IMG/VR virus record: IMGVR_UViG_3300034021_001440
Location: 1-64,000 of that record
Direction: 5' to 3' (one strand)
From: a virus
Length of the DNA: 64,000 nt
Below are positions 1 through 64,000 of the stretch, piece by piece. The position numbers were made by a program, and so were the translations under genes. The notes beneath the pieces are model-generated. The model was not told where the DNA came from and ran no database searches. It saw only the letters and a program-made list of their open reading frames with translations. Position 1 is the first letter of the stretch, and each line of letters begins with the position of its first letter.

Positions 1-29
1 TTGACTTGGGGGTCAAAGTGTGCCATACT
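1..29 (+). promoter_or_regulatory. Early-type promoter, copy 1
   Basis: TTGACT (1-6), a 17-nt spacer and CATACT (24-29) form a sigma70-like promoter. The same -35/-10 pair recurs at 629-657 and 1080-1109, and a weaker version at 340-368. The window starts at the -35 box, so any upstream hairpin of this cassette is cut off. Confidence 0.75.
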
Positions 30-53
30 AAAAGCATAAAAGACAAACAACCA

Positions 54-269
54 ATGTTCCAACTCAACACCGACTACTCGACCGCTGCCTGCGAGGTCAC
101 CCTCAACCCCTTCACCGGCACCGCCAAAGTGTGGTACTGGAGCGGAGGCCCCTACACCTACAAGCGTGTCTCCCGCCGTGCAATCGCCAAGGCCATCGTC
201 ACCGACGTGGTGACCGGAGGTCTGCCCTCGGTGGGCGGCTGGATCCACACCAACCTGCACAAGCGCTGA
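54..269 (+). CDS. Small early protein, KTSC-like (weak)
   Basis: A 71-residue protein of unknown function. The open frame extends upstream to position 6, but that part lies inside the promoter, so I start at the ATG at 54. The pattern TGTAKVWYWSGGPYTYKRV followed by SVGGWIHTNL resembles the small KTSC fold (aromatic strand, SGG-x-Y turn, then a terminal Ser-x-Gly...Asn motif). That is family memory, not a search result. It is the first of a series of small genes, each with its own promoter. No Shine-Dalgarno is obvious. An in-frame ATA codon at 36-38 sits exactly where the start ATG lies in the sister cassettes. Confidence 0.6.
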   Translation: MFQLNTDYSTAACEVTLNPFTGTAKVWYWSGGPYTYKRVSRRAIAKAIVTDVVTGGLPSVGGWIHTNLHKR

Positions 270-278
270 GGGTGCGGA

Positions 279-312
279 CTGGTACATTCGTACCAGCGCC
301 CCGGGCCTTGTG
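279..312 (+). repeat. Hairpin + CCCGGG element, copy 1
   Basis: CTGGTAC-ATTC-GTACCAG (279-296) is a perfect 7-bp stem with a 4-nt loop. It is followed at once by CGCCCCGGGCCTTGTG. It lies 10 nt after the stop of the first small gene and upstream of the next promoter. Four copies with the same architecture occur in the first 1.6 kb. Confidence 0.8.
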
Positions 313-339
313 CCAGTTGAGAAAGTGTCACAAGGGGGC

Positions 340-368
340 TTGCGTTTGGCCCTGAACCGTGCAATACT
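340..368 (+). promoter_or_regulatory. Early-type promoter, copy 2 (weaker)
   Basis: TTGCGT (340-345), 17 nt, then AATACT (363-368). As in the other cassettes, a GTGTCA/TGACA-like stretch precedes the -35 box. The -10 ends 6 nt before the ATG at 375, so the predicted transcript starts at or next to the start codon. Confidence 0.65.
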
Positions 369-374
369 ATCATC

Positions 375-548
375 ATGGACAAAGAAAAACCCATGACACT
401 TACCGAAAAGATGGCTCAAGAGAGTCAAGAACTGCTTTTGGAAGCAGTGGATTGGTATATTCAACATCTTTACAAAACTCAACCGAAGGAATCGCAGTTC
501 AAGAGGACTCGTCTCACTGTCATTTCAGAATCTCTTGAGATTTCTTGA
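375..548 (+). CDS. Small early protein, unknown
   Basis: A 57-residue protein beginning MDKEKPMTLTEKMAQ. It is charged and probably helical in its first half, with an acidic-hydrophobic stretch around residues 12-32 and a basic stretch near residue 44. No family is recognised. The start at 375 is supported by its position exactly 6 nt after the -10 box, matching the starts at 664 and 1116. No ribosome-binding site is present, consistent with a leaderless message. The hairpin element copy 2 follows its stop by 28 nt. Confidence 0.6.
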   Translation: MDKEKPMTLTEKMAQESQELLLEAVDWYIQHLYKTQPKESQFKRTRLTVISESLEIS

Positions 549-576
549 GTCGTTGCCGAAGGCACCCTAGGTCAGA

Positions 577-610
577 GTAGAACATGCGTACTACCGCCCC
601 GGGCCCTGTA
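577..610 (+). repeat. Hairpin + CCCGGG element, copy 2
   Basis: GTAGAAC-ATGC-GTACTAC (577-594) is an 18-nt inverted repeat with the same 7-bp/4-nt layout and one mismatch. It is followed by CGCCCCGGGCCCTGTA. This is the least perfect of the four copies. Confidence 0.7.
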
Positions 611-628
611 ACGAATTGTGACAGGGCC

Positions 629-657
629 TTGACTTTCGGGGCCAGGTGCGCCATACT
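629..657 (+). promoter_or_regulatory. Early-type promoter, copy 3
   Basis: TTGACT (629-634), 17 nt, CATACT (652-657). GTGACA lies just upstream of the -35, as in copy 4. The -10 ends 6 nt before the ATG at 664. Confidence 0.8.
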
Positions 658-663
658 ATGAAC

Positions 664-786
664 ATGAACAAAGAAACCCTCTCCCTCGAAACCCTCGCCC
701 TGCTCGACGAGCTGGAGGCTGACCTCGGCTGCGACCTGGACGTGCTAGACTTCAACCCTGACGAGGACCTTGACGAGGTGGCCTGA
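664..786 (+). CDS. Small acidic early protein
   Basis: A 40-residue, strongly acidic peptide beginning MNKETLSLETLALLDELEAD and ending in an Asp/Glu-rich tail. An in-frame ATG at 658 lies next to the -10 box, at or upstream of the likely transcription start, so 664 is preferred. Small acidic early proteins are common among phage host-takeover factors, but nothing here identifies a target. The assignment rests on the promoter, the spacing and the cassette context. Confidence 0.55.
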   Translation: MNKETLSLETLALLDELEADLGCDLDVLDFNPDEDLDEVA

Positions 787-823
787 GGCCCACCCCCACC
801 CAACCCACTACACACTGAAACAA

Positions 824-1018
824 ATGTACTGCACCTACGAAGACTCCGTCCTGGCTGCTGCTGACGAGAACGGCAACCTGTCCCTGAAGGACGCCATTCG
901 CCTGTTCGCTGACCACAGCGAGAGGTTTGACGGCATCTACGAAGACAACCGAGGCATCAGCTGGGTGGCCCTGGATGAGCGCAACGCTGAGGCCCTTCTT
1001 GCTTGGCTGGGGTATTGA
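824..1018 (+). CDS. Small early protein, unknown
   Basis: A 64-residue acidic protein, starting MYCTYEDSVLAAADENGN and ending in ALLAWLGY. The frame is open upstream to 770 but overlaps the end of the preceding gene, and the residues added there (Pro/His-rich) do not look natural, so I use the ATG at 824. It has no promoter of its own and is probably co-transcribed with the 40-residue gene upstream. The alternation of hydrophobic and acidic residues suggests a small helical fold. No family is recognised. Confidence 0.55.
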   Translation: MYCTYEDSVLAAADENGNLSLKDAIRLFADHSERFDGIYEDNRGISWVALDERNAEALLAWLGY

Positions 1019-1025
1019 GGCCACA

Positions 1026-1059
1026 GTGGTACACCCGTACCACAGGCCCGGGTCTTGTG
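1026..1059 (+). repeat. Hairpin + CCCGGG element, copy 3
   Basis: GTGGTAC-ACCC-GTACCAC (1026-1043) is a perfect 7-bp stem with a 4-nt loop. It is followed by AGGCCCGGGTCTTGTG. It starts 8 nt after the stop codon of the preceding gene. Confidence 0.8.
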
Positions 1060-1079
1060 TGAAGAAAAGTGACAACCCC

Positions 1080-1109
1080 TTGACTGGGGCTGCCCCTGTG
1101 TGCCATACT
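1080..1109 (+). promoter_or_regulatory. Early-type promoter, copy 4
   Basis: TTGACT (1080-1085), an 18-nt spacer and CATACT (1104-1109), with GTGACA just upstream. The -10 ends 6 nt before the ATG at 1116. Confidence 0.78.
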
Positions 1110-1115
1110 ACCAGT

Positions 1116-1364
1116 ATGAACAAAGCAATCCTCACTGCCCTCGCTGGGCTCGCCCTCGGTGGCGTGGCCCTCGCCACCCCTGTGCCCCACCCTGTGGTGG
1201 CCCCTCACGAACAGACCGTGCTCGTGCCTGGACTGGAATCACTGGGAGAATCCCGCATCTCCACTGTGCGCCATTGTGCTGCCATCACACACACTGACTG
1301 GCAGAAACTCATCACTGACAGGGACTACGAGAACATGGAATCCTGCCTGATTGAACACACCTGA
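1116..1364 (+). CDS. Small exported protein with signal peptide
   Basis: An 82-residue protein. Its start, MNKAILTALAGLALGGVALA, has a short positive N-terminus, a hydrophobic core and an A-L-A cleavage signal, so it reads as a Sec signal peptide cut near residue 20. The mature part of about 60 residues is Pro/His/Val-rich at first and contains two cysteines (in VRHCAA and MESCLI) that could form a disulfide outside the cytoplasm. The frame is open far upstream, but that part overlaps the previous gene and the promoter. A secreted early protein could act at the cell envelope, for example against a second infection. That role is inference. Confidence 0.65.
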   Translation: MNKAILTALAGLALGGVALATPVPHPVVAPHEQTVLVPGLESLGESRISTVRHCAAITHTDWQKLITDRDYENMESCLIEHT

Positions 1365-1372
1365 GTATCACA

Positions 1373-1546
1373 ATGAACTACTACCAACCTGTCATCGCTG
1401 TGCTGGCCGTGCCCGAGAACAGAATCAAATGTGCAAATCAATTTGCCAATCAACATCAACACATTGATCCACAAATGTACTCACTCGCAGTACGACGAAT
1501 GATGGATTTCACTCCACTGTGTGACACATCGGAATCGCACTACTGA
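1373..1546 (+). CDS. Small early protein, unknown
   Basis: A 57-residue protein beginning MNYYQPVIAVLAVPENRIKC, starting 8 nt after the stop of the signal-peptide gene and probably translated from the same message. It is rich in Gln, Asn and His in the middle (around residues 22-35) and has two cysteines (20 and 50). No family is recognised. It is the last small gene before hairpin copy 4. Confidence 0.5.
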   Translation: MNYYQPVIAVLAVPENRIKCANQFANQHQHIDPQMYSLAVRRMMDFTPLCDTSESHY

Positions 1547-1558
1547 TTGACAATCAAA

Positions 1559-1592
1559 CCAGTACATCCGTACTGGTGCCCCGGGTTTTGGG
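1559..1592 (+). repeat. Hairpin + CCCGGG element, copy 4
   Basis: CCAGTAC-ATCC-GTACTGG (1559-1576) is a perfect 7-bp stem with a 4-nt loop. It is followed by TGCCCCGGGTTTTGGG. It begins 12 nt after the stop of the preceding gene. Confidence 0.8.
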
Positions 1593-1762
1593 CCGGCCCC
1601 CCCCCAATGGGTCCCTTTCACCGTCGCCCGGGATTTTACCGTCGTGGCCGCGTGAGGCCGGATATAGGGGTGAGAGTGCAAGTCAAAATCCCCCCACCCC
1701 ACCGTAAACCACTTTACACCCCCGCCCCTCACCCTATACTCCCCTGAGACCGCCCCAACCGC
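1593..1762 (+). other. GC-rich non-coding leader before the topoisomerase gene
   Basis: I see no gene here. The stretch holds a run of nine C residues (1597-1605), further GC-rich inverted pieces (GGCCGCGTGAGGCC) and, at its end, the TTTACA/TATACT promoter. It marks the boundary between the small-gene cassettes and the replication genes. Confidence 0.6.
1713..1740 (+). promoter_or_regulatory. TTTAC-type (middle) promoter 1
   Basis: TTTACA (1713-1718), exactly 16 nt, then TATACT (1735-1740). The same geometry occurs at 3723-3750, 5246-5273, 7894-7921 and 46583-46610. The predicted transcript start leaves a short leader of about 16 nt before the ATG at 1763. Confidence 0.75.
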
Positions 1763-3700
1763 ATGGACACATCAACCAACATCTCCCAGCAACTTAAAGA
1801 TGACTATCTTGCCTACAGCATGGCTGTCATTGTGGGCCGAGCAATTCCGTCCCTCACTGACGGCCTGAAACCAGCTCAGCGCCGTGTCCTCACCGCAATG
1901 AAATGGCTAGGGCTGAAACCCGAGGGTCCCTTTATGAAGAGTGCCCGTGTCGAAGGGGAGACCATGGGCAAGCTGCACCCTCACGGTGGGGCATATGGCG
2001 TCATGGTCACATTGGCAGCCCCGTGGAATAATAACCTTCCTTTAATCTCTGGGCAGGGCAACTGGGGGTCGTCGGTCGATGGTGCCGCTGCGAGCAGGTA
2101 CACGGAATGCAAACTGTCCCCATTTGCCTGGGAGTGTCTCCTTGCCGATTCCGATACGTGGGTTACCACAGAGAATTACGATGGGTCCCTGCAGGAGCCC
2201 GTGGAGCTAAACGTAAAAGTGCCTACCGTTTTGTTAAACGGGCAGGATGGCATTGGAGTTGGTTTCGCCACAAAGATCCCCCCACACTCGCTTCGCGACA
2301 TCTGCGACGCAATCACAAAAGGGTCCCCTTTAGTTCCATCATTCCCTACCGGCTGTGACATTATTCGAGATGACGGACTTGATGCCTACACTAACACTGG
2401 CATTGGGGGCCTCCGCCTCCGTGCTCGCTGTGAGACTGTTGAAACGGGCACAGGTCGTAAGGCAAAGACAACGCTTACGTTCACAAACCTCCCCGCAAGC
2501 ACAAACCCGGAGAAAGTCGGGGAGCAAATTGCGGCGGCGCTAGAAAAAGGGTCCCTTACCGGAATCACCAATGTCATTGACGAGTCTGATCTCACCGGAG
2601 ACCGTATCGCGGTTACTCTTAAGTCTGGCACCGATATCCAACTGGCCATCCGCCAACTCTACCACTACACTGACCTGGACACTAAGTATTCGGCGCGGTT
2701 GCTGGTTGTGGACGGGGTCAAACCAGTCGAACTCTCTCCAAGTGAGCTTCTTGCGCGTTGGCAGACATGGCGACTGGATCGGTTGGGTGCGAAGTTCCAA
2801 TCCGAACTAGACGGTGCAGAACACCGTTTGGAAATCGTTCGTGGTTACCTCAAAGCAATCGACAAGATTGATGCTGTTATTAAAATTATTCGAAACGCAG
2901 CTTCACCAAAAGAAGCCCTGATTGAACTCGTCTCCAACAAAACACTCAAATTCACTGCGGATCAGGCCCGTGCGATCCTGGAAATGAGACTCCGGGCATT
3001 AACCAACCTCGACTCTGAGGAACTAGCAACCGAAGAGGGTACCCTTAAAGAGCGAATTACAGAGCTTGACACCCTAATCAAGGACGAAAAGGCACGCAAA
3101 GGGTATATGATCAAGGAAATCAAGGAGATTGGGGTACGGCATGGCGAGAAACGCCGCAGCGAACTGATTGATCCACCCGAAGGCCTTGTCGTGGAGAAAG
3201 GATCCTCACGGCCTGCGGCGCCGGCAAGACCGCGATTCATAAAAATTGACATCAAGCGGGGCGTGGCCGAACAAGCGAAAGGACCACGAGGAGCCATCAT
3301 ATTGGAAAAGACTGATAAACTTATCACACTTACAGAAGATGGCACGCTCAAAAAACTTCCCCCTAACTACAAGGGTCCTCTTGGCATGGGACTCTCTCCT
3401 GTGTTACTTGCAAAGAAAGAAACTGATGTGGCAGAACGCAAATACCTCGCAGTCTTCACACTCGGGGACCAGCTCAAAGCGATGATGGTTGCTGGGAGTG
3501 ACTTGTGTAAGGTTACTTCAAAAGGAAAACGCGTCATCCCTGAAGAAGCGCAACTTCTGTACTTTGGCGAAGGTTCCTATGTGGTTCCCTGGGCCTCCAC
3601 TCGCAAGAAAAAAGTGGAACTGTTCCCTGTGAGCACCAAACAAGGTCGCCCTGGCGCTCGCGGCATCAAAGTAGCCACCATCACCGAACTCACCCTGTGA
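1763..3700 (+). CDS. Type II DNA topoisomerase, A subunit (gp52/GyrA-like)
   Basis: A 645-residue DNA cleavage-religation subunit of a type IIA topoisomerase. Recognisable family blocks are SLTDGLKPAQRRVL (residues 30-43), KLHPHG (70-75), GQGNWGS (97-103) and AASRYTE, with Arg112 and the catalytic Tyr113. The C-terminal third has a short FIKIDIKRG...LEDGTLKKL-type region, reminiscent of a reduced pinwheel rather than the full GyrA tail. T4 gp52 is shorter (about 440 residues). The helix that carries the quinolone-anchor residues in GyrA is two residues shorter here. The ATPase partner is not in the window. No Shine-Dalgarno precedes the ATG. Its role is relief of supercoils during phage replication. 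Confidence 0.93.
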   Translation: MDTSTNISQQLKDDYLAYSMAVIVGRAIPSLTDGLKPAQRRVLTAMKWLGLKPEGPFMKSARVEGETMGKLHPHGGAYGVMVTLAAPWNNNLPLISGQGNWGSSVDGAAASRYTECKLSPFAWECLLADSDTWVTTENYDGSLQEPVELNVKVPTVLLNGQDGIGVGFATKIPPHSLRDICDAITKGSPLVPSFPTGCDIIRDDGLDAYTNTGIGGLRLRARCETVETGTGRKAKTTLTFTNLPASTNPEKVGEQIAAALEKGSLTGITNVIDESDLTGDRIAVTLKSGTDIQLAIRQLYHYTDLDTKYSARLLVVDGVKPVELSPSELLARWQTWRLDRLGAKFQSELDGAEHRLEIVRGYLKAIDKIDAVIKIIRNAASPKEALIELVSNKTLKFTADQARAILEMRLRALTNLDSEELATEEGTLKERITELDTLIKDEKARKGYMIKEIKEIGVRHGEKRRSELIDPPEGLVVEKGSSRPAAPARPRFIKIDIKRGVAEQAKGPRGAIILEKTDKLITLTEDGTLKKLPPNYKGPLGMGLSPVLLAKKETDVAERKYLAVFTLGDQLKAMMVAGSDLCKVTSKGKRVIPEEAQLLYFGEGSYVVPWASTRKKKVELFPVSTKQGRPGARGIKVATITELTL

Positions 3701-3710
3701 GCAAGGTTCG

Positions 3711-3750
3711 GTAAACCGCCCATTTACCTGGGCGGTGCCCTTCCTACAAT
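3711..3750 (+). promoter_or_regulatory. TTTAC-type promoter 2, -35 in a hairpin loop
   Basis: TTTACC (3723-3728), 16 nt, TACAAT (3745-3750). The -35 hexamer is exactly the loop of an 8-bp stem, ACCGCCCA (3715-3722) with TGGGCGGT (3729-3736). That stem could also help end the preceding transcript. GGTAAA lies at the left flank (3710-3715). Confidence 0.7.
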
Positions 3751-3786
3751 ACAAGCAACCGAAAGGAAAACACTCCTAACTAAACC

Positions 3787-5214
3787 ATGGCAACTTCTAA
3801 CGTCTACACCAAGGCTCCCTACGTCATCCTCCCCGGAGGTAACGCCCTCAAGGGAGTCACTGGTGTTCAGGATTCGATCAACGTTGTTCAGTCAATGCTG
3901 GAAGGCGGCGTCATTGACAAATACGAGTCCCCCTCCAACATCGTCAAAACTCGCCAAGAAACATTCACTCGCAACGTTGAGTTTCTGAACAATGTCGTCG
4001 GTGCCAAAACCTACGAAGGTTTCGTTGACTCTGCCCTCATCAAGGACTATATCACCTACGCCCGCACCACCTACAAGGCCGAGAGCTTCGTGCTCCCTGC
4101 CGACGTGTACGGTGCTCCGATGACCTACAACTCGCAGACTGGCGGGTTCCAGCTGCTGCAGGCACCTACCGTCGTGACCCCTGTGGCTCCCACCGTGGTT
4201 GCTCCGGCCGTGCCAACCTACACGGTAACCCTGCTCGATCCTTCCGTCACGGCCACCGAAGGCCAAGACCTGGTGATGCGCTTCAAGCTCGACACCAAGA
4301 ATCACAACGGGGTCTCCTTCCGCCCGAGTTTCACCAACCTGGGCAACCAGTTTGTCCAAGCCGACGTGGTCGGCGCTGAGACTCGTTCCAACTACATCTT
4401 CCCCGACGTTCGCTTCACTGCTGGCTCCGACTACGCTGAGATTCGCCTGCAAACTGTCGACGACACGATGAAGGAAACGGACGAAGCCGTCCGTCTTGAG
4501 GGTGGGGCCTCTCTGAGCAGCGCCTACAAGCTGAACTTCGTCGGTGCTTCCACCGTCACCCTGCAGGACAACGACTGGGCTGCCACCAGCGTGACCAACG
4601 TCACCATCAACGGCAACAACAACAACGTCAACGTGCTGAACAACTTCGGCACGATCACGGTGGACAACCGCACCTACGTTGACATTGCTGGCGATAACAA
4701 CAGCAACGTTCTGGCCGGCACTGACCGTGACGACTGGATCAAGGGGCTCTTCGGCGACGACACCCTCAGTGGTGGCGCTGGCAGCGACGTTCTCACTGGC
4801 AACCAGGGCAACGACACCCTGAGCGGTGGCACTGGCACTGACACTCTTTGGGGTGGCTTCGGTGACGACATCCTCATCGGCAACCAAGACGATGACATTC
4901 TGTATGGCAACGACGGTGCTGACGTGCTCTGGGGCGGTTTCGGCAACGACATGCTCATTAACAACACTGGCAACGACATCGTTTATGGCAACGCAGGCGC
5001 CGACTCCTTTGTTCTCTGCGCTGGCCAGGACACCTTCAAAGACTTCAACCTCGGCGAGGGTGATAAGATTCTGGTCTTCGCAGATCCGAAGTACACCATT
5101 GGCCAGAATGCTCAGGGCTATGTCGAAATCAACCGTGGCGACAACAAGACCACCCTGGAAGGCGTGACCTTCGCTGGCTTCGACGCTTCCCGCGCCATCC
5201 AGTTCATGGGTTGA
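3787..5214 (+). CDS. RTX-type calcium-binding repeat protein
   Basis: A 475-residue protein. Residues 1-125 form an unknown N-terminal domain. A Pro/Val-rich linker follows (about 128-145), then a Calx-beta-like segment (about 147-260, with TVTLLDPSVTATEGQDL and TLQDND). Residues about 305-425 carry RTX nonapeptide repeats (GGAGSDVLTGNQGNDTLSGG and similar), the usual Ca2+-binding parallel beta-roll, with a short cap at the end. RTX proteins are usually secreted or surface proteins. Here there is no signal peptide and no type I secretion gene nearby, so a virion-associated or lysis-released adhesin is plausible. It has its own TTTACC/TACAAT promoter and sits alone between replication genes. 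Confidence 0.85.
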   Translation: MATSNVYTKAPYVILPGGNALKGVTGVQDSINVVQSMLEGGVIDKYESPSNIVKTRQETFTRNVEFLNNVVGAKTYEGFVDSALIKDYITYARTTYKAESFVLPADVYGAPMTYNSQTGGFQLLQAPTVVTPVAPTVVAPAVPTYTVTLLDPSVTATEGQDLVMRFKLDTKNHNGVSFRPSFTNLGNQFVQADVVGAETRSNYIFPDVRFTAGSDYAEIRLQTVDDTMKETDEAVRLEGGASLSSAYKLNFVGASTVTLQDNDWAATSVTNVTINGNNNNVNVLNNFGTITVDNRTYVDIAGDNNSNVLAGTDRDDWIKGLFGDDTLSGGAGSDVLTGNQGNDTLSGGTGTDTLWGGFGDDILIGNQDDDILYGNDGADVLWGGFGNDMLINNTGNDIVYGNAGADSFVLCAGQDTFKDFNLGEGDKILVFADPKYTIGQNAQGYVEINRGDNKTTLEGVTFAGFDASRAIQFMG

Positions 5215-5226
5215 TCCCACCCGGCG

Positions 5227-5235
5227 GGGTAAAAC
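5227..5235 (+). promoter_or_regulatory. GGGTAAAAC element
   Basis: GGGTAAAAC lies 12 nt after the stop of the RTX gene. Here it also forms the left arm of an interrupted inverted repeat, GGTAAA...TTTACC, whose right arm is the -35 box of the next promoter. Confidence 0.5.
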
Positions 5236-5245
5236 CACCTGAGGC

Positions 5246-5273
5246 TTTACCTCGCCACCGGCGTCCCTATAAT
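5246..5273 (+). promoter_or_regulatory. TTTAC-type promoter 3
   Basis: TTTACC (5246-5251), 16 nt, TATAAT (5268-5273). It drives the genes at 5295 and 5843. Confidence 0.8.
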
Positions 5274-5294
5274 GCCCCCAGTGGAGCAATACCT

Positions 5295-5843
5295 GTGGAA
5301 ATTTTCTACCCTGTCGAACGGCTTCTGGCCAACCCTCGCATTTTCTTTGCGATTGCAAACGCTCTCGAAGGACCCGACGGAGAGACACTCAAAAATGCTT
5401 TCTACGAGCTGATTGAACACGGATTTGGAGAATACGAAGATCCGGAAGAAATCGAATTCACTGCGGACGAAATCTGCTTCTCCATGGATCACTCCGACGG
5501 CACGGTTCAAATGACCCTCAACACCGGCCTCGCTTCCATTCTCAAGCCCATCGACGGCGAGCTTCGCGCTCAAATCACCAATGACCACGAGATGGCCGCA
5601 GCAAGTGCCATCTACGACCGCATCGTCAAGTCCATCGTTGAGGCCAACCCTGACTTTGACGGGAACATCGCTCTTGTTTCCCCGCCGACACCTGGCAACA
5701 GCTACCTTCGTTCCGAAGACGGCGAACGTTTTGAAGGTGCGTTTCACCTTCTCTCTGACCCCGAGCGTCAATACGCCTTCAACGTAGACATCATCGACGT
5801 TCAAGCTGACATCCTCCGCGCAACCTACAAGCCAATCTACTGA
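5295..5843 (+). CDS. Hypothetical protein, GTG start
   Basis: A 182-residue acidic protein of unknown function. The frame is open from 5211, but that stretch contains the promoter, so translation must begin after about 5280. The GTG at 5295 has GGAG (5283-5286) at a suitable distance. The sequence alternates helical parts (near residues 8-35) and beta-rich parts (FDGNIALVSPP and AFNVDIIDVQADILRATY), consistent with a compact single domain. It is translationally coupled to the next gene through an ATGA-type overlap at 5841-5845. No family is recognised. Confidence 0.7.
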   Translation: MEIFYPVERLLANPRIFFAIANALEGPDGETLKNAFYELIEHGFGEYEDPEEIEFTADEICFSMDHSDGTVQMTLNTGLASILKPIDGELRAQITNDHEMAAASAIYDRIVKSIVEANPDFDGNIALVSPPTPGNSYLRSEDGERFEGAFHLLSDPERQYAFNVDIIDVQADILRATYKPIY

Positions 5844-6640
5844 TGACTGCTGACAACATAGTTCTCGCAACCAACAGCATGCGGTCCTCAGTGTCTTCGC
5901 TGAGGAAAAAACTCTCGGACCTCAAAGTCTCTGTCGAAAAGTTTGACGCAGACCTGTCCAAGCTCGATTCAAAGTTTGACAACGTTCTCACCCAGGTCGA
6001 AATCTATAAGTCCAAACTTGAACGCGAGATGGGTCGTGAAGTGCGTCGACTCGAACATGAGTTGGCGCTTTTGCGTAAGGAGATGCCCGAGAGTGTGACA
6101 ACTGACGTCTCACCGAGCGAACTCAAGATTGCCTCAACTGTGGCTATCCTTGATAGCATCCTCCGCCTCATCTCCGGCACGGCCACAGACATTCGCCTCA
6201 TCTCAGAGGCATTCCTGTTTCCTGCCGTGATTGAGCGGGTGGTTTTCGGAGATCAAGAAGCCTATTTCCTGACAGAAGTGCCTCCCTCTGCGGCCCTCGT
6301 GATTGCTCGCGGTCGCGAATACGTCGACTGGATGCGGACTCAGTATGAGACTCACTTGACAGACCCCGACACCTGGGCTGATGCTGTCGATTACATGCGT
6401 GAGTGGTGGGCCAACGACGCCTTGCCTCTGCTCTACGGAGCTCGCGACGAACAGTGGGACATTGATGCCCCCTTCTCCCTCCCGGAGATGCTTCTTTGGC
6501 GTGACTCTCCCGGAGATCGCCCGCTGAACTTCTCCACAATTTTTGAAGCCTACGAAATTTACCGTAAACACAAGGATGCCGTCTATGATTCTACAGGACT
6601 TCGCGAGTTTGAGCTCAAGCAATTCCTCAACAAAGGATAG
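5843..6640 (+). CDS. Hypothetical protein with N-terminal coiled coil
   Basis: A 265-residue protein. Residues about 12-80 form a long charged heptad-like helix (KKLSDLKVSVEKFDADLSKL and onward), followed by a globular C-terminal part rich in Trp and Tyr (residues about 150-225). Its ATG overlaps the stop codon of the upstream gene, so the two are probably made together. No signal peptide or membrane segment is seen, and no family is recognised. A structural or scaffolding role would fit the coiled coil, but nothing in the sequence proves it. Confidence 0.75.
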   Translation: MTADNIVLATNSMRSSVSSLRKKLSDLKVSVEKFDADLSKLDSKFDNVLTQVEIYKSKLEREMGREVRRLEHELALLRKEMPESVTTDVSPSELKIASTVAILDSILRLISGTATDIRLISEAFLFPAVIERVVFGDQEAYFLTEVPPSAALVIARGREYVDWMRTQYETHLTDPDTWADAVDYMREWWANDALPLLYGARDEQWDIDAPFSLPEMLLWRDSPGDRPLNFSTIFEAYEIYRKHKDAVYDSTGLREFELKQFLNKG

Positions 6641-6905
6641 GCGTCAGCACTCTCGCCCACTCAATCCGGTCGATCACCTCATTTCCAAAGTTGGTATTGG
6701 CATGGTGGACACCGTTGAGCGTTATTACCAGAAATACTGTGAGAAACCCAACGATGCCAATGCCCGAGCCTACTGCCTGTGGCGTCTGCGCCTCCACCGT
6801 CGCCTGAAAAATGACAAGGCACTCCTTGAGTCAATCAATGAGGCTCGCAATCTCGGGCTTCACGATGAGAGACCGGGCAAACTCTGCTGGGATTGCGAGT
6901 TCTAG
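6585..6905 (+). CDS. Hypothetical protein, TPR-like helical
   Basis: A 106-residue product if begun at the ATG at 6585, which has AAGGA (6572-6576) about 8 nt upstream and overlaps the previous gene by 56 nt. The most natural-looking protein starts later, and an alternative ATG at 6702 gives 67 residues. The C-terminal 67 residues (YYQKYCEKPNDANARAYCLW, then a helix-rich segment ending in CWDCEF) resemble a single helical hairpin of the TPR kind. The final CxxC could bind metal. The start is uncertain. No family is firmly recognised. Confidence 0.6.
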   Translation: MILQDFASLSSSNSSTKDRRQHSRPLNPVDHLISKVGIGMVDTVERYYQKYCEKPNDANARAYCLWRLRLHRRLKNDKALLESINEARNLGLHDERPGKLCWDCEF

Positions 6906-6912
6906 GGTAAAA
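6905..6912 (+). promoter_or_regulatory. GGGTAAAA element
   Basis: GGGTAAAA shares its first G with the TAG stop at 6903-6905 and lies 31 nt upstream of the ATG at 6944. Confidence 0.6.
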
Positions 6913-6943
6913 GCAGAGTAACTTCTTCAAGTCTCCAGGTGCC

Positions 6944-7891
6944 ATGATACCTCGTACAGCGAAAGTGGCAGCGTATGTTCAGAGTACCTTCACCAACCCT
7001 CAATACCTAGACTACGGCAACGTTATTCTCAACGGTTACGTTACCACGGCAAACGCCGTCTCCACTGCAGGAGCCTCTGGCGGTCTCGACACTCTCTCAA
7101 TCACAACTGCCGGGACCAACTACGCGAACGGCACTTATACCAACGTCTACCTCAGTTCGATCACGGGTAGCTTCGGATTTGCCACAGTGACCGTGGCTGG
7201 TGGTGCTGTGACTGGCGTCGCCATTACTTCTGCCGGAGAGAACTTCACCGTCGGTGATACCATCAAACTGAGCAACATCACTCGCGCCTCCGCTGGCACC
7301 ACCGCAGTCCTGACCGTGGGCGCCGTGGACACTCGCATCGTGCAACCCGTCTTCAAAGGCTGGACCACGAACTTTTCCAGTTACTACACCGAGATTCCCC
7401 CGGTTGCCGCCCCTTACGCCAACACCTACCCTGGCATGGACGCTGGCGGTTTCGAGTACGTCGTTCACTCGTACAAGCCCCCGACCGGCACCATTTCCTC
7501 GATCGGCTTCACTGGGCCGATGGGCTCGGGCTACACTGATGGCATTTACACTGGGGTTGCCACAACCACAGGAGCTTTTGGCTCTGGCGCTACTCTCAAC
7601 ATCGTAGTCGCTGGCGGCCAGGTTCAAACTGCCTTCCTCAACAACGTTGGTGCCGGATACCCTGTGGGAACGACCCTGGGCGTCGCTGGCGGGGCAATTG
7701 GCCCTGGCACCGGTTTCTCCGTGGTTGTCACTTCAATCAGCACCACGAGCCTCGGCGGTGAGCCCTTCTGGTCACAGCGCCCCGTGAACGCTCAAGCCCA
7801 GGTCAACTCCCTCTTTCCGCTCCCCGGCGTGGGCGGCTGGATCTACCCGGTCGGAGACAGCGCCGTTCCGCCGCCGATCGGCACCCTCTAA
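6944..7891 (+). CDS. Virion-type protein with two glycine-rich beta modules
   Basis: A 315-residue protein built around two copies of a module. Each reads roughly as G-x-x-Y-x-x-G-T-Y-x-x-V, then ATVTVAGGAVTGV and a final G-E/A-x-F/Y-x-V-G-D/T (residues about 50-125 and 180-265). The same module occurs twice inside the tail sheath at 13163. The composition (Gly, Thr, Val, Ala) and the GGGTAAAA element upstream fit a virion surface protein, although it lies among replication genes just before the polymerase. Its exact place in the particle is unknown. Confidence 0.65.
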   Translation: MIPRTAKVAAYVQSTFTNPQYLDYGNVILNGYVTTANAVSTAGASGGLDTLSITTAGTNYANGTYTNVYLSSITGSFGFATVTVAGGAVTGVAITSAGENFTVGDTIKLSNITRASAGTTAVLTVGAVDTRIVQPVFKGWTTNFSSYYTEIPPVAAPYANTYPGMDAGGFEYVVHSYKPPTGTISSIGFTGPMGSGYTDGIYTGVATTTGAFGSGATLNIVVAGGQVQTAFLNNVGAGYPVGTTLGVAGGAIGPGTGFSVVVTSISTTSLGGEPFWSQRPVNAQAQVNSLFPLPGVGGWIYPVGDSAVPPPIGTL

Positions 7892-7893
7892 GG

Positions 7894-7921
7894 TTTACTC
7901 GGGGCAAACCACCCCTATAAT
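7894..7921 (+). promoter_or_regulatory. TTTAC-type promoter 4 (polymerase)
   Basis: TTTACT (7894-7899), 16 nt, TATAAT (7916-7921). The -10 ends 6 nt before the ATG at 7928, so the message is predicted to be leaderless. A GGTTTACTCGGGGCAAACC inverted repeat overlaps the -35. Confidence 0.82.
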
Positions 7922-7927
7922 ACAAAC

Positions 7928-10708
7928 ATGAAAAACACATCGTCTATGCGAAAAACCTCGCTCGGATACCCAGTCCTGGATGAAGAGATTCATTCCAGGA
8001 TTTTTGGTGTAGAAACGCCCGCGCCCATGTCGCGCCTGGCCAAGCAAAAGGCTGAGAACTTGCTGAAGGAGTTTGGGGTGGCGACTCCGGTTGACTACCC
8101 TGACCACCTCTACGACGGCCCTCTTCCTCTTCCTGAACTCAAAGCTCCCGCCCTGCGTGAGCACTTTGAGACCATCGCAAAGGAACAAGTCGGCCAGTAC
8201 AAGGGGTGGGCCGATGACTTTGCAAAAGCAAAACTCCCAGAGTTGCCCCCGACAACCGAACTTGTCTTTGAAAGCGGCTGGCGCCGTTATGAAAAAGTGC
8301 GAGGAAAGTGGAAAGTCACCAAGGTTCCGTACCCACTTGAAGACGCTTTCACATTTGACACCGAGACCTTTGTGCACGGTGGTGCGTTTCCCATCATCGG
8401 CACCGCACTCTCTGCCAAAGCAGTTTATGTCTGGCTCGCTGCCGAACTTGTCGATCCGTCCCTCCCTGAGGACGAGTGGGACCAGTACGACCTGATCCCT
8501 GTTGGCGAGAACCGTTTCATTGCCGGTCACAACATTTCCTATGATCGCGTGCGTGCCCGCGAAGGGTACTCCCTTGACCGTGTCAAACCAGAAAACTTTT
8601 ACTTTGACACTCTGTCCGCACACATTGGCGTGAGTGGCTTGGCTTCGGGCCAGCGTTGGCTCTATGTTCTCGCTGGCAAAGATCCCGAGGATTTGACGGA
8701 TGAGGAAAAGCGCAAGTTGCGTTATGCACCCAAGTGGCTGGACGAAGGTTCCACCAACTCCCTGGTTGCCACGTACAACTTTCACGTTTATGAGGTGCGC
8801 AAGTACTTCGGTGACGACGTACAACCCCTTGGCGCCGGAGACAAAGCCGTTCGTGACATCTTCGTCAAGGCTACGCACCTGAGTCAGATTCGGCAGATGC
8901 TGACGCAGGCTGTTGACTACGCTGTCAAAGATGCTTTCTACACTGCTGAGCTCTTCCAGGCAATCTGGCCGAAGTATCTCGATGCCACTCCCAGCCTGGT
9001 TGCCCTCTGTGGGCATTACCACCTGAATGGATCCATCGTTCCCCTCGTACCCGACTGGGAAGACTGGATCAAGGGTGTAGAGCGAGTGTTCGATGAGCAC
9101 AATGCCGAAATGACGAAGCTATGCCAGGACCTTGTCTGGCAATACTACGAAGAATGGCGTGATCGCTACTTCGCAGAACCCGGCATGGCCGAGTCTTGGA
9201 TTGCCAAGGATCCCTGGCTGTCTCAACTTGACTGGGAAGTGAAGTCGGAGAAAGGCAAATACGCACATGTTCCGAATTGGGTGCGTCCGTTCGTCAAAGA
9301 CCCCGACACTCACATCGGAGTCAAAAGCAACTTGTCCCACCTCCTTCTCAAACTGCAGTGGGAAAACACGCCGATGATCCTGACAAAGGACATGGGCTGG
9401 TGTTTTCACAACGAAGACGGTGCTCTGACAAAGATCCCTCACCCGAAAGGAAACGGGGATAACGTTGGCGGTGTCCTTTCCAAAGACTTCGTCGATGACA
9501 TGAAGGTGGGCCGTCTAAACAGCGACCTGCCCGAAGCAAAGCGTGCGCTTGAGATTGCAAACGCAGTGTCCTACTGGACTTCGGTCCGGAAACGAGTTAT
9601 GGACCGTATCTTTCTTCCAGCAGCCAATCCCCACGGCGCTGACGCCCTGGTCACCCTTCCCGAAATCCTTTGCCACGGCACCGTCACTCGACGCACCGTG
9701 GAGAGCCTCATGGTGACAATGTGCTCCACCAAAAACTGGAGGATCGGGACAGAACTAAAGTCTCGAGTCCAAGCTCCTGACGGGTGGAAGATTGTCGGCG
9801 CTGACTTTGACGGTCAGGAGATGCAGATTGCCTCAATCTATTCCGACAAATGGGAAGGTGGTCACGTCGGTTGCTCACCGTTTGGATACAATGTGCTGAG
9901 TGGAAGCAAGGAGGCGGGCACGGACCCGCACTCCGCGCTCGCGAAGCTCGCGGGCGTAGATCGCGACACTGCCAAGATTGCCGGCTTTGCTGTGCTTTAT
10001 GGCGCTGGTGTTCGCGCTGTGCAAACCTACATTCGTCGAAAGTATCCAGAGAAGTCTCCAGCAGAAGTCAAAAACTTTGCGTATCGCATTCTTGAAGGAA
10101 AGAAAGGCAAACAGCGCAACGGTCTCTATGAAGGAGGGAGCGACAGCGGTTGCTTCAACTTTATGGAAGAGATTGCGATGCGGTCGCGTGTCCCAACGCT
10201 TCCGTGCCTTGGAACCAAGATCTCAACCGCAATGCGTCCCGCTGCTGTCGGCGACGATTTCAAAACCGGTCGCGTCAATTGGACCATTCAGTCTTCGGGT
10301 GCCGAGATCCTGAGTATCATGCTCACCGCCGTGCACTGGTTGGCTGCTGAGTATCGAATCCCCTGTCGATTCGTGCTCAGTATTCACGACGAGATCTGGT
10401 TCATGACTCCCGAGCGATATGCAGAGCAATTTGCTGTGCTTTTTCAGATCGCTCACATGTACACCTGGTCCCTTTTCCACTCGGCGCTGGAGATCCCTGA
10501 CCTTCCGCTTTCCCGAGCCTATTTCTCCTCTGTCGCTATCGACACTCGCCTTCGCAAATCACCGACTGAAAAGACGGTGACCCTTTCCAATCCTGGGGGA
10601 GAGAAGGAAGAGCCCGGTGTGGAATACTCAATGATGGAACTTTCCGAAATCGGTGCCATCGACAAACTCAAAGTTCGCTTCAACGCAATCCAAAAAGGAA
10701 TGATCTGA
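7928..10708 (+). CDS. DNA polymerase, family A, mitochondrial Pol gamma type
   Basis: A 926-residue replicative polymerase with a proofreading 3'-5' exonuclease. Exo I has Asp144 and Glu146, Exo II is GHNISYDR (Asp206), and Exo III is Tyr331-x3-Asp335, so all acids are present. Polymerase motif A is GADFDGQE (Asp626). Motif B (O-helix) is Arg679-x3-Lys683-x3-Phe687-x3-Tyr691. Motif C is HDE (820-822). Blocks such as GLASGQRWLY, GTDPHS, LYGAG and RVNWTIQSSGAE match Pol gamma far better than E. coli Pol I or T7 polymerase. The N-terminal LGYPVLDEEIHSRIFG also fits. Met at 7946 is an alternative start. Confidence 0.95.
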   Translation: MKNTSSMRKTSLGYPVLDEEIHSRIFGVETPAPMSRLAKQKAENLLKEFGVATPVDYPDHLYDGPLPLPELKAPALREHFETIAKEQVGQYKGWADDFAKAKLPELPPTTELVFESGWRRYEKVRGKWKVTKVPYPLEDAFTFDTETFVHGGAFPIIGTALSAKAVYVWLAAELVDPSLPEDEWDQYDLIPVGENRFIAGHNISYDRVRAREGYSLDRVKPENFYFDTLSAHIGVSGLASGQRWLYVLAGKDPEDLTDEEKRKLRYAPKWLDEGSTNSLVATYNFHVYEVRKYFGDDVQPLGAGDKAVRDIFVKATHLSQIRQMLTQAVDYAVKDAFYTAELFQAIWPKYLDATPSLVALCGHYHLNGSIVPLVPDWEDWIKGVERVFDEHNAEMTKLCQDLVWQYYEEWRDRYFAEPGMAESWIAKDPWLSQLDWEVKSEKGKYAHVPNWVRPFVKDPDTHIGVKSNLSHLLLKLQWENTPMILTKDMGWCFHNEDGALTKIPHPKGNGDNVGGVLSKDFVDDMKVGRLNSDLPEAKRALEIANAVSYWTSVRKRVMDRIFLPAANPHGADALVTLPEILCHGTVTRRTVESLMVTMCSTKNWRIGTELKSRVQAPDGWKIVGADFDGQEMQIASIYSDKWEGGHVGCSPFGYNVLSGSKEAGTDPHSALAKLAGVDRDTAKIAGFAVLYGAGVRAVQTYIRRKYPEKSPAEVKNFAYRILEGKKGKQRNGLYEGGSDSGCFNFMEEIAMRSRVPTLPCLGTKISTAMRPAAVGDDFKTGRVNWTIQSSGAEILSIMLTAVHWLAAEYRIPCRFVLSIHDEIWFMTPERYAEQFAVLFQIAHMYTWSLFHSALEIPDLPLSRAYFSSVAIDTRLRKSPTEKTVTLSNPGGEKEEPGVEYSMMELSEIGAIDKLKVRFNAIQKGMI

Positions 10709-10896
10709 TGAAAAAACAAAAGAAATCCCGTGTCGAGTCTGTCGGTGTGCTCCTTTTCAAGGGCGTCATCGACACCTACTACCTCACGGTCCCCTACGAC
10801 AAAAAGAATCGTGTGATTCCTTCCTCGGTTGAGTGTGCCTATAACTCTCGCTACTTTGACCTGGACCAGACAGTCAACATGCTCAGATCACTATGA
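10708..10896 (+). CDS. Small hypothetical protein
   Basis: A 62-residue protein beginning MKKQKKSRVESVGVLLFKGV, with a very basic N-terminus and then alternating hydrophobic/aromatic residues (YYLTVPYDKK), which suggests a small beta-rich fold able to touch nucleic acid. Its ATG overlaps the polymerase stop (TGATG), so it is translationally coupled to the polymerase and may be a replication accessory factor. That role rests only on position. No family is recognised. Confidence 0.65.
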   Translation: MKKQKKSRVESVGVLLFKGVIDTYYLTVPYDKKNRVIPSSVECAYNSRYFDLDQTVNMLRSL

Positions 10897-11123
10897 CACT
10901 CCCCCTTCCACTGGACCCTGATTTTCGCAAAGCGGCAGTTGGGTTCTGGTTGGATGATGTTGAAGACCGAATCCAGCTCAATCGCGTCGATGATGCAGAA
11001 AAAAGCTGGCAAGAAGCCAACTTGATTTACCTTTCACTTCCCGCAGGCTGCGGCGATATGTCTCTCGAAGACCAAATTGCTGCAATGCGGGTAAAACTTG
11101 ATAACATCTCACAGAAACTATGA
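10893..11123 (+). CDS. Small hypothetical protein
   Basis: A 76-residue, acidic, mostly helical protein (GFWLDDVEDRIQLNRVDDAE, then EDQIAAMRVKLDNISQKL). It overlaps its upstream neighbour by four bases (ATGA) and overlaps the tail chaperone downstream in the same way. The GGGTAAAAC element for the tail genes lies inside its 3' end (11089-11097), so this gene marks the switch from replication to virion genes. No function is recognised. Confidence 0.65.
   Translation: MTLPLPLDPDFRKAAVGFWLDDVEDRIQLNRVDDAEKSWQEANLIYLSLPAGCGDMSLEDQIAAMRVKLDNISQKL
11089..11097 (+). promoter_or_regulatory. GGGTAAAAC element inside a gene
   Basis: A full GGGTAAAAC match within the coding end of the 76-residue gene, 22 nt upstream of the tail chaperone ATG at 11120. 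This is the usual spacing although there is no intergenic gap. Confidence 0.6.
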
Positions 11124-11446
11124 GAACTATTTCCAATGACGGTGAACCCGCAGCACCTGTGACCAAGAAAACTCCCCAGTCTAAACTTCAAACGTTTTCC
11201 ACCACCATTTCCGATGGTCGTGAGATCGTGATCCGCGAAATGACAGGTCGTGACCTCATCTACATGGAGAAAGACCTGAGCAAGTCAGGCGATGTGGAGA
11301 AGGGCATGAAAATCATCGAGCGTCTGATTGTGGGCGATGACAAAATCACCTACGACGAGATTCTCGACCTGGGCGTTCGTGACTTCAAAAAACTCAGCGA
11401 TTTAGTTGGTGAAGCCAGCGGCGCTGACGAAAACGACCCAAACTAA
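11120..11446 (+). CDS. Tail assembly chaperone, short product (gpG-like)
   Basis: A 108-residue protein with the features of the short tail assembly chaperone. A disordered, basic N-terminus (about 1-25) is followed by a small beta-start, REIVIREMTGRDLIYME (about 36-53), and then helices (IIERLIVGDDKITYDEILDL). In lambda, P2 and many other phages this protein and its frameshifted longer form coat the tape measure during tail assembly. The last two sense codons and the base before them read C-CCA-AAC, followed at once by TAA, a canonical -1 slippery site. A second frame open from 11428 supplies the extension. No tape-measure gene follows directly. Confidence 0.8.
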   Translation: MRTISNDGEPAAPVTKKTPQSKLQTFSTTISDGREIVIREMTGRDLIYMEKDLSKSGDVEKGMKIIERLIVGDDKITYDEILDLGVRDFKKLSDLVGEASGADENDPN

Positions 11447-11865
11447 CAGCCGAGGACTTAGAAGACTTCTCCTACCTGGTTACTGTCGACGATCTTACTT
11501 TCCATCTGAGAGAAATACGACCAAAAGATTTCTATTTTGCGCAAATTGTTCGTCAAAAGGAAGGCAGTGGGATTGAGATACTAAGTAGACTTCTACTTAA
11601 TGATGAAGTCCTCGATGAAGCAACATTCCACCAAACAAAAAACGTTTTCAATTGGGCATCAAAACACCTACTTGAAAACAATGTGTTCTCAGTTGAAAAT
11701 TGGCTTGAAGTTTCCTATCACCTGTGTAAGCAACGGTGGGACTCTTCAATTGACTGGTTGGAACTGCAACCAATTAGCAAAATTCACACTATGCTCGACA
11801 TCATTAAAAAACACGGGGAAGACGTCGAAAGAGAACAGAAAAAAGCCGCAAGGAGACGAAAATGA
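11120..11865 (+). CDS. Tail assembly chaperone, -1 frameshift product (gpGT-like)
   Basis: This is the predicted long chaperone of 248 residues. Ribosomes reading CCA-AAC slip back one base at CCCAAAC (11437-11443), avoid the TAA at 11444 and continue in the -1 frame, starting LTAEDLEDFSYLV and ending EQKKAARRRK at 11865. The extension of 140 residues has no usable start codon until deep inside its sequence, which is why it looks like a non-coding gap if each frame is scored alone. Its content (FHLREIRPKDFYFAQIVRQ and onward, helical, basic tail) looks like real protein. It ends in an ATGA overlap with the next gene. Confidence 0.8.
11437..11443 (+). promoter_or_regulatory. Programmed -1 frameshift site CCCAAAC
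   Basis: The heptamer has the X-XXY-YYZ form in the correct frame and sits immediately before the zero-frame stop TAA. Both the P-site and A-site codons can re-pair after slippage (CCA to CCC, AAC to AAA). I did not find an obvious strong stem downstream by eye. Confidence 0.8.
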
Positions 11866-12275
11866 TTCGGTTTCGCGTTGCAGGCGACGGACTGCAGAGA
11901 ATGAATCTGCGGTGGTGGACTCCTACTCAAAGAGAGTGGGTTCCACTTCTAATAGACGACAACTACCGATATCAAAAACGACAACAAGACCCAACCTATG
12001 GGCAAAAATGGGCGTCATTGGCACCCAGCACAGCAAAATGGAAGGCCAAGCACTTTCCCGGCGAACCAATTCTGCGCCGCACGGGGGCTATGCTTGACGG
12101 CTCTTACATTTTTACTCGTGGCCGCGATCAATTTCTCGTTCGCACCACACGCTACGGTGCTTTCAACCAGTTTGGTACGAGCAAAATGTCCGCCCGCCCC
12201 TGGATGGGAGTTCCCGATGACTCTCTCAAACAAATTGTTCCAATTTCCTGGAAAAACATTCTTCGACAATACTAA
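11862..12275 (+). CDS. Tail completion / virion morphogenesis protein (gpS-like)
   Basis: A 137-residue protein resembling the P2 gpS / Mu gpG tail completion family. It shows the expected order: W-x-x-L-A-P-S-T-A-x-W-K (near residue 50), an IL-R-R-T-G-x-M-L turn (near 70), a Y-G-A-F-N-Q-F-G motif (near 100) and S-A-R-P-W-M-G near the C-terminus. Such proteins act at the top of the tail, helping tail termination and joining to the head. AAGGAG lies a few bases upstream, and the ATG overlaps the stop of the frameshifted chaperone. The assignment rests on motif order only. Confidence 0.75.
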   Translation: MIRFRVAGDGLQRMNLRWWTPTQREWVPLLIDDNYRYQKRQQDPTYGQKWASLAPSTAKWKAKHFPGEPILRRTGAMLDGSYIFTRGRDQFLVRTTRYGAFNQFGTSKMSARPWMGVPDDSLKQIVPISWKNILRQY

Positions 12276-12277
12276 TC

Positions 12278-12697
12278 ATGGTAGCACGTAAACGCACACG
12301 TCCCTCTGCTCCGGCACCCGTTGAGGAAACTCCCGCAGTGACTGAAGAAGTTGCTGTGGAAACCCCCGTGGCTGAGGAAACTCCAGCTGAAGAAGCTCCC
12401 GCCGAAGTGGTGGTGGCTGAAGCTGACAACAAGGGGCCGGTGATCGGCGACCTCAAGCAAGAGGAACCCGCAAGCACCCTCAAAGAAGCCCAGTCCGCCG
12501 AAAGCATTCACGATCAAATCCGAAACAAACTGGCCAACCGCAAAACTGAGGAAGATCTCTTCAATCCCGGCGTCTCCCAGGCGGTCGACAAGTCCAAAAT
12601 GGAACAAGTCGCTAAACAGCAAGGATTTGAACTCACCCGTGGTCGTGAGATTGGCGCCCGTCTTATTGCCCGCGCAAAATCTGGTTATCGCCCATGA
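12278..12697 (+). CDS. Acidic Pro/Glu-rich virion-region protein
   Basis: A 139-residue protein in three parts: a basic start (MVARKRTRPS), a long low-complexity stretch rich in Glu, Pro, Ala and Val (about 12-62) that is surely disordered, and a C-terminal helical, basic part (KMEQVAKQQGFELTRGREIG, to the end). It sits between two tail genes and overlaps the next by an ATGA. A similar acidic protein with basic ends occurs at 33227. It may be an assembly adaptor. No family is recognised. Confidence 0.65.
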   Translation: MVARKRTRPSAPAPVEETPAVTEEVAVETPVAEETPAEEAPAEVVVAEADNKGPVIGDLKQEEPASTLKEAQSAESIHDQIRNKLANRKTEEDLFNPGVSQAVDKSKMEQVAKQQGFELTRGREIGARLIARAKSGYRP

Positions 12698-13056
12698 CCG
12701 TTTCAGTACCTTTCCAACAACAATTTACGTGGCGAAAGCTCGGTTATCTTTTCTTTACCGACTCGCTCGACTATCGGCAGGTACTGGAACAAAACCCCCA
12801 GTGGAATGTAACGCAGTTGCCTCCCATTGGGGCTCAAATTCGTATTCGCGAAACATCATCAAGCACCGGGGGCCTTGTCCAAGGAAGTTTCCTGTTTGGA
12901 CAGCCCATCGATGACACTAAGTTTGAAATCTATCCCTTCGACAGCGTTGAAGATTACGTGAAGTCTCTGGTGAAATACAGTCCCAGTGCCGTGCAGCAAC
13001 GCGACAAGGTCAATGGCTACTCCCTGGACAGCGAAATCACAACAGTTGGCGGGTAA
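12694..13056 (+). CDS. Tail protein X-like, LysM-fold candidate
   Basis: A 120-residue protein. Residues about 10-52 fit the LysM pattern used by P2 gpX: an initial beta strand (FTWRKLGYLFF), a helix, then NPQW followed by LPPIGAQIRI (a strand ending the fold). The rest (FELYPFDSVEDYVKSLV and onward) is a small mixed domain of unknown type. gpX-like proteins bind at the tail hub or peptidoglycan. Its position just before the sheath fits a tail part. The match is by eye, so confidence in the name is limited. Confidence 0.55.
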   Translation: MTVSVPFQQQFTWRKLGYLFFTDSLDYRQVLEQNPQWNVTQLPPIGAQIRIRETSSSTGGLVQGSFLFGQPIDDTKFEIYPFDSVEDYVKSLVKYSPSAVQQRDKVNGYSLDSEITTVGG

Positions 13057-13059
13057 AAC
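13051..13059 (+). promoter_or_regulatory. GGGTAAAAC element (sheath)
   Basis: GGGTAAAAC contains the TAA stop of the upstream gene (13054-13056). It lies 103 nt from the sheath ATG, by far the longest such distance in the window. Confidence 0.6.
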
Positions 13060-13162
13060 TTATTTACGGAAACCCGTCGTCTGAGCAGCTCTGCGGAGAC
13101 CACGTAGGAGTCATCCTGGCCTACACTGCTCTGCGAAAAAGCAGGACCACATATGTGTAAAC
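13060..13162 (+). other. Structured leader of the tail sheath gene
   Basis: A 103-nt untranslated stretch with a hairpin CTGCT/AGCAG (13126-13144) and a perfect 10-bp palindrome CACATATGTG (13148-13157) just before the ATG. No clear Shine-Dalgarno is visible beside the start codon. Most other late genes have leaders of only 20-35 nt. Confidence 0.5.
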
Positions 13163-16100
13163 ATGGCCACTTTTTCTTTGGGCACTTCGGGGATTACTCC
13201 CGGAGCTCCCGGCGTTTATATCAATGAGCGTGCCGGTCTTGCCGGTGCTCCCCAACTTGCCAGCTTTAGCACCGTCTACATGCTGGTAGAGACCGAGGAG
13301 AACGTTCCCACCACAATCTTCCCTTTCAACACTCCCGTTGCCGTTTCTTCACTGAACGACTACCGAGTGCTGAATGGTGGTCAGATTCCAACCTCACGCA
13401 TTCCTTCGCTGAGCTACAGCTGCGTTGAAGAGTTTTTCAACAACGCACAAGTAGGCGATTTGCGGGTTGTTCGCGTTGGAACCCCGAATCAGATTGTTGA
13501 GATCGAGTTTTTTCCCTCGGGTAGCAAAACTAACACAAGTTCCCTGCCGTCTGCCCTGATGGCTGGTAACGTTGTTTACGTGCAAATGGTCATCAATGGT
13601 CTCCGTCTGACCAGCGGTGTGCAGGACGACTTCAACCTGGAGTATCCTGGTTTTACTGCCAATGACGAGTACCTGGGTGTGCCCGTTCGCATCCCCGTCA
13701 ACTATGTTGCCGGTGACGAAGTCAATAACCGCAAGATTGCCGCCGCTATTTCGAGCGCCGTGGCAGCTGCCATCGAGTCCAACCCTGCCGTTCGCGCTGC
13801 TGTCTATGTGCGCGATTTCGGTCTGGTGAACGACCTCGATCCCCTCTCCAACTCGCAGAATTCCTACATCACCATTGCCAACACGACCTTTGACGGCAAC
13901 GTGTCGGTGGTGACTCAGGTGTTCCCTGTTGGTGCCAATTTCGTGTTCATGCAGAACACCTACGATGTCAACAACATTGTGGGTGGACAGAGTGCAATCG
14001 TTCGCGTTCCCCAGGACTACACTCAGTGCATCACCACTGCGTTTGAAGGTCAGCAAGACCAGGGCTACCTGATCACCCCGACCGCCTATGCTCAGTTCGA
14101 TTCCACTGGCCGTGCCTATGTGGGTCAAATCGCTGCTCTGCACTGCGAAAGCAACAGCTACAAGTGGATGGCCCTGGCTGATCCTGGTCCTTACCTGATC
14201 ACCGACGTCAACAAGTACTCCGAGTTCCAGCCTCACCAGGCTGCTGCTGACCTGATCACAGGCATGAAGTACCTGATTGACAACGCCATCTATCAGTGGA
14301 CCGGTGCTGACCGCACCTACGACCGTCTGGCTTATCAGGCGATCGTCTCCGGTCAAAGCCCTCAAGCCGCTGTGACCGAGTCCGCCAACACCGTTGGCTC
14401 CGATGTTCAAGTGGGTCTGCTGGATTCCGGATCCTACGATCTGGTTACTATCGGTGCCTCCGTTAATGGTGTGTTCCAGATCACCAGCTCCAACTTCTGG
14501 CCGGTGAACCTGCCGATCCAGAAAGTGGTGCTGTCTGGTGCTGATGCCGTGACCAATCCCCTGCATCCTTACAACGGGACAGAGGTTTACGTCATTGCTC
14601 CTCCTTATACTCCTGAGGTGGACGCCACTGGTTCATATCCTTTGAACTTTGTCTACCTGGCAACCACATCTCAGGACGCCACTGCTGTCTACAACTTTGT
14701 TGTTGCTGCTGGCGGCACTCTGGCTGCTTCGACCTCTCCGGTAAGCGGCTCCATTACTGCAGCTGGCACCGGCGACTCCTTCAGCGTTGCTTATGCTGAC
14801 TCGTTCTGGAACTTCCCTGTCACCATCAACGGTCAGACTTCCAACCTGATTCAGAACATCACCAACGCCACCGTTGGTGTGAACACCCTGCACCTGCCTG
14901 GCACTCTGCAGGAACCCACCGAAACCTATCGTCTTGGTTTCGTGAGCCGCACCATTCTCAACCCCAACACCAATCCGGGTGGCGTGAGCCCTGCCGGTAG
15001 CACTGGTGGCGTTGCCACTCTGAGCAGCCTTCAAGGTGGTGCTGGATACGTTGCCGGTACCTACCTTGCCGTACCCCTCGTGGGTCTGCATGGCACAGGC
15101 GCCACTGCTGACATCACCGTGAGCCCTGCTGGCGTTGTGACCTCCGTGGTCCTGGTGGCAGCTGGCTCCGCATACTATGTCGGCGACGTGCTGACTGCTG
15201 CGAATGCCAACCTTGGTGGTTCCGGCAGTGGTTTTGCCATCACCGTGGCTTCGGTCGTGGGTGGCAGCACCAACAAGTACACTGGTGCTCTGCAGTTCAA
15301 CGTGGTGAGTCACGGTTTGGTGAGTGGGCAAAAGCTCTACTTCACTCAGCCCATCATCGTCAACAACACGAACGTAATCAAGGCTACAACGCCAAACGCT
15401 ACCAACCCTTACTGGGTGACCGTTGTTGACAGTGACACCTTCGTGGTTTCCAACTCCCTGTCGAACTACACGACTCAAAGTTTCGTGAAGTACGTCAATG
15501 GCTACTACGAGCCCCTGCCGACTGTCATGTACACCGACATCCTCGTCGGCGGTACAACTGACATCACTCTGCAGGATGTGGGTCAGTTCCCCGTGATTCG
15601 CGGACGCAAATACGCTTTCGACTCCAGCAACGTCTTCAACCAGGCTTCGCGCTCGAGTGCCGCCCCTGCTGTTTCGGCTGCCAACATCGTTCCCGATCAG
15701 TCCATTTACTTCAACACCAGCGCCGTGGTTCTGGGCAGCGGTCTGATCTCGCCCTATGGAGAGACATATGACACCGCTGGCTGGCTGCCGAAGCTGGAAC
15801 TGCCGAACCCGACCACGAACCCCACTCCTACAATCGCCAACGCCTACTGCGTTCCGACTGTGGATCAGGAGTTCCAAGCCGAAGCCTTCATGGTTCCTGC
15901 TCTGGGCACTATTTATGGTGGCGACTATGATCCGACCGGCACTGGCACCGAGGGTCCTCTGACCCTGGCCAACATCTCCGCCGCAATCACCACTCCTGGT
16001 GCTGGATACACTGCCGGTACATACCAGAACGTGGAACTGACTGGTGGCGTGGGCCGTGGCGCTCAAGCGACCATCGTGGTGGCTGGTGGCGCGGTGACAA

Positions 16101-17419
16101 CCGTGACCGTGACTCAAGCCGGTTGGGGCTACGCCGTGGGCGATGTGCTCACCGTTCCCGCCTATCAGGTGGGTGGGTCTGGCACGAACTTCGCCCTGAC
16201 TCTGACAGCGACAGAGCTGAATCTTGTCGCTTCCTCAGGTGAAGTCACCACAGGTGCTCCTGCCGGTAGCTACGCTCAAGCTGCAGGTATTGGTGCAGGC
16301 AACACTGGAAACTCGGTTCAAGCTGCTCTTGAGTCCGGTGCCATTACTGGTCTGACCTTCGAGATCGTTTCCAACGCAGGTTTCGCTCCCGACGGCACTA
16401 CTGCTGTTGTCATCGGAGACACAATCACCGCTGTCTACAACGGCAACACCTACAGCTGGCAAGTGACTCCCGCCGTCGCTGCCGGTGGCGACATCACCAC
16501 CGCTGGCCGCGTTCAGTACAACTCTCAGATTGAAATGACCTTCAGTGCTGAGGAAGTTGTTCCTGCTGTGCTGTGGCGCTTCGATGCCATCACTTCCACC
16601 GAAATCATTGACAATGCCCTCCGTGGCGTTGGCAACGGTGGTGAGCCTGAGGCTGTGTTTGTGGATGCTGGTGTTGACAACGTCAACCGCCTGCTGGATG
16701 ACTCGCAGCGTTATGCCAACCCGTTCGGCTTCATTGCCTACTACGGTCCGTACATCCAAAACGGTGCTGGCAAGTGGATTCCCCCGTCGCCCTATGTGAC
16801 CGGTGTGGCCGTCCGCCGCTACCGCTCCGAGGGCTACCAGTTCCCGCCCGCTGGCGTGAAGTATCAGCTGAACGATGCCATCGCCACTCAGATTCCGATC
16901 AATTCGGCTCAGCAGAATCTGCTCAACCCGAAAGGATGCAACGCAATCCGCACCCTGCCTGGTTATCCGCAGACTGCCGTGTTCATCTGGGGTGGTCGCA
17001 CCCGTCTGCCCAACCCGAACGACGCTCAACAGGCGCTGTACAAGTTCGTCAACACTCGCGTTATTCTCAACGTGGTGTATGGCTCGCTCCGTCGCGCTTT
17101 CGACAGCCAGATCTTCAACGTGATCGATGGTTTCGGTATCGTGTTCAACCAGATCATTCTGGTGGGCAACGCTATCCTGAACCAGCTGTACGTGAAGGGT
17201 GCTCTGTTCGGTGCGACTCCGGACCAAGCCTTCCAGGTGATCTGCGATTCTCGCATCAACCCGCCTGCTGACTTGGAGAACGGCATCGTGAACGCCAAGG
17301 TGTTCGTGACCCCGGTCCCGACACTGGAGCGCATCCAGATCGACCTCATCCGTGTTGCCATCGGCAATATGCAGAATGAGCTGGATCTGCAAGGACTCGG
17401 ACAGGATAATTCGTTCTGA
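13163..17419 (+). CDS. Contractile tail sheath protein, expanded
   Basis: A 1418-residue sheath protein, about twice the length of T4 gp18. The conserved N-terminal core begins with PGAPGVYINERAGLAG and runs to about residue 470. The conserved C-terminal core starts near 1130 (VVPAVLWRFDAI, SPYVTGVAVRRYRSEG) and ends with the sheath hallmark of a cysteine-Asp pair and E-x-I-x-I-D-L. Between them is an insertion of roughly 650 residues containing two copies (about 608-700 and 930-1020) of the Gly-rich beta module also found at 6944. The inserts should lie on the outside of the sheath. Subunits contract to drive the tube into the host. Confidence 0.92.
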   Translation: MATFSLGTSGITPGAPGVYINERAGLAGAPQLASFSTVYMLVETEENVPTTIFPFNTPVAVSSLNDYRVLNGGQIPTSRIPSLSYSCVEEFFNNAQVGDLRVVRVGTPNQIVEIEFFPSGSKTNTSSLPSALMAGNVVYVQMVINGLRLTSGVQDDFNLEYPGFTANDEYLGVPVRIPVNYVAGDEVNNRKIAAAISSAVAAAIESNPAVRAAVYVRDFGLVNDLDPLSNSQNSYITIANTTFDGNVSVVTQVFPVGANFVFMQNTYDVNNIVGGQSAIVRVPQDYTQCITTAFEGQQDQGYLITPTAYAQFDSTGRAYVGQIAALHCESNSYKWMALADPGPYLITDVNKYSEFQPHQAAADLITGMKYLIDNAIYQWTGADRTYDRLAYQAIVSGQSPQAAVTESANTVGSDVQVGLLDSGSYDLVTIGASVNGVFQITSSNFWPVNLPIQKVVLSGADAVTNPLHPYNGTEVYVIAPPYTPEVDATGSYPLNFVYLATTSQDATAVYNFVVAAGGTLAASTSPVSGSITAAGTGDSFSVAYADSFWNFPVTINGQTSNLIQNITNATVGVNTLHLPGTLQEPTETYRLGFVSRTILNPNTNPGGVSPAGSTGGVATLSSLQGGAGYVAGTYLAVPLVGLHGTGATADITVSPAGVVTSVVLVAAGSAYYVGDVLTAANANLGGSGSGFAITVASVVGGSTNKYTGALQFNVVSHGLVSGQKLYFTQPIIVNNTNVIKATTPNATNPYWVTVVDSDTFVVSNSLSNYTTQSFVKYVNGYYEPLPTVMYTDILVGGTTDITLQDVGQFPVIRGRKYAFDSSNVFNQASRSSAAPAVSAANIVPDQSIYFNTSAVVLGSGLISPYGETYDTAGWLPKLELPNPTTNPTPTIANAYCVPTVDQEFQAEAFMVPALGTIYGGDYDPTGTGTEGPLTLANISAAITTPGAGYTAGTYQNVELTGGVGRGAQATIVVAGGAVTTVTVTQAGWGYAVGDVLTVPAYQVGGSGTNFALTLTATELNLVASSGEVTTGAPAGSYAQAAGIGAGNTGNSVQAALESGAITGLTFEIVSNAGFAPDGTTAVVIGDTITAVYNGNTYSWQVTPAVAAGGDITTAGRVQYNSQIEMTFSAEEVVPAVLWRFDAITSTEIIDNALRGVGNGGEPEAVFVDAGVDNVNRLLDDSQRYANPFGFIAYYGPYIQNGAGKWIPPSPYVTGVAVRRYRSEGYQFPPAGVKYQLNDAIATQIPINSAQQNLLNPKGCNAIRTLPGYPQTAVFIWGGRTRLPNPNDAQQALYKFVNTRVILNVVYGSLRRAFDSQIFNVIDGFGIVFNQIILVGNAILNQLYVKGALFGATPDQAFQVICDSRINPPADLENGIVNAKVFVTPVPTLERIQIDLIRVAIGNMQNELDLQGLGQDNSF

Positions 17420-17721
17420 TGAGTATAGGGAGTCACATTTTGTACCGGGATCTAAATCTACGCATCCCAGACTCCCTTCTTTTTCAGCTTGAGCAACAGG
17501 CCGAGGATCAGGGTGTCTCACTCGAGGCACTCTGTATTTCTCGGCTCTCAGGCGAAAACAACGAAGGAAGTCTTGTTGATCCAAACTTTTATCAATCAAT
17601 GCATCTCGATGTTCTTCGCAAAGAGATTCGCAAAGTCATTGAGAGTGACCTTCCCACCGACGAGGTGAAGAAAAGAGTCAATGCTCTCGAATTTCAAATT
17701 TCCCGCAGGTATATCCGATGA
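17419..17721 (+). CDS. Ribbon-helix-helix-like small protein
   Basis: A 100-residue protein. Residues 12-45 read LNLRIPDSLLFQLEQQAED followed by GVSLEALCISRLSG, the classic pattern of a CopG/Arc-type ribbon-helix-helix DNA-binding domain (strand, helix, G-x-S turn, helix). The C-terminal half is a charged helical tail. Its ATG overlaps the sheath stop codon, so it is translationally coupled to one of the most abundant virion proteins. A late-gene repressor is possible. A tail assembly role using the same fold cannot be excluded. Confidence 0.6.
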   Translation: MSIGSHILYRDLNLRIPDSLLFQLEQQAEDQGVSLEALCISRLSGENNEGSLVDPNFYQSMHLDVLRKEIRKVIESDLPTDEVKKRVNALEFQISRRYIR

Positions 17722-18095
17722 GCAATCCCACGATGCTTTCTGCGTCAATTCGTGGCATCCGGTATCCTCTTACCGTTGAGAATGGCAATCTAGCAGTCAG
17801 CACTGACTACGACTTGATTTCGCAGCAGATTCGTAGCGTTCTCGAAACGCGCTACTACGAGCGTGTCATGATCGCTGACTACGGCATCGGTGACTATGTT
17901 CTGGAGATTCTAGATCCTGGACTCATCAACTCTTCCATTCAGAGCGCCATTCTCCAAAACGTTGACGGTCTCACTGCACTTTCTGTGCTCGGGGACTGGA
18001 AGACTGCCGGAGACGACGGTTTATACACGGTTTCTATTCAATACGAGGTGGCAGGAGTGCCTCAACCGCCTCTCAACTTCACCCTGGCGAACTAA
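17718..18095 (+). CDS. Baseplate wedge protein, gp25-like
   Basis: A 125-residue protein of the T4 gp25 / P2 gpW family. The family signature is seen as LISQQIRSVLETRYYERVMI (residues 35-54) followed by ADYGIGDYVLEI. A helix-strand segment follows (INSSIQSAILQN), with a C-terminal strand pair typical of the fold. The protein sits in the inner baseplate and starts sheath assembly. It overlaps the RHH-like gene upstream by four bases, so sheath, RHH protein and gp25 form one translational unit. Confidence 0.88.
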   Translation: MSNPTMLSASIRGIRYPLTVENGNLAVSTDYDLISQQIRSVLETRYYERVMIADYGIGDYVLEILDPGLINSSIQSAILQNVDGLTALSVLGDWKTAGDDGLYTVSIQYEVAGVPQPPLNFTLAN

Positions 18096-18097
18096 CC

Positions 18098-18106
18098 GGG
18101 TAAAAC
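18098..18106 (+). promoter_or_regulatory. GGGTAAAAC element (portal)
   Basis: Located 3 nt after the gp25 stop codon and 31 nt upstream of the portal ATG at 18138. Confidence 0.65.
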
Positions 18107-18137
18107 TAATCAACTAGGCCACTGCACGAGACTTTGG

Positions 18138-19760
18138 ATGGCGCAGCGATTCAAGACAGCACCAGTCCCATCAGGAGAAGTCGCAAGGTACACGAGCGAC
18201 CCATATAATCTATCGTCAATCTACATGTTCGGTAGTTCCTCTCCCTTCACGGGGCAGGGGAACACGATCGTTCGCCCGAACGACGATCTTCTGATTCAGA
18301 AGGGTGGCAACCGCGCCCTGGTGGTGTATCAGCGTCTGCTCTATGACGAGCAAGTGCAGGGATGCTTCCGCAAGTTGCTCCAAGAAGTGACTTCGCGTCC
18401 CTGGTATGTTCAGCAATATTCGGATAAACCTGGAGACATGGCAGTCCGGGACTTTGTGGCCGAAGTTCTGGAAGAGATGCCTCTGGATGACATCTATGTG
18501 GGAATGGCCGAGGCGATGATCACTGGTTTCTCTGTTGGAGAAATCATGTGGAAGAAGACCAAGCGCGGTGTGATTCCTTTTGACGTTCGCATGCGCGATC
18601 AGCGCCGTTTCGTTTTCCAGGAAGAGCAAGATGCCAGCACTGGCTTTACAATGCGTTGCCTCACTTTCAACCGCATGTTTGAAGGTGTTGAGCTCCCACA
18701 GCGGAAGTTTATCGTCTCTCGCTACTGGGTTTCGCACAACGGCGACCCATACGGTTCTTCTCTCGGCCGCATTCTTTATCCTCTCGTCAAGTTTCGGCGC
18801 CGTGCCATCGAGTCTTACGTGCTCTACGGCGACCGTTACGCGACGCCGACAGCTGTTGCTAAAGCCCCTCTCAGTGCGAGCACGAGAGAGTTGGATACGC
18901 TCTACGGCCATCTTTCCAATCTCTCGCAAGAAACGGCAATGATTCTGCCGGAAGGATACGAGCTTGAGTTCGTTGTCCCCTCCGGTTCTCCCGAAGTTTT
19001 CAAAAATCTGATTGACTATATCGACAAAGAAATCTCTCTGGTTATCTGTGGAGAGAACGAAGCTGGGCAGGCTGAAGCAGGCTCCCGCGCTTCCTCTCAA
19101 GTGGCAAACACGGTGCGTGTGGTGCGAGCAAGCGAGCTCTCCGAAATGCTTTCGCACACACTCTCACAAACCTTGGTTCGTTGGATCGTCGATCTGAACT
19201 TTGGCACTGACGTTGCCTCACCCTCTCTGACTCGCGAGTTTCGCATCGAGGAATCTGCCATCACGGTTCCCGACCTTTCCCTGCTCATTCAGTCTGGATA
19301 CACTCCTCGCAAAGAATGGATCGAGCGTCACTTCCGCGTGGAGCTGGAAGAGAAGTCTCCCGGCGAAAGTGGTGGCGCAGAGGAAGAGGCACAATTTGAT
19401 CCGCAAAAAGATCAGAATCTTTTTGAAAACATTTTTGGCCCTGAGGGAGAGGGGCAAGGTCCCACCCCCCAAGGAGAGCAAGCCGCTGCTGGTGAGCTTG
19501 AGAAAGCAGCAAACGAAATGAACATGCCCGCTGGCGCTGCTCCCGAAGAATCCCAAGCTGACGCAATAGGGGACCCTTCTGTTGACGACCTATTGGCAAG
19601 CACTGAGGAAGGCAGCACCGGTGCTCCGACTGAGCTGGACGATGAGCTTGACTTCCTTTGGGACAATGAGCCCGAAGAGAGCATTTCTGATGATGAAGAG
19701 AAACCGTTCGGCGACCAAATAATCACGGAGGACGAAGCAGTTGAGATGGATAGAAAGTAG
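18138..19760 (+). CDS. Portal protein, Mu gp29-like (DUF935 type)
   Basis: A 540-residue portal protein forming the ring at the head vertex through which DNA passes. The pattern fits the Mu gp29 family: a helical start (LLYDEQVQGCFRKLLQEV), an aromatic WYVQQY segment, a GFSVGEIMW block (about residue 135), a central LYPLVKFRRRAIESY helix (about 214-228), and TAMILPEGYELEFV followed by a conserved E-I-S-L-V-I-C-G segment. The last 120 residues are acidic and low-complexity and end in DEAVEMDRK. It is followed by protease and minor head genes, the Mu order. Confidence 0.88.
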   Translation: MAQRFKTAPVPSGEVARYTSDPYNLSSIYMFGSSSPFTGQGNTIVRPNDDLLIQKGGNRALVVYQRLLYDEQVQGCFRKLLQEVTSRPWYVQQYSDKPGDMAVRDFVAEVLEEMPLDDIYVGMAEAMITGFSVGEIMWKKTKRGVIPFDVRMRDQRRFVFQEEQDASTGFTMRCLTFNRMFEGVELPQRKFIVSRYWVSHNGDPYGSSLGRILYPLVKFRRRAIESYVLYGDRYATPTAVAKAPLSASTRELDTLYGHLSNLSQETAMILPEGYELEFVVPSGSPEVFKNLIDYIDKEISLVICGENEAGQAEAGSRASSQVANTVRVVRASELSEMLSHTLSQTLVRWIVDLNFGTDVASPSLTREFRIEESAITVPDLSLLIQSGYTPRKEWIERHFRVELEEKSPGESGGAEEEAQFDPQKDQNLFENIFGPEGEGQGPTPQGEQAAAGELEKAANEMNMPAGAAPEESQADAIGDPSVDDLLASTEEGSTGAPTELDDELDFLWDNEPEESISDDEEKPFGDQIITEDEAVEMDRK

Positions 19761-19767
19761 GGTAAAA
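19760..19767 (+). promoter_or_regulatory. GGGTAAAA element (protease-scaffold)
   Basis: Shares its first G with the portal TAG stop and lies 29 nt upstream of the GTG start at 19797. An AAGTATGGGTC stretch follows, nearly repeated after the element at 60291. Confidence 0.65.
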
Positions 19768-19796
19768 AACCAAGTATGGGTCACTAACTAAACACG

Positions 19797-22595
19797 GTGT
19801 TTACAAAAAGAATACACGTCTTCAAAGCAGGTGATCAGACCTCGGCCCAAGGGGTCCAACGGAAGTTTTCTCCGAAGGACCTCGAACAAGTGGTGCGGAC
19901 ATACGATCCTGCGATCCATGAAGCACCTCTCGTCATCGGCCATGCGGGAGATAACGACAGTCTTCCTGCCTACGGTTGGATCCAAGGATTCAGCCGTGAA
20001 GGGGATAACTTGTATGCAGACGTCGCTTTTACTGACACTGCAAAGAATCTGGTGAAAGATGGGCATTACCGCAAGGTTTCCATCTCATTCTATTCTCCAG
20101 ACTCAGCAATCAATCCCCACAAAGGCAAGTGGAGTGCCCGACACCTTGCTCTGCTGGGGGCCTCTCCCCCGGCGGTGAAAGGACTTGAGCCATTCACCTT
20201 CGCGGAAACGGAAGGAGTCTACGATTTTGCCGTGGCCTTGTCGCCCTCGGACATTTTCGATGAGGAACTTGGACCGACACTCATTGTTGAGAAGAGTCCC
20301 CTCGAAATGTTGCAAGAAAAACTCGCTGCCGTCCGTGAGGACGTCTCCAGCGCAGTCAAAGACTTGCAAACCAGTTCGCAGGCTCAGCCTGTGCAACAAC
20401 TTGAGGAAGTGACTGGATCCTCGGTAACTACAGAGCCAGAAACCGCACAAATGGCTAATCCAGAAACCGACTACTCTGAAAAACAAAAATACGTGGGTCG
20501 CGAAGGAACTGAAATCACTCAGCAAACGGCTGACCTCGAAGATCAATTTCCGGAAGAGGAATTTATGGAACAAGGAAAAATCAGCCGGAAGCACGCTAAA
20601 GGTGCCCACGGCCAAGTCATGCAAGTCGTAGAGAACGTCTACGAGGAAGCTCACAAAGAATCTACCGACGAACGCAAAGCCGCTGCCGACCGTGCCTTCG
20701 AAGCCAAGCGCATGAAGAAGGAAGGAAAGCCTGCGGAGGCCAAAGAGGTCAAGCGTTTCGGTAAGGAAGAGGACGAACTCATCAAAGAAGCCAAGCATGG
20801 TGAGATGCCTCCCGCCCTCAAAAAGCGTGCTGCTCAAGTGAAAGCCCAAGGCCACTTTGCCGAGGATCACGCCGAGCTCGAGTACGATGAGGACCCCACT
20901 GGTCGTTACGAGACTGCCCGTTCGACTGACAACGGCTATGTCGATCGCATGAAGGTTGGCAAGTCTGGTCCCGACGGCAACGTGGGCCGCATGAAGACTG
21001 CCCGGTCCAGTGAGCAGGATCGCGACCGTATGCACACCGCTGAAAACGGTGAGCAAGACTCTGACCGTATGCACACTGCCGAAGCTGGTCCCGATGGAGA
21101 TGGTTTCTCCCGCTGGGCTGGTCAGGAAGATGGCTACGATCAAGTCAGCAACATGGACCAGTATGACGCTGGTTTTGACGATTACCCGGAAGGCAATAAG
21201 CCGAAGCTGTCTTCGGGAACCGACCCTTACGGTCGTGACGAGACTGAGACCAAGATTCCGACCGAGTCGGAAGAGATGCCCGATGACACCGTGTTTGCTG
21301 TTGGCATGACCAACGTTATGAGCGACAAGAACATGCGTGTTCTTCGTCAGAAGTCTTCGGATGCTCGTGCCAAGTCCGTGGGCACCCACGACTATCTCTA
21401 CGGTGAGCCTCAAGCCGATGAAATGACTGGCGAAAAAGGTGTGACAACCGCTCGCAAGGGCATGACAGCCAGCAAGACCGTTGAGCACGCTGAGTACGAG
21501 ACTGACGACGCTGACAGCGGCGCCAGCCTGGACACTCTGCGCCACGAAATCGGCGACGGCAAGAAAGCCAAGAATCGTCTCCTGACCCCTGGTGCTCAGG
21601 ACTCCCTCGAGGATCCTGCTGCCATTGTTGGACCTTCTGGTGCTTATGCTGAGCGTTCGATGAAGACGCTGCGTGCCACCGACGGCGACGGTATTCCCGT
21701 CAAAGGTGCCGAGCATGCTGAAATCCCTGAGGGCGAGTACAAGTCCTACAAGGGCGAGAAGAAGTCCTCCAACAAGCAGCTGGTCCCCGGCGCTATGGAT
21801 CGCATTGACGAGGCCGATCAAACCGTGGGCCCTGACGGTGCCTATGGTGAAGCCTCTCTCCAACAGCTCCGTAATGACATCGGCGATGGCAAGCCCTCCA
21901 AGGCCCGTCAGCTCAAGCCCGGTGCCATGGACGACCTGGACAGCCCTGCTGAGGTTTCCAAGCGTTCCGGCGGCGTGTATGCTGAGGAGCACGGCGAGAA
22001 GAAGGATCCCTACACCAAGACCGGCTTCGGCTCCACCTACGATGAAGGTGAAGGTGATGACGGTGTGGATGAAGGTGAAGAGGACTACAACGAGCTGAGC
22101 GTTGACCACTGCGGTATGGACTACGGCATGGGTTCGATGGGTCAGGCTCGTGCCGTAGGTTTCCCTGCCATGAGCATGGCTGAGAAGATGCAAGCTGAGC
22201 TTGAGAAACTCAAGTCTGAGCATGCTGAGCTCCAGAAAATGTACATGGAGGAGAAGATCAAGGCTCGCAAGGACAAGATGCACAGCTTCGTTGAAGCTCT
22301 GTATGAAGAGGGTCGCCTGACTGACGGCATCATGCCTCAGGGCGAACTGCTTTCCTATTGCGAAGGCCTTGAGTTCGGCACCATGGAGTTCTCAGAGGGT
22401 GAGACTGCTGCCACCAAACTGCTCGGCCTGCTGGCCAAGCTGCCCCCGATGGTTTCCTTCGGTGAAGTGGCCGGTGGTACTTTCCAGTACGCTGAAGAGG
22501 ACCTCGATCCTCACGCTCGTGCTCTGAAAATGGTTGAAGAGTCCGAAGGTGCTATCGACTACGTTGAAGCACTGAAGAAGACCATGTTCTCCTGA
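19797..22595 (+). CDS. Prohead protease-scaffold fusion, Mu gpI-like
   Basis: A 932-residue protein with a GTG start. Residues about 1-150 match the Mu gpI-type prohead protease: FSPKDLEQVVRTYDP, EAPLVIGHAGD, PAYGWIQGF, YRKVSISFYSP and LALLGASPPAVKGL. The rest is a very long charged scaffold. It includes a Lys/Glu-rich helical part (about 225-370), short repeats around DRMHTAE (about 380-440) and imperfect repeats of IGDGK...LxPGAxDxLxxPA (about 580-735). A coiled-coil end (about 790-850) and a conserved tail follow. In Mu the C-terminal half also exists as a separate scaffold made from an internal start. Confidence 0.85.
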   Translation: MFTKRIHVFKAGDQTSAQGVQRKFSPKDLEQVVRTYDPAIHEAPLVIGHAGDNDSLPAYGWIQGFSREGDNLYADVAFTDTAKNLVKDGHYRKVSISFYSPDSAINPHKGKWSARHLALLGASPPAVKGLEPFTFAETEGVYDFAVALSPSDIFDEELGPTLIVEKSPLEMLQEKLAAVREDVSSAVKDLQTSSQAQPVQQLEEVTGSSVTTEPETAQMANPETDYSEKQKYVGREGTEITQQTADLEDQFPEEEFMEQGKISRKHAKGAHGQVMQVVENVYEEAHKESTDERKAAADRAFEAKRMKKEGKPAEAKEVKRFGKEEDELIKEAKHGEMPPALKKRAAQVKAQGHFAEDHAELEYDEDPTGRYETARSTDNGYVDRMKVGKSGPDGNVGRMKTARSSEQDRDRMHTAENGEQDSDRMHTAEAGPDGDGFSRWAGQEDGYDQVSNMDQYDAGFDDYPEGNKPKLSSGTDPYGRDETETKIPTESEEMPDDTVFAVGMTNVMSDKNMRVLRQKSSDARAKSVGTHDYLYGEPQADEMTGEKGVTTARKGMTASKTVEHAEYETDDADSGASLDTLRHEIGDGKKAKNRLLTPGAQDSLEDPAAIVGPSGAYAERSMKTLRATDGDGIPVKGAEHAEIPEGEYKSYKGEKKSSNKQLVPGAMDRIDEADQTVGPDGAYGEASLQQLRNDIGDGKPSKARQLKPGAMDDLDSPAEVSKRSGGVYAEEHGEKKDPYTKTGFGSTYDEGEGDDGVDEGEEDYNELSVDHCGMDYGMGSMGQARAVGFPAMSMAEKMQAELEKLKSEHAELQKMYMEEKIKARKDKMHSFVEALYEEGRLTDGIMPQGELLSYCEGLEFGTMEFSEGETAATKLLGLLAKLPPMVSFGEVAGGTFQYAEEDLDPHARALKMVEESEGAIDYVEALKKTMFS

Positions 22596-22601
22596 TGAGT
22601 T

Positions 22602-23366
22602 ATGGATCTCCTCTCGTTTGTTAGCTTAGCCACCAAGCGCAGGGGAGACTACATCTCTCAAGCAAAAGATCTTGTCAAGAAGTACAAGGATGCTGGCAAT
22701 CTTGAACAGAGAATGGCAGCAGAGTCTGTGGCTCTTGTCAAAGGATATCGAGACAAGCTAATGAGGTGGGAAGAGTTCGAAAGAACAATTTTGGACAAAA
22801 CTCTCACCTCAGCACTTGCCTCGGTTATTTTCGGAGTCGGACCGGATAAATCCGATCAAAAAATTGAAAAGGCATGGCCCATCATTGTTGGCGACATGCT
22901 TCCTCCCCTCACAAAGTTCTTGGCAGAGATCAAGGAATATGTCGATAACGGCACCCTTCGTCTTGGTGACCAGACTCTCGATTTTGCTGACTACGACCTT
23001 CTCGGGGCTGTTCCCGGTGCGGTTGATTTGACAACGGACGAGATTGACGGTATCAATCCCGAAAACGAAGGTACAAACGAAGCGTCTCAGGGAAGGGCAC
23101 AAGGAAAAACTTGGCCCTCACTCGCGGACAGAGTTGCACGATACCTTTCCACCCCGGTCTTCGCTTTCTTCAGTCTTGGGCAGTACATGGTAGCTCAGGA
23201 TCTGGGCTACAAGGAAATGCGCAGGGTTGCACGAGGCGATAAGAAGACTTGTGTTGACTGCAAAAACTACGGAGAAATGGGGTGGACTCCTATCGGCGAA
23301 CTTCCAATGCCAGGCAAAGGTTGTCGGTGCTACGATCGATGCCGTTGTAGCATTGAATACCGGTAG
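22602..23366 (+). CDS. Minor head / head morphogenesis protein (SPP1 gp7 / Mu gp30 type)
   Basis: A 254-residue protein ending in the characteristic zinc-like finger of phage minor head proteins: MRRVARGDKKTCVDCKNYGE, then PGKGCRCYDRCRCSIEY (Cys at both CxxC and C-R-C positions). The N-terminal two thirds are helical (KDLVKKYKDAGNLEQRMAAE). In SPP1 the homologue binds the portal and affects DNA release. Its position directly after the protease-scaffold and before the capsid genes fits. The start is 6 nt after the upstream stop. Confidence 0.85.
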   Translation: MDLLSFVSLATKRRGDYISQAKDLVKKYKDAGNLEQRMAAESVALVKGYRDKLMRWEEFERTILDKTLTSALASVIFGVGPDKSDQKIEKAWPIIVGDMLPPLTKFLAEIKEYVDNGTLRLGDQTLDFADYDLLGAVPGAVDLTTDEIDGINPENEGTNEASQGRAQGKTWPSLADRVARYLSTPVFAFFSLGQYMVAQDLGYKEMRRVARGDKKTCVDCKNYGEMGWTPIGELPMPGKGCRCYDRCRCSIEYR

Positions 23367-23373
23367 GGTAAAA
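23366..23373 (+). promoter_or_regulatory. GGGTAAAA element (decoration protein)
   Basis: Shares its first G with the TAG stop of the minor head gene. CATACT follows 5 nt later (23379-23384). Confidence 0.62.
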
Positions 23374-23451
23374 ACAGGCATACTGACTGGGTTCCAAAAC
23401 AAGTCCCAGAGTAACCAAAACGAACTTGAAGTCCTCTATCTGAGATACAAA

Positions 23452-23925
23452 ATGACGATTAACACTGGACCTATCTACGGAAAGCAGTACATCCGTTACG
23501 CTGAGACCTGGGAAGCTCCCAGCAATAACCAAGCTGGAGCCCTCGATGTCGTTGATGTTGGCGAACTCCGTTGCGTGAGCTACGCCACCTGGGCTGGCCC
23601 CAACTACGCTGCTGCTGGTGACGCTTTCAGCCCCGCTGTGGCTCAATCCACCATCGTCGGTGTGAACCAGGCCTATGTGCCCACCGCTCTGGCTTCCCCT
23701 GCCGCGCCCCGTCAAATGACCGTGGCTACCTCCGGTCTGCTGCTGATCGAGCAAGACACTGCTGCTCCTTTCACCAACGCCAACCTGAACGCTCCCCTGG
23801 CCATCAACGCCCTGGGTCAAGCCCGTCTTGGCGGCACCGCCGCGACCCTGGATGGCACCACTCCCCGCATCCGTGAGATCGTGACCATCGGTGGTCGCAA
23901 CCTCGTTCTCGTCAGCTTCGCCTGA
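23452..23925 (+). CDS. Probable capsid decoration / stabilisation protein
   Basis: A 157-residue beta-rich protein, starting MTINTGPIYGKQYIRYAETW and ending in TIGGRNLVLVSFA. The frame is open upstream to 23227, but that part overlaps the minor head gene and the late element, so the ATG at 23452 is used. It has few charged residues and is rich in Ala, Thr, Val and Pro, as virion surface proteins are. A small protein directly before the major capsid gene is most often the decoration protein (lambda gpD position). That role is inferred from position, size and composition. Confidence 0.68.
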   Translation: MTINTGPIYGKQYIRYAETWEAPSNNQAGALDVVDVGELRCVSYATWAGPNYAAAGDAFSPAVAQSTIVGVNQAYVPTALASPAAPRQMTVATSGLLLIEQDTAAPFTNANLNAPLAINALGQARLGGTAATLDGTTPRIREIVTIGGRNLVLVSFA

Positions 23926-23936
23926 TAACTAGCACA

Positions 23937-23968
23937 GGCTGGGCATCCGCAAGGTGTAAGTCCCAGCC
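23937..23968 (+). terminator. Hairpin between decoration and capsid genes
   Basis: GGCTGGG (23937-23943) pairs with CCCAGCC (23962-23968), followed by a palindrome GGTTGCAACC (23971-23980) and a T run (23992-23997). It could act as an attenuator, an RNA processing site or a stabilising leader of the capsid mRNA. The T run is too far away for a standard terminator. Confidence 0.45.
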
Positions 23969-24017
23969 CTGGTTGCAACCATTTGAAGACATTTTTTAAT
24001 TACGGAGACTCCCTCCC

Positions 24018-25073
24018 ATGATGAACCTCCAGCAAACCTATGCTGGTGTAGACCCGATTCTGACTACACTGGCACAAGGTTTCATGCTTCCGGCGACCAA
24101 TATCGCCAACTTTATTGCCCCCGTTGTTGACACCCCGACTCGTGCTGGCCGCATTCTGCGCTTCGGCAAAGAGCAGTTCGCCATCAACGACTTCCGTCGC
24201 GCTTACGGCACGAACATTCCTTACGTTCAAAGCCGTTACGACTCGGAGCCCTATGCTCTCGAGCAAGAAGTCGTGGCTTGGGAACTTCCCGAAGAAGTCA
24301 TCGAGAACGCCGGTGAAGGTCCTGCTCAGGTTGACCTGCGTGCGATCGAAACTCGCAACGCGATGTCCCGCCTGATGAACGCCTATGAGTACTCCGTGTC
24401 TCAGGCCGTCACCGTGGTTCCTGGCTACAACCCTTACGAAGATAACACCCCGGCTCCTGGCTCGCAGACCGGTCTGGGCTTCCTGACCTGGAGCGACTAC
24501 GCCACCGCTTACGGCACTGCCGCCGGTGACTATGCTTGGTCCTCCGGTGGTTCGAACCCGATCGAAGACGTTCTGACTCTGAAGCGTTCGGTTGCCAACC
24601 AGATCGGCATTCGCCCGAACTCGATGGTTCTTGGAACCGCCGTGTTCGACCAGCTGCTGACCAACGGTAACATCCTTGAGCGTATCAAGTACACCACCGC
24701 TGACTCCATCGACACCGACGTGCTGGCTCGCTACTTCGGTCTTGAGCGTGGTCTGCGCGTGGCTGAGGGTCGTTATCTGGCCACCGACGGCACCCTGCAG
24801 CCGGTGTTCCCCGAGAACGGCATCCTGCTGTTCTACAGCCCCAATGGTCCTAGCGACTCGGTGATGCCTGCTGGTGGTGCTAATGCTGCTACCCCTGCTT
24901 TCGCCTACACCTATCAGCTGACTGGTACTCCTGCCGTGCGCCCTGAGTACTACATTCGTGAGCGTCGTGTGGTTCGCGCTGAAATCACTGTTGAGCGTAT
25001 TATCAACCTTGTTGGCCTGGGTGCCACCGGTAGAATCGGTTCGGGAGCTATGATCACCAACGTTCTGTCCTGA
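24018..25073 (+). CDS. Major capsid protein
   Basis: A 351-residue protein with the layout of an HK97-fold major capsid protein. The N-terminal arm runs from LTTLAQGFMLPATNIANFIA. An EQFAINDFRRAYGTNIPYVQ region and a long E-loop-like segment follow. The spine-helix part is NPIEDVLTLKRSVANQIGIR followed by PNSMVLGTAVFDQLLTNGNI. A beta-rich C-terminus is rich in RRVVRAEITVER. Its place after portal, protease and decoration genes supports the call. GGAG lies upstream of the start, and a second ATG follows immediately. Codon choice is strongly biased, as in other highly expressed genes here. Confidence 0.88.
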   Translation: MMNLQQTYAGVDPILTTLAQGFMLPATNIANFIAPVVDTPTRAGRILRFGKEQFAINDFRRAYGTNIPYVQSRYDSEPYALEQEVVAWELPEEVIENAGEGPAQVDLRAIETRNAMSRLMNAYEYSVSQAVTVVPGYNPYEDNTPAPGSQTGLGFLTWSDYATAYGTAAGDYAWSSGGSNPIEDVLTLKRSVANQIGIRPNSMVLGTAVFDQLLTNGNILERIKYTTADSIDTDVLARYFGLERGLRVAEGRYLATDGTLQPVFPENGILLFYSPNGPSDSVMPAGGANAATPAFAYTYQLTGTPAVRPEYYIRERRVVRAEITVERIINLVGLGATGRIGSGAMITNVLS

Positions 25074-25101
25074 TAAGGATAGACATTAAGGAGGTGTTAT
25101 C

Positions 25102-25548
25102 ATGGCTATTCTTCGCCCGATCACTAAAGCGCAGTATACCGTCTCGTTCTCCGATTCGACTGGCGCAGTAGTTTTCAACAGCGTTTTCACAACGTTTAGT
25201 GGTATCAACGATTCGTCGGATGCTACTCAATATGCTAACGGAACCGGCAACCGCCTGTTCCACGTCGTAGGTCCTCGCACCGCTGAGAACGTTACTCTCG
25301 GTGCTCCTTACGATCCGACGATCTTCAAAAACCTCGAAAAGTTCTGGCTCAACTATAACTGTGAGCCTCTGACCGTGACCGTCACTCCTAAGAGCTGTGA
25401 CGGCATCACTGACGGCCCGACGGGTGGCCAATATGTTTGCTACGAATGTCAGTTCGTGTCGGTCAACACCGCTGAGGTGGACCGTGAGAGCGGCGACGTG
25501 GCGACCATTGAAGTTGAGTTTACCGTCAACTACTGGACTCGGACCTGA
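25102..25548 (+). CDS. Tail tube protein
   Basis: A 148-residue beta-rich protein with an excellent ribosome-binding site (AAGGAGGTG) 7 nt upstream. The C-terminal part, EVDRESGDVATIEVEFTVNY, is the closing beta-strand pattern common to tail tube proteins, and NLEKFWLNYNCEPLTVTV fits their central sheet. Next to the capsid gene, ended by a strong terminator and carrying the best Shine-Dalgarno in the block, it is expected to be abundant. Tube hexamers stack inside the sheath. Confidence 0.72.
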   Translation: MAILRPITKAQYTVSFSDSTGAVVFNSVFTTFSGINDSSDATQYANGTGNRLFHVVGPRTAENVTLGAPYDPTIFKNLEKFWLNYNCEPLTVTVTPKSCDGITDGPTGGQYVCYECQFVSVNTAEVDRESGDVATIEVEFTVNYWTRT

Positions 25549-25565
25549 GTTCCCCCGATCAAACT

Positions 25566-25592
25566 GACCCCGGCTTCGGTCGGGGTCTTTTT
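25566..25592 (+). terminator. Rho-independent terminator with UUCG loop
   Basis: GACCCCG (25566-25572) pairs with CGGGGTC (25581-25587). The stem extends inward to a TTCG tetraloop and is followed by TTTTT (25588-25592). It ends the capsid-tube transcript just before the next GGGTAAAAC element. Confidence 0.92.
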
Positions 25593-25599
25593 GTTTGTA

Positions 25600-25608
25600 G
25601 GGTAAAAC
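25600..25608 (+). promoter_or_regulatory. GGGTAAAAC element
   Basis: Located directly after the terminator and 30 nt upstream of the ATG at 25639, with CATACAAT at 25618-25625 between them. Because a strong terminator precedes it, this is the best evidence that the element starts transcription. Confidence 0.72.
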
Positions 25609-25638
25609 AATTAAAAGCATACAATCCGACAGGGATTC

Positions 25639-26196
25639 ATGGCAAAGACGACGTTTAGTTCCGGGGTCATCGTCACTTCACAGTGGTTGAACGGAGCGCA
25701 GCAAATATACTTCGACGGCCAAGACCTGGATTGGCACTATCCTCCGCTGGGTTTGAGTTCTCTAGTTCTGTCCGGCCCCGACGGAATGGACAACCGCTAT
25801 GTGACTTTGGGGACTGACCAGCCGACGGTTGTTGGCGGGGTTTATCAAACTGGGATCCCAATCAGCGGAAGCAAAGTTGTCACAGGGCCGTGGAGTTACG
25901 GATACGATCCGCTATTTCTCGGAAACCCTGCAAATGTCATCGCAAACGCACCAAAAAGTTTCACAACCAACGGCAAATATGACAACGCCAATGGCTCCTC
26001 CCCTTCGACAGTGCCGCAGCGTTTTGCCGCCCTAGACCCCGAAGACCTCATCACCAAAAAAATCCTGGCTGAGTGGGCTGAGTATATCTTGGAAGAACTG
26101 GAAATTGACAACGGTATCTATGCTTCCGCGTCCTCGCCAGGCTGTATGAATTACAGTGTTGGGTCAGGTAATTCGCCTGTCATTTGTAATCCTTGA
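25639..26196 (+). CDS. Hypothetical virion protein
   Basis: A 185-residue protein starting MAKTTFSSGVIVTSQWLNGA. The N-terminal two thirds are beta-rich with many Gly and aromatic residues. The C-terminal part holds a helix (DLITKKILAEWAEYILEELE) and a terminal segment with two Cys. It opens the baseplate transcript after the tube terminator and precedes baseplate J. A short N-terminal Trp-containing pattern (SQWLNGA) is often seen in phage fibre or baseplate components. No family is firmly recognised. Confidence 0.65.
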   Translation: MAKTTFSSGVIVTSQWLNGAQQIYFDGQDLDWHYPPLGLSSLVLSGPDGMDNRYVTLGTDQPTVVGGVYQTGIPISGSKVVTGPWSYGYDPLFLGNPANVIANAPKSFTTNGKYDNANGSSPSTVPQRFAALDPEDLITKKILAEWAEYILEELEIDNGIYASASSPGCMNYSVGSGNSPVICNP

Positions 26197-26198
26197 TG

Positions 26199-26206
26199 AG
26201 GTAAAA
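26199..26206 (+). promoter_or_regulatory. AGGTAAAA element (variant)
   Basis: A variant of the late element only 2 nt before the GTG start of the baseplate J gene. At this spacing it more likely reflects base composition or a ribosome-site overlap (GAGG) than a promoter. Confidence 0.3.
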
Positions 26207-26208
26207 TC

Positions 26209-29040
26209 GTGCCTCGTTACAGTCCGCTTCCCGCAGTTTCAATTGACCCCCGTAACGAAGCTGAGATTGCACAGGTTGCAGCTCAGGTCGTTTACGAAGC
26301 GTCTAATCAAACTCTCAACGACTTCTCCTCGGGCAATCCCCTTGCCGCTCTGATTCAAGGCCAAGCCTTTGCTCAGGGAGAGTTTCTTTTCTGGGCCAAT
26401 CAGCTTCCTGACGCCATTCTTGTGGAATGGCTGGGCCCGTTTTTGGGCGCAATGCGTCGCCTGGGCACCTCTTCCGTTGCCCAGCTGGTTGTCACCATCT
26501 CACCCAGCAACACTGACACTACGATTCCTTCCGGATCAATCTTCAGCACCGGTGGAATCAACACAGACGGAAACGCAATCAGTTTTGTAAATACTGAAGC
26601 CTACGTTATCCCTGCCGGTCAATCAACGGTAAAGATCAACGTTGCTTCTCAGTACGTCGGCAGCCAGTATAACTGCCCGGCAAACTCCATCAACATTGCT
26701 CCATCAATCGGCATTCCTGGTCTGACTGTGACCAACCCGCAACCAGCGGTTGGTGGCTCGGACGTGGAGACCTATGCCCAAGTCCAAGAGCGTTTCTTCA
26801 CTCTCATTCGTCGCAAGAACCCCGTCAGTCAAGAAGATTGGCAAGATTTCTTTATTGACTTCTACGGTGAAGGCACACTGACCTCGGTTCAACCGAATCG
26901 TCCCAATCAAGGCACCTACAACTATCTGACGGACTACATTCGTCCAAACGGTCAGGTCTCGTTTTTTGTTCTTGGCCCCGACGGCGTGGAACTCACTCAA
27001 GTTCAGTTGGAGCGTGGACAAAACGCTGTCAACTATTCCGTTCCGGTTGAGAACCAAGGTCATCTCTATCCCTTTACTCTGAGTCAAGTTCAGTATAATA
27101 TCTCTCTGGAGATCGACGCCAACAGCACATACGGCGTGAACCTGAAGGACACCTCACTGAACTTCCGCGACCGGCTGTTCTCCGTGCTGACTCCTGGAAC
27201 CGTGTTTCCGGCCACCACTGACCCGACCGTTTCCGACGTTGACGCTGCTTTTTACAGCACTTTTGAAGCCACCGAGCGTTTTGTCAATCCTCACATCGAA
27301 GTGAGCGCAGCCTACAACACGCCGCCCCTTCTGACACCTTCCGCCGCAACCTACACCCAGGTCTATACCTTTGAGCCAACCGGTGAAATTCTCAAAGCCA
27401 ATGACCTGGTCGAAGTCACATTGCCCATTCCCGTGTACTATCCTGTGACACAGGACTTCACGCCATACTCAATTGCCAAAAAAGACCAAACAGTCTATGG
27501 CAACCTTGCTTTGCAGCAAATCGTCCCCTTGCTGGCCGGTGTCTATCTGCGTGGACAAGTGGTGTACTGGGATCCTGCCATTGGCGGTGACGGTCAACTT
27601 CACGTCATTCTGGAAAACCTGACGGTTGAGTCGGAGCTCGTTGCTACAATCAATAACTTGATCTCTAAAGGGCAAATCTCTGCCGCAATGACCTACTCCC
27701 CATGGGTTGTTGGCACCAACTATATTGCCACCACAGGCACAGCGTACACACCTCAAATCGTTCAATACGACTACGCTTCAAACGAGTTCATTCCTGACCC
27801 GACCTCTCCAGTCGTAGTCAATAAGCGACCGGGCACCTTTGTTTGGGTGGTTGCTCAAAACTTCACTCTGCTCCCTGACACCAATGACATCACTGGTGCC
27901 CAGGCAGCTTCGGTGCTGGGTGCCCCGGTGACTCCACAGATTCTGGTGCCAGGAACGTCGTATGCCGCAGGCACTTGGGTCTACACTCCGCAAGTTGGCT
28001 CTGGCCCCGACCCTGTTGCCGACCCGTACTACAACTACGTTGACATCACAAAAGGCATCGTCAACAAGTATGCCTATGTGATTGAGGCTTTCACCTACGA
28101 GCCAAACCAGCAAACAATCAGCGTTTACTTTGACGGTCTTGCTGAGCAAGGCATCATCAAGGAAATTTTAGTTCAGAACGGCGACAACGGGTTGCCAATC
28201 GCAAAGTACAATCCCCGGTTTGAGGCTGGTCAGTACCTGCTGTATCGCGAGAGTGCAGGAGCAACCCCCGAATACTACATTGCTGCCACACACTTCACAC
28301 CAACCAGTGTGAACGCAGGAGTGATGGTCAACCAGGGGTTGATCTTCCCCCTCTACATCAACGCAAGTCAATACACTCAGCTGACTGCTGAACTGGCAAG
28401 CTCAACAACCACGGTTCAGACTCCGGTGAGAATGTTCACCTTCTTCAAGGGGGATCGAACTTTCTTCCGTCAAGGAAGCACCGTGCTTTCCTACACTGCG
28501 ACCACCAACGTCACCCCGTTGTTTGAGTTCTACATCTATCAAGCCAACGGCACCTTCATTCTGACCGAGCAGGGTCAGCCTGTTGAGTTTGCCACGGCCA
28601 ACTACATTCCTTATTTCAATCCTTCCTACAAAAACTACGCAGAAGACACCATTTTGGCAGAGGATGGACGCAACATCTACCGGGTGATGCGTGCATTCAC
28701 TCCGAACGCAACCGCCACAAACTGGACAAACACGACTGTTGCCAACACTGCTCGCATTGAAGAGTATGAGGGCAACCTGCTCCGGTATGTGCGAGAGTAC
28801 ACTTGCGAACAGGACATTCTGTCGCAACTCGGCAGAGACATCTCCGCCATTAAACTTGGGGTTGCCCAGATCACTTTGATTCCGAAAGATAAAGGGCGGT
28901 TCACCAACACACGACAAAACAGTGTGTTTGTTTGGGAAAACACTTCGTCTGCCCTTGTCACACCGCAACTTTCGTGGTACAGCGGTACCTCTTATGCCTA
29001 CAACCCGCCCCAATACGGTGAGGGCACACTCAACTTGTAA
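26209..29040 (+). CDS. Baseplate protein J-like (gp6-like), extended
   Basis: A 943-residue baseplate wedge protein with a GTG start. Residues 1-110 contain the helical J-type start (NEAEIAQVAAQVVYEASNQT) and FLGAMRRLGTSSVAQLVV. The diagnostic J motif GGSDVETYAQVQERFFTLIR is at about residue 183, followed by VSQEDWQDF. The remaining 550 residues are beta-rich with repeated aromatic-Pro segments, much longer than P2 gpJ (about 300 residues). They probably contact fibre proteins encoded just downstream. The protein forms the wedge ring that triggers sheath contraction. Confidence 0.85.
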   Translation: MPRYSPLPAVSIDPRNEAEIAQVAAQVVYEASNQTLNDFSSGNPLAALIQGQAFAQGEFLFWANQLPDAILVEWLGPFLGAMRRLGTSSVAQLVVTISPSNTDTTIPSGSIFSTGGINTDGNAISFVNTEAYVIPAGQSTVKINVASQYVGSQYNCPANSINIAPSIGIPGLTVTNPQPAVGGSDVETYAQVQERFFTLIRRKNPVSQEDWQDFFIDFYGEGTLTSVQPNRPNQGTYNYLTDYIRPNGQVSFFVLGPDGVELTQVQLERGQNAVNYSVPVENQGHLYPFTLSQVQYNISLEIDANSTYGVNLKDTSLNFRDRLFSVLTPGTVFPATTDPTVSDVDAAFYSTFEATERFVNPHIEVSAAYNTPPLLTPSAATYTQVYTFEPTGEILKANDLVEVTLPIPVYYPVTQDFTPYSIAKKDQTVYGNLALQQIVPLLAGVYLRGQVVYWDPAIGGDGQLHVILENLTVESELVATINNLISKGQISAAMTYSPWVVGTNYIATTGTAYTPQIVQYDYASNEFIPDPTSPVVVNKRPGTFVWVVAQNFTLLPDTNDITGAQAASVLGAPVTPQILVPGTSYAAGTWVYTPQVGSGPDPVADPYYNYVDITKGIVNKYAYVIEAFTYEPNQQTISVYFDGLAEQGIIKEILVQNGDNGLPIAKYNPRFEAGQYLLYRESAGATPEYYIAATHFTPTSVNAGVMVNQGLIFPLYINASQYTQLTAELASSTTTVQTPVRMFTFFKGDRTFFRQGSTVLSYTATTNVTPLFEFYIYQANGTFILTEQGQPVEFATANYIPYFNPSYKNYAEDTILAEDGRNIYRVMRAFTPNATATNWTNTTVANTARIEEYEGNLLRYVREYTCEQDILSQLGRDISAIKLGVAQITLIPKDKGRFTNTRQNSVFVWENTSSALVTPQLSWYSGTSYAYNPPQYGEGTLNL

Positions 29041-29043
29041 GGT

Positions 29044-30297
29044 ATGTCCCAGCAACTAATCCCGGTCAATGGGGGAGTCGAGCAAGTTGTCATCACCCCC
29101 TCCTCAGCAACTGCAAATGTGCTGTCTCACCAGTACATCATTGCAAAAAATTTGGAGTCTCGCCCAACAGAATGGGTGCCGGGTGGACGGCCTATCTACC
29201 GCCGGTTGCCTGCTATCAGTGAGACCTATGTAATCGACTTTTTCAACATTGTTTCTCCGCCAAACACGGCAGTGAGAGCTTCGCTTGAGAAAATCGGTTA
29301 TGTCTTTGTGCCCTGGACCGAAAACAGCGAGGGGCCAACTTCAGTCAAGGTCAATGTGTCAGAGTCTGGCAAAGATTTGCTGATCTGTGGTGGAAAAATT
29401 GTCTGGGAGTATGGCGGAACTCAAGTCTATCCCGCCATCATCAACCTGGAAACCCTTCGCACTCGTGGCGATCGGCGATATTTCCTCGCCTATGAGCTTG
29501 TCTATGACGACAATGTTCAACAAAAACAATACTACGTGGAAGATTTTGCTCTGACTGGGCAACCTTTGACGATCACTTCCAGCACTGACAGCGTTATTGG
29601 TTGGCGTTATCCCGCCGTGAACGCTTTTTTGAACTCCTCCTCAATTTTTTGGACTTCAAAAGACACATACTTTCCTGCGTTCGCTCAACCAGCCACCAGC
29701 TATCTTCAGTGGACGAGCACCCTGGGCGCTGCATACTCTCAAGTCACACTCCGTTGCCCTGAAAGCACAGCTTACACCGCCACAGCGTCGATCTATTATG
29801 TAACTCCGGACGGCAACGTGTCGTTTCAAGGTCAAGTTTCTCCCTCGGAGGATTCGACTGGGCAATTCTATCGGTTCAACTTTCAAACACCGGCTTTCAA
29901 CACTGGGTGGAAAGTTGTTTGGTCCTCCACAGATGTGGCTATCCAAAGTGTCACCGTTACTGGCACCGTGGTTCTGGAAAAGAAACCCGTTGCGCCGGCA
30001 ACTCGGGCAACTCTTGTGATGTGGCCAGCTGGGACCGAGCCGAAGGACGTGACCTACTGCCCTCTGGCTTATGTGGATGTCGACAATAACTATAAAATTA
30101 CCAACATCCAAGACATTCGATATGTAATTCGCCGAGACTACGTTCCCGTGGCTGACTGGCTGACAAAACCCTTCGACGAAACTCTCATCAACCTTTATGA
30201 GCAGGTGGAGGAATACCCACAGTTTTGGATGAACCCGCCTACTTGTATGAAGCAGGAATATGCTGCTCTTATTGACAAAAACATTATAGTTGTGTAA
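29044..30297 (+). CDS. Hypothetical baseplate/fibre-attachment protein
   Basis: A 417-residue protein starting 3 nt after the baseplate J stop. It is beta-rich with many Tyr, Trp and Pro residues. Residues about 205-315 (STLGAAYSQVTLRCPESTAY and onward) look like an immunoglobulin or carbohydrate-binding-type beta sandwich. The N-terminal part (IIAKNLESRPTEWVPGGRPI) may dock to the baseplate. The position after gpJ corresponds to where P2-type phages place gpI. I see no direct sequence match to gpI, so only a general baseplate role is offered. Confidence 0.6.
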   Translation: MSQQLIPVNGGVEQVVITPSSATANVLSHQYIIAKNLESRPTEWVPGGRPIYRRLPAISETYVIDFFNIVSPPNTAVRASLEKIGYVFVPWTENSEGPTSVKVNVSESGKDLLICGGKIVWEYGGTQVYPAIINLETLRTRGDRRYFLAYELVYDDNVQQKQYYVEDFALTGQPLTITSSTDSVIGWRYPAVNAFLNSSSIFWTSKDTYFPAFAQPATSYLQWTSTLGAAYSQVTLRCPESTAYTATASIYYVTPDGNVSFQGQVSPSEDSTGQFYRFNFQTPAFNTGWKVVWSSTDVAIQSVTVTGTVVLEKKPVAPATRATLVMWPAGTEPKDVTYCPLAYVDVDNNYKITNIQDIRYVIRRDYVPVADWLTKPFDETLINLYEQVEEYPQFWMNPPTCMKQEYAALIDKNIIVV

Positions 30298-30298
30298 A

Positions 30299-33202
30299 AT
30301 GACTTTCGAGACTGCCACTTTCAATCCAAGAGAGTTTGAACTGCGGAACTTTACGAATCCGTATGTGACACCGGAGCAGTCCGATGCCATTTCTCTCACT
30401 GAGACACGAGTCAACTCTCAACTTGACTACGTGGCTCAAATGCTGGGCTGGAACGGACCAAACTATTGGAATAGCCTGCCCAACACTCCCGATCAAAAAC
30501 GTCAGCTACTGGGCGGTAGCTTTGGAGTCTACAACAGTTTCATTATCCCGGTTGTTTACGAATACCGAAATTGGAACAGCACAGTTGTCATTGATCGTGT
30601 TCCTTTCCTCAAGCCGGGTCGCCGTGAGTTTGTAGAAAAAGTTCTCGTTGGTTTTGATGTTTACAACATCCTGAGTGTCACACTGGAGGGTGAAACGTAT
30701 GTGGTGGAACTTGAAGGTGTGACGGACACCTTCTACCAGCAAATTGCCAGCAACATTCCCCTTCAACTCATAGTTCCGTCAGCTCGACCGGCTCCTTTTG
30801 TTCGCCCTCAGATTGGCGCCTCTGGAGATGCCTCGTTCACGGTTGGCAGCAGTGGGACTGAACTTTTGCTGTACCCGTACTACGACACTCAGAAAAAGTT
30901 TCGTTATTATACTCTCTCCCTGTTTGGTGATTCAGTCTATACTTTTGATCAACCTGTCTATGTAAAGTACGATCTCACCAACACAGATCCTGACATTTCC
31001 CCCACCTACGATGCCGCCAATCAAGTTTGGGTCTTGAGGATTCCTCCCAACCTTGCCACAGCTGCTGCTCCAATCACTTCTTTCCTGTGCTGGGATTACT
31101 CGGACAGTTCCACGCTCACCGTGGTCTCCACCCCCATCTACATTCAGCAGTGGAGGGACCCGTCTGACTGGGGTGGTCTCAGCACCCTGAGAAACTTCAC
31201 GGGCGCGTGGGGAAACAAAGGTGGCCCGCTGCCATTCAATCTGGCTTTCGACAGCCTGTCGATTCACGGTGTATCTGAGCAGAATGCTCTGATTTACACG
31301 GGAACGCAACGGTCTTTGTCCTACAACGAACTGATGGTTGAAGTCTACAACCAACTGACTCCGTATGACGTGACTGCACCGGGCAATCCCAACCCTGGTG
31401 ACTTGTGGTGGAACCCTGAAACAGGCGCCCTTTCGGTTTGGTATGCCCCGGAGAACCAACCTTGCGCTTTCTGGGTTGAGACCCTGTATCGAGAACAACC
31501 GAAAAATCAAATTATTCCTACGCTTGTCTACCCCGACTTGACAGCGTTCAATGCAGCTGCTCCAACCATTCCCCAGGGTGAAGTGGTTCTGATTCTAGAC
31601 GCCACAGGACTTTCCACAGCGGAGAATGTGATCGGTCTGACCGGCACTATTACGAACGCTCCTGCCGTGTACCTTTTCAGGGCCGACAGCTCCTCCCTCT
31701 GGACGGTCTATCAGTTTGTGTTTGCGACTGAGCCGGACTTTGCCGCAAATGCTCAGATTCTTCCGTTCAAAGTGAAGACGGTCATCTCCGAAGCAAACGG
31801 ACTTGCCCCCGTTGCTGCCAACTACAAAATTGAAAACCTTGGGTTCCAAATCACTCAACCAATTCCCGCAGTCATCAGCAAGTACTATACCAACGACAAC
31901 TGGGAGATTTTTCCAGACTCCATTCTTGAGTACATCTCAGAGTCTTCCCTATTCGGTTATGAGCTTCAAGGGGAAATGTGGTGGGACTATGGCAACCCGG
32001 TCTATGAGACACGGGCAGCATCGATCTACATTCAAAGTGCCTGGGTTTCTGTCAATTATCACCCCTTGAGTGCTGCTCCGCAATACTTCTTCAACCAGCT
32101 GGCTTTGCGATTCTACTCCAATGGGGTGCTTCTTGCCCCCAGCGTTGACTATAACACACAGGACTATCTCATCCGGTACGTCTACAACGACGCCACTCAG
32201 GAATACGATTTTACTTATACACCCTTGACGCTTGAGGGCAAAACAATGCTGCCCACGATCGAGGTGTCGGACTCACTGGAAAGCACCTATCGCAAAGACA
32301 TCTCTCAGATGATCTTCGGTGGCATTGCCTATACGTTGAGTCCCGCAGTTGCTGACTCCGAGACCCCTCTGCGTCTTTGGAAAACTCAAGACCTTCAGGA
32401 TGCTGGCACTGTGGCTCATTTGCTAGAAGATAACTACATCAACCCCTTGCTCGCTGACAGAAACAATGGACCTGGGCTTGAGAACTGGGAGAAATACTTC
32501 ATTCGTTTACCGTTGGACTATGGTCGAAACGAAAATCAATGGGAGAAAACAGCCCTGATTTGCCAAGACTTTGGATACTGGGGATCTACTATTGAGCCTG
32601 AGTTTATGCGTTGTCCCCCCGAAGATGATGCTCCGGCCATCTATGAAGAACTCTTCCTTTACAACCAGCCCATCCAAGACTACACCTACGTTTACACCGA
32701 GCCATATCTGTACTCAAACATCGCCTACTTCACCAGCCCCGAGGTGGGTGACTACGAGAACGCAGGGTTCTTCCCAGCAAACGAGATTCCGTTTGACGGA
32801 TTCACCGAGGGTGCTCTGATCTCCTATGACCCCCTTCACAATCGTTTGGCTGACACGGACTCTTCAGTTGGCAACGGCTACGGAGATTGGCTTGGCATCT
32901 ACACGAACATTAGCCCTTGCAACCCCTTGACAGGATTCTTCATCAACGACTTGGCTGACGGTGCTCTGACTTATGTTGATGCCCCTCTTTGGGACGCCAG
33001 CATCTACAAGGCTCCTCCCACCTGTGAGCACGATCCCGGATCCTACACCGTTGACGCCAACCACTACAAGATTGGCTACGCTTATTTTGTTGCCGACGCT
33101 TCTGCGGCAGAAGACGGTTTCTTTGACCCTCAACAGCAAGCTGCCTGGAGATATCCTACGGACAAAGTTCCTTCTCTGTATCTGCTGCCCAGGGGCGGGT
33201 AA
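30299..33202 (+). CDS. Large virion protein, baseplate or fibre
   Basis: A 967-residue beta-rich protein. The frame has an earlier ATG at 30290, but the ATG at 30299, just after the upstream stop, is more likely. There are many Tyr/Trp/Asn/Pro residues and no transmembrane or coiled-coil segment. A PNPGDLWWNPETGALSVWY segment near residue 375 matches a short GDLWWN-type fibre motif that reappears as GTLWWNSTTGLMYILY in the protein at 60345 and as GSLWYDSNNSNLNIWY in the one at 36693. That links three fibre-type proteins. Function is otherwise unknown. Confidence 0.62.
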   Translation: MTFETATFNPREFELRNFTNPYVTPEQSDAISLTETRVNSQLDYVAQMLGWNGPNYWNSLPNTPDQKRQLLGGSFGVYNSFIIPVVYEYRNWNSTVVIDRVPFLKPGRREFVEKVLVGFDVYNILSVTLEGETYVVELEGVTDTFYQQIASNIPLQLIVPSARPAPFVRPQIGASGDASFTVGSSGTELLLYPYYDTQKKFRYYTLSLFGDSVYTFDQPVYVKYDLTNTDPDISPTYDAANQVWVLRIPPNLATAAAPITSFLCWDYSDSSTLTVVSTPIYIQQWRDPSDWGGLSTLRNFTGAWGNKGGPLPFNLAFDSLSIHGVSEQNALIYTGTQRSLSYNELMVEVYNQLTPYDVTAPGNPNPGDLWWNPETGALSVWYAPENQPCAFWVETLYREQPKNQIIPTLVYPDLTAFNAAAPTIPQGEVVLILDATGLSTAENVIGLTGTITNAPAVYLFRADSSSLWTVYQFVFATEPDFAANAQILPFKVKTVISEANGLAPVAANYKIENLGFQITQPIPAVISKYYTNDNWEIFPDSILEYISESSLFGYELQGEMWWDYGNPVYETRAASIYIQSAWVSVNYHPLSAAPQYFFNQLALRFYSNGVLLAPSVDYNTQDYLIRYVYNDATQEYDFTYTPLTLEGKTMLPTIEVSDSLESTYRKDISQMIFGGIAYTLSPAVADSETPLRLWKTQDLQDAGTVAHLLEDNYINPLLADRNNGPGLENWEKYFIRLPLDYGRNENQWEKTALICQDFGYWGSTIEPEFMRCPPEDDAPAIYEELFLYNQPIQDYTYVYTEPYLYSNIAYFTSPEVGDYENAGFFPANEIPFDGFTEGALISYDPLHNRLADTDSSVGNGYGDWLGIYTNISPCNPLTGFFINDLADGALTYVDAPLWDASIYKAPPTCEHDPGSYTVDANHYKIGYAYFVADASAAEDGFFDPQQQAAWRYPTDKVPSLYLLPRGG

Positions 33203-33205
33203 AAC
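33197..33205 (+). promoter_or_regulatory. GGGTAAAAC element
   Basis: Contains the TAA stop of the 967-residue gene and lies 21 nt upstream of the ATG at 33227. Confidence 0.63.
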
Positions 33206-33226
33206 CAAATAGTTCAACCCACCGTT

Positions 33227-33526
33227 ATGGCTACTCGTAGAAAAACTTCTTCTGCAGGGGGATTCTCAACCGAATCTCAACCCGTTGAAGAAGAAAAAGT
33301 TGTGGAAATTACAGAACCTTCGACTCCTGAAGAACTGGAAGAAGAGATTGAAGCCATTGAAGAATTTCTGACCGAAGCAGTTGAGGAAGTGCTTGTAGAG
33401 GAAGAGGCCAAAGAGGAACCACTCGCTCCGGCTCCGGCTCCCGAAGTCAAGCACGAAAATCCTCCTCCCTCCACCACTTCTCTCGTCCGTCACCGTCGTA
33501 ACATTCCGAGATTTGTCAGGCGCTGA
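33227..33526 (+). CDS. Acidic protein with basic ends
   Basis: A 99-residue protein. A short basic start (MATRRKTSS) leads into a Glu-rich helix (about 20-65, many EE pairs), a Pro/Ala linker, and a strongly basic end, LVRHRRNIPRFVRR. The design is the same as in the protein at 12278. The acidic middle is probably partly disordered. It may be an adaptor in baseplate assembly, since the OB-fold spike gene follows 3 nt after its stop. No family is recognised. Confidence 0.6.
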   Translation: MATRRKTSSAGGFSTESQPVEEEKVVEITEPSTPEELEEEIEAIEEFLTEAVEEVLVEEEAKEEPLAPAPAPEVKHENPPPSTTSLVRHRRNIPRFVRR

Positions 33527-33528
33527 TT

Positions 33529-34344
33529 ATGCTCAAACCGAAGGGACGTAATCTACCGATCGTCAAACAACTGGCTGCGATGCAGCAGGCGTCCGAGTTC
33601 AATATGAAGTACGCTGGTTTGCCAGAGTCTTCTGTTCGCGGCACGATCTATGACGTTGACGATCCTGAAAACCGGGGTCGCGTTCGGGTCCTTTTCGACG
33701 ACTTCAATGCCAATGTGCCCGAAGTCCAGAACGCAGGTGAGTCCTCCGGCAAACGTATTCAAGAAGGTGAACCGCAACTGTCTCACTGGATTGACACGAT
33801 GCCGTCATTCAAGGGAAGACAACCCAAAGGAATGATTGGCAAACGGGTCGGCATCACGATCACGAACCGGCAGTTTCAGTATGCGATTCTCTCGGACGTT
33901 ATCTACGACCCGGAAACTCTTGTCAATGACGCTGCAAAGGGACTGAAGCAGCCAAATAACAGCTCAATGACTCGGCTGCCCGTGTATGACTCCGGGCAAC
34001 TGCCGCCACCGTGCGAAGAAAACCACGGCTGCACAGTGATTGAGAACGACGGCCCACTTCAGTCCGACTGGCTCTGTGTTTGCTTGAAAAGAAACGGAGA
34101 GTATATGTGGGTTCGTCACATTGACGTGTCCCACGGGCACGCAGGACAGAACGACAGCTCACAGCCTCCTGACAACGAGGTTGACAACGAGCAACCGGTC
34201 AACAACCAAACCATTTGGGACTACACGTTCCCCACAACGGCAGGAGAGATGGCAAAAAGAACCAACTATGGGGCAAGTCCCCGCCCCAATCCCTTTGGGG
34301 ACCAGGCGGGTTGGGTTGGACCCGCACCGTCGACGGAGGCATAA
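33529..34344 (+). CDS. Baseplate spike/hub protein with OB fold (gpV/gp5-like)
   Basis: A 271-residue protein. Residues 35-58 read VRGTIYDVDDPENRGRVRVL, the hallmark start of the OB-fold domain of gp5/gpV spike proteins (G-x-V-x-D-x-x-D-P-x-x-x-G-R-V-R-V). The domain continues to about residue 130 with GKRVGITITNRQFQYAILSD. The C-terminal half is Asn/Asp/Pro-rich, and no lysozyme domain or repeat spike needle is visible. The needle could be the next gene. The protein caps the tube at the centre of the baseplate. Confidence 0.72.
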   Translation: MLKPKGRNLPIVKQLAAMQQASEFNMKYAGLPESSVRGTIYDVDDPENRGRVRVLFDDFNANVPEVQNAGESSGKRIQEGEPQLSHWIDTMPSFKGRQPKGMIGKRVGITITNRQFQYAILSDVIYDPETLVNDAAKGLKQPNNSSMTRLPVYDSGQLPPPCEENHGCTVIENDGPLQSDWLCVCLKRNGEYMWVRHIDVSHGHAGQNDSSQPPDNEVDNEQPVNNQTIWDYTFPTTAGEMAKRTNYGASPRPNPFGDQAGWVGPAPSTEA

Positions 34345-34347
34345 ACA

Positions 34348-34716
34348 ATGGCAATAGGATACCCCGACGCTGACTACGCAGCACCACCCGACTACTCGGT
34401 GGAGTCAGGAACAAACTGCGGAAATGCCAAACCTGCCCAGTTCTGGCAAGGTGGCAACTTTTGCGGAGACGTAGAAATCAATACGAATCTCACCGTTGGT
34501 GAAAACATCACAGCAACGACCGGTCTGATTGGCAAAGCCCAGTTCACTCAAACGGAAACCCTTGTCAGCGTGCCGGTGACGATTGACGCCAACACAATTG
34601 TCAGAGGGCGCCTCATCACCAACGAGCTGGAAGTCCAAGAGATTGAGTTTCGTGCGGTACGCCTTCCACTTTTTGACAACTACTACGTCTTGGCCTCCTA
34701 CATTCCACCAAGCTAA
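34348..34716 (+). CDS. Hypothetical baseplate protein, possible spike needle
   Basis: A 122-residue protein. The middle (VEINTNLTVGENITATTGLI, then VSVPVTIDANTIVRGRLITN) alternates polar and aliphatic residues in short strands, as in trimeric beta-helix needles. The N-terminus is Asp/Pro/Tyr-rich, and the C-terminus is a hydrophobic strand pair. It follows the OB-fold spike gene by 3 nt and overlaps the next start. The needle role is inferred from composition and position. Confidence 0.5.
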   Translation: MAIGYPDADYAAPPDYSVESGTNCGNAKPAQFWQGGNFCGDVEINTNLTVGENITATTGLIGKAQFTQTETLVSVPVTIDANTIVRGRLITNELEVQEIEFRAVRLPLFDNYYVLASYIPPS

Positions 34717-35546
34717 TGGCAATTCGTAGACCGAGCATCTATTCCCCGACGTGGGTCTATCAGGATTTCCTCTACATGGACAATCCTCCAGAGCAACTGC
34801 GTTATCTCCAGGTCAAGTGGGACGGGCAAGTCTACCAAAGAATTTCCGAAACTTTTGACTACAGCAATCCCCCCTACCCTGACATTGAGCAGAAGGGAGG
34901 AGACATCGTTGCGCAAATTGACTACACAATCAGTGGAAAACTGATTACAATCAACGACTGGAACGTTGACTGGCGCGACGAGTGGCCGTTGAGGCAAGCT
35001 GTCAACTACTTGATCAACTGCTTGTACATGCCTGAGAAAGGGTATGTCATTCGCGTTCGTGGGAAAGAAGTTTACAACCAAGCAGGAGAAGCGATTCAGG
35101 TTGCTGACAAAGAGCCGATCGCTTTCTGGGTGTCCGAAACGTTCAAGCCTCTGGACAACGCCCCCAATGACTATCTGGTCCGCTTTGGTGCTCCCGACAC
35201 ACCCCAACCTTATGCAATAAAGTACCAGTTTGCCGCTTCTGTTCAAACGCTGGTAAACGGGGCACAAATTGTCGCAGTTGTACAACCATTCAACCTGCCA
35301 GCTGCTGAAACCTTGTTCTGGGAAGTTGTTGGAGACGAAGTAAACGCAGCATATCTCCTTCAAGGGCCAACCACTGGCTCGGTGCTGATCGACGAAGACC
35401 CGACCTATTTCAACATCCCTTTGACCTACCCAGTGCCGGTGGTTCCGCAAGGTCCCCCGTACATGCTCAACATCAACTTCTATGCCGAGGCCAACAGGCT
35501 GGTTCCCGTTGGGTCAACAACGGTTGAAGTTCCTTCGCTCCCCTGA
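34716..35546 (+). CDS. Hypothetical baseplate protein
   Basis: A 276-residue protein. Its start codon overlaps the TAA of the preceding gene. The first 150 residues are mixed (WRDEWPLRQAVNYLINCLYM is a clear helix). The rest is beta-rich with several Pro-Val and Pro-Pro turns and a terminal strand pair. No family is recognised. Its place between the spike region and the connector gene and its tight coupling to the upstream gene argue for a baseplate part. Confidence 0.6.
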   Translation: MAIRRPSIYSPTWVYQDFLYMDNPPEQLRYLQVKWDGQVYQRISETFDYSNPPYPDIEQKGGDIVAQIDYTISGKLITINDWNVDWRDEWPLRQAVNYLINCLYMPEKGYVIRVRGKEVYNQAGEAIQVADKEPIAFWVSETFKPLDNAPNDYLVRFGAPDTPQPYAIKYQFAASVQTLVNGAQIVAVVQPFNLPAAETLFWEVVGDEVNAAYLLQGPTTGSVLIDEDPTYFNIPLTYPVPVVPQGPPYMLNINFYAEANRLVPVGSTTVEVPSLP

Positions 35547-35548
35547 CC

Positions 35549-35557
35549 GGGTAAAAC
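35549..35557 (+). promoter_or_regulatory. GGGTAAAAC element
   Basis: Located 2 nt after the upstream stop codon and 21 nt before the GTG at 35579. TAGTAT (35572-35577) lies just before the start. Confidence 0.62.
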
Positions 35558-35578
35558 CTTTGAAAAGGTCGTAGTATT

Positions 35579-36658
35579 GTGGCAATTCCGCAGGTAAAAG
35601 AGATCACGGTGCCAACCCCGATGTCCATCATCGTGTGGTTTGACGGGCCGCTTGACACAAACGTCATTGTGCCCGTAGAATCTTTCACCGTCAACTACGG
35701 CCAGTACGGTGTGTCAACGATCAACTACTCGTCTGACACGATGCTGACCCTGGGGCTAGATAGTGCTCTGTCGCCCTGGGACGAAGTTTTCATCTCTTAT
35801 GAGCCGCCGTTGGACCTGGCTCGTTGCCTGCGTGGCCCTGTGCCCCCGACGGCAAATGACGTGGTTCGAAAGCGAAATGCCGTTCGTGCGTTCTATCGCG
35901 TTCCAGCCCGCAACATGCTGGCTCCCGACGAACTGAAAGACGGCACTCGGACGCAAGCCAACCTCGGTCAGACAATCGGTGGGTATGGATTTCCATACCA
36001 AAACAGAAGTGGCACCCTGACGGAGCACAAGTCGGATCCTCGCTCTGCGAGCCCAGACGACTTCATCGTTGCCTATGGCTTGAAAGAAGCCATTCAGCTC
36101 ACGAACATTGACGATGCTGCTGCGACCTCGGTCAACGTGGCAAAACTGCGCATGGCTATTCAAGATGCCAACGCACTGATTGACAGCTATATTGAACAAA
36201 GCGGCAAAGCAGGCATGGTGCTCATCACGAGCAACCGTCGCCGCACCGCTCTCATCGTTGCTCGCTACTTCCTTGACACCGTTCGCCGCCGTGAGGATGT
36301 AAAGTCAGACTACGAGGTGGCGCTGAAACAAATGCAGGCGGAAATGGCAATGACTGCCATTCGCGCTGGCAACGGCGACTCAGCGATCGACACCCCGGCA
36401 GGCATCATGCGGGCGTGGCGCATTCCTCAACGCTATAACATGGTTTCGGGCAAAGGGTTGTCTGGTTGGACGACCGATACCGGAGGAGACCAAGCACCTG
36501 ACTATAGACAGGGATGGGGTGCAATTGGGCAGAACGACGACTTCCCGAACTGGATCACGGGCGACAACTATTTGGAACTGACCGGTGGAACTCCGCAGAT
36601 TGTGGAGCCGACAGACGCAGGTGGATTCACCTACGACAACGGCGGTTGGATCAACTAA
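35579..36658 (+). CDS. Head-tail connector, Mu gp36-like (DUF1320), fused
   Basis: A 359-residue protein with a GTG start. Residues about 160-265 match the Mu gp36 / DUF1320 connector: DDFIVAYGLKEAIQLTNIDD, a helix AKLRMAIQDANALIDSYIEQ, then RRTALIVARYFLDTVRRRED and a final KSDYEVALKQM. Residues 1-100 form an added beta domain (VPTPMSIIVWFDGPLDTNVI and onward) like small adhesion-type beta modules, and the last 90 residues are Gly/Asp-rich. Mu gp36 is only about 140 residues. The connector lies far from the other head genes, inside the baseplate/fibre block. Confidence 0.72.
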   Translation: MAIPQVKEITVPTPMSIIVWFDGPLDTNVIVPVESFTVNYGQYGVSTINYSSDTMLTLGLDSALSPWDEVFISYEPPLDLARCLRGPVPPTANDVVRKRNAVRAFYRVPARNMLAPDELKDGTRTQANLGQTIGGYGFPYQNRSGTLTEHKSDPRSASPDDFIVAYGLKEAIQLTNIDDAAATSVNVAKLRMAIQDANALIDSYIEQSGKAGMVLITSNRRRTALIVARYFLDTVRRREDVKSDYEVALKQMQAEMAMTAIRAGNGDSAIDTPAGIMRAWRIPQRYNMVSGKGLSGWTTDTGGDQAPDYRQGWGAIGQNDDFPNWITGDNYLELTGGTPQIVEPTDAGGFTYDNGGWIN

Positions 36659-36666
36659 GGGTAAAA
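36659..36666 (+). promoter_or_regulatory. GGGTAAAA element
   Basis: Begins right after the TAA stop at 36656-36658 and lies 26 nt upstream of the ATG at 36693. CTATAACAAT follows within 5 nt. Confidence 0.64.
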
Positions 36667-36692
36667 GCAGCTATAACAATAGCCGACAAAAA

Positions 36693-37163
36693 ATGGCTTA
36701 TTCCTTCCCGCCTAGTCCAACGGTGGGACAAGTATATACCTCGAATGGTAGGACCTGGAAGTGGAACGGCGTCCAATGGACCGCAGTAGCCGTTTCCTCC
36801 CCGACCTCGGCACCGGTGTATGTAAGTGTCTCACCCCCGCCCAATCCCATTCAAGGTTCGCTGTGGTACGACAGTAATAACTCGAATCTGAATATCTGGT
36901 ACACTGATCTCAACGGGGGTCAGTGGGTATCGGTGGTGCCGTACCCTCAGGATAACATTACACAAAACGGCGGTGTATTTGAAGGGCCAATCTACGCTCA
37001 ATACGAAATTCCAAATAATCCTGCCGCGTTCATCACGGTGCAGTGGTTCGACGACCATCTTGTGGGATACCTCATTGAGGAAGGATACATGCGTGCCGGC
37101 AACGGCGTCACCATTGATTCCAATGGTCAAATTGTAGCATTAGACTCAGGACTTATCGTTTAG
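36693..37163 (+). CDS. Short fibre-type protein
   Basis: A 156-residue protein starting MAYSFPPSPTVGQVYTSNGR. The frame is open from 36585 but overlaps the previous gene and the late element. Residues 8-30 (PTVGQVYTSNGRTWKWNGVQ) and 53-75 (GSLWYDSNNSNLNIWYTDLN) are two copies of a short G-x-x-Y/W...W-N/D motif common in tail-fibre heads. The end (GNGVTIDSNGQIVALDSGLI) is a fibre-shaft-like turn. It precedes the giant fibre by 4 nt and may attach it to the baseplate. Confidence 0.65.
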   Translation: MAYSFPPSPTVGQVYTSNGRTWKWNGVQWTAVAVSSPTSAPVYVSVSPPPNPIQGSLWYDSNNSNLNIWYTDLNGGQWVSVVPYPQDNITQNGGVFEGPIYAQYEIPNNPAAFITVQWFDDHLVGYLIEEGYMRAGNGVTIDSNGQIVALDSGLIV

Positions 37164-37167
37164 AACC

Positions 37168-40100
37168 ATGACAGTAACCGTTCAAAACCTTCGCTCATTT
37201 GTTTCCGGCACCGAACCTGATTCACTGCTGCCCGGACAACTGTGCTACAATATGGCCGACCGCATCGTGTATGTCGGTGACGGGTCAAGTGATAAAACGA
37301 ACTTCGACGGCACCACGACTCCCGGCGTTGCCGGCAGTGGCTGGTTTGCCATGCCGATGGACTTTGACAGCCTCAAAGATTACTTTGTTGCCAACCCTAC
37401 TTTCTACGGAGACATTCCCACCGACGGTCAGGTCGTGTCTTGGAGCACGGCACTCAACCATCCCGTCTGGACCACTGGCGGTGGCGGTGGCGGTGGCCAA
37501 GTCTATACGACCACAAACGGCGCTGTGGCCGTGGCCGGTGGCGCAACAATCAGTGAAAAGATTTCGAATGCGATTGGTGTCGCGTCTCCCGACGAAGGCG
37601 ATGCCGTAATCGTTACAGGCACTCCTGGCGAGGTTTATCAGGGGCTGTATCTTTTCACAACCGAGTGGGTTCGGGCAGCCTACTACGCCTATCCGAACGC
37701 TTCGAGCGTCCCCTACAGCAACACCATCAGCGGTCTTTCGGCAATCACCGTTCAGCAAGGTATCGATGAGCTGGACGTTCTTGTCACCGCTGCCCAGTCG
37801 ACAGCAAACACCGCTGTAGCCAACGCTGCTGCTGCCCAGGCTCTGGCCAATGCCGCGCTGCCTCGTTCTGGCGGCACAATGACCGGCACGATCAACTTTG
37901 CCACTGGTCAGCTGTTCCCGGTCTCAGGCATCCAAGATTCCTCCTCCTCGCAAAAAGGCGTGGTTCAAGGGGGTGCCAACATGATCTACACCTCGGCGGG
38001 TGTGATCGACGTTCGCGCAGCGAGCACTACCAATCCCGGTGTAGTTCAACTCGTCAACTCCACAAGCAATACTTCAACCTCTCTGGCTCCGACCGCCGCT
38101 GCAGTTTCTGATTTGCAAGACCAGATCAATGGTCTGACCGTTGCTTCAAACGTCATTCTTGCCGGTACTTTGGATTGCGCCGCCGGTCTAGTTGACTCGG
38201 TGACTTCTGACGGTACAGCCGCTGGTTTTACAGTTGCCTCTCCCCTGCCTTCGGCTGTGGGTCGTGCTGACTACTATGTAATCGTTTCTGACGCTGGCTC
38301 CTACAACCCCCCTGGCGGCGGTGGCCCATACAACGCTCAAGCCGGTGACTGGTTCCTCTCAAACGGTGCGACTTGGCAGTATCTTGGTGTGGGTGCTCGT
38401 CCGACCTATGCAACCACGAGTGTTGCCGGTATCGTTCAACTTTCTGACAACGCTGCAACTCAGTCCGGTGCCAGTGCGATTCTGGCTGTCACACCGTCTA
38501 CTTTGCAAAGCAAAGTTTCTGACAGCGTTTCAACCACTTCCTCCACATTCATTGCTTCGAGCACGGCAGTCAAAGCCGCCTATGATCAGGGCGTTCTTGC
38601 CCAGACCTCCTCAATTCCCAAGACCACGGTTGCTACCAAAGGCAGCATCATCACCGCCAGCGCCGCAAACACCCCGGTCGGCCTCCCTGTGGGAGCAAAC
38701 GGGTACATCCTGGCCGCAAACTCGGCAACCGCCACTGGTCTGGAATGGGTCCCCGACAGCGCCGGAGACGTGACATCGGTCACAGGGACTGCTCCAATCA
38801 CAGTCAATAACTTCAACCCGCAGACTCCCATCGTTGGAATCAGCGCAGCAACCGGCGCTTCTCTCGGTGCGGTTCAAGTCGGAACCAACATCGACGTCTC
38901 TTCTGGCACAATCAGCGTCAAGAGTGCAACCACAGGACAAGCAGGCGTGGTTCAGCTGGAAGACACCACTTCCTCAACCTCTTCGGTTCTTGCCCTGACA
39001 GCCAACCAAGGCTATGTTCTGCAGCAGCAGATCAATGCCCTGGCAGTGAGCAACAACATCACTCTGGCTGGCACCATTGACGGCAACACTGGCTTCATGC
39101 TGACGGTGACAACCGAAGGAACGGCCAAAGGATTTGTAGTCGGCTCCCCGATGCCTGCCCCCGTGGCCGGAAACTCGGAGTATTTCACCATCGTCACGGT
39201 GCCAGGCACGATGACTCCTCCGGGCGGTTCGGCTCAGCTTGTGAACGACGGCGACTGGTGGCTCTCGAACGGCACAGCTTGGCAGTATCTCTCGGTGGGA
39301 TACTCTGCACCATACGCCACGACGGCAATCCCGGGGGTCGTCCAACTGGCAACCGATGCCGAGGTTCAGGCGGGAGTGGAAACTACCCACGCTGTGGTGC
39401 CTTCGGCTCTGCAAAGCAAGATGTCAGACTCGGCAACCACAACGTCAAGCACGACGATTGCTTCGAGTACGGCTGTCAAAACTGCCTATGACCTGGCTGA
39501 CGCTGCCATCCCTGACGCCACGATCACGGCAAAAGGTGATTTGATTGCAGGAACTGCATCTGCCGCCTATGCTGCCCTGCCTGTGGGAACTGCCGGTCAG
39601 TTCCTGTCAGTGAACGCTGCTTGCGCCACTGGACTGGAGTGGTGCACAATTTCTCTGGCTTGTGTGCCTTGCAGTGCATACACCGCCGTCGGTACGATCC
39701 TGGCCGGCACTGGTGCAGGCACCTATTGCTCGCTCCCCGTTGGAACAAACGGTCAGATTCTTGTTCCCAACTCTGCCTGCGCTGCTGGCGTTGAGTGGGT
39801 TACCCGTACCTCCCTCAATATTTGCGGATACACCTGCACAGCAACTCCATTCAATACCGCTCTTGGTGCCAATGCCGGTGATAGTATCATTTCAGGCACC
39901 AACAACACCAACGTCGGCTGGAACGCAGGTACAGCACTGACCATTGGTGGTGGTAACACCTTCGTGGGTTCTTGTGCTGGTGATTCCGCTATCACAGCTG
40001 ATAACTCAGTCGCTGTTGGCCTCAGTGCTCTGACTAGCGCTGTTACCGCGAACGGAACTGTCGCCATTGGCTCCGGTGCCCTTGCCTCTATGACATCAGG

Positions 40101-42387
40101 TGCCGGAAACGTCGGCATTGGTTATCAGGCTCTTGACACGCTTATTACAGGTGGATGCAACACTGCTGTTGGATTCCAAACCGGAACGAACGTCGCCACC
40201 AACGTTAGTGGAAACACCCTGATTGGTTATCAGGCTGGACTCAACACCTCCACTGGCGGTCAGAACACCTTCGTTGGTAACGCAGCTGGTTCCTCTGTGA
40301 CCACTGGCGCCAACAACACCATCCTTGGTAACTACGTTGGAACTGCTGCTCTTACAAGCAACGTGGTTCTGTCTGACGGTGCCGGAAACCGACGGTTCCA
40401 GGCCAACTCTTCTGGTGCTTGGTCCTATGACGGCACCAGCTTTGGTACTTCGGGTCAGTTTCTGGCTTCCCAAGGTTCCGGGTCGACTCCTGTCTGGTGC
40501 ACTCTGTCTCTTGCTTGCATCCCTTGCTCCGCCTTTACTGCTGCTGGACAACTTCTGGCAGGAACCGGTTCAAGCACCTTCACGGCTTTCACGGTCGGTA
40601 CGAATGGTCAGTTCCTTTCGGCAAATTCGGCTTGTTCTGCAGGGCTCGAGTGGTGCACCCTGTCTTTGGCTTGCGTACCTTGTTCTGCCTTTACCGCTGC
40701 TGGCCAGCTATTGGCTGGTACTGGTACAAGTACCTTCGCTGCTCTCACAGTTGGTAGCAACAACCAAATCCTGGTTGCCGACAGCGCTTGCACTGGTGGT
40801 TTGAAGTGGTTTACGTCTCCAGGCGCATTCTTCTGCGGGTACACCTGCACAGCATCACCTTTCAATACCGCAATCGGCGCTAACGCTGGTGACAGTATCA
40901 CTTCTGGCACTGACAACGTGACCCTTGGCTACAACGCTGGCACCGCGATTACGACAGGCAGTCAGAATGTTGTTATTGGCAGTGGAGCAGCTGTATCCTC
41001 AAACTCCGTTGGCGTAGTTACCATCGGATTCTGTTCCGGTCAAGCATTGACTACGGCCGGATGCGTTACCCACATCGGCTTTATCTCTGGTCGCAATTCT
41101 ACCGGCCCAAGCAACACTTACGTGGGTGCTCTGACCGGTTGTGCCGCTTCGAATACTTCTGCCTGTGGCACCTTACTCGGCTTCTGTGCTGGTTCGGCGC
41201 TAACGACCGGCAACGGTAACATTTTCGTTGGTTTCCAGTCAGGCCGTAATGTAAATAGCGGCGCCAACAACGTTGCCATCGGTACTGCTGCCTTCCAGAC
41301 TGCAACCACAGCTACTAACAACGTCGCTGTTGGTTGTGGCGCTCTGTCAGGTCTCTCCACTTCCTCAGGTAACACCGCTCTGGGTCACCGTGCGATGCTC
41401 AATGCTTCGACGGCGGCGAACAACGTTGCGATTGGTTGCAACGCAGGTGAACAACTCTCAACCGGATCGAACAACGTTTTAATCGGGGACAGCGCCGGAG
41501 ACACAATTACAACGGGTACTCAAAACACCTTCGTCGGTTCTGGCTCTGGTGGTTTGGTTGCTACTACCTCAGAGGGCAACACGGGCCTTGGTTTCAGTGC
41601 CTTGGGTCAAGGTGTTACGTCGGGTGCTTACAACGTTGCTATCGGCAACAGCGCTGGCTTGTCAGTGACTTCCGGTGCCCTTAATACTCTTGTCGGCTAC
41701 ACTGCTGGCCAGGCCATCACAACTGGCGGTAGCAACACACTGGTGGGTCGTTACGTCGGTACATCTACGCTGTCTAACAACGTCGTTCTATCCGACGGTG
41801 CTGGCGCCATTCGCTTCCAGTCCAACTCTTCAGGCGCTATCAGCCTGGGCGCTGGCGGCGCTTACGGTACGGCGGGTCAGATTCTCGTCTCCAATGGTTC
41901 TGGTGCTGCACCCACTTGGACCAGCTCTGGCACAGCTTCTGCCAACTACGGATCTTTTGTTCGCACAACAACTCAAACAAACGCAGGTGGTGCCAGCGGT
42001 AACGCAGTTTCGTACGACACCACAAGTTCGGCAAATAACTTCTCGATTGTGAGTGGGTCTCGGATCACGGCGGCGGTGGCTGGAACCTACCAGATTTTGG
42101 CCAGTTTGCAGGTTCAAAAAACGGATGCTGGCACAGATGATGTCAACTTCTGGGTCAAAAAGAACGGTGTCAACGAACCGAACTCCGCTTACAACCTGAC
42201 TCTCCAAGGAAGCAACGCTGCGCAACTCGGTTACATCAACTGGGTGGTTACTCTGGCCGCTGGTGATTATGTGGAACTGTGGTGGTACTCCGCTGACGCT
42301 AATGCTCGTCTTCTGGCCGACCCCGCTGTTGCCCCCTACCCTGCTGTGCCCGCTTCAGGGTTCATTATTCACCCGATGGGCGCCTAA
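37168..42387 (+). CDS. Giant tail fibre with YadA-like repeats and C1q/TNF-like tip
   Basis: A 1739-residue fibre. The N-terminal attachment part has GELxxN-type fibre features (SLLPGQLCYNMADRIVYVGD). Residues 210-720 hold two shaft sections with GTMTGTINF and PPGGGGPY modules. Residues about 885-1535 are short repeats of the NTxxGxxAGxxxTTG kind, like the YadA/trimeric-adhesin beta-roll. Residues about 1590-1739 form a C1q/TNF-like jelly roll (AAVAGTYQILASLQVQ, AGDYVELWWYS) that should bind the host surface. Unusual Cys pairs (LACVPCSA and ICGYTCTA) recur in three and two copies. A strong terminator follows. Confidence 0.85.
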   Translation: MTVTVQNLRSFVSGTEPDSLLPGQLCYNMADRIVYVGDGSSDKTNFDGTTTPGVAGSGWFAMPMDFDSLKDYFVANPTFYGDIPTDGQVVSWSTALNHPVWTTGGGGGGGQVYTTTNGAVAVAGGATISEKISNAIGVASPDEGDAVIVTGTPGEVYQGLYLFTTEWVRAAYYAYPNASSVPYSNTISGLSAITVQQGIDELDVLVTAAQSTANTAVANAAAAQALANAALPRSGGTMTGTINFATGQLFPVSGIQDSSSSQKGVVQGGANMIYTSAGVIDVRAASTTNPGVVQLVNSTSNTSTSLAPTAAAVSDLQDQINGLTVASNVILAGTLDCAAGLVDSVTSDGTAAGFTVASPLPSAVGRADYYVIVSDAGSYNPPGGGGPYNAQAGDWFLSNGATWQYLGVGARPTYATTSVAGIVQLSDNAATQSGASAILAVTPSTLQSKVSDSVSTTSSTFIASSTAVKAAYDQGVLAQTSSIPKTTVATKGSIITASAANTPVGLPVGANGYILAANSATATGLEWVPDSAGDVTSVTGTAPITVNNFNPQTPIVGISAATGASLGAVQVGTNIDVSSGTISVKSATTGQAGVVQLEDTTSSTSSVLALTANQGYVLQQQINALAVSNNITLAGTIDGNTGFMLTVTTEGTAKGFVVGSPMPAPVAGNSEYFTIVTVPGTMTPPGGSAQLVNDGDWWLSNGTAWQYLSVGYSAPYATTAIPGVVQLATDAEVQAGVETTHAVVPSALQSKMSDSATTTSSTTIASSTAVKTAYDLADAAIPDATITAKGDLIAGTASAAYAALPVGTAGQFLSVNAACATGLEWCTISLACVPCSAYTAVGTILAGTGAGTYCSLPVGTNGQILVPNSACAAGVEWVTRTSLNICGYTCTATPFNTALGANAGDSIISGTNNTNVGWNAGTALTIGGGNTFVGSCAGDSAITADNSVAVGLSALTSAVTANGTVAIGSGALASMTSGAGNVGIGYQALDTLITGGCNTAVGFQTGTNVATNVSGNTLIGYQAGLNTSTGGQNTFVGNAAGSSVTTGANNTILGNYVGTAALTSNVVLSDGAGNRRFQANSSGAWSYDGTSFGTSGQFLASQGSGSTPVWCTLSLACIPCSAFTAAGQLLAGTGSSTFTAFTVGTNGQFLSANSACSAGLEWCTLSLACVPCSAFTAAGQLLAGTGTSTFAALTVGSNNQILVADSACTGGLKWFTSPGAFFCGYTCTASPFNTAIGANAGDSITSGTDNVTLGYNAGTAITTGSQNVVIGSGAAVSSNSVGVVTIGFCSGQALTTAGCVTHIGFISGRNSTGPSNTYVGALTGCAASNTSACGTLLGFCAGSALTTGNGNIFVGFQSGRNVNSGANNVAIGTAAFQTATTATNNVAVGCGALSGLSTSSGNTALGHRAMLNASTAANNVAIGCNAGEQLSTGSNNVLIGDSAGDTITTGTQNTFVGSGSGGLVATTSEGNTGLGFSALGQGVTSGAYNVAIGNSAGLSVTSGALNTLVGYTAGQAITTGGSNTLVGRYVGTSTLSNNVVLSDGAGAIRFQSNSSGAISLGAGGAYGTAGQILVSNGSGAAPTWTSSGTASANYGSFVRTTTQTNAGGASGNAVSYDTTSSANNFSIVSGSRITAAVAGTYQILASLQVQKTDAGTDDVNFWVKKNGVNEPNSAYNLTLQGSNAAQLGYINWVVTLAAGDYVELWWYSADANARLLADPAVAPYPAVPASGFIIHPMGA

Positions 42388-42398
42388 CTCGTCTCACT

Positions 42399-42424
42399 GG
42401 GCACCTTCGGGTGCCCTTTGTTTT
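42399..42424 (+). terminator. Rho-independent terminator with UUCG loop
   Basis: GGGCACC (42399-42405), TTCG loop, GGTGCCC (42410-42416), then TTTGTTTT. It ends the giant fibre transcript. Confidence 0.93.
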
Positions 42425-42437
42425 GCTTTACAGAACC

Positions 42438-42446
42438 GGGTAAAAC
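42438..42446 (+). promoter_or_regulatory. GGGTAAAAC element after terminator
   Basis: Lies 13 nt after the terminator and 19 nt before the ATG at 42466, with the Shine-Dalgarno AGGAGG in between. It again directly follows a strong terminator. Confidence 0.72.
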
Positions 42447-42465
42447 CACACAGGAGGATAACCGA

Positions 42466-43689
42466 ATGGAACTGAACACTATTACGCGAATCGAGCAGTA
42501 CATGTGCGACGCCCTGATCGCCAGCCCACTGATTCCGATTAGCGTCAATGTGTTGCGCCTTGCTGACGCTATCACCAACGAGGGTGTTGTCCAGCAAACA
42601 AACAACATCGTCGTGCGCTACACAGGGTCAACCAACTCGGTTGTCAACAAAATTCCGATGGTTTTCACTCGAACGATGACGTTTGAGCTGAACTTTTCCT
42701 GCCAGAACTATTTGACCTCTTCCGGTCACGACTTTGCCACGCAGCTTCTGACCGGTGCCTTCAACACCCTGAATGGTGGTGTGCCGGGCAATGCCGGAGT
42801 TCAAGTGATTGAACCTTTCACTTGCAGCAGTGAAACTTTTACAGGAATCTCAGAAGAATCTCAATATACCTACACTCAAATCTACAGCCTCCTCATCGAG
42901 GAAGCCCTCCCGTATGTCGCCCTTGATCCGTGCGTTCAGCGGGGCGATTGCCGAGCCATCTGGCCTGGTCAAAACGTCGAAACCAAGCTGCCCCTCGGTG
43001 GTGTTGTTGATGAGGCTTCTGGAGAGATCTACGTTCCGGCATACACCGGGGATCTGGAACCGGGCGAAGACTATGACAAGTGCTGTGGTATTCGATGGAG
43101 CAACGAGTTTGGTCAAAACGGTGACTGGGTGTTTATCACTGATCCAGACACAATCTTTCTTGAAGATCCGTTGGGCCAACCCATTTACCTCCTTCCCACC
43201 AACAGCTATACTGAAGATGGGCGCCTCGTGGTCACCGTTTGGGACGCAGAAACTCGAGAGCCAATCCGAGAAGTTTTCTATTGTGGCACTGGCAAAAAGT
43301 TGGCACGTTATGCCATCGAGCTGTGGCGCAATGTGATTTCTGACGACGGCGGAATCAGCCCCAAGGCACGACTGGACGCCAAATGGTTCCAGAACATCAA
43401 CTGGGGTGAGTTTGCCGTTGTCACTGGCGGGTATCAATTCTTATACACCGACCCGCTGCTGCCAGACGCCCCCGTGGTGTCCATTGACGGTGGCGAACTG
43501 ATTGGCGTTCAAATGGAAACTTTCATTCAAACTGCGAAAGGAAGGTTCTATTATGTGGGTCAATCACCCAAAGGTCGTGGTTGGATGCTTGACGGCACAT
43601 TCGTGACAGCAGAAGTCACTCAACTCTGGCGCCTCGGTTGCCCTCCTTGCACAGCTGACTCAGGTCCCATTTGCTCTCCCCCACTATGA
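42466..43689 (+). CDS. Tail terminator-like protein, Mu gp37-like N-terminus
   Basis: A 407-residue protein. The ATG at 42466 has an excellent AGGAGG. The open frame from 42418 starts inside the terminator region and is not used. Residues 1-150 resemble the Mu gp37 / DUF1834 tail terminator: a first helix (ITRIEQYMCDALIASPLIPI), a strand RTMTFELNFSCQNYL, a helix and QYTYTQIYSLLIEE. The remaining 250 residues are an extra beta-rich part with several Cys (VLDPCVQRGDC, CCGIRW, CPPCTADSGPIC). gp37 caps the tail in Mu. The fused part is unexplained. Confidence 0.6.
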   Translation: MELNTITRIEQYMCDALIASPLIPISVNVLRLADAITNEGVVQQTNNIVVRYTGSTNSVVNKIPMVFTRTMTFELNFSCQNYLTSSGHDFATQLLTGAFNTLNGGVPGNAGVQVIEPFTCSSETFTGISEESQYTYTQIYSLLIEEALPYVALDPCVQRGDCRAIWPGQNVETKLPLGGVVDEASGEIYVPAYTGDLEPGEDYDKCCGIRWSNEFGQNGDWVFITDPDTIFLEDPLGQPIYLLPTNSYTEDGRLVVTVWDAETREPIREVFYCGTGKKLARYAIELWRNVISDDGGISPKARLDAKWFQNINWGEFAVVTGGYQFLYTDPLLPDAPVVSIDGGELIGVQMETFIQTAKGRFYYVGQSPKGRGWMLDGTFVTAEVTQLWRLGCPPCTADSGPICSPPL

Positions 43690-43841
43690 AACCGGCTGCA
43701 GAACTCTGGCGGCAATACCATGCCGCAGCAAACTCGGGGCAACAGGCGCTTGCCAATCAACTTCTCAGGGCACTTCAACAGTACAAAGGAAACCCGCCGC
43801 GTCCCGCAGGATGCACCAAATGTCGTAGGAGTCTACACTAA
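43686..43841 (+). CDS. Very small CxxC protein
   Basis: A 51-residue basic protein starting MKPAAELWRQYHAAANSGQQ and ending with CTKCRRSLH. It overlaps the stop codon of the preceding gene by four bases (ATGA). The sequence is an amphipathic helix (residues 2-34) plus a Cys-x2-Cys knuckle, so a small structural or metal-binding peptide is plausible. The promoter of the homing endonuclease starts right after its stop. Confidence 0.55.
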   Translation: MKPAAELWRQYHAAANSGQQALANQLLRALQQYKGNPPRPAGCTKCRRSLH

Positions 43842-43842
43842 A

Positions 43843-43869
43843 TTTACTTTTGGTGAAAACCGATATAAT
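43843..43869 (+). promoter_or_regulatory. TTTAC-type promoter 5 (GIY-YIG gene)
   Basis: TTTACT (43843-43848), 15 nt, TATAAT (43864-43869). The -10 ends 6 nt before the ATG at 43876, predicting a leaderless message. It is the promoter type of the replication genes placed inside the late block. Confidence 0.72.
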
Positions 43870-43875
43870 AAACAA

Positions 43876-44547
43876 ATGAAAAATTTTTACACCTACGCCT
43901 TTTTGCGAGAAGACGGCACTCCATACTACATCGGAAAAGGTTCTGGAAAACGGGCCTATGCTAAAACAGGAAGGCCGTGCGGTTTCCCGAAAGATAGGTC
44001 TCGCATCCTCATACTGAAAAAAGACTTGACAGAACGGGAAGCTTTTCAGCACGAGGAATATTTAATTTTTGTGCTCGGAAGAAAAGACCTTGGCACGGGA
44101 ATTCTTCACAACAAAACCAACGGAGGTGAGGGTGCTTCCGGAAGGATCGTTAGTGTAGAGATTCGGAGAAAAATCAGTCAAAAACAAATTGGAAAACGAA
44201 TGTCTTTGACTTCGAGGAGAAGGATGAGTGCTGCTCAAAGAGGCAATCGGAATGCATGTGGAACTCGGACAGAGGAACAGAGGCGAAATAACAGTAATGC
44301 GCAAAAAGGGAAAAAGTTATCCGAGGCACACAAAAGGAAGACCAGTGAAACTCTCACTGGCAAGTCAAAAACAAAAATACACAGAGATAGGATTGGTCAA
44401 AGCAAGAAAGGAAATCAGTATGCAAAAGGCAGAAAGCACTGGGTGAATGAAAAGGGAGAAAGACGTTTTCAAGCAGAGTGCCCTGGACCCGATTTTCAAC
44501 GGGGCATAGTTTGGAGTTCGCAGGGTAAAACCAGGAATATGCACTAA
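43876..44547 (+). CDS. GIY-YIG homing endonuclease
   Basis: A 223-residue free-standing endonuclease. The nuclease starts with FYTYAFLREDGTPYYIGKGS, where the usual first GIY element is replaced by YTY and the second is YYIGKGSG; Arg near residue 26 and Glu near 60 follow. Residues about 92-185 carry repeated NUMOD3-like DNA-binding pieces (RRKISQKQIGKRMSLTSRRR, GKKLSEAHKRKTSETLTGKS). The region is clearly more A-rich than its neighbours, a sign of transfer. The upstream extension of the frame belongs to another gene. Such enzymes cut phage genomes lacking the gene and spread by repair, here next to the terminase. Confidence 0.88.
   Translation: MKNFYTYAFLREDGTPYYIGKGSGKRAYAKTGRPCGFPKDRSRILILKKDLTEREAFQHEEYLIFVLGRKDLGTGILHNKTNGGEGASGRIVSVEIRRKISQKQIGKRMSLTSRRRMSAAQRGNRNACGTRTEEQRRNNSNAQKGKKLSEAHKRKTSETLTGKSKTKIHRDRIGQSKKGNQYAKGRKHWVNEKGERRFQAECPGPDFQRGIVWSSQGKTRNMH
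44523..44531 (+). promoter_or_regulatory. GGGTAAAAC element (terminase)
   Basis: Sits inside the last codons of the GIY-YIG gene, 21 nt upstream of the ATG at 44553. The endonuclease frame ends across the element, so its insertion preserved the late signal. Confidence 0.65.
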
Positions 44548-44552
44548 ATGCC

Positions 44553-44831
44553 ATGTCTAAGGAGAAGGACACAATAATCCAACAGAAAGAGTTTCTCGCC
44601 AATGAAGCCCTACGAGTAGCCAATGAAGCCATCGGAATGCTGCAAGATCAACTGGCCGAGTGTTCCACACGGGATCTGGTTCAAATCTTCTCCGCCTCCG
44701 TGAAAGCTCACCGGGAAATCACCGAGGACATTGTGGTTCTCACTGCCAAAGAACCTCCTGCTGAAGAGCAACTGGCACGGGAATATGATGGCAAGGTTGG
44801 AGAACTTCTCAAAAGAATTAGTGACTTCTGA
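44553..44831 (+). CDS. Probable small terminase subunit
   Basis: A 92-residue helical, acidic protein (KEFLANEALRVANEAIGMLQ, then VKAHREITEDIVVLTAKEPP). It lies directly before the large terminase, whose ATG overlaps its stop codon. Small terminase subunits recognise the phage DNA and regulate the large subunit, and are often short helical proteins. There is no clear helix-turn-helix motif, so the call is by position, size and predicted helicity. An accessory protein of the packaging motor is the alternative. Confidence 0.55.
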   Translation: MSKEKDTIIQQKEFLANEALRVANEAIGMLQDQLAECSTRDLVQIFSASVKAHREITEDIVVLTAKEPPAEEQLAREYDGKVGELLKRISDF

Positions 44832-46582
44832 TGCGTCCAATCCTCACGAAGGCAAAACTGCTCGAAGAGCATAGCACTTGGAGAAAATACATCCGAGGAA
44901 TGAAAGAATTGATGCTGCTTGAGGCGCCTCAATCTGTGATTGATGACTTCCGATACCAGGCAGCACGAAACTGTTTTTTGGCATTTGCCGACATCATGAA
45001 GAAAGGTGACCTCAAAGTGGTTGCCTTTCACGAAATTATTGCATCTGCGTTCGAAGATCTGGCAAACAAGCGCTATCGCCGTCTGATTGTTTCGTGCCCT
45101 CCGCGTTCGGGCAAGTCGATGCTTGCGTCGATGTTTGTAGCGTGGCTGCTTGGTCGAGACCAGCAAACACAGCACATCATTGCGTCATACGGTCAGCAAC
45201 TTTCCAACAAGTTCTTTCGCGACGCCATTCAGATGCTCAAGCATCCAGAGTTTCGAAAGATTTTTCCGGATTGGAAAGGTTTTGCTCCCGACTCCAAATA
45301 CGACATGCTTGGCGGAGGATACATTCTTCCAACCTCCGTTGGCGGTGTGCTGACTGGTTTCACTTCTGGAACGACCAACCTAACGAGCCCTGGCGTGGGC
45401 TCCATGATCATTGACGACCCGCTCAAGGACTCCACCTCGAAAGCTGCTTTGGAAGAGCTGGAGTCATGGTGGGGGGAACAGGCATCCACCCGGCGCACCA
45501 ACAATTGGTGTCAGCTAGTGATTGCTACACGATTTCATGAAAGGGACTTGCACGGGGTGCTGCTGGAAGCGGACGGGGTCTATGACGAGGAAGAGAACCC
45601 GATGGGTTGGCGCTGGGTCAATATCGCAGGCATCATTGAGACTCCGGAGCAGGCCGACGAGGACCCACTGGAGCGAGAGCTGGGAGAAACGCACTGGCCA
45701 AGCAACACTGCGTTCACCGTGGATATGCTCATGGCACAGAAAAAGACCATGGGTTCTTTTGCCTTCTCTGCTCTGTATCAGGGCAACCCGGTGGCTGCCG
45801 AGGGTCAGATCATCAAAGACAGCTGGATTAATCGCATCAACCTTTCAGAGTGTCCAAACTTTGACCTGACTTGGCTCTCAGTTGACTGTGCTTTTTCGGA
45901 AAAAGAAATGGCTGACGAGACAGCAATCTGTGTCGCTTCCATCTCTCACCAGCACCCTGGCCTTGTATATGTTCGAGAAATGATCACGGGCAGACTGGGA
46001 TTCCCAGACTTGATTGCAAAGGTCAAACACTTGTATGCTTTCTATGGTGCCCGTGTTCTGTGCATTGAGAAAGCTGCCTCGGGACAGTCCCTGATTCAGA
46101 TGCTGAAGAAAGAAGCTCGGATTCCGATTGAAGAGATGAAGCCGCTGAAGTCAAAGACGATTCGTCTTCAAGCGGTGGCCCCTTTGATGGAGTTTGCTCG
46201 GGTGAAGTTCGTGGAGGGCGAGTGGATTGACTCGTTTGTGAAAGAACTGACCACGTTTCCTTTCGTCAAGCACGATGACCGAACTGACGCCTTCACCTGG
46301 GCTCTGACTTATTATTCGATGAAGTTAGACAAAGTAGACAAAGGATTGCAAGATAGCATTTTGCAAAACAAACGTTTCTACGGCGACCTCACTCGTCCAG
46401 GATTTGGTGACCGAAACGTTTTCTCAAACTTGTCTCGTGGGCGTTTGCGTTTGTTTCCTGCCGATAACGCCTATAATGACCCGGACTATGATGCCGTCTC
46501 TGGCGAAGCAGACAGTCGATCCGCCTTTTTGAGAGGCATTCGAGGAGCAAATCGAAACATTGGTTGGGACACTGATTTGTGA
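44831..46582 (+). CDS. terL: Large terminase subunit
   Basis: A 583-residue packaging motor with ATPase and nuclease domains. Walker A is CPPRSGKS (residues 89-96, Lys95), Walker B is MIIDDP (Asp195, Asp196), and the coupling motif region is IATRFHERDLHG. The RNase H-like nuclease has Asp352 (LSVDCAF), an E-K-A-A-S-G-Q segment near residue 417 and the closing HDDRTDAFTW motif (481-489) with Asp482, Asp483 and Asp486. All catalytic acids are intact, so it should both pump and cut DNA. The start overlaps the upstream gene by one base of the stop. The next gene is a homing endonuclease. Confidence 0.95.
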   Translation: MRPILTKAKLLEEHSTWRKYIRGMKELMLLEAPQSVIDDFRYQAARNCFLAFADIMKKGDLKVVAFHEIIASAFEDLANKRYRRLIVSCPPRSGKSMLASMFVAWLLGRDQQTQHIIASYGQQLSNKFFRDAIQMLKHPEFRKIFPDWKGFAPDSKYDMLGGGYILPTSVGGVLTGFTSGTTNLTSPGVGSMIIDDPLKDSTSKAALEELESWWGEQASTRRTNNWCQLVIATRFHERDLHGVLLEADGVYDEEENPMGWRWVNIAGIIETPEQADEDPLERELGETHWPSNTAFTVDMLMAQKKTMGSFAFSALYQGNPVAAEGQIIKDSWINRINLSECPNFDLTWLSVDCAFSEKEMADETAICVASISHQHPGLVYVREMITGRLGFPDLIAKVKHLYAFYGARVLCIEKAASGQSLIQMLKKEARIPIEEMKPLKSKTIRLQAVAPLMEFARVKFVEGEWIDSFVKELTTFPFVKHDDRTDAFTWALTYYSMKLDKVDKGLQDSILQNKRFYGDLTRPGFGDRNVFSNLSRGRLRLFPADNAYNDPDYDAVSGEADSRSAFLRGIRGANRNIGWDTDL

Positions 46583-46610
46583 TTTACATTTGGGGGGACA
46601 AAGGTAAAAT
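46583..46610 (+). promoter_or_regulatory. TTTAC-type promoter 6 (HNH gene)
   Basis: TTTACA (46583-46588), exactly 16 nt, TAAAAT (46605-46610). The -10 ends 5 nt before the ATG at 46616, so the message is predicted to be leaderless. A GGTAAAA piece overlaps the -10. Confidence 0.68.
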
Positions 46611-46615
46611 AAATC

Positions 46616-47137
46616 ATGAAGCACAAACACCATATAAAACCCAGATACGAGGGTGGTTCAGACGACCCTGAAAACCTTGTGGAGTTGACTCCAATTCAAC
46701 ACGCAATGTGGCACTATGCCGAGTGGTTGAGGAAAGGAAATTGGCAAGACCTTGCTGCGTATAGAACTCTGGCGGGTAGAGCGCCAAAGGAGGAAGTAAT
46801 CAGAGGATTGGTTTCGGAGTCGAACCGGTCCAGGAAGGGTGAGAAAAGAAGTCCCCGACCCTTGGAAGTTAGACTAAAAATCGCAAAGTCCGTGAAGGAA
46901 AGTCATGAGAGAGCACGAAAAGAAGTCAAACCAAAACCAAAACCAAAACCACCTGCGAGAGGCAGAGGCAGAAAACCAAAACCAATCGAATTGACATCTC
47001 CCTGCGGTCAGTTTGCTTTTTTATTCCCTTCTGCCAAAGAAGCGGGAGCAATACTGGGACTATGGGATGGCAATATTACTAAAGTTGCCCGTGGGGAATG
47101 GAAACAGACGGGCGGATGGACTGCTCGCTACGTGTAG
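46616..47137 (+). CDS. HNH homing endonuclease
   Basis: A 173-residue free-standing endonuclease. The HNH nuclease is at the very start: HKHHIKPRYEGGSDDPENLV, then ELTPIQHAMWH (His5/His6, Asn at about 20 and His at about 29). A Lys/Pro linker (about 101-122, KPKPKPKPP) leads to a C-terminal NUMOD1-like DNA-binding domain (FPSAKEAGAILGLWDGNITK, residues about 136-155). The gene is A-rich compared with its neighbours. It starts 33 nt after the large terminase and has its own non-late promoter. Together with the GIY-YIG gene it brackets the terminase pair. Confidence 0.88.
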   Translation: MKHKHHIKPRYEGGSDDPENLVELTPIQHAMWHYAEWLRKGNWQDLAAYRTLAGRAPKEEVIRGLVSESNRSRKGEKRSPRPLEVRLKIAKSVKESHERARKEVKPKPKPKPPARGRGRKPKPIELTSPCGQFAFLFPSAKEAGAILGLWDGNITKVARGEWKQTGGWTARYV

Positions 47138-47184
47138 CGCGATGGAACCGCGTAAAAAGTTTCTAATGTTTTTTCATTGGAACC

Positions 47185-47370
47185 ATGGCAAATTCCCCCG
47201 TTGATCGAAATCCTGAACTCATGCAGCAAGAGTTCGGAACCAAAGTGTTGATTACAGACCTTGCAGCAGACCGTTTGCTGGAGAAAGCATCCAAGCACGG
47301 AAACGAGCGGTATTCAAAGTGGTGCGGAGGCAAAGGCGGCTTTGATGATTTCGCAGAGCGACTTCACTGA
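47185..47370 (+). CDS. Small hypothetical protein
   Basis: A 61-residue protein starting MANSPVDRNPELMQQEFGTK, with a charged helix (AADRLLEKASKHGNERYSKW) and a Gly-rich turn (CGGKGGFDDF). The 47-nt gap upstream holds CGCGTAAAAAG, a poor version of the late element. No family is recognised. Natural composition and ordered spacing make it a likely gene. Confidence 0.5.
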   Translation: MANSPVDRNPELMQQEFGTKVLITDLAADRLLEKASKHGNERYSKWCGGKGGFDDFAERLH

Positions 47371-47378
47371 GGGCTGCC

Positions 47379-47386
47379 GGGTAAAA
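47379..47386 (+). promoter_or_regulatory. GGGTAAAA element (phoH)
   Basis: Located 8 nt after the upstream stop and 25 nt before the PhoH-like ATG at 47412. Confidence 0.62.
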
Positions 47387-47411
47387 ATAAGAGTCGATTG
47401 CCAGTCCTCCA

Positions 47412-48230
47412 ATGGATCGACTTATTTTTCTTGAAGGAGGTGAGTTGTATGTAGAGCTCGTCGGACACGAAGCGTATGATCTACCCACTGTTGTCAAGTT
47501 GTTATCCATGCTCACCTCCAAGGAAAAGCGCAAGACTCGTCGCGCTGAAGCTGCCCAGATGCTAGAACAATCCTACTCAAAAGGAATGGATGTTCAGCCG
47601 CCAAAGTTTCTCACCTGGCGCCAAGAAGAACTCTGGAACTCCTTCAAAAGAAACACAGTCACCCTCGCTCATGGCTGTGCCGGTACAGGAAAAACTCTGA
47701 TCGCCCTTCACTACGGACTTCATGGTATCGCCTCTGGCGATTTCGATAAAGTTTTCTACGTTCGTAGCGACGTCGGTGTTGAGTTTCAAAGGGGACGAGG
47801 CGCTCTCCCTGGCGATCTGTCTGAAAAGATCGCTCCGTTGATCGCACCAGTTTTAGACAACCTGCCCTGCATTATGCGTTCTCAGGGCGCAGCAGAATAC
47901 CTTCTCAATAAGAAAATTATTGAGCCGATCCTCCTCGAAGACATTCGCGGACGCTCTCTCAACGAATCTTTCATTATCGTGGATGAAGCGCAGAACTTCC
48001 TGCCTTCGCACATCAAAACCTGTCTCTCCCGCGTGGGCAAAGATTCCAAAATCTGCCTCATCGGCGATACCAAGCAAACGGACTTGGAAGTTTTCCGTCG
48101 CGAGAATGGACTTGTCGATGCCATTCATCGCCTCAACAACCTGATGGAAGTCGGGATTGTAGAGTTTCAAAAAGAAGACATTGTTCGCAACTCTGTGATT
48201 GCGCATATCCTAGACCGCTACGACGACTAA
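47412..48230 (+). CDS. phoH: PhoH-like P-loop ATPase
   Basis: A 272-residue PhoH-family protein. Walker A is GCAGTGKT (88-95, Lys94) and Walker B is SFIIVDEAQNF (Asp191, Glu192, then Gln194 of the sensor). FLTWRQEELWNSFKRNTVTL precedes the P loop as in other PhoH proteins, and GDTKQTDLEVFRRENGLVDA follows Walker B. The first 70 residues are a phage-specific N-terminal piece with no known role. PhoH genes are common in marine phages. The protein may act on RNA, but its role in infection is unsettled. Confidence 0.92.
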   Translation: MDRLIFLEGGELYVELVGHEAYDLPTVVKLLSMLTSKEKRKTRRAEAAQMLEQSYSKGMDVQPPKFLTWRQEELWNSFKRNTVTLAHGCAGTGKTLIALHYGLHGIASGDFDKVFYVRSDVGVEFQRGRGALPGDLSEKIAPLIAPVLDNLPCIMRSQGAAEYLLNKKIIEPILLEDIRGRSLNESFIIVDEAQNFLPSHIKTCLSRVGKDSKICLIGDTKQTDLEVFRRENGLVDAIHRLNNLMEVGIVEFQKEDIVRNSVIAHILDRYDD

Positions 48231-49648
48231 TGGCAAGCAAGGGACCCATGACTACCGCTCATTATCCTGGAAAGGGAGCTATGGGTCCCTCCTTGGGCAC
48301 ACGCAAGAGAGCACCCACAGCACGGGAAGTCGCTCGAGCAAAAGCGCAAGCGGTTGGTGGCGGAAGGAAAAGGTGCAGGAAAGGAAAAAATTGCTCGGCG
48401 GCTTGTATTCAGTCGCGCATGATTTGTTTGGTTGAGTTTCCCGCACCGGTGCAAGCCCCTCTCGGGCAGGTGCGTGACTATCTGAGGCAGAAAAATAATG
48501 TTCAACCAGGAAGTATCCAGGACAAGCGTCTGAACGCGGCCCTGGGCAAACTCTCCAGTGTTCTCAAAGTTGAGGGCCAAGAGGCCCCGTCAAAACGCAC
48601 GGGTTTGGCAAAGCCAACGGTTGAGTGGAAACGAGATGAAAAGAGGGCAGAAAGACAAGGCATTCTGTGGAAAGAAGTTCAAGGGTTGAAGAAGCGTCGA
48701 AACCTGCTGGGTGAGGCTGAGTTTGAGCGGGAGGCAATGCGTGCCCTTCACAAGGATGCGATGTCACGGGGTCTCCGACTGCCTCGCGCAGAATTGGAAA
48801 TGATCTTGGATGTTCTTCCAAAAAATGTTCAAACATCTCTCGCAAAGTCTGGAAGAGCAGAAAGTGGTCAGTGGTATAATGGAAAGGATGAAAATGGAAA
48901 TGTGATCTTCTCTAGAACCCCAGGCAAGGAAAGAGCTCTCGCTGTGCTCGACATGTGGTTTCGCCAGGGTGGCACAGATGCCTATCAGGGGAGAGGTGGC
49001 CGAGTGTGGGCACCACCCGATCTCGACATTGAGCACATGCGCTCACTCTCACAGGGTGGCAGGGACACCCCGTCCAACTGGATCTTGGCACGAGCTGGTG
49101 CTCAGCGAGCACGTCAGGCTCAACCTCTTGGCAAGTGGATTGATCGATTGCCGTCTTCCAAAGAGGAATACCAAACATATTTGTCAAACTATGCGAAAGA
49201 ACGCCGAGCAAAGCAAGCACGAAAAGCGCGATTGGCTCTGGTTGATCCGAAAAAAATTGGAGACGGGGAACTTTTCAGCAAAGGTGGAAAGACACTGGCA
49301 GAAATTTTCCGTGGAGAAAACGGGGGAAGAACCCCTGACACTTTCACAAAAGAGTGGTTGGGGATTGCAAGTTCTGGGGGACGGAAAGGAAACTCCGGGC
49401 CTCCCGCACCTTTCGCCAAAGGACTGGCTCTCATTGCAAAAGCAGAAGGTCTTCCCAAGGCACGGGCAGTTGGAAACACAATGAAGCGAATGTGGAACGA
49501 TGACTGGAAAGCACAAGGAAACATAACCAAGCAGCAAGCCTTCAAACAAATGGTGTCCGAAATGGAGAAAAGTTTGACCAGCGAACAATTCAACAACCTT
49601 TTCCTGCCCTCAGCGCAAGCATGGGCCAGAGCCAACGATTTCCTGTAG
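48230..49648 (+). CDS. Cys-leader protein with HNH-like nuclease domain
   Basis: A 472-residue protein whose ATG overlaps the PhoH stop. Residues 43-69 form a Cys-rich leader (GGGRKRCRKGKNCSAACI then CLVEFP, Cys49, 55, 59 and 66) that recurs in the kinase-like protein at 53897. The middle is charged and helical. Residues about 264-296 have an HNH-like pattern: DIEHMRSLSQGG (His269) and PSN (Asn283), with Gln292 in place of the usual third residue. A C-terminal region rich in Lys/Gly (about 330-472) follows. An HNH-type nuclease delivered or sorted by the leader is the best guess. It is not a simple homing enzyme. Confidence 0.6.
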   Translation: MASKGPMTTAHYPGKGAMGPSLGTRKRAPTAREVARAKAQAVGGGRKRCRKGKNCSAACIQSRMICLVEFPAPVQAPLGQVRDYLRQKNNVQPGSIQDKRLNAALGKLSSVLKVEGQEAPSKRTGLAKPTVEWKRDEKRAERQGILWKEVQGLKKRRNLLGEAEFEREAMRALHKDAMSRGLRLPRAELEMILDVLPKNVQTSLAKSGRAESGQWYNGKDENGNVIFSRTPGKERALAVLDMWFRQGGTDAYQGRGGRVWAPPDLDIEHMRSLSQGGRDTPSNWILARAGAQRARQAQPLGKWIDRLPSSKEEYQTYLSNYAKERRAKQARKARLALVDPKKIGDGELFSKGGKTLAEIFRGENGGRTPDTFTKEWLGIASSGGRKGNSGPPAPFAKGLALIAKAEGLPKARAVGNTMKRMWNDDWKAQGNITKQQAFKQMVSEMEKSLTSEQFNNLFLPSAQAWARANDFL

Positions 49649-49652
49649 GGAC

Positions 49653-49985
49653 ATGAGAAAAGACACGCGTTTTCGTCGCCCTGAGCGGGCAGACATTGAG
49701 TCAAAACTTCCCAAGAAAATCCTCTCAGACCCTCAAGCACTCGGCGTCTGGAACATGATGCTCCAGTGTGACGACCCTTCAGACGTTTCTCACAAGTATC
49801 GATCATACCGAGACAGCGCACATTGCACTGTGCCTCGAGAGCATTTACGAGCGATGCGAGACACTATGATAACGGCAATGAGGGAAGAAAACAGCAAAGA
49901 CCCCAAACCAAGAAAAGAGAGGAAACAAGGAGTTCATTACACTGGTCACAATAACGGTTGGCTACCCCAGAGGAAAGGCGCATGA
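49653..49985 (+). CDS. Hypothetical basic protein
   Basis: A 110-residue basic protein starting MRKDTRFRRPERADIESKLP. It has a helical middle (LGVWNMMLQCDDPSDVSHKY, then REHLRAMRDTMITAMREENS) and a Lys/Arg-rich tail. It begins 4 nt after the Cys-leader/HNH gene and ends in an ATGA overlap with the next, so the three are one translational unit. DNA or RNA binding is plausible from the charge. No family is recognised. Confidence 0.6.
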   Translation: MRKDTRFRRPERADIESKLPKKILSDPQALGVWNMMLQCDDPSDVSHKYRSYRDSAHCTVPREHLRAMRDTMITAMREENSKDPKPRKERKQGVHYTGHNNGWLPQRKGA

Positions 49986-50335
49986 ACGTCACCAAAGAAA
50001 TTGAAAGACACCGCCTTCCCTGCGGAGCGGCAACCATCGCGATCGACGGAGTTTGCCGTCGTCGTTTGAGGGATCACTTTGACGCACTGCTGGACAAGTT
50101 GGCCAATGAGGTCAATCCAGAGGGGGTCGATAAGGATATCCTTGAAATGGAGGAAGATGTCGAGATTCCTGAACCTCCCGCACCGGAAGAGACTCGCGAA
50201 GAGAAGAAAAAGCGTTTGATCGCTGAAGGGAAGCTGAGAGCAGAAGTGAACAAAGAGGTTGGCAAGTACAAAGAAAAACTGATGGGCAACAGCAAAATGC
50301 TGCAGGATATCTCGGGTAAAATCAAGAAACGGTAA
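49982..50335 (+). CDS. Hypothetical charged helical protein
   Basis: A 117-residue protein using the ATG at 49982, which overlaps the upstream stop and has AGAGGAAAGG close by. Residues 1-35 contain two Cys and a small basic patch (AAIDGVCRRRLRDHF-like), and residues about 50-75 are acidic and Pro-rich. The rest is a long Lys/Glu helix (EEKKKRLIAEGKLRAEVNKE) likely to form a coiled coil. The late element at 50314 lies inside its 3' end. No family is recognised. Confidence 0.6.
   Translation: MNVTKEIERHRLPCGAATIAIDGVCRRRLRDHFDALLDKLANEVNPEGVDKDILEMEEDVEIPEPPAPEETREEKKKRLIAEGKLRAEVNKEVGKYKEKLMGNSKMLQDISGKIKKR
50314..50322 (+). promoter_or_regulatory. GGGTAAAAT element inside a gene
   Basis: A motif match within the coding end of the preceding gene, 22 nt before the ATG at 50345. 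This repeats the arrangement at 11089. Confidence 0.55.
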
Positions 50336-50344
50336 TCAACCAAC

Positions 50345-50695
50345 ATGACAAATCGTATTGGTGGCGACTTCAATCAAGACGCCATGGAAGCCTTTCGTGC
50401 CGCATATGCTCAACAACTGAGCACTCCCGATGAGGACGGTGTGGCCAATAACTCTGGTCTTCCGACGAATGTAGTGACAAATACTTCACCCTGGATCGAG
50501 CACACTGGGCTGTGGAAATACCCCAGTGGCAAAGGTCCGGATGAAGATTTGAAAACTCCATTTGACCCGAATCAGTATCTTTCCGACGTTATCTCTGACG
50601 ATGATGAGGAAGCCGACAGCTTGAGTGAAGAAGAAGTCGAGCACCTGATCAATGAAATCACTGGATCTGAGGACGAAGAAGAAGAGGCTGAGTAG
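50345..50695 (+). CDS. Hypothetical acidic protein
   Basis: A 116-residue protein starting MTNRIGGDFNQDAMEAFRAA and ending in a strongly acidic tail (about 80-116, many Asp/Glu). The first 30 residues form a likely helix. The middle (WIEHTGLWKYPSGKGPDEDL) is a short aromatic segment. It has no Cys and no membrane segment. No family is recognised. The acidic tail could bind a basic partner such as the neighbouring proteins. Confidence 0.6.
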   Translation: MTNRIGGDFNQDAMEAFRAAYAQQLSTPDEDGVANNSGLPTNVVTNTSPWIEHTGLWKYPSGKGPDEDLKTPFDPNQYLSDVISDDDEEADSLSEEEVEHLINEITGSEDEEEEAE

Positions 50696-50702
50696 GGTAA
50701 AA
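50695..50702 (+). promoter_or_regulatory. GGGTAAAA element
   Basis: Shares its first G with the TAG stop at 50693-50695 and lies 25 nt before the ATG at 50728. GCATACATA follows at once. Confidence 0.64.
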
Positions 50703-50727
50703 AGCATACATAGCCTGTGGTCCAATT

Positions 50728-51369
50728 ATGTTCTTCACTGCCCCGAGAGTGATTCCTGAACCTCCCGTTGATGGATTCCCCTCCACCAACCCTCGTCAGG
50801 CAGGGTACAACGAGGACATCAAACAGCGTCTGGCTGGTAAAGACGAGGAAGGGAAAGAGCGTCTTCTGGATGCCCTGCGCTTTGCGTTTTGGATGAGCCC
50901 GAATCTGCCCGGCGTTGAGCTTCTGGTCAGTTCTGCACCTGTGATTACTCTCCACGACCTGGAGGGTGAGTTTGACATTACCATCAATCACGGAAGCGCC
51001 GCCTTTTCCGTTCATGAGAGTCCCTATGGCGATTCTACTCTGGAGGATCAAAGGGTGGCCCTCGGTCGCAGGTTGCTGAAGAACTGGAACACTTTGATCG
51101 CTCATTTGCCCGAAGGTTTTATTATCTACGGTCCCGACGTTGATCTCAACCACCCCACTTTCCCTGTTCGGGAAAGAGTTTTGCAAGGCTTGGGTTTTGC
51201 TCCGGTAGAGGCCAACGGTGACCGCATGGCGATTGTTCGCGGTGGCCAACTGTCTCCTTTGACTGCTTTTCAGCACCACGAACTGACCGGGGAGGATGGC
51301 CCGGCTCATTTGTACAATCAGCGTCTCTGCGTCGAAGAGATTGTCTGGGGCAGCAAGGAGGCTGAGTGA
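50728..51369 (+). CDS. Protein with GNAT-like C-terminal pattern
   Basis: A 213-residue protein starting MFFTAPRVIPEPPVDGFPST. Residues about 100-190 contain a helix QRVALGRRLLKNWNTLIAHL, then IIYGPDV and RERVLQGLGFAPVEANGDRM followed by VRGG. The last block resembles the end of an N-acetyltransferase (GNAT) fold (R-x-x-x-x-x-x-LGF-x-x-x-x-x-x-x-M). The acetyl-CoA loop is not clear, so an inactive or diverged member, or a chance match, is possible. It is the first gene of the transcript leading to the motif-bearing proteins at 51.4-53.3 kb. Confidence 0.5.
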   Translation: MFFTAPRVIPEPPVDGFPSTNPRQAGYNEDIKQRLAGKDEEGKERLLDALRFAFWMSPNLPGVELLVSSAPVITLHDLEGEFDITINHGSAAFSVHESPYGDSTLEDQRVALGRRLLKNWNTLIAHLPEGFIIYGPDVDLNHPTFPVRERVLQGLGFAPVEANGDRMAIVRGGQLSPLTAFQHHELTGEDGPAHLYNQRLCVEEIVWGSKEAE

Positions 51370-52079
51370 TGTACGGTTCCAACTTTGATTTCAGTGGTGT
51401 TGTTCTTCCCGGCGCTGGCGGTCAAATCAACGCCAGCAACGCCATCAGTGGCGATCAACTTGCCAAAATGAATAAGACCGGTAAAAAATGGCGTCCCGAC
51501 GCAGATGGTTTTATGTCCAACCACAATGAGAACATCCTGAAGATGAACGCCGAGCACCGCGAAAAGCGTGCTGGGCTTGTCAATCGGGACTATAACGAGA
51601 ACGCTGACGGCAAAGATGCGATGAAGGAAATCTTCGATCGCAAAAAAGCTCGAATGTCTTCTTTCAAAGAGATGAAGAAGAATGAGTATGGCTTTGCGGA
51701 AGGGGACTCGCAAGACTCAGAGCTTCTGAGCATGCCCCTGCCAGCATTCAAAGACCACACCTGCAAAGGCCCTGGTTGCCCGATCTGCACCAGCCAGAAG
51801 TATGCGGAGATGTCATTCAGAGAGTGGAGCACCGAAAAGCGCAAGGCGCTCAAAGAGGGCAAAGTCAAGGGCGAATTTGCGGGTCCTGACATGAGCTTTC
51901 CGATTGCCAGCCCTGTGGATGTTGCCGCAGCATGGTCTTCTGTGGGCCGCGCCGCCAATCCTCGGGCCATCATGAAGCGCATCATCTCGATTGCCAAAAA
52001 GCATGGCTGGGAGTCGGGTCTCCCGGAGTCCGTCAAGAAACGTCTGGCAGCTGGTGAATCTGGTTTGCCAACGGAGTGA
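51369..52079 (+). CDS. Motif-bearing virion-region protein with CxxC knuckle
   Basis: A 236-residue protein. The ATG at 51369 overlaps the upstream stop, and a GTG at 51366 in the same frame is less likely. The N-terminal part is Gly/Asn-rich (NFDFSGVVLPGAGGQINASN), and residues 35-110 are charged and helical. CKGPGCPIC near residue 135 is a Cys-x4-Cys-x2-Cys knuckle. The C-terminal 55 residues (FPIASPVDVAAAWSSVGRAA, then IMKRIISIAKKHGW) look like a short helical motif that I associate with varied phage proteins, often at their ends. The whole protein is unassigned. Confidence 0.55.
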   Translation: MYGSNFDFSGVVLPGAGGQINASNAISGDQLAKMNKTGKKWRPDADGFMSNHNENILKMNAEHREKRAGLVNRDYNENADGKDAMKEIFDRKKARMSSFKEMKKNEYGFAEGDSQDSELLSMPLPAFKDHTCKGPGCPICTSQKYAEMSFREWSTEKRKALKEGKVKGEFAGPDMSFPIASPVDVAAAWSSVGRAANPRAIMKRIISIAKKHGWESGLPESVKKRLAAGESGLPTE

Positions 52080-52082
52080 GCC

Positions 52083-52403
52083 ATGGGGCTTGACATTCTT
52101 GGCGTAGTTGCCTCAATTGCGACTATCATATCCGGACTCGGTTGGGTTCTTGACAGAAACTCCAAAAAGTTTGCGTCAATGCAACAAGCGAGTTCCGACA
52201 TGCTGACAAACTTTGGTGCCAAAGTTGAAAGACTCGACCAAACTCTCACCGAGGTTCGTCTCACTCTTCCAGAAAAGTATGTGACGAAAGAAGAGTTATT
52301 GATGCACATCCGGGGGGAAGAAACCTGGCACAATTCGATTGATCGCCGCCTTGACGATATCCGTGACGAACTTTCCTCCCTACGTGAATGGAGACACCGA
52401 TGA
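52083..52403 (+). CDS. Membrane-anchored coiled-coil protein
   Basis: A 106-residue protein. Residues 3-23 (LDILGVVASIATIISGLGWV) are one membrane segment, followed by a Lys/Arg cluster and a coiled coil (ERLDQTLTEVRLTLPEKYVT, then a C-terminal heptad region). Small proteins of this design are common in phages and are often proposed as holin, spanin or superinfection-exclusion parts. No lysin gene is in the window, so the role remains open. It starts 3 nt after the previous stop and overlaps the next start. Confidence 0.65.
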   Translation: MGLDILGVVASIATIISGLGWVLDRNSKKFASMQQASSDMLTNFGAKVERLDQTLTEVRLTLPEKYVTKEELLMHIRGEETWHNSIDRRLDDIRDELSSLREWRHR

Positions 52404-52999
52404 ACTTTGATGACTACGACTGGGAACGCCTTGAAGGTCTTGGCTTTGCTGAGGATGCTCGTGAAGAGCTGAAGAAAGCATGTTGGAAAGGCTATGAGGC
52501 CATTGGTGTAAAACAAAAGAATGGGCGCACCGTGCCCAACTGTGTGCCTAAGAAGAAAAAGAAAAGTCTGAGTTCTAATCACGGGGAGCAGTTTGACATC
52601 AACAAGCCAAACGACATCAATGACATGGCCATCGGCAATGCCCTGCCGAAAGTGCCTGCCACCGGCCCTGTGAAAAATCCACAGATGGGTGAGCAAAAGA
52701 TTCGCATGCCTCGCATGGAAGAGATCAAAAAAGCCAACGCCAATAATGGGCAACTGGCCATGGCTGCTGCTCCCAACTATGCCGAGACTGAAGACTTCAA
52801 CGATGCGTTTCATTCCGACGAGCCAAATGCCCGGATGATCATCACGCAACTGCGAGTGATGCGAGAAAAGATTGACATCATGCTCGGAATGATGTATCCC
52901 GATGACAACTTTGAACCCTGGGTGGCAACCAAAATTGCCAACGCCGGAGTTGGAGTTGCCAGTGTTGCCGACTATCTTCGCTTTGGGGGAGAAACGTGA
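52400..52999 (+). CDS. Motif-bearing hypothetical protein
   Basis: A 199-residue protein. The ATG at 52400 overlaps the upstream stop codon. Residues 26-49 read ACWKGYEAIGVKQKNGRTVP followed by NCVP, a compact Cys-flanked motif that I associate with other phage proteins as a short module. A Lys-rich stretch (KKKKKS, about 50-56) follows. The middle is Asn/Pro-rich and the C-terminal third helical (RMIITQLRVMREKIDIMLGM). No enzymatic signature is seen. It is tightly coupled on both sides, so it belongs to one functional unit with its neighbours. Confidence 0.55.
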   Translation: MNFDDYDWERLEGLGFAEDAREELKKACWKGYEAIGVKQKNGRTVPNCVPKKKKKSLSSNHGEQFDINKPNDINDMAIGNALPKVPATGPVKNPQMGEQKIRMPRMEEIKKANANNGQLAMAAAPNYAETEDFNDAFHSDEPNARMIITQLRVMREKIDIMLGMMYPDDNFEPWVATKIANAGVGVASVADYLRFGGET

Positions 53000-53328
53000 T
53001 GTTTGGATCATTTCCTGACGATGTGCTTGAGGATTTCTTTCAGAGCTATGCTGAAAGAATCGACAAAGACAAAATGCCTTGCAACAAACCCAAGGCACAA
53101 GCGGTGGGTGACTCACTGACTGGAAAGTCACATGTAGTCAAGGCATGCGCAAACGGCAAAGAAAAAGTCATTCGCTTTGGGCAGCGCGGTGTGAAAGGGT
53201 CACCAAAGAAAGAGGGTGAGTCCGCAGCATACGCAAGTCGTCGCAAGCGTTTCAAAACTCGGCACGCAAAAAATATTGCCAAAGGCCCCATGAGTGCGGC
53301 CTACTGGGCAAATAAAGTTAAATGGTAA
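52999..53328 (+). CDS. Small basic motif-bearing protein
   Basis: A 109-residue basic protein using the ATG at 52999 that overlaps the previous stop. Residues 28-65 (NKPKAQAVGDSLTGKSHVVK and then CANGKEKVIRFGQRGVKG) and the end (RRKRFKTRHAKNIAKGPMSA followed by YWANKVKW) are two short conserved-looking pieces. The second resembles a small phage domain ending in Y-W-A-x-K-x-W that I recall as appended to diverse proteins. Strong positive charge suggests contact with DNA inside the capsid. Confidence 0.55.
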   Translation: MFGSFPDDVLEDFFQSYAERIDKDKMPCNKPKAQAVGDSLTGKSHVVKACANGKEKVIRFGQRGVKGSPKKEGESAAYASRRKRFKTRHAKNIAKGPMSAAYWANKVKW

Positions 53329-53331
53329 CAA

Positions 53332-53340
53332 GGGTAAAAC
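53332..53340 (+). promoter_or_regulatory. GGGTAAAAC element
   Basis: Lies 26 nt before the ATG at 53367. Here it is part of GGGTAAAACCC, and TATAAT follows at 53347-53352, making it the most promoter-like of the set. Confidence 0.7.
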
Positions 53341-53366
53341 CCTACATATAATGTCTCTGTCCGGCA

Positions 53367-53891
53367 ATGCGAAAGGACTCCATCAACAATGAAGCCCTTG
53401 AAAAGGCTTATCTGATTTACAAAGAGCACGGTCACGAAATTGTTGACTATGACTTTTCGCACGCGCCGACCGACTATCAGCGGGGCACCGTGCGTGAGCC
53501 AGAGCAGGTCTCTGTCGTCGAAGGTGCTTTCAAAGAGCTGGTGAACCCTGCCAACGTTTCCAACGGTTTCCGCTATGAAGACCTGAAGAGCAAGGCTGAT
53601 GCCCTGGATGCTCGTATCGACGAGCAACAGAACAAGCTGCGTGTGTGTCGCCTGCGCGGAAACTTCCAAGAGTTTCACAGGTGTATGCAAGAAATGCAAG
53701 ATATGATCAAAGAGAAAGAGCGCCTTGACGCCAAAATGGCTGTCGCCGCTCCGGGTGGAAACGCCGGTCAAAAGCAAATGGATGACTATAATCGCACCTA
53801 CGATCAAAACGATAACTACTCTGAAATAACCAGCATTGCAGATCGCATCGCTGCCCTCGAAGAGCAAATCAAGGCATACATGGAGGGGTGA
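53367..53891 (+). CDS. Hypothetical coiled-coil protein
   Basis: A 174-residue protein starting MRKDSINNEALEKAYLIYKE. Residues 75-130 form a clear coiled coil (SKADALDARIDEQQNKLRVC, then QEMQDMIKEKERLDAKM), and a second short helix ends the protein (ADRIAALEEQIKAYMEG). A Gly/Asn/Asp linker separates them. It overlaps the start region of the kinase-like gene, so the two are made from one message and may interact. No family is recognised. Confidence 0.6.
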   Translation: MRKDSINNEALEKAYLIYKEHGHEIVDYDFSHAPTDYQRGTVREPEQVSVVEGAFKELVNPANVSNGFRYEDLKSKADALDARIDEQQNKLRVCRLRGNFQEFHRCMQEMQDMIKEKERLDAKMAVAAPGGNAGQKQMDDYNRTYDQNDNYSEITSIADRIAALEEQIKAYMEG

Positions 53892-53896
53892 TCCCC

Positions 53897-55150
53897 ATGC
53901 TGTCACGCCAACCTACTGCTTCCGACATTCGATCTGCCAAAAGCCGTGCCACAGGGGGAGGACGGAAACGTTGCCGCCGTGGAAAGAATTGTTCCGCCGC
54001 TTGCATTCAAGCAAGCATGGTGTGCCTTGTTGAACTGCCAGAGTCCGCAGGTGTCAATCTTTCGAGGGCTTCGTCGTTCTTGAGCAAACGCGCACCGAGC
54101 TTGCCGAGCAGTATGAAGAGGGAACTTGCCGGGCTCGGTGGTGGTCCCACGGATGTATTGGACGTCAAAGCAAAAACAGTTGAAAGAAAAACAGAAGGCA
54201 AGCCGCCGTGGTCAGCCACAGGAAATACCAAGTGGGCACGAGAGGATGCCGAAGACTTTGACTCTGCCTTGGTCGCAAAGGGCAAGACAGAGCCGCTGCG
54301 AAGAGTGGGAGATAAATCTTATGACAAGTGGGATGATAGCTATGGGAGCGGTGCTTCAAAGGTTGGGGAAGGATCTTATGGAGCCGTCATTCGCAACAAA
54401 GACGGCACATATGTGAAGAGAGGAGCCATCTCTGACACCGAGGCCGAGTTGATTGAGCGGGTGGGGAGAGCAGATATCGGCCCTCGCCTGAAGGCAGCAG
54501 ACATTGACGGAAAACACGACTGGCACGACGAAAAATTTGTAGACGTGCGTGAAGGCCGCATCGCAATGACTGGTGTTCCCGGCAAGCCAATTGGTGACAC
54601 TGCCTTTCCGGATACAAAGCTGGGAGGGAGAAATGCCGCTGATGTGTATTGGGGTGCCCTTGGCAATTTACACCGGCTCGGTATTGCCCATAATGATGCG
54701 CACATTGATAACATCCTTGTGGACGACAAGGGCAAAGGGCGCTGGGTGGACTTGGGACTGGCACAGGCTAATCCAAAAGCAGCCTTTCTAGAAGCCTTTG
54801 GAACTTTTACACCGGCAAACAAGTCGGGAGGGTCCAACTGGAAAGAAGGAAATTGGCAAACTTCTCGATGGCGAGCAACCGGAGTTGAAGACTATTTCAA
54901 ACGAAATGACTTTGGAAGAGGAAAAGAGTTTCTTCAAGACGGAAAGTATAAAGAATTTCGTACAGTCGTTGAGAACCAGCCGAAAGTTCTAAACAAACTG
55001 AGAACTATGGGTTTCTCTGTTTCTGAAATTGACCAACTCATTAGAACTCCCATTCGCTCCACTCCGGAGACTTTTCAACAAGGCCCTTGGGCAAAAATGA
55101 CAGACACCCAAGCCAAAGAACTCATCAACATTTTCTACGATGGCATCTAA
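53897..55150 (+). CDS. Cys-leader protein with protein-kinase fold
   Basis: A 417-residue protein starting at the ATG at 53897, which has GGAGGGG 8 nt upstream (a GTG at 53888 is possible). Residues 20-46 are the Cys-rich leader shared with the protein at 48230, with Cys26, 32, 36 and 43 in identical spacing. A kinase fold follows: Gly loop GEGSYGAV (157-164), Lys174, catalytic loop HNDAHIDN (Asp267, Asn272) and DLG (Asp285). The 18-residue gap between the two aspartates and the 5-residue gap to Asn match active kinases. The target is unknown. Phosphorylation of host proteins is the natural hypothesis. Confidence 0.72.
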   Translation: MLSRQPTASDIRSAKSRATGGGRKRCRRGKNCSAACIQASMVCLVELPESAGVNLSRASSFLSKRAPSLPSSMKRELAGLGGGPTDVLDVKAKTVERKTEGKPPWSATGNTKWAREDAEDFDSALVAKGKTEPLRRVGDKSYDKWDDSYGSGASKVGEGSYGAVIRNKDGTYVKRGAISDTEAELIERVGRADIGPRLKAADIDGKHDWHDEKFVDVREGRIAMTGVPGKPIGDTAFPDTKLGGRNAADVYWGALGNLHRLGIAHNDAHIDNILVDDKGKGRWVDLGLAQANPKAAFLEAFGTFTPANKSGGSNWKEGNWQTSRWRATGVEDYFKRNDFGRGKEFLQDGKYKEFRTVVENQPKVLNKLRTMGFSVSEIDQLIRTPIRSTPETFQQGPWAKMTDTQAKELINIFYDGI

Positions 55151-55307
55151 AAAAGACGACAAAGACTATGGGATTTTGATGGCTCAGTACAAGAACTTGA
55201 GAACCAAAGACCCGGAGAACGCAATAAAATACCTTGAAGGCGCAATGAAGTTGCGAGAGCAAGGAAACGTGAGTGAAGATGCTGTGATAGGGTCTGCGTA
55301 TCTGTAG
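55140..55307 (+). CDS. Very small charged protein
   Basis: A 55-residue protein starting MASKKDDKDYGILMAQYKNL. It overlaps the end of the kinase gene by 11 nt. The sequence is one charged helix (AIKYLEGAMKLREQGNVSED) and a short hydrophobic tail. Its tight overlap suggests translation together with the kinase. It could be a regulator of that protein, but there is no direct evidence. Confidence 0.5.
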   Translation: MASKKDDKDYGILMAQYKNLRTKDPENAIKYLEGAMKLREQGNVSEDAVIGSAYL

Positions 55308-55308
55308 C

Positions 55309-55316
55309 GGGTAAAG
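55309..55316 (+). promoter_or_regulatory. GGGTAAAG element (variant)
   Basis: A one-base variant of the late element, 48 nt before the ATG at 55365. A perfect hairpin, GCGTGT-CTTC-ACACGC (55326-55341), lies in the short leader. Confidence 0.5.
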
Positions 55317-55364
55317 TTATGGAAAGCGTGTCTTCACACGCGCACAACTTTGCTCTTCAGCACG

Positions 55365-58300
55365 ATGGCAGCGACCAAGATTATTCTCAAGCGATCCTCC
55401 CTTCCCGGAAAGCGCCCCAATACCAATAACCTGGAAGCGGGGGAAATCGCCCTCAACACAAACGCGAACGAACCCGGTCTGTTTTTTGAAGTCACAGACG
55501 GGCAAATCGTCAAAGCTGGTCCGACTGCCTATCTGCCTGACGCCCCGACAGTTTCTCCAGCGCGAGGAGAACTGTGGGTTGACACCGACACAAAGTCCCT
55601 GAGTATTGGCACTCCCACAAACGAGTGGCAAAAAGTTGCTGCCCCGTTTCTGGGTGGCACTGCTGCCCTGACTGTTTTTGTTGCGCCCGATTTTCCGGAA
55701 GCCACTGATTCCTTGGCCAATGACGGTCAGTCCGTGCCGTTCGTGACAATCAACCGTGCCATTCTTGAGGTCACCAAGAAGATCATTCTCGACGCCAACA
55801 ATGGCTTGAGCAGCGGCAACAACCGCTATCTGATTGTTCTGGCTCCCAGTTCGCACTGTGTGGTCAATGGCCCTGGCGCAACTCTGGGTGAGTTCACAGC
55901 CAACTTTGATAGCCCTTATACAGAAGTCACTCAACAGGCCCTTCAACAGTTCAACGTTCCCACAGTTGGTGGTCTAATTCTGCCTCGTGGTGTGTCCATC
56001 ATCGGCATGGACCTCAAGAAAAGCGAGGTTCATCCAGTGTATGTGCCAAAATACACCCACCCTGCTTTCCCGATCAACTATAAGCAAACTTCGACTGGGC
56101 CGGTCTACCAGAACCAGCCCCTGTCCAGCATCTTCCGATGGTCGGGCAACACCTATGTCAGCAACTTCAACTGCTTTGACAAACTCACTGAGCGAGTGGT
56201 GAACTCCGTTCGTGTTGACGAGACGACGGGCGTGGCCATCTTCAGCAGCCCCCGCCCTCACGGTCTGAACTTCAACGATTTCGTTCAAGTCACATATTCC
56301 AACATCGCCGACCAGGCCGGAGCAACTTTTGCCAACGGCGCATACTATGCCAATCCAGTCAACTCGTTTGAGTTTCAGCTTTCTCTCAATAACTGGGAGA
56401 CTCTGGGCACCACCGGGGTATTGGCATCAACCCTGCCAACCTCGTTCACTCTGCCCGTCAGCAACGGCAAGGTGAAACTTCAGGTTGATAACATTTATCC
56501 ATACTACATTCCCTCGGACGGTGTTTCCTACGAGTTGTCGAACTACTCTCACCACCGTCTGAGTGTTTTCAAGAACTGCTCTCTCCAAGATCTCAACGAT
56601 TTCTACATCAAAGTTCAACTTGCTTTCCCAACTCTGTTCGGTGGCTCGGTTGACAAGAATGTGGCAACTGCTCCCGAGTATCAGATTGTTGCCGAGGCGC
56701 AAACTCTGTATCCCCAGAACATCCTGTCAAACAGCGCCTCAAACTCTTCCCCCTACGAGAACCAAGTCAATCACCGTTCCAACTATGGGATGGCAAACGT
56801 TGACGCAGACGGGGAAATTGTCAGCGGCTTCAAGTCAATCATCGTCAATTCTTCCACGGCGGTCATACTTCAGAAAGACCCTTGTGCTTATGAAGTCTAT
56901 GCCGACTCGGATCAGATCTGGCGCACTCTGACGACGACTGCGCAGTCCCGGATGCCTCTGGATACTCCGATCTGGTCAGTTCCCACAGATTTTCAGCTGG
57001 AGATTTTGAACGAAGCGTCCATTCCCAACATTCGTTATTATTACACAACCCTGCTGGTGACCTCGGGCCAAAGCACCGGCCTGACTGACATCGATAACGA
57101 TTTCCGTCACTTTGGTTTCCGAATTCGCGGTGCTGGCGCCTACATGCAGGCACAGTCCACCTACACAATCGGTGCTGCCATTGGTTGCTGGGCAATGGGT
57201 GGTGCCTTGATGAACCTCACCAGCGCAACTTCAAACTTCGGTTCCATTGCGTTTCAGGCCGAAGGTTTTGCCGGCATCGGCACCCTGGGTGGAGCAACTC
57301 AGGTGGGTCAAGGCTTCCTGCAATCTGGCATTGTTCGCCCTCTCGCTCTGACTGAGCCCCAGGTTGTTTCAGACTTCCAGAAGAAAATTCTTCCTCTCGG
57401 AAGCCGAGTGGTTCACATTGGCGACGATCCGACGAATGCCGAAGTGACCCTGATTTATCTACGTCAAGCATTTGATCCCGCAAGCATTCTGCCGTTCTCT
57501 CTCAAGCCGGGGAGTGCTGTGTTCCTGGGTGACGCCACATGCACATACGTTGCCTATTTTGTGGACAACGGAGAGCCCACCTGTATTCTATCTGAGTCCA
57601 ACCCTGCTGTCAACCCATACGCCCCTGGCGGTGCCATTCTGCGCGTCAGAAAGTCTGACTCCAACCTGCCCTCGGGAGGGGTGTCAGAAACTAGCTTCCC
57701 ATACATTCGCCGTTTCATTGACCCTCGCGCAGACACGGAAAAGTGCTACGGATTCTACGTGGAGTCCACCAACCCTGGCTCTCAAGCTCCGCAAACGGGA
57801 GCAGTGCTGCGCCTCAACCAGGTGGGCAAAGATCTGTCGACGACCATTAAGCGCAACTACCAGTTTGACCCTGGGCAGTTTGGTGGAATTGCACAGACTT
57901 TCACCGTTGACCAAGTTGAGACCGTTCAGTATAACTTCTCCCTCAACTATAACAACAAGGTTTCCGACTCGGCACAGTCCACAGCTTATGCGGTGTATGC
58001 GTCGTTGAGTGACAACTCGGGACCTTGGATTCAGTCGTATCCTGTGAATGGGGTTCAGGTTCCTTTCAACACTCAGGAAGGAAACTACATCACCAACAAC
58101 TACCGCAACTATTACGCAGCAGAGAATAACCTCTGGTCTGCTTTGTACTACTCGACAACTTTCAACCCCGAGAACGGGCCGACGAAAGTGTCTCCCAACA
58201 AGGCAGACTCACCGTTTGTGCCTGCGGCCATTCTGGATCGCCAGGAAAACATTCGGGATGCCTGGCAGGGATACGTTCCTGATCCGTACTACTCCTACTA

Positions 58301-60296
58301 CATCAGCGGTGTTCCTGCTGAGTACAACGCAGATATGACCTATCTACGTGGCACGGTTATTCCCCTCAAGGAGTTTTTCTCAGAGTACGTTGTTGACCAG
58401 GATAACGGCTCCGAAAGTCTTGGCATCATCTTCCACCGAGTTCCTGTGGAAGGCGCCGATACTGTCACGACCTCGGCTTCAGTTGCGGTTCAAACCGCAC
58501 AAGTCATGACGACTCCGTTTGTGACGAATCCAACGTTTGGCCGTCCCGAGATCATTCGTTTCAATGCGTTGAAAGTCTCGCAGCTTGAGAACCCGAAGAA
58601 CGGTATCTCCGTAATTCAAGTCACGAACGGACTCATCGGAGGACCGATTGAGTACATGCGAGTGATCGGACTTTCCTCGAACGTTATCACGGCAGTTCGC
58701 AACTACTACCCCGAATACGCCCAGGGTACTCTCCCTACGACGTGGCCTTCCGGTACAAAAATTACTCCTTGCGTGAGCACCGGGTATCCCGAACCCTCAG
58801 TCTATGACCCGGACTGGGCAACCACCAAGAACACAGTTCTTCGCTACTACGAAGTGATGGGCTTCGCTCGTTCCCTGGTGGCTCCTTTCCTGATTCCCCA
58901 GTATGCTGGGGAGCGAGTCCTGTACAATGCTACACTGCCTCTGGCTCCAATAAACGGGTACGCAAACACAGCAGCTCCGTGGCCTGTGGAGTTCAACAAC
59001 CCTTCAACCATTCTGGCAAACAATCACACCTGGACTTTTGTAGGATATTTCGACTATTCGCGTGGTTTGCCCAAGTATCAAACAAACGAACTCTCCCGGA
59101 AACTGGCAGCTGATTATCAGACTTATGGAACGTGGGGTGGCAAAATCACTTGCTTTGGTGCCGGGGAAAGCGGCGCTCTGGTTGTCTCTGGCGACTTCCG
59201 CGAGTCTGCCACACTGAACTATTTCCAGAACAACACTCCGCTTCAGAACTTCAACGATCGCGTTGTCTACGCTTCGCCGACTCCGATCGACTATCCCGCC
59301 CCGGTGCTGGTCTACTCCGTCGACGATCTCACCCCACAGTTCACTGGTGTCTACAATCCTTCAACAGGTCAAGTCACCGGTCAAACTTCGTTCGAACTCA
59401 AGCGCGGCGGATACCGAATCCCCGCATCCCAACTCTCCAACTTTGGTGTTTTGGTGTTCCTGGGCGGTGTTGCTCAGCTCCCCGTGACTGCCTACACAAT
59501 CAACGGTAGTGAAATCATCTTCACTGAGCCTCCCCTGGTTGGCACAGCTTGCGACATTCGTGTCATCACGACGGACGACCAAAACAAAACTCTGGAAGTC
59601 GTTCCCTTCGCCATCGGCGCACCTTTCAACGGTTCAAACGTCGATTTCCCCTTGACTCCGGACTTGGAGGGATTGACAAACGGCAACTCCCTGGTGTTCC
59701 TTGGTGGCGTTCTTCAGGACCCTCTCGGCCCTCCCACACAGACCGACTTTGCCTACACTGTTGTCAATGGCACTGGTGGTGGTTTGTCAATCTCGTTCAT
59801 TGGTGCTGCCCCGCAAAAAGGCACAACCATTGACGTTCGCGGTGTTCTTTCCGGCAACATCTATCGTACAGCCGGTGTGCCGATCGTGTTTATGTCGTCC
59901 ACGGACGAAATCTCCGACAAGTTTGACGGAGCTCGGACTGCGTTCCCGCTGGCGATTGATGGCGTTTCTCTAGATGCCTTCAAAGTCAATTCCGAGAACA
60001 TGCTCGTGAACCTGGGCGGTGTGATGCAGATTCCCATCGCCAACGCTGCAAGTTCTCAGCTGGGTCTGGCATACAGCGTCGGTGTGAATCCGTCCTCCCA
60101 AGTTCTGGAAATCACTTTCGCCGTTCCCCCAACTTTCGGCACGACTTGCAACATTCGCGTTCTGTCTCAGGATGAGTTCATCACTTGCCCGTTGCCTGAG
60201 CTGTTGATCAACCAGAACCTGAAAGCAGGTCCTGGCGTTGAAACTTCGATCGACGGAGAGCTGATTGGTCTGGATGAAGGTCTCATTGGCGGGTAA
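55365..60296 (+). CDS. Very large virion structural protein, fibre-type N-terminus
   Basis: A 1643-residue protein using the ATG at 55365. Its start, TKIILKRSSLPGKRPNTNNL followed by GEIALNTNANEPGLFF, is the widespread fibre/neck start with a G-E-I/L-A-x-N turn. Residues about 30-75 carry a short SPARGELWVDTDTKSLSIG motif. The body is a long beta-rich region with a VPFVTINRAI (pectate-lyase-like) segment near residue 125. The C-terminal 300 residues hold four similar blocks around VFLGGVxQxP and its variant VNLGGVMQIP. It is likely a long fibre or a tail-associated host-contact protein. I cannot assign its exact position. Confidence 0.72.
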   Translation: MAATKIILKRSSLPGKRPNTNNLEAGEIALNTNANEPGLFFEVTDGQIVKAGPTAYLPDAPTVSPARGELWVDTDTKSLSIGTPTNEWQKVAAPFLGGTAALTVFVAPDFPEATDSLANDGQSVPFVTINRAILEVTKKIILDANNGLSSGNNRYLIVLAPSSHCVVNGPGATLGEFTANFDSPYTEVTQQALQQFNVPTVGGLILPRGVSIIGMDLKKSEVHPVYVPKYTHPAFPINYKQTSTGPVYQNQPLSSIFRWSGNTYVSNFNCFDKLTERVVNSVRVDETTGVAIFSSPRPHGLNFNDFVQVTYSNIADQAGATFANGAYYANPVNSFEFQLSLNNWETLGTTGVLASTLPTSFTLPVSNGKVKLQVDNIYPYYIPSDGVSYELSNYSHHRLSVFKNCSLQDLNDFYIKVQLAFPTLFGGSVDKNVATAPEYQIVAEAQTLYPQNILSNSASNSSPYENQVNHRSNYGMANVDADGEIVSGFKSIIVNSSTAVILQKDPCAYEVYADSDQIWRTLTTTAQSRMPLDTPIWSVPTDFQLEILNEASIPNIRYYYTTLLVTSGQSTGLTDIDNDFRHFGFRIRGAGAYMQAQSTYTIGAAIGCWAMGGALMNLTSATSNFGSIAFQAEGFAGIGTLGGATQVGQGFLQSGIVRPLALTEPQVVSDFQKKILPLGSRVVHIGDDPTNAEVTLIYLRQAFDPASILPFSLKPGSAVFLGDATCTYVAYFVDNGEPTCILSESNPAVNPYAPGGAILRVRKSDSNLPSGGVSETSFPYIRRFIDPRADTEKCYGFYVESTNPGSQAPQTGAVLRLNQVGKDLSTTIKRNYQFDPGQFGGIAQTFTVDQVETVQYNFSLNYNNKVSDSAQSTAYAVYASLSDNSGPWIQSYPVNGVQVPFNTQEGNYITNNYRNYYAAENNLWSALYYSTTFNPENGPTKVSPNKADSPFVPAAILDRQENIRDAWQGYVPDPYYSYYISGVPAEYNADMTYLRGTVIPLKEFFSEYVVDQDNGSESLGIIFHRVPVEGADTVTTSASVAVQTAQVMTTPFVTNPTFGRPEIIRFNALKVSQLENPKNGISVIQVTNGLIGGPIEYMRVIGLSSNVITAVRNYYPEYAQGTLPTTWPSGTKITPCVSTGYPEPSVYDPDWATTKNTVLRYYEVMGFARSLVAPFLIPQYAGERVLYNATLPLAPINGYANTAAPWPVEFNNPSTILANNHTWTFVGYFDYSRGLPKYQTNELSRKLAADYQTYGTWGGKITCFGAGESGALVVSGDFRESATLNYFQNNTPLQNFNDRVVYASPTPIDYPAPVLVYSVDDLTPQFTGVYNPSTGQVTGQTSFELKRGGYRIPASQLSNFGVLVFLGGVAQLPVTAYTINGSEIIFTEPPLVGTACDIRVITTDDQNKTLEVVPFAIGAPFNGSNVDFPLTPDLEGLTNGNSLVFLGGVLQDPLGPPTQTDFAYTVVNGTGGGLSISFIGAAPQKGTTIDVRGVLSGNIYRTAGVPIVFMSSTDEISDKFDGARTAFPLAIDGVSLDAFKVNSENMLVNLGGVMQIPIANAASSQLGLAYSVGVNPSSQVLEITFAVPPTFGTTCNIRVLSQDEFITCPLPELLINQNLKAGPGVETSIDGELIGLDEGLIGG

Positions 60297-60298
60297 AA
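60291..60298 (+). promoter_or_regulatory. GGGTAAAA element
   Basis: Contains the TAA stop of the large structural gene and is followed by AAGTATAGGTC, as after the element at 19760. It lies 46 nt upstream of the ATG at 60345. Confidence 0.6.
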
Positions 60299-60344
60299 AA
60301 GTATAGGTCCGAAAAACGGATATCACTCTGACATCTAGTCACCA

Positions 60345-60833
60345 ATGGCTACCACAAAGGTTACACCGATTCAACTACTGCGGTCGATTGTCCTCAACAA
60401 ACGTCCTGATCCAACAAAACTTCTGCCAGGGCAGCCCGCTGTAAATACAAATATCGCACAGCCTGGACTCTTTTTCGCCGATAACAGCGGGGCCACCCTC
60501 TTCAAAGTTGGTCCCTGCGCTGTCGGAGGCACTGCTCCCAACGCCGGAGCAACCGGTCCTGGCTCAGGAAACACTCTGGGCGAGCTTTGGTTGGACACTG
60601 GTTCAACTCCTGCTCACCCTGGTCCAACCCTCAAGGTTTGGGATGGTCTACAGTGGATCAATTGTCTTCCTTACACTTACGCAAACGCCATCGTCGCTGA
60701 CACTGCTCCGACCATCAGCGATCACATTCCCGGAACTCTGTGGTGGAACTCCACAACGGGTCTGATGTACATTCTGTACAATGATGGTAACTCCATTCAG
60801 TGGACACAAGTTTCTTCTAGCACCGTTTCTTAA
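60345..60833 (+). CDS. Short fibre-attachment protein
   Basis: A 162-residue protein. The start (LLRSIVLNKRPDPTKLLPGQ, then PAVNTNIAQPGLFFAD) is a shortened version of the N-terminus of the upstream 1643-residue protein. Residues about 85-110 (GELWLDTGSTPAHPGPTLKV then WDGLQWI) and 128-150 (PGTLWWNSTTGLMYILYNDG) are two copies of the small G-x-L-W-W/L-x motif also found at 30299 and 36693. Such proteins may join a fibre to the baseplate. It precedes a collar-type fibre by 9 nt. Confidence 0.65.
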   Translation: MATTKVTPIQLLRSIVLNKRPDPTKLLPGQPAVNTNIAQPGLFFADNSGATLFKVGPCAVGGTAPNAGATGPGSGNTLGELWLDTGSTPAHPGPTLKVWDGLQWINCLPYTYANAIVADTAPTISDHIPGTLWWNSTTGLMYILYNDGNSIQWTQVSSSTVS

Positions 60834-60842
60834 TGCAGTAAG

Positions 60843-63149
60843 ATGGCCAATCCAGACAATTTTAATCCTCTTGTTCCTATTCCCAACGGCCCGATTCCTG
60901 ACATCCCGGAAGTTTGGACCTTCAAACCCTCCGGTGGAAACGCTGGTGGGCCCCCTGCGTTCATTATGGGGAATGGATTTACCGTTACCGGAAATCCGTT
61001 TCTTGTCACCATTTCTCAACTTCCCCCGCCGATTGTCGGCACTGTAACCAGGGTTACTGCTGGCACTGGACTGGTTTCCCTGCCTGTCACAGGTGTCCGA
61101 GTCTCGGGCAGCTTTGCCCTGGCTCCCGCCCCCTCAACACTGACTCCGGGTGCATACAAGTATGCCAACCTAACGGTGGATGAGTTTGGCCACGTTGATG
61201 CCGCTTCCACCGGAAACCAGCCGCTCCTTGGCGGTCTGGGTCTCTTCCCCATTTCGGTCACTGGTGCTCCTCCGACCCTGAACGTTTCTATCGGCGCTGG
61301 CTCAACCCTTCAACTGGGTGCAGTCCAACTGGTTGACGATTTGGTTTCCCCCGACAGCACCAAGGCTCTGACGGCAAATCAAGGATATATTCTCAATAAC
61401 GACCTCAATAGCATTCCAATCGATCCGGTCAACGGTCAGTACTATGCTGGCTCGTTCAACCCGACGAACGGACTGCTTCAAAGCGTTTCCTCCCTCGGCT
61501 CAGCAAACGGCTTTGTGCTCGGTCAGTTTTTGCCCGCGCCTGGTAGCCTCAGTGTTGAAGGTTTCGTAATCGCAACTGGCACTGCTTCGTACAACCCTCC
61601 CGGTGGTGGTGGTCCCTACAATGTTCAACCCGGCGACGAGTTCTACTGCGGAAACACTTCCTGGCTTTACATTCCCAAGGCATTCCGTTATAATTACGCA
61701 ACGGACACGACCGCAGGCATCGTAAAACTGGCAAAGCAAAGTGACGTTCGTCCTTTCACGAACAACACCCTCGTTTGCACACCGTATTCCCTGGCCAACC
61801 TGATTGCCACCAACACAGAAGTTGGCTGGATTCTGTTGTCCACCGATGCTGAGTGCCGCGCTCTGCTCACTCCGTCCAAGGCTGTCACTCCGGCAAACCT
61901 TTCGGCCACGCCCGCAACGTTGTTCGATCGCGGTATCGTTCAGCTCAATAACAGCACGACTTCAACCTCAACTACTGAAGCGGCTACAGTCCAAGCCATC
62001 AACTCGGTCTACAATGCTGCGATTCTGAAGTCTCAGATTGTTGCTGTTGGTGACCTCATCTCAGCTTCTGCTGCCGCAACTCCTGTAACTGTGAGCCGTG
62101 GCACCAACCGATATGCGCTCACTGCCGATGATCAAGCCGTCGGCGGAATGTCCTGGGAAGCCATCAGCCCTCCCCAAACCTGCCCGGTTGGCACCATTTT
62201 CTGGTTCCCGAGCACCAACCTCTCAAAACTGCCAACCGACTGGGCATACTGTGACGGTGCGTCGGCGAACTCCGCTGCTGAAACTTCTCCCGGTGTGGCA
62301 AACCCCTACCGCGATCTGTTCAATGTGATTGGATACACATATGGCGGTAGCGGTGCAACCTTCAACCTCCCCGACCTGCGCGGCAAATTTGTTCGCGGTT
62401 GGAGTGGTGCTGGTGGCACTGCAGGTGCTATTGACGCCCCTCGCACTTTTGGAAGCACTCAACTTTCAAGTGTAATCTCACACACACACCAGTTTACTGG
62501 TCTTGGTCACAGTCACAATCCCATCTCAATCGTTGACCCTGGACACAACCACAGTGCAAGAACTGCGACCGTGATTGGACCCAATCGAGGATATTATGGC
62601 AACAAGGACACTGGACCGGACCTGATGAGTGATGGAGTTGACGTGACCGGCGTTACAATGGTTCTTGCCGATTTTGATCCTGCCGTCCTGTCAACTCCTC
62701 CAACCGTCTATAAGCAAACTCTCACAAACACGGCACCGGTCCCAACCGACGAGACTCGTCCCGTAAACTTCTCTCTGGTCCCCATCATTCGTTATACCTA
62801 CGGTTCAACTCCTCCGATTCCGAATCCAAACCCCTACTTCTACTACGTGTCGGTTTCTCCGACTTCGATGGGAGCAAGTGCCACTGCAACAGTGACGGTT
62901 CTCACAGCCAACGTTGCCCGTGGAACCACGCTCTACTGGGAACTCGGTGGCCCTGGCGTCGATGCCAGCTTGTTCAACCCTGCGACTCTGACTGGCAGTG
63001 TGACAATTGGATACAACAACGTTGCAAGTTTCGCTGTGACGGCTGCCGCGTCGCTTCCCACTCCGCCCTACAGCGTGGAAATCAAGATTTACAGCGACTC
63101 CGCTCGCCTGAATCAAGTGGGCAACACCGCCTACCTCACTCTTACCTGA
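60843..63149 (+). CDS. Tail fibre with phage tail-collar domain
   Basis: A 768-residue fibre. The N-terminal 150 residues (NPDNFNPLVPIPNGPIPDIP and onward) form an attachment domain shared with the next gene. The shaft contains LTANQGYILN and PPGGGGPY modules. Residues about 448-640 are a phage tail-collar domain: PVGTIFWFPSTNLSKLPTDW, then YCDGASANSAAE, FNLPDLRGKFVRGW and a His-rich stretch (SHTHQFTGLGHSHNP), probably metal-binding. A C-terminal Ig-like domain follows. It is probably a short or side fibre that touches the host. It is a paralogue of the partial gene at 63196. Confidence 0.82.
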   Translation: MANPDNFNPLVPIPNGPIPDIPEVWTFKPSGGNAGGPPAFIMGNGFTVTGNPFLVTISQLPPPIVGTVTRVTAGTGLVSLPVTGVRVSGSFALAPAPSTLTPGAYKYANLTVDEFGHVDAASTGNQPLLGGLGLFPISVTGAPPTLNVSIGAGSTLQLGAVQLVDDLVSPDSTKALTANQGYILNNDLNSIPIDPVNGQYYAGSFNPTNGLLQSVSSLGSANGFVLGQFLPAPGSLSVEGFVIATGTASYNPPGGGGPYNVQPGDEFYCGNTSWLYIPKAFRYNYATDTTAGIVKLAKQSDVRPFTNNTLVCTPYSLANLIATNTEVGWILLSTDAECRALLTPSKAVTPANLSATPATLFDRGIVQLNNSTTSTSTTEAATVQAINSVYNAAILKSQIVAVGDLISASAAATPVTVSRGTNRYALTADDQAVGGMSWEAISPPQTCPVGTIFWFPSTNLSKLPTDWAYCDGASANSAAETSPGVANPYRDLFNVIGYTYGGSGATFNLPDLRGKFVRGWSGAGGTAGAIDAPRTFGSTQLSSVISHTHQFTGLGHSHNPISIVDPGHNHSARTATVIGPNRGYYGNKDTGPDLMSDGVDVTGVTMVLADFDPAVLSTPPTVYKQTLTNTAPVPTDETRPVNFSLVPIIRYTYGSTPPIPNPNPYFYYVSVSPTSMGASATATVTVLTANVARGTTLYWELGGPGVDASLFNPATLTGSVTIGYNNVASFAVTAAASLPTPPYSVEIKIYSDSARLNQVGNTAYLTLT

Positions 63150-63153
63150 TGCC

Positions 63154-63162
63154 GGGTAAAAC
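63154..63162 (+). promoter_or_regulatory. GGGTAAAAC element
   Basis: Lies 4 nt after the upstream stop and 33 nt before the ATG at 63196. Confidence 0.63.
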
Positions 63163-63195
63163 TCACCAACGACGAACAATCCTTAGCGTGTAGAA

Positions 63196-64000
63196 ATGGC
63201 TCCTATCAATCCTTCTCCCAACATCATTCCCAACCAGCCCATCCCAAACAACCCGTTCTACTCACCCGTTATTTGGCAGTTTTACACTCCGAACGGCACT
63301 CTGACTCTGGGCAGCGGTTTCCTGGTGGATCCCGCCACAATGATCGTCCAGAACGCCCCTGGACCCAACCCTCCTGGCACGGTGACCTCGATCACCGCCA
63401 CTCCTGGTGGCGGCCTGGCCACGGTGCCCTCTGGTGGCATCACCTCCACTGGCTCCATCGGTCTGGCCCCCGTGGGCGGCTCCCTGGTGGCAGGTTCCTA
63501 CACCTACTCCTCGGTGACGGTAGACGCCTTTGGCCGAATCACCAACATTGCAGACGGCATCATTCCGGTGCAAAACGTCACCGGTTCTGCCCCGATTGTG
63601 GTGACTGGTGCTGCTCCTTCGGTCACCGTGAGCATTACGGCTGCCACCACGACCGCCCCTGGTGCGGTTCAACTGTGTGACAACCTGGTCACCCCTGCCA
63701 GCGATCTGGCTCTGACGGCGAATCAAGGATATATTCTCAATCTTCAAGTTGCTGGTCTGGCTGCCACTGCCGCCAACCAATTCCTGGCTGGCACCCTGAA
63801 CACCAGCACCACGCTGATGGCTTCGGTGACTGCCGCTGGAACCACTGCCGGTTTCTCCGTTGGCGCTGCTCTGCCCGCTCCCGCTGCTGGCAACGCTGGC
63901 GCTGTGGTCTATGTGACCCAAACTGCCTCCTACACCCCTCCCGGTGGCGGTGGCCCCTATAGCACCGTGCCTGGCGACGAGTTCATCAGCGACGGCACCA
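63196..64000 (+). CDS. Tail fibre, partial (cut by window end)
   Basis: The first 268 residues of a fibre gene that runs off the window with no stop. It begins MAPINPSPNIIPNQPIPNNP and follows the same plan as the fibre at 60843: a Pro/Asn-rich start, G-T-V-T-x-I-T, SYTYSSVTVDAFGRI, APGAVQL, ALTANQGYILN and then PPGGGGPY. A stretch of about 31 nt around the LTANQGYILN codons (63712-63742) is nearly identical to 61368-61398, which argues for recent duplication or recombination. The C-terminal tip that sets host range is not visible. Confidence 0.8.
   Translation, partial: MAPINPSPNIIPNQPIPNNPFYSPVIWQFYTPNGTLTLGSGFLVDPATMIVQNAPGPNPPGTVTSITATPGGGLATVPSGGITSTGSIGLAPVGGSLVAGSYTYSSVTVDAFGRITNIADGIIPVQNVTGSAPIVVTGAAPSVTVSITAATTTAPGAVQLCDNLVTPASDLALTANQGYILNLQVAGLAATAANQFLAGTLNTSTTLMASVTAAGTTAGFSVGAALPAPAAGNAGAVVYVTQTASYTPPGGGGPYSTVPGDEFISDGT

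Follow-up and report, generated by a model that had tools for sequence, protein, structure and literature searches.

The window analyzed here comprises positions 1 to 64,000 of a 112,418-bp IMG/VR virus record, which is incomplete and, judged against the phage S-CBWM1, ends inside nrdA. Its plus strand carries an intact open reading frame with zero internal stops (7928..10708; ATG at 7928, stop at 10706-10708) for a Pol gamma-type family A DNA polymerase of 926 amino acids. An alternative ATG at 7946, the position where the S-CBWM1 homolog's own start aligns, may be the true start. The upstream neighbor on the same strand is a gene for DNA gyrase/topoisomerase IV subunit A (1763..3700), as is likewise the case in S-CBWM1. 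A gene for an RTX calcium-binding repeat protein of 475 amino acids (window 3787-5214) lies between the two and is confined, among 76 loci, to the window contig and its identical copy. Downstream, three short genes follow on the plus strand, each overlapping its predecessor: a 62-residue gene (10708..10896) with a homolog in S-CBWM1 gp78, which overlaps the polymerase stop codon in TGATG, a conserved but faster evolving 76-residue gene (10893..11123) with an ATGA overlap, and a tail assembly chaperone-like gene of 108 residues (11120..11446; match to PF10109 below cut-off) with which the tail and virion block begins. The polymerase gene adjoins tail genes and has no replication cluster around it.

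The polymerase gene is under strong purifying selection, with dN/dS ratios of approximately 0.04-0.08 against ten relatives, although these ratios are rough, with dS near saturation. No other family A polymerase was found in the window's virus record, and each phage record yielded one family A match. In three relatives the polymerase gene is split by insertions of about 0.7-1.7 kb (L058:10146-10949, L067:about 7239-7950, and L075:4171-5827 and 6353-7011), two of them with HNH-endonuclease-like reading frames; a search of the gene-interrupting insertions against Rfam at the gathering threshold gave no intron match. The polymerase gene of the phage Mic1 is split at motif A by a group I intron (L085:7809-8081; Rfam RF00028, 45.5 bits, E 1.9e-10), whose score is just below the RF00028 gathering score and which was the sole insertion to score in a relaxed Rfam search.

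The proteins of the record are colinear with those of S-CBWM1 over most of its length, including gyrA, polymerase, tail genes, sheath, portal, capsid, terminase, PhoH, exonucleases and nrdB, with identities of 66% for the capsid, 65% for the portal, 51% for the sheath and 54% for the terminase. By gene order and protein comparison, the window phage is a relative of S-CBWM1, among the Aokuangvirus relatives. A high-light-inducible-like protein (G000:109206-109406; PF00504, E 3.5e-4, just under the cut-off) is consistent with a cyanobacterial host, which we infer for this phage. A free-standing gene for an HNH/I-HmuI-like homing endonuclease (window 46616-47137) adjoins the terminase gene.

Searches of IMG/VR yielded close relatives of the polymerase at 75 loci, along with 44 loci of the S-TIM5 type and 3 of the Mic1 type, and the order of the polymerase gene and its neighbors is also kept in the IMG/VR relatives. 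The plasmid search gave no match, and there was none to the first 25 kb of the window in a megablast against phages or to A-HIS1 when used as a query in IMG/VR. A scan of genome contigs gave one match, a truncated Pol gamma gene with 59% identity in a Microbacteriaceae bin (L090, CALGUV010000157.1), which is probably misbinned phage DNA, the other reading being an actinobacterial host.

Domains, motifs and phylogenetic placement of the polymerase

The mitochondrial type of 3'-5' proofreading exonuclease domain (DNApol_Exo, PF18136) was identified in the window polymerase with 199.8 bits against a cut-off of 26.7 (E 6.8e-59), and Pfam and motif alignment place it at 8126..8977 on the plus strand. 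Its DEDD residues are D144 and E146 in Exo I, D206 in Exo II and D335 in Exo III. PF18136 was absent from 14 control genomes, from T7 gp5 and from E. coli Pol I. The Pfam match to DNA_pol_A (PF00476) was weak (E 6.5e-10), PF01612 remained below its cut-off and no 5'-3' exonuclease domain was found with Pfam. The three polymerase motifs were located on the plus strand by alignment: the motif A aspartate D626 in GADFDGQEM (9803..9805), motif B with K683, F687 and Y691 (9974..10000), in which F687 occupies the position of human Tyr951, and motif C with H820, D821 and E822 in SIHDE (10385..10393). The spacer is short, with 54 residues (447-500; 9266..9427, plus strand) as compared to 249 in human Pol gamma.

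Likewise, the lineage-specific blocks named in the preliminary description are present in the reading frame and align with Pol gamma as had been claimed. Thus, DPWLSQLDWE aligns with DPWLSQLDWT in yeast, RVNWTIQSSGAE with RVNWVVQSSAVD in human, and FVLSIHDE, GLASGQRWLY and the N-terminal LGYPVLDEEIHSRIFG with the Pol gamma segments FCISIHDE, GLSSFQRSLW and LDIQMLSRGLHEQIFG, respectively. The block GGSDSGCFNFMEEIA (residues ~736-754; 10133..10189, plus strand) is Pol gamma-specific and lacking in T7 and Pol I. In a MAFFT alignment of the window protein with T7-like, Pol I-like and other phage polymerases, the blocks PHPKG..NVGG, GTxTRRxVE, GGSDSxxFNxMExIA, RVNWxxQSSG and a C-terminal RK were common to the window, human and yeast proteins, and were absent or different in the T7-like and Pol I rows. 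With the exception of the spacer, the likeness to human Pol gamma spans residues 7-899.

Comparisons with solved structures gave the same picture. A phmmer search against all PDB chains recovered only Pol gamma at E<=0.01 (E 3e-104 to 7e-110), with yeast Mip1 as the best match (7e-110), followed by human, mouse and chimeric Pol gamma structures. The best 60 PDB matches of the T7 gp5 control included T7, Taq, Bst, Klenow and Pol theta, and no Pol gamma. An AlphaFold model of the window protein built with 22 homologs (pLDDT 77.7, pTM 0.77) was compared to the PDB with Foldseek; the first 36 matches were all Pol gamma chains with TM scores of 0.68-0.82, and the next ones, Pol I, T7 and G20c, scored 0.31-0.36.

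A maximum-likelihood tree of the family A polymerases had been named beforehand as the check on this assignment, with a position inside the Pol I or T7 clade as the outcome that would speak against it. In the tree inferred with IQ-TREE (LG+C20+F+G4 PMSF, 44 rows, 864 columns), such a placement was not obtained; the phage and mitochondrial Pol gamma sequences instead formed one clade with 100/100 support. That the gene codes for a T7-like or bacterial Pol I-type polymerase, with a likeness to Pol gamma that is convergent or confined to the catalytic motifs, would fit its membership in family A, its weak PF00476 match and the fact that T7-like polymerases are the commonest among phages, but is virtually inconceivable and was rejected given the tree clade, the wide TM gap in the fold search, the exonuclease family and blocks exclusive to Pol gamma, identities of 17.5-19% to T7 and E. 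coli Pol I as compared to 34.0% to yeast and 35.9% to human Pol gamma, and the AU tests, in which forcing the phage sequences apart from the mitochondria cost 111 log units when placed with the T7-like (p=5e-41) and 105 log units when placed with the Pol I polymerases (p=1e-10).

The PDB and Pfam matches, the fold search and the tree all bear out the proposal that a polymerase of the Pol gamma type along its whole length is encoded by a phage. Very probably, the gene codes for the enzyme that replicates the genome of this uncultured, S-CBWM1-like cyanophage, namely a family A polymerase of the Pol gamma type with predicted polymerase and proofreading activity.

Putative partners in replication

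Outside the window, at G000:103014-105001 (equal to L177:1115-3100), lies a gene for a P-loop protein of 661 amino acids that matches DUF5906 (PF19263, E 3.1e-6) and also PHROG 25243, “DNA primase.” When used as a tblastn query against 50,697 phage records, the protein gave exactly nine matches, namely S-CBWM1 and S-TIM5 with two records each, A-HIS1, S-TIM54, S-TIM61, S-TIM66 and Mic1, and the A-HIS1 protein as the query returned the same nine. These are exactly the Pol gamma genome records among the 50,697; the remaining matches in the Pol gamma search were two polg records of a single gene each and two T7-like records matched in part. A reciprocal test in IMG/VR, in which 15 contigs were found via the helicase-like gene, recovered Pol gamma in all six contigs over 115 kb. 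Of the ten contigs with a size of at least 89 kb, nine carried it, and the five below that size did not; G002, G008 and G022 among the 15 had turned up earlier in the Pol gamma search. Both genes are also present in the larger contigs L222 (277,244 bp), L209 (201,260 bp) and L219 (189,900 bp), in which the Pol gamma open frames have about 980 codons.

An alignment of the DUF5906 proteins from five lineages revealed that the Walker A motif, a DD Walker B motif and a motif-C-like N are kept, as in the SF3 helicases. The structure model was poor (pLDDT 55), and there was no match in sequence to solved structures. The protein annotated as a helicase in Mic1, Mic1_89, is distinct from the DUF5906 protein and belongs to the Dda-like SF1 type. 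Genes for FEN, helicase and primase have previously been noted to be shared among four Pol gamma phages (PMC7156551; PMC4928673). We consider the DUF5906 protein to be a likely replication partner of the polymerase, with a helicase role that is predicted from its motifs and gene annotation. Since every complete phage genome with Pol gamma also has its gene, one hypothesis is that strands are opened by this SF3-like P-loop protein in place of a Twinkle-type helicase. The pairing thereby names a replication partner that can be tested experimentally.

Members of the DnaB/Twinkle family were identified neither in the nine Pol gamma phage records, with T7 as a positive control, nor in the 15 helicase-selected IMG/VR contigs. 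Likewise, no T7-type RNA polymerase was found in the phage genomes searched, again with T7 as a positive control. Since the window's record is incomplete, absent genes could sit in its missing part, but they are also lacking from the complete 139 kb genome of S-CBWM1. The set of polymerase, Twinkle and RNA polymerase thus appears not to be held together in the phage lineage as known today. The exact pairing of Pol gamma with a helicase-like protein of a non-Twinkle type argues against the joint donation of the polymerase, the helicase and the RNA polymerase by one phage.

The features of the animal Pol gamma holoenzyme, a long spacer and POLG2, are not seen in the window phage. No accessory subunit gene had been noted next to the polymerase, and this observation holds more widely: the HGTP_anticodon domain, as in POLG2, was found neither in G000 nor in the other phage records. 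With the accessory-binding spacer almost gone and the search for an accessory-like gene negative, the phage polymerase most likely acts without an accessory subunit. It would replicate the phage DNA as a single subunit, in the manner of yeast Mip1, which works without such a partner.

Tyr951 in human Pol gamma is largely responsible for the incorporation of dideoxynucleotides (PMC6264456). At this position, S-CBWM1, A-HIS1, A-HIS2 and each of the 15 rows from the window's subclade have phenylalanine, and yeast, human, S-TIM5 and Mic1 have tyrosine. Tyr951 is therefore not a defining residue for phage Pol gamma, being absent from the A-HIS phages and S-CBWM1, a difference that has been noted previously (PMC7156551). 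As F687 replaces human Tyr951, the phage polymerase would be expected to discriminate better against ddNTPs, and thus to be more resistant, than the mitochondrial enzyme.

We also considered the possibility that the 62- and 76-residue proteins, named as candidate partners in the preliminary description, assist the polymerase as processivity or accessory factors. The starts of their genes overlap, the two genes directly follow the polymerase in 74 and 73 of the 76 loci, respectively, and both are under purifying selection, with dN/dS values of 0.03-0.07 for the 62-residue gene, a constraint like that on the polymerase. However, S-CBWM1 and L075 gave no match to the 76-residue gene, and the Pol gamma neighbors in S-TIM5, Mic1 and A-HIS1 include no counterpart of the 62-residue gene; among known phages, the 62-residue protein resembles only S-CBWM1 gp78 (score 107 as compared to a shuffled mean of 24.5). 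Furthermore, the block runs on into the tail genes, with the tail chaperone-like gene linked equally, and L005 and L057 have approximately 560 extra bases between the polymerase and the 62-residue gene. While the genes are real and their place is conserved, nothing links them to the polymerase; the lineage distribution and the tail-block context speak against such a role, which we regard as very unlikely.

Origin of the mitochondrial enzyme and comparison with known systems

It has long been asked where the mitochondrial replication enzymes came from, and the phage Pol gamma proteins are, to our knowledge, the sole relatives of the mitochondrial polymerase outside the eukaryotes. Mic1 grouped with yeast and human in all six trees, with support values of 99/90, 90/72, 100/99, 100/99, 78/98 and 84/98; besides the main tree, these comprise five variants, with a T7-like outgroup, a Pol I outgroup, no outgroup, the polymerase half and the exonuclease half. 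Furthermore, the Mic1 protein is the best phage match of yeast Pol gamma and is 40.1% identical to yeast and 41.9% to human Pol gamma, whereas its identity to the remaining phages compared does not exceed 33.5%. These findings point to a descent of mitochondrial Pol gamma from within the cyanophage enzymes, from a Mic1-like lineage, with the phages as donors, which we find credible but stop just short of calling probable. Against it, monophyly of the phage sequences was not rejected by the AU test (p=0.27), and the root within Pol gamma shifts with the choice of outgroup. The eukaryotic rows are only two, yeast and human, both partial and from opisthokonts, and were built from PDB alignment segments picked by their similarity to the window protein; the Mic1 row was joined from two annotated CDS pieces.

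The opposite direction, in which phages took Pol gamma from eukaryotes on one or more occasions, is compatible with the topology alone if the root is placed on the mitochondrial stem. It is, however, unlikely, given that diversity is much greater among the phage sequences than between the two mitochondrial ones, that the former occur in unrelated types of phages (the small siphophage A-HIS1, the myophages S-TIM5 and S-CBWM1, and Mic1) and that every phage Pol gamma pairs with the same non-mitochondrial helicase-like gene.

Returning to the phages as donors, we tentatively suggest a broader scenario, in which we place somewhat less confidence than in the descent itself. Mitochondrial Pol gamma would have arisen from inside the cyanophage radiation, with a Mic1-like lineage as its nearest relative, and the phage polymerase would be part of a fixed two-gene replication pair with the DUF5906 helicase-like ATPase. 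Mitochondria may then have taken up the polymerase without this partner and coupled it to a Twinkle of the T7 type, so that the animal mitochondrial replisome would represent a chimera of two phage lineages. The proposal that the window phage bears on a viral origin of the mitochondrial replication enzyme is supported in part: the shared clade is firm, but the AU test is compatible with either donor direction, and it is Mic1, not the window's own subclade, that comes nearest to the mitochondria. The relatives identified here enlarge the phage Pol gamma family from a handful of isolates to more than 100 contigs, and a rooted test of donor and recipient is therefore feasible.

The preliminary description was also right that Pol gamma had been reported in a few cyanophages. 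Chan et al. in 2011 reportedly described it in A-HIS1 and A-HIS2, Sabehi et al. in 2012 in S-TIM5 and Xu et al. in 2018 in S-CBWM1. The Mic1 enzyme has also been published, with a shared origin proposed from a neighbor-joining tree (PMC7156551; PMC4928673). The window gene is one more member of this already published group. The exact co-occurrence with DUF5906, the absence of a Twinkle-type helicase and the maximum-likelihood tests are additions that were not found in the literature compared, a comparison outside of which the original reports from 2011, 2012 and 2018 lie.

Among the known systems, T7 gp5 and E. coli Pol I share family A membership and motifs A-C with the window polymerase, but lack the Pol gamma blocks and fall outside the clade, and the exonuclease of the E. 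coli enzyme belongs to a different family. Human POLG and yeast Mip1, 34-36% identical over 815-826 aligned residues, have the same fold and domain order, and Exo I-III and motifs A-C are common to the mitochondrial and window enzymes. The window enzyme differs in having F687 for Tyr951 and in lacking the long accessory-binding spacer of animals, and the phage genome, as read, is unlike the mitochondrial system in being without genes for Twinkle, POLRMT and POLG2. The Pol gamma proteins of S-TIM5, Mic1, A-HIS1 and A-HIS2 are 29-38% identical to the window enzyme and share its exonuclease family, blocks and clade; the DUF5906 gene is common to the window phage and these lineages where the genome is complete. 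Mic1 and S-TIM5 have a tyrosine in motif B, unlike F687 in the window enzyme, and motif C of the S-TIM5 type reads HDS rather than HDE (S-TIM5 itself, L084, and L103, L106, L107, L123 and L128). The closest known system is that of S-CBWM1, a cultured Synechococcus myophage with a complete circular genome, whereas the window phage is an uncultured contig. Its gp77 (ATW62761.1) differs from the window enzyme by an insert of about 36 residues between motifs A and B, and a 76-residue gene is not detectable in its genome. Yet, gp77 is a full-length homolog with 56.8% identity and the same phenylalanine in motif B, S-CBWM1 has the same DUF5906 gene, and the order of its genes is like that in the window: gyrA, two to three genes, the polymerase, a 60-residue gene and the tail genes.
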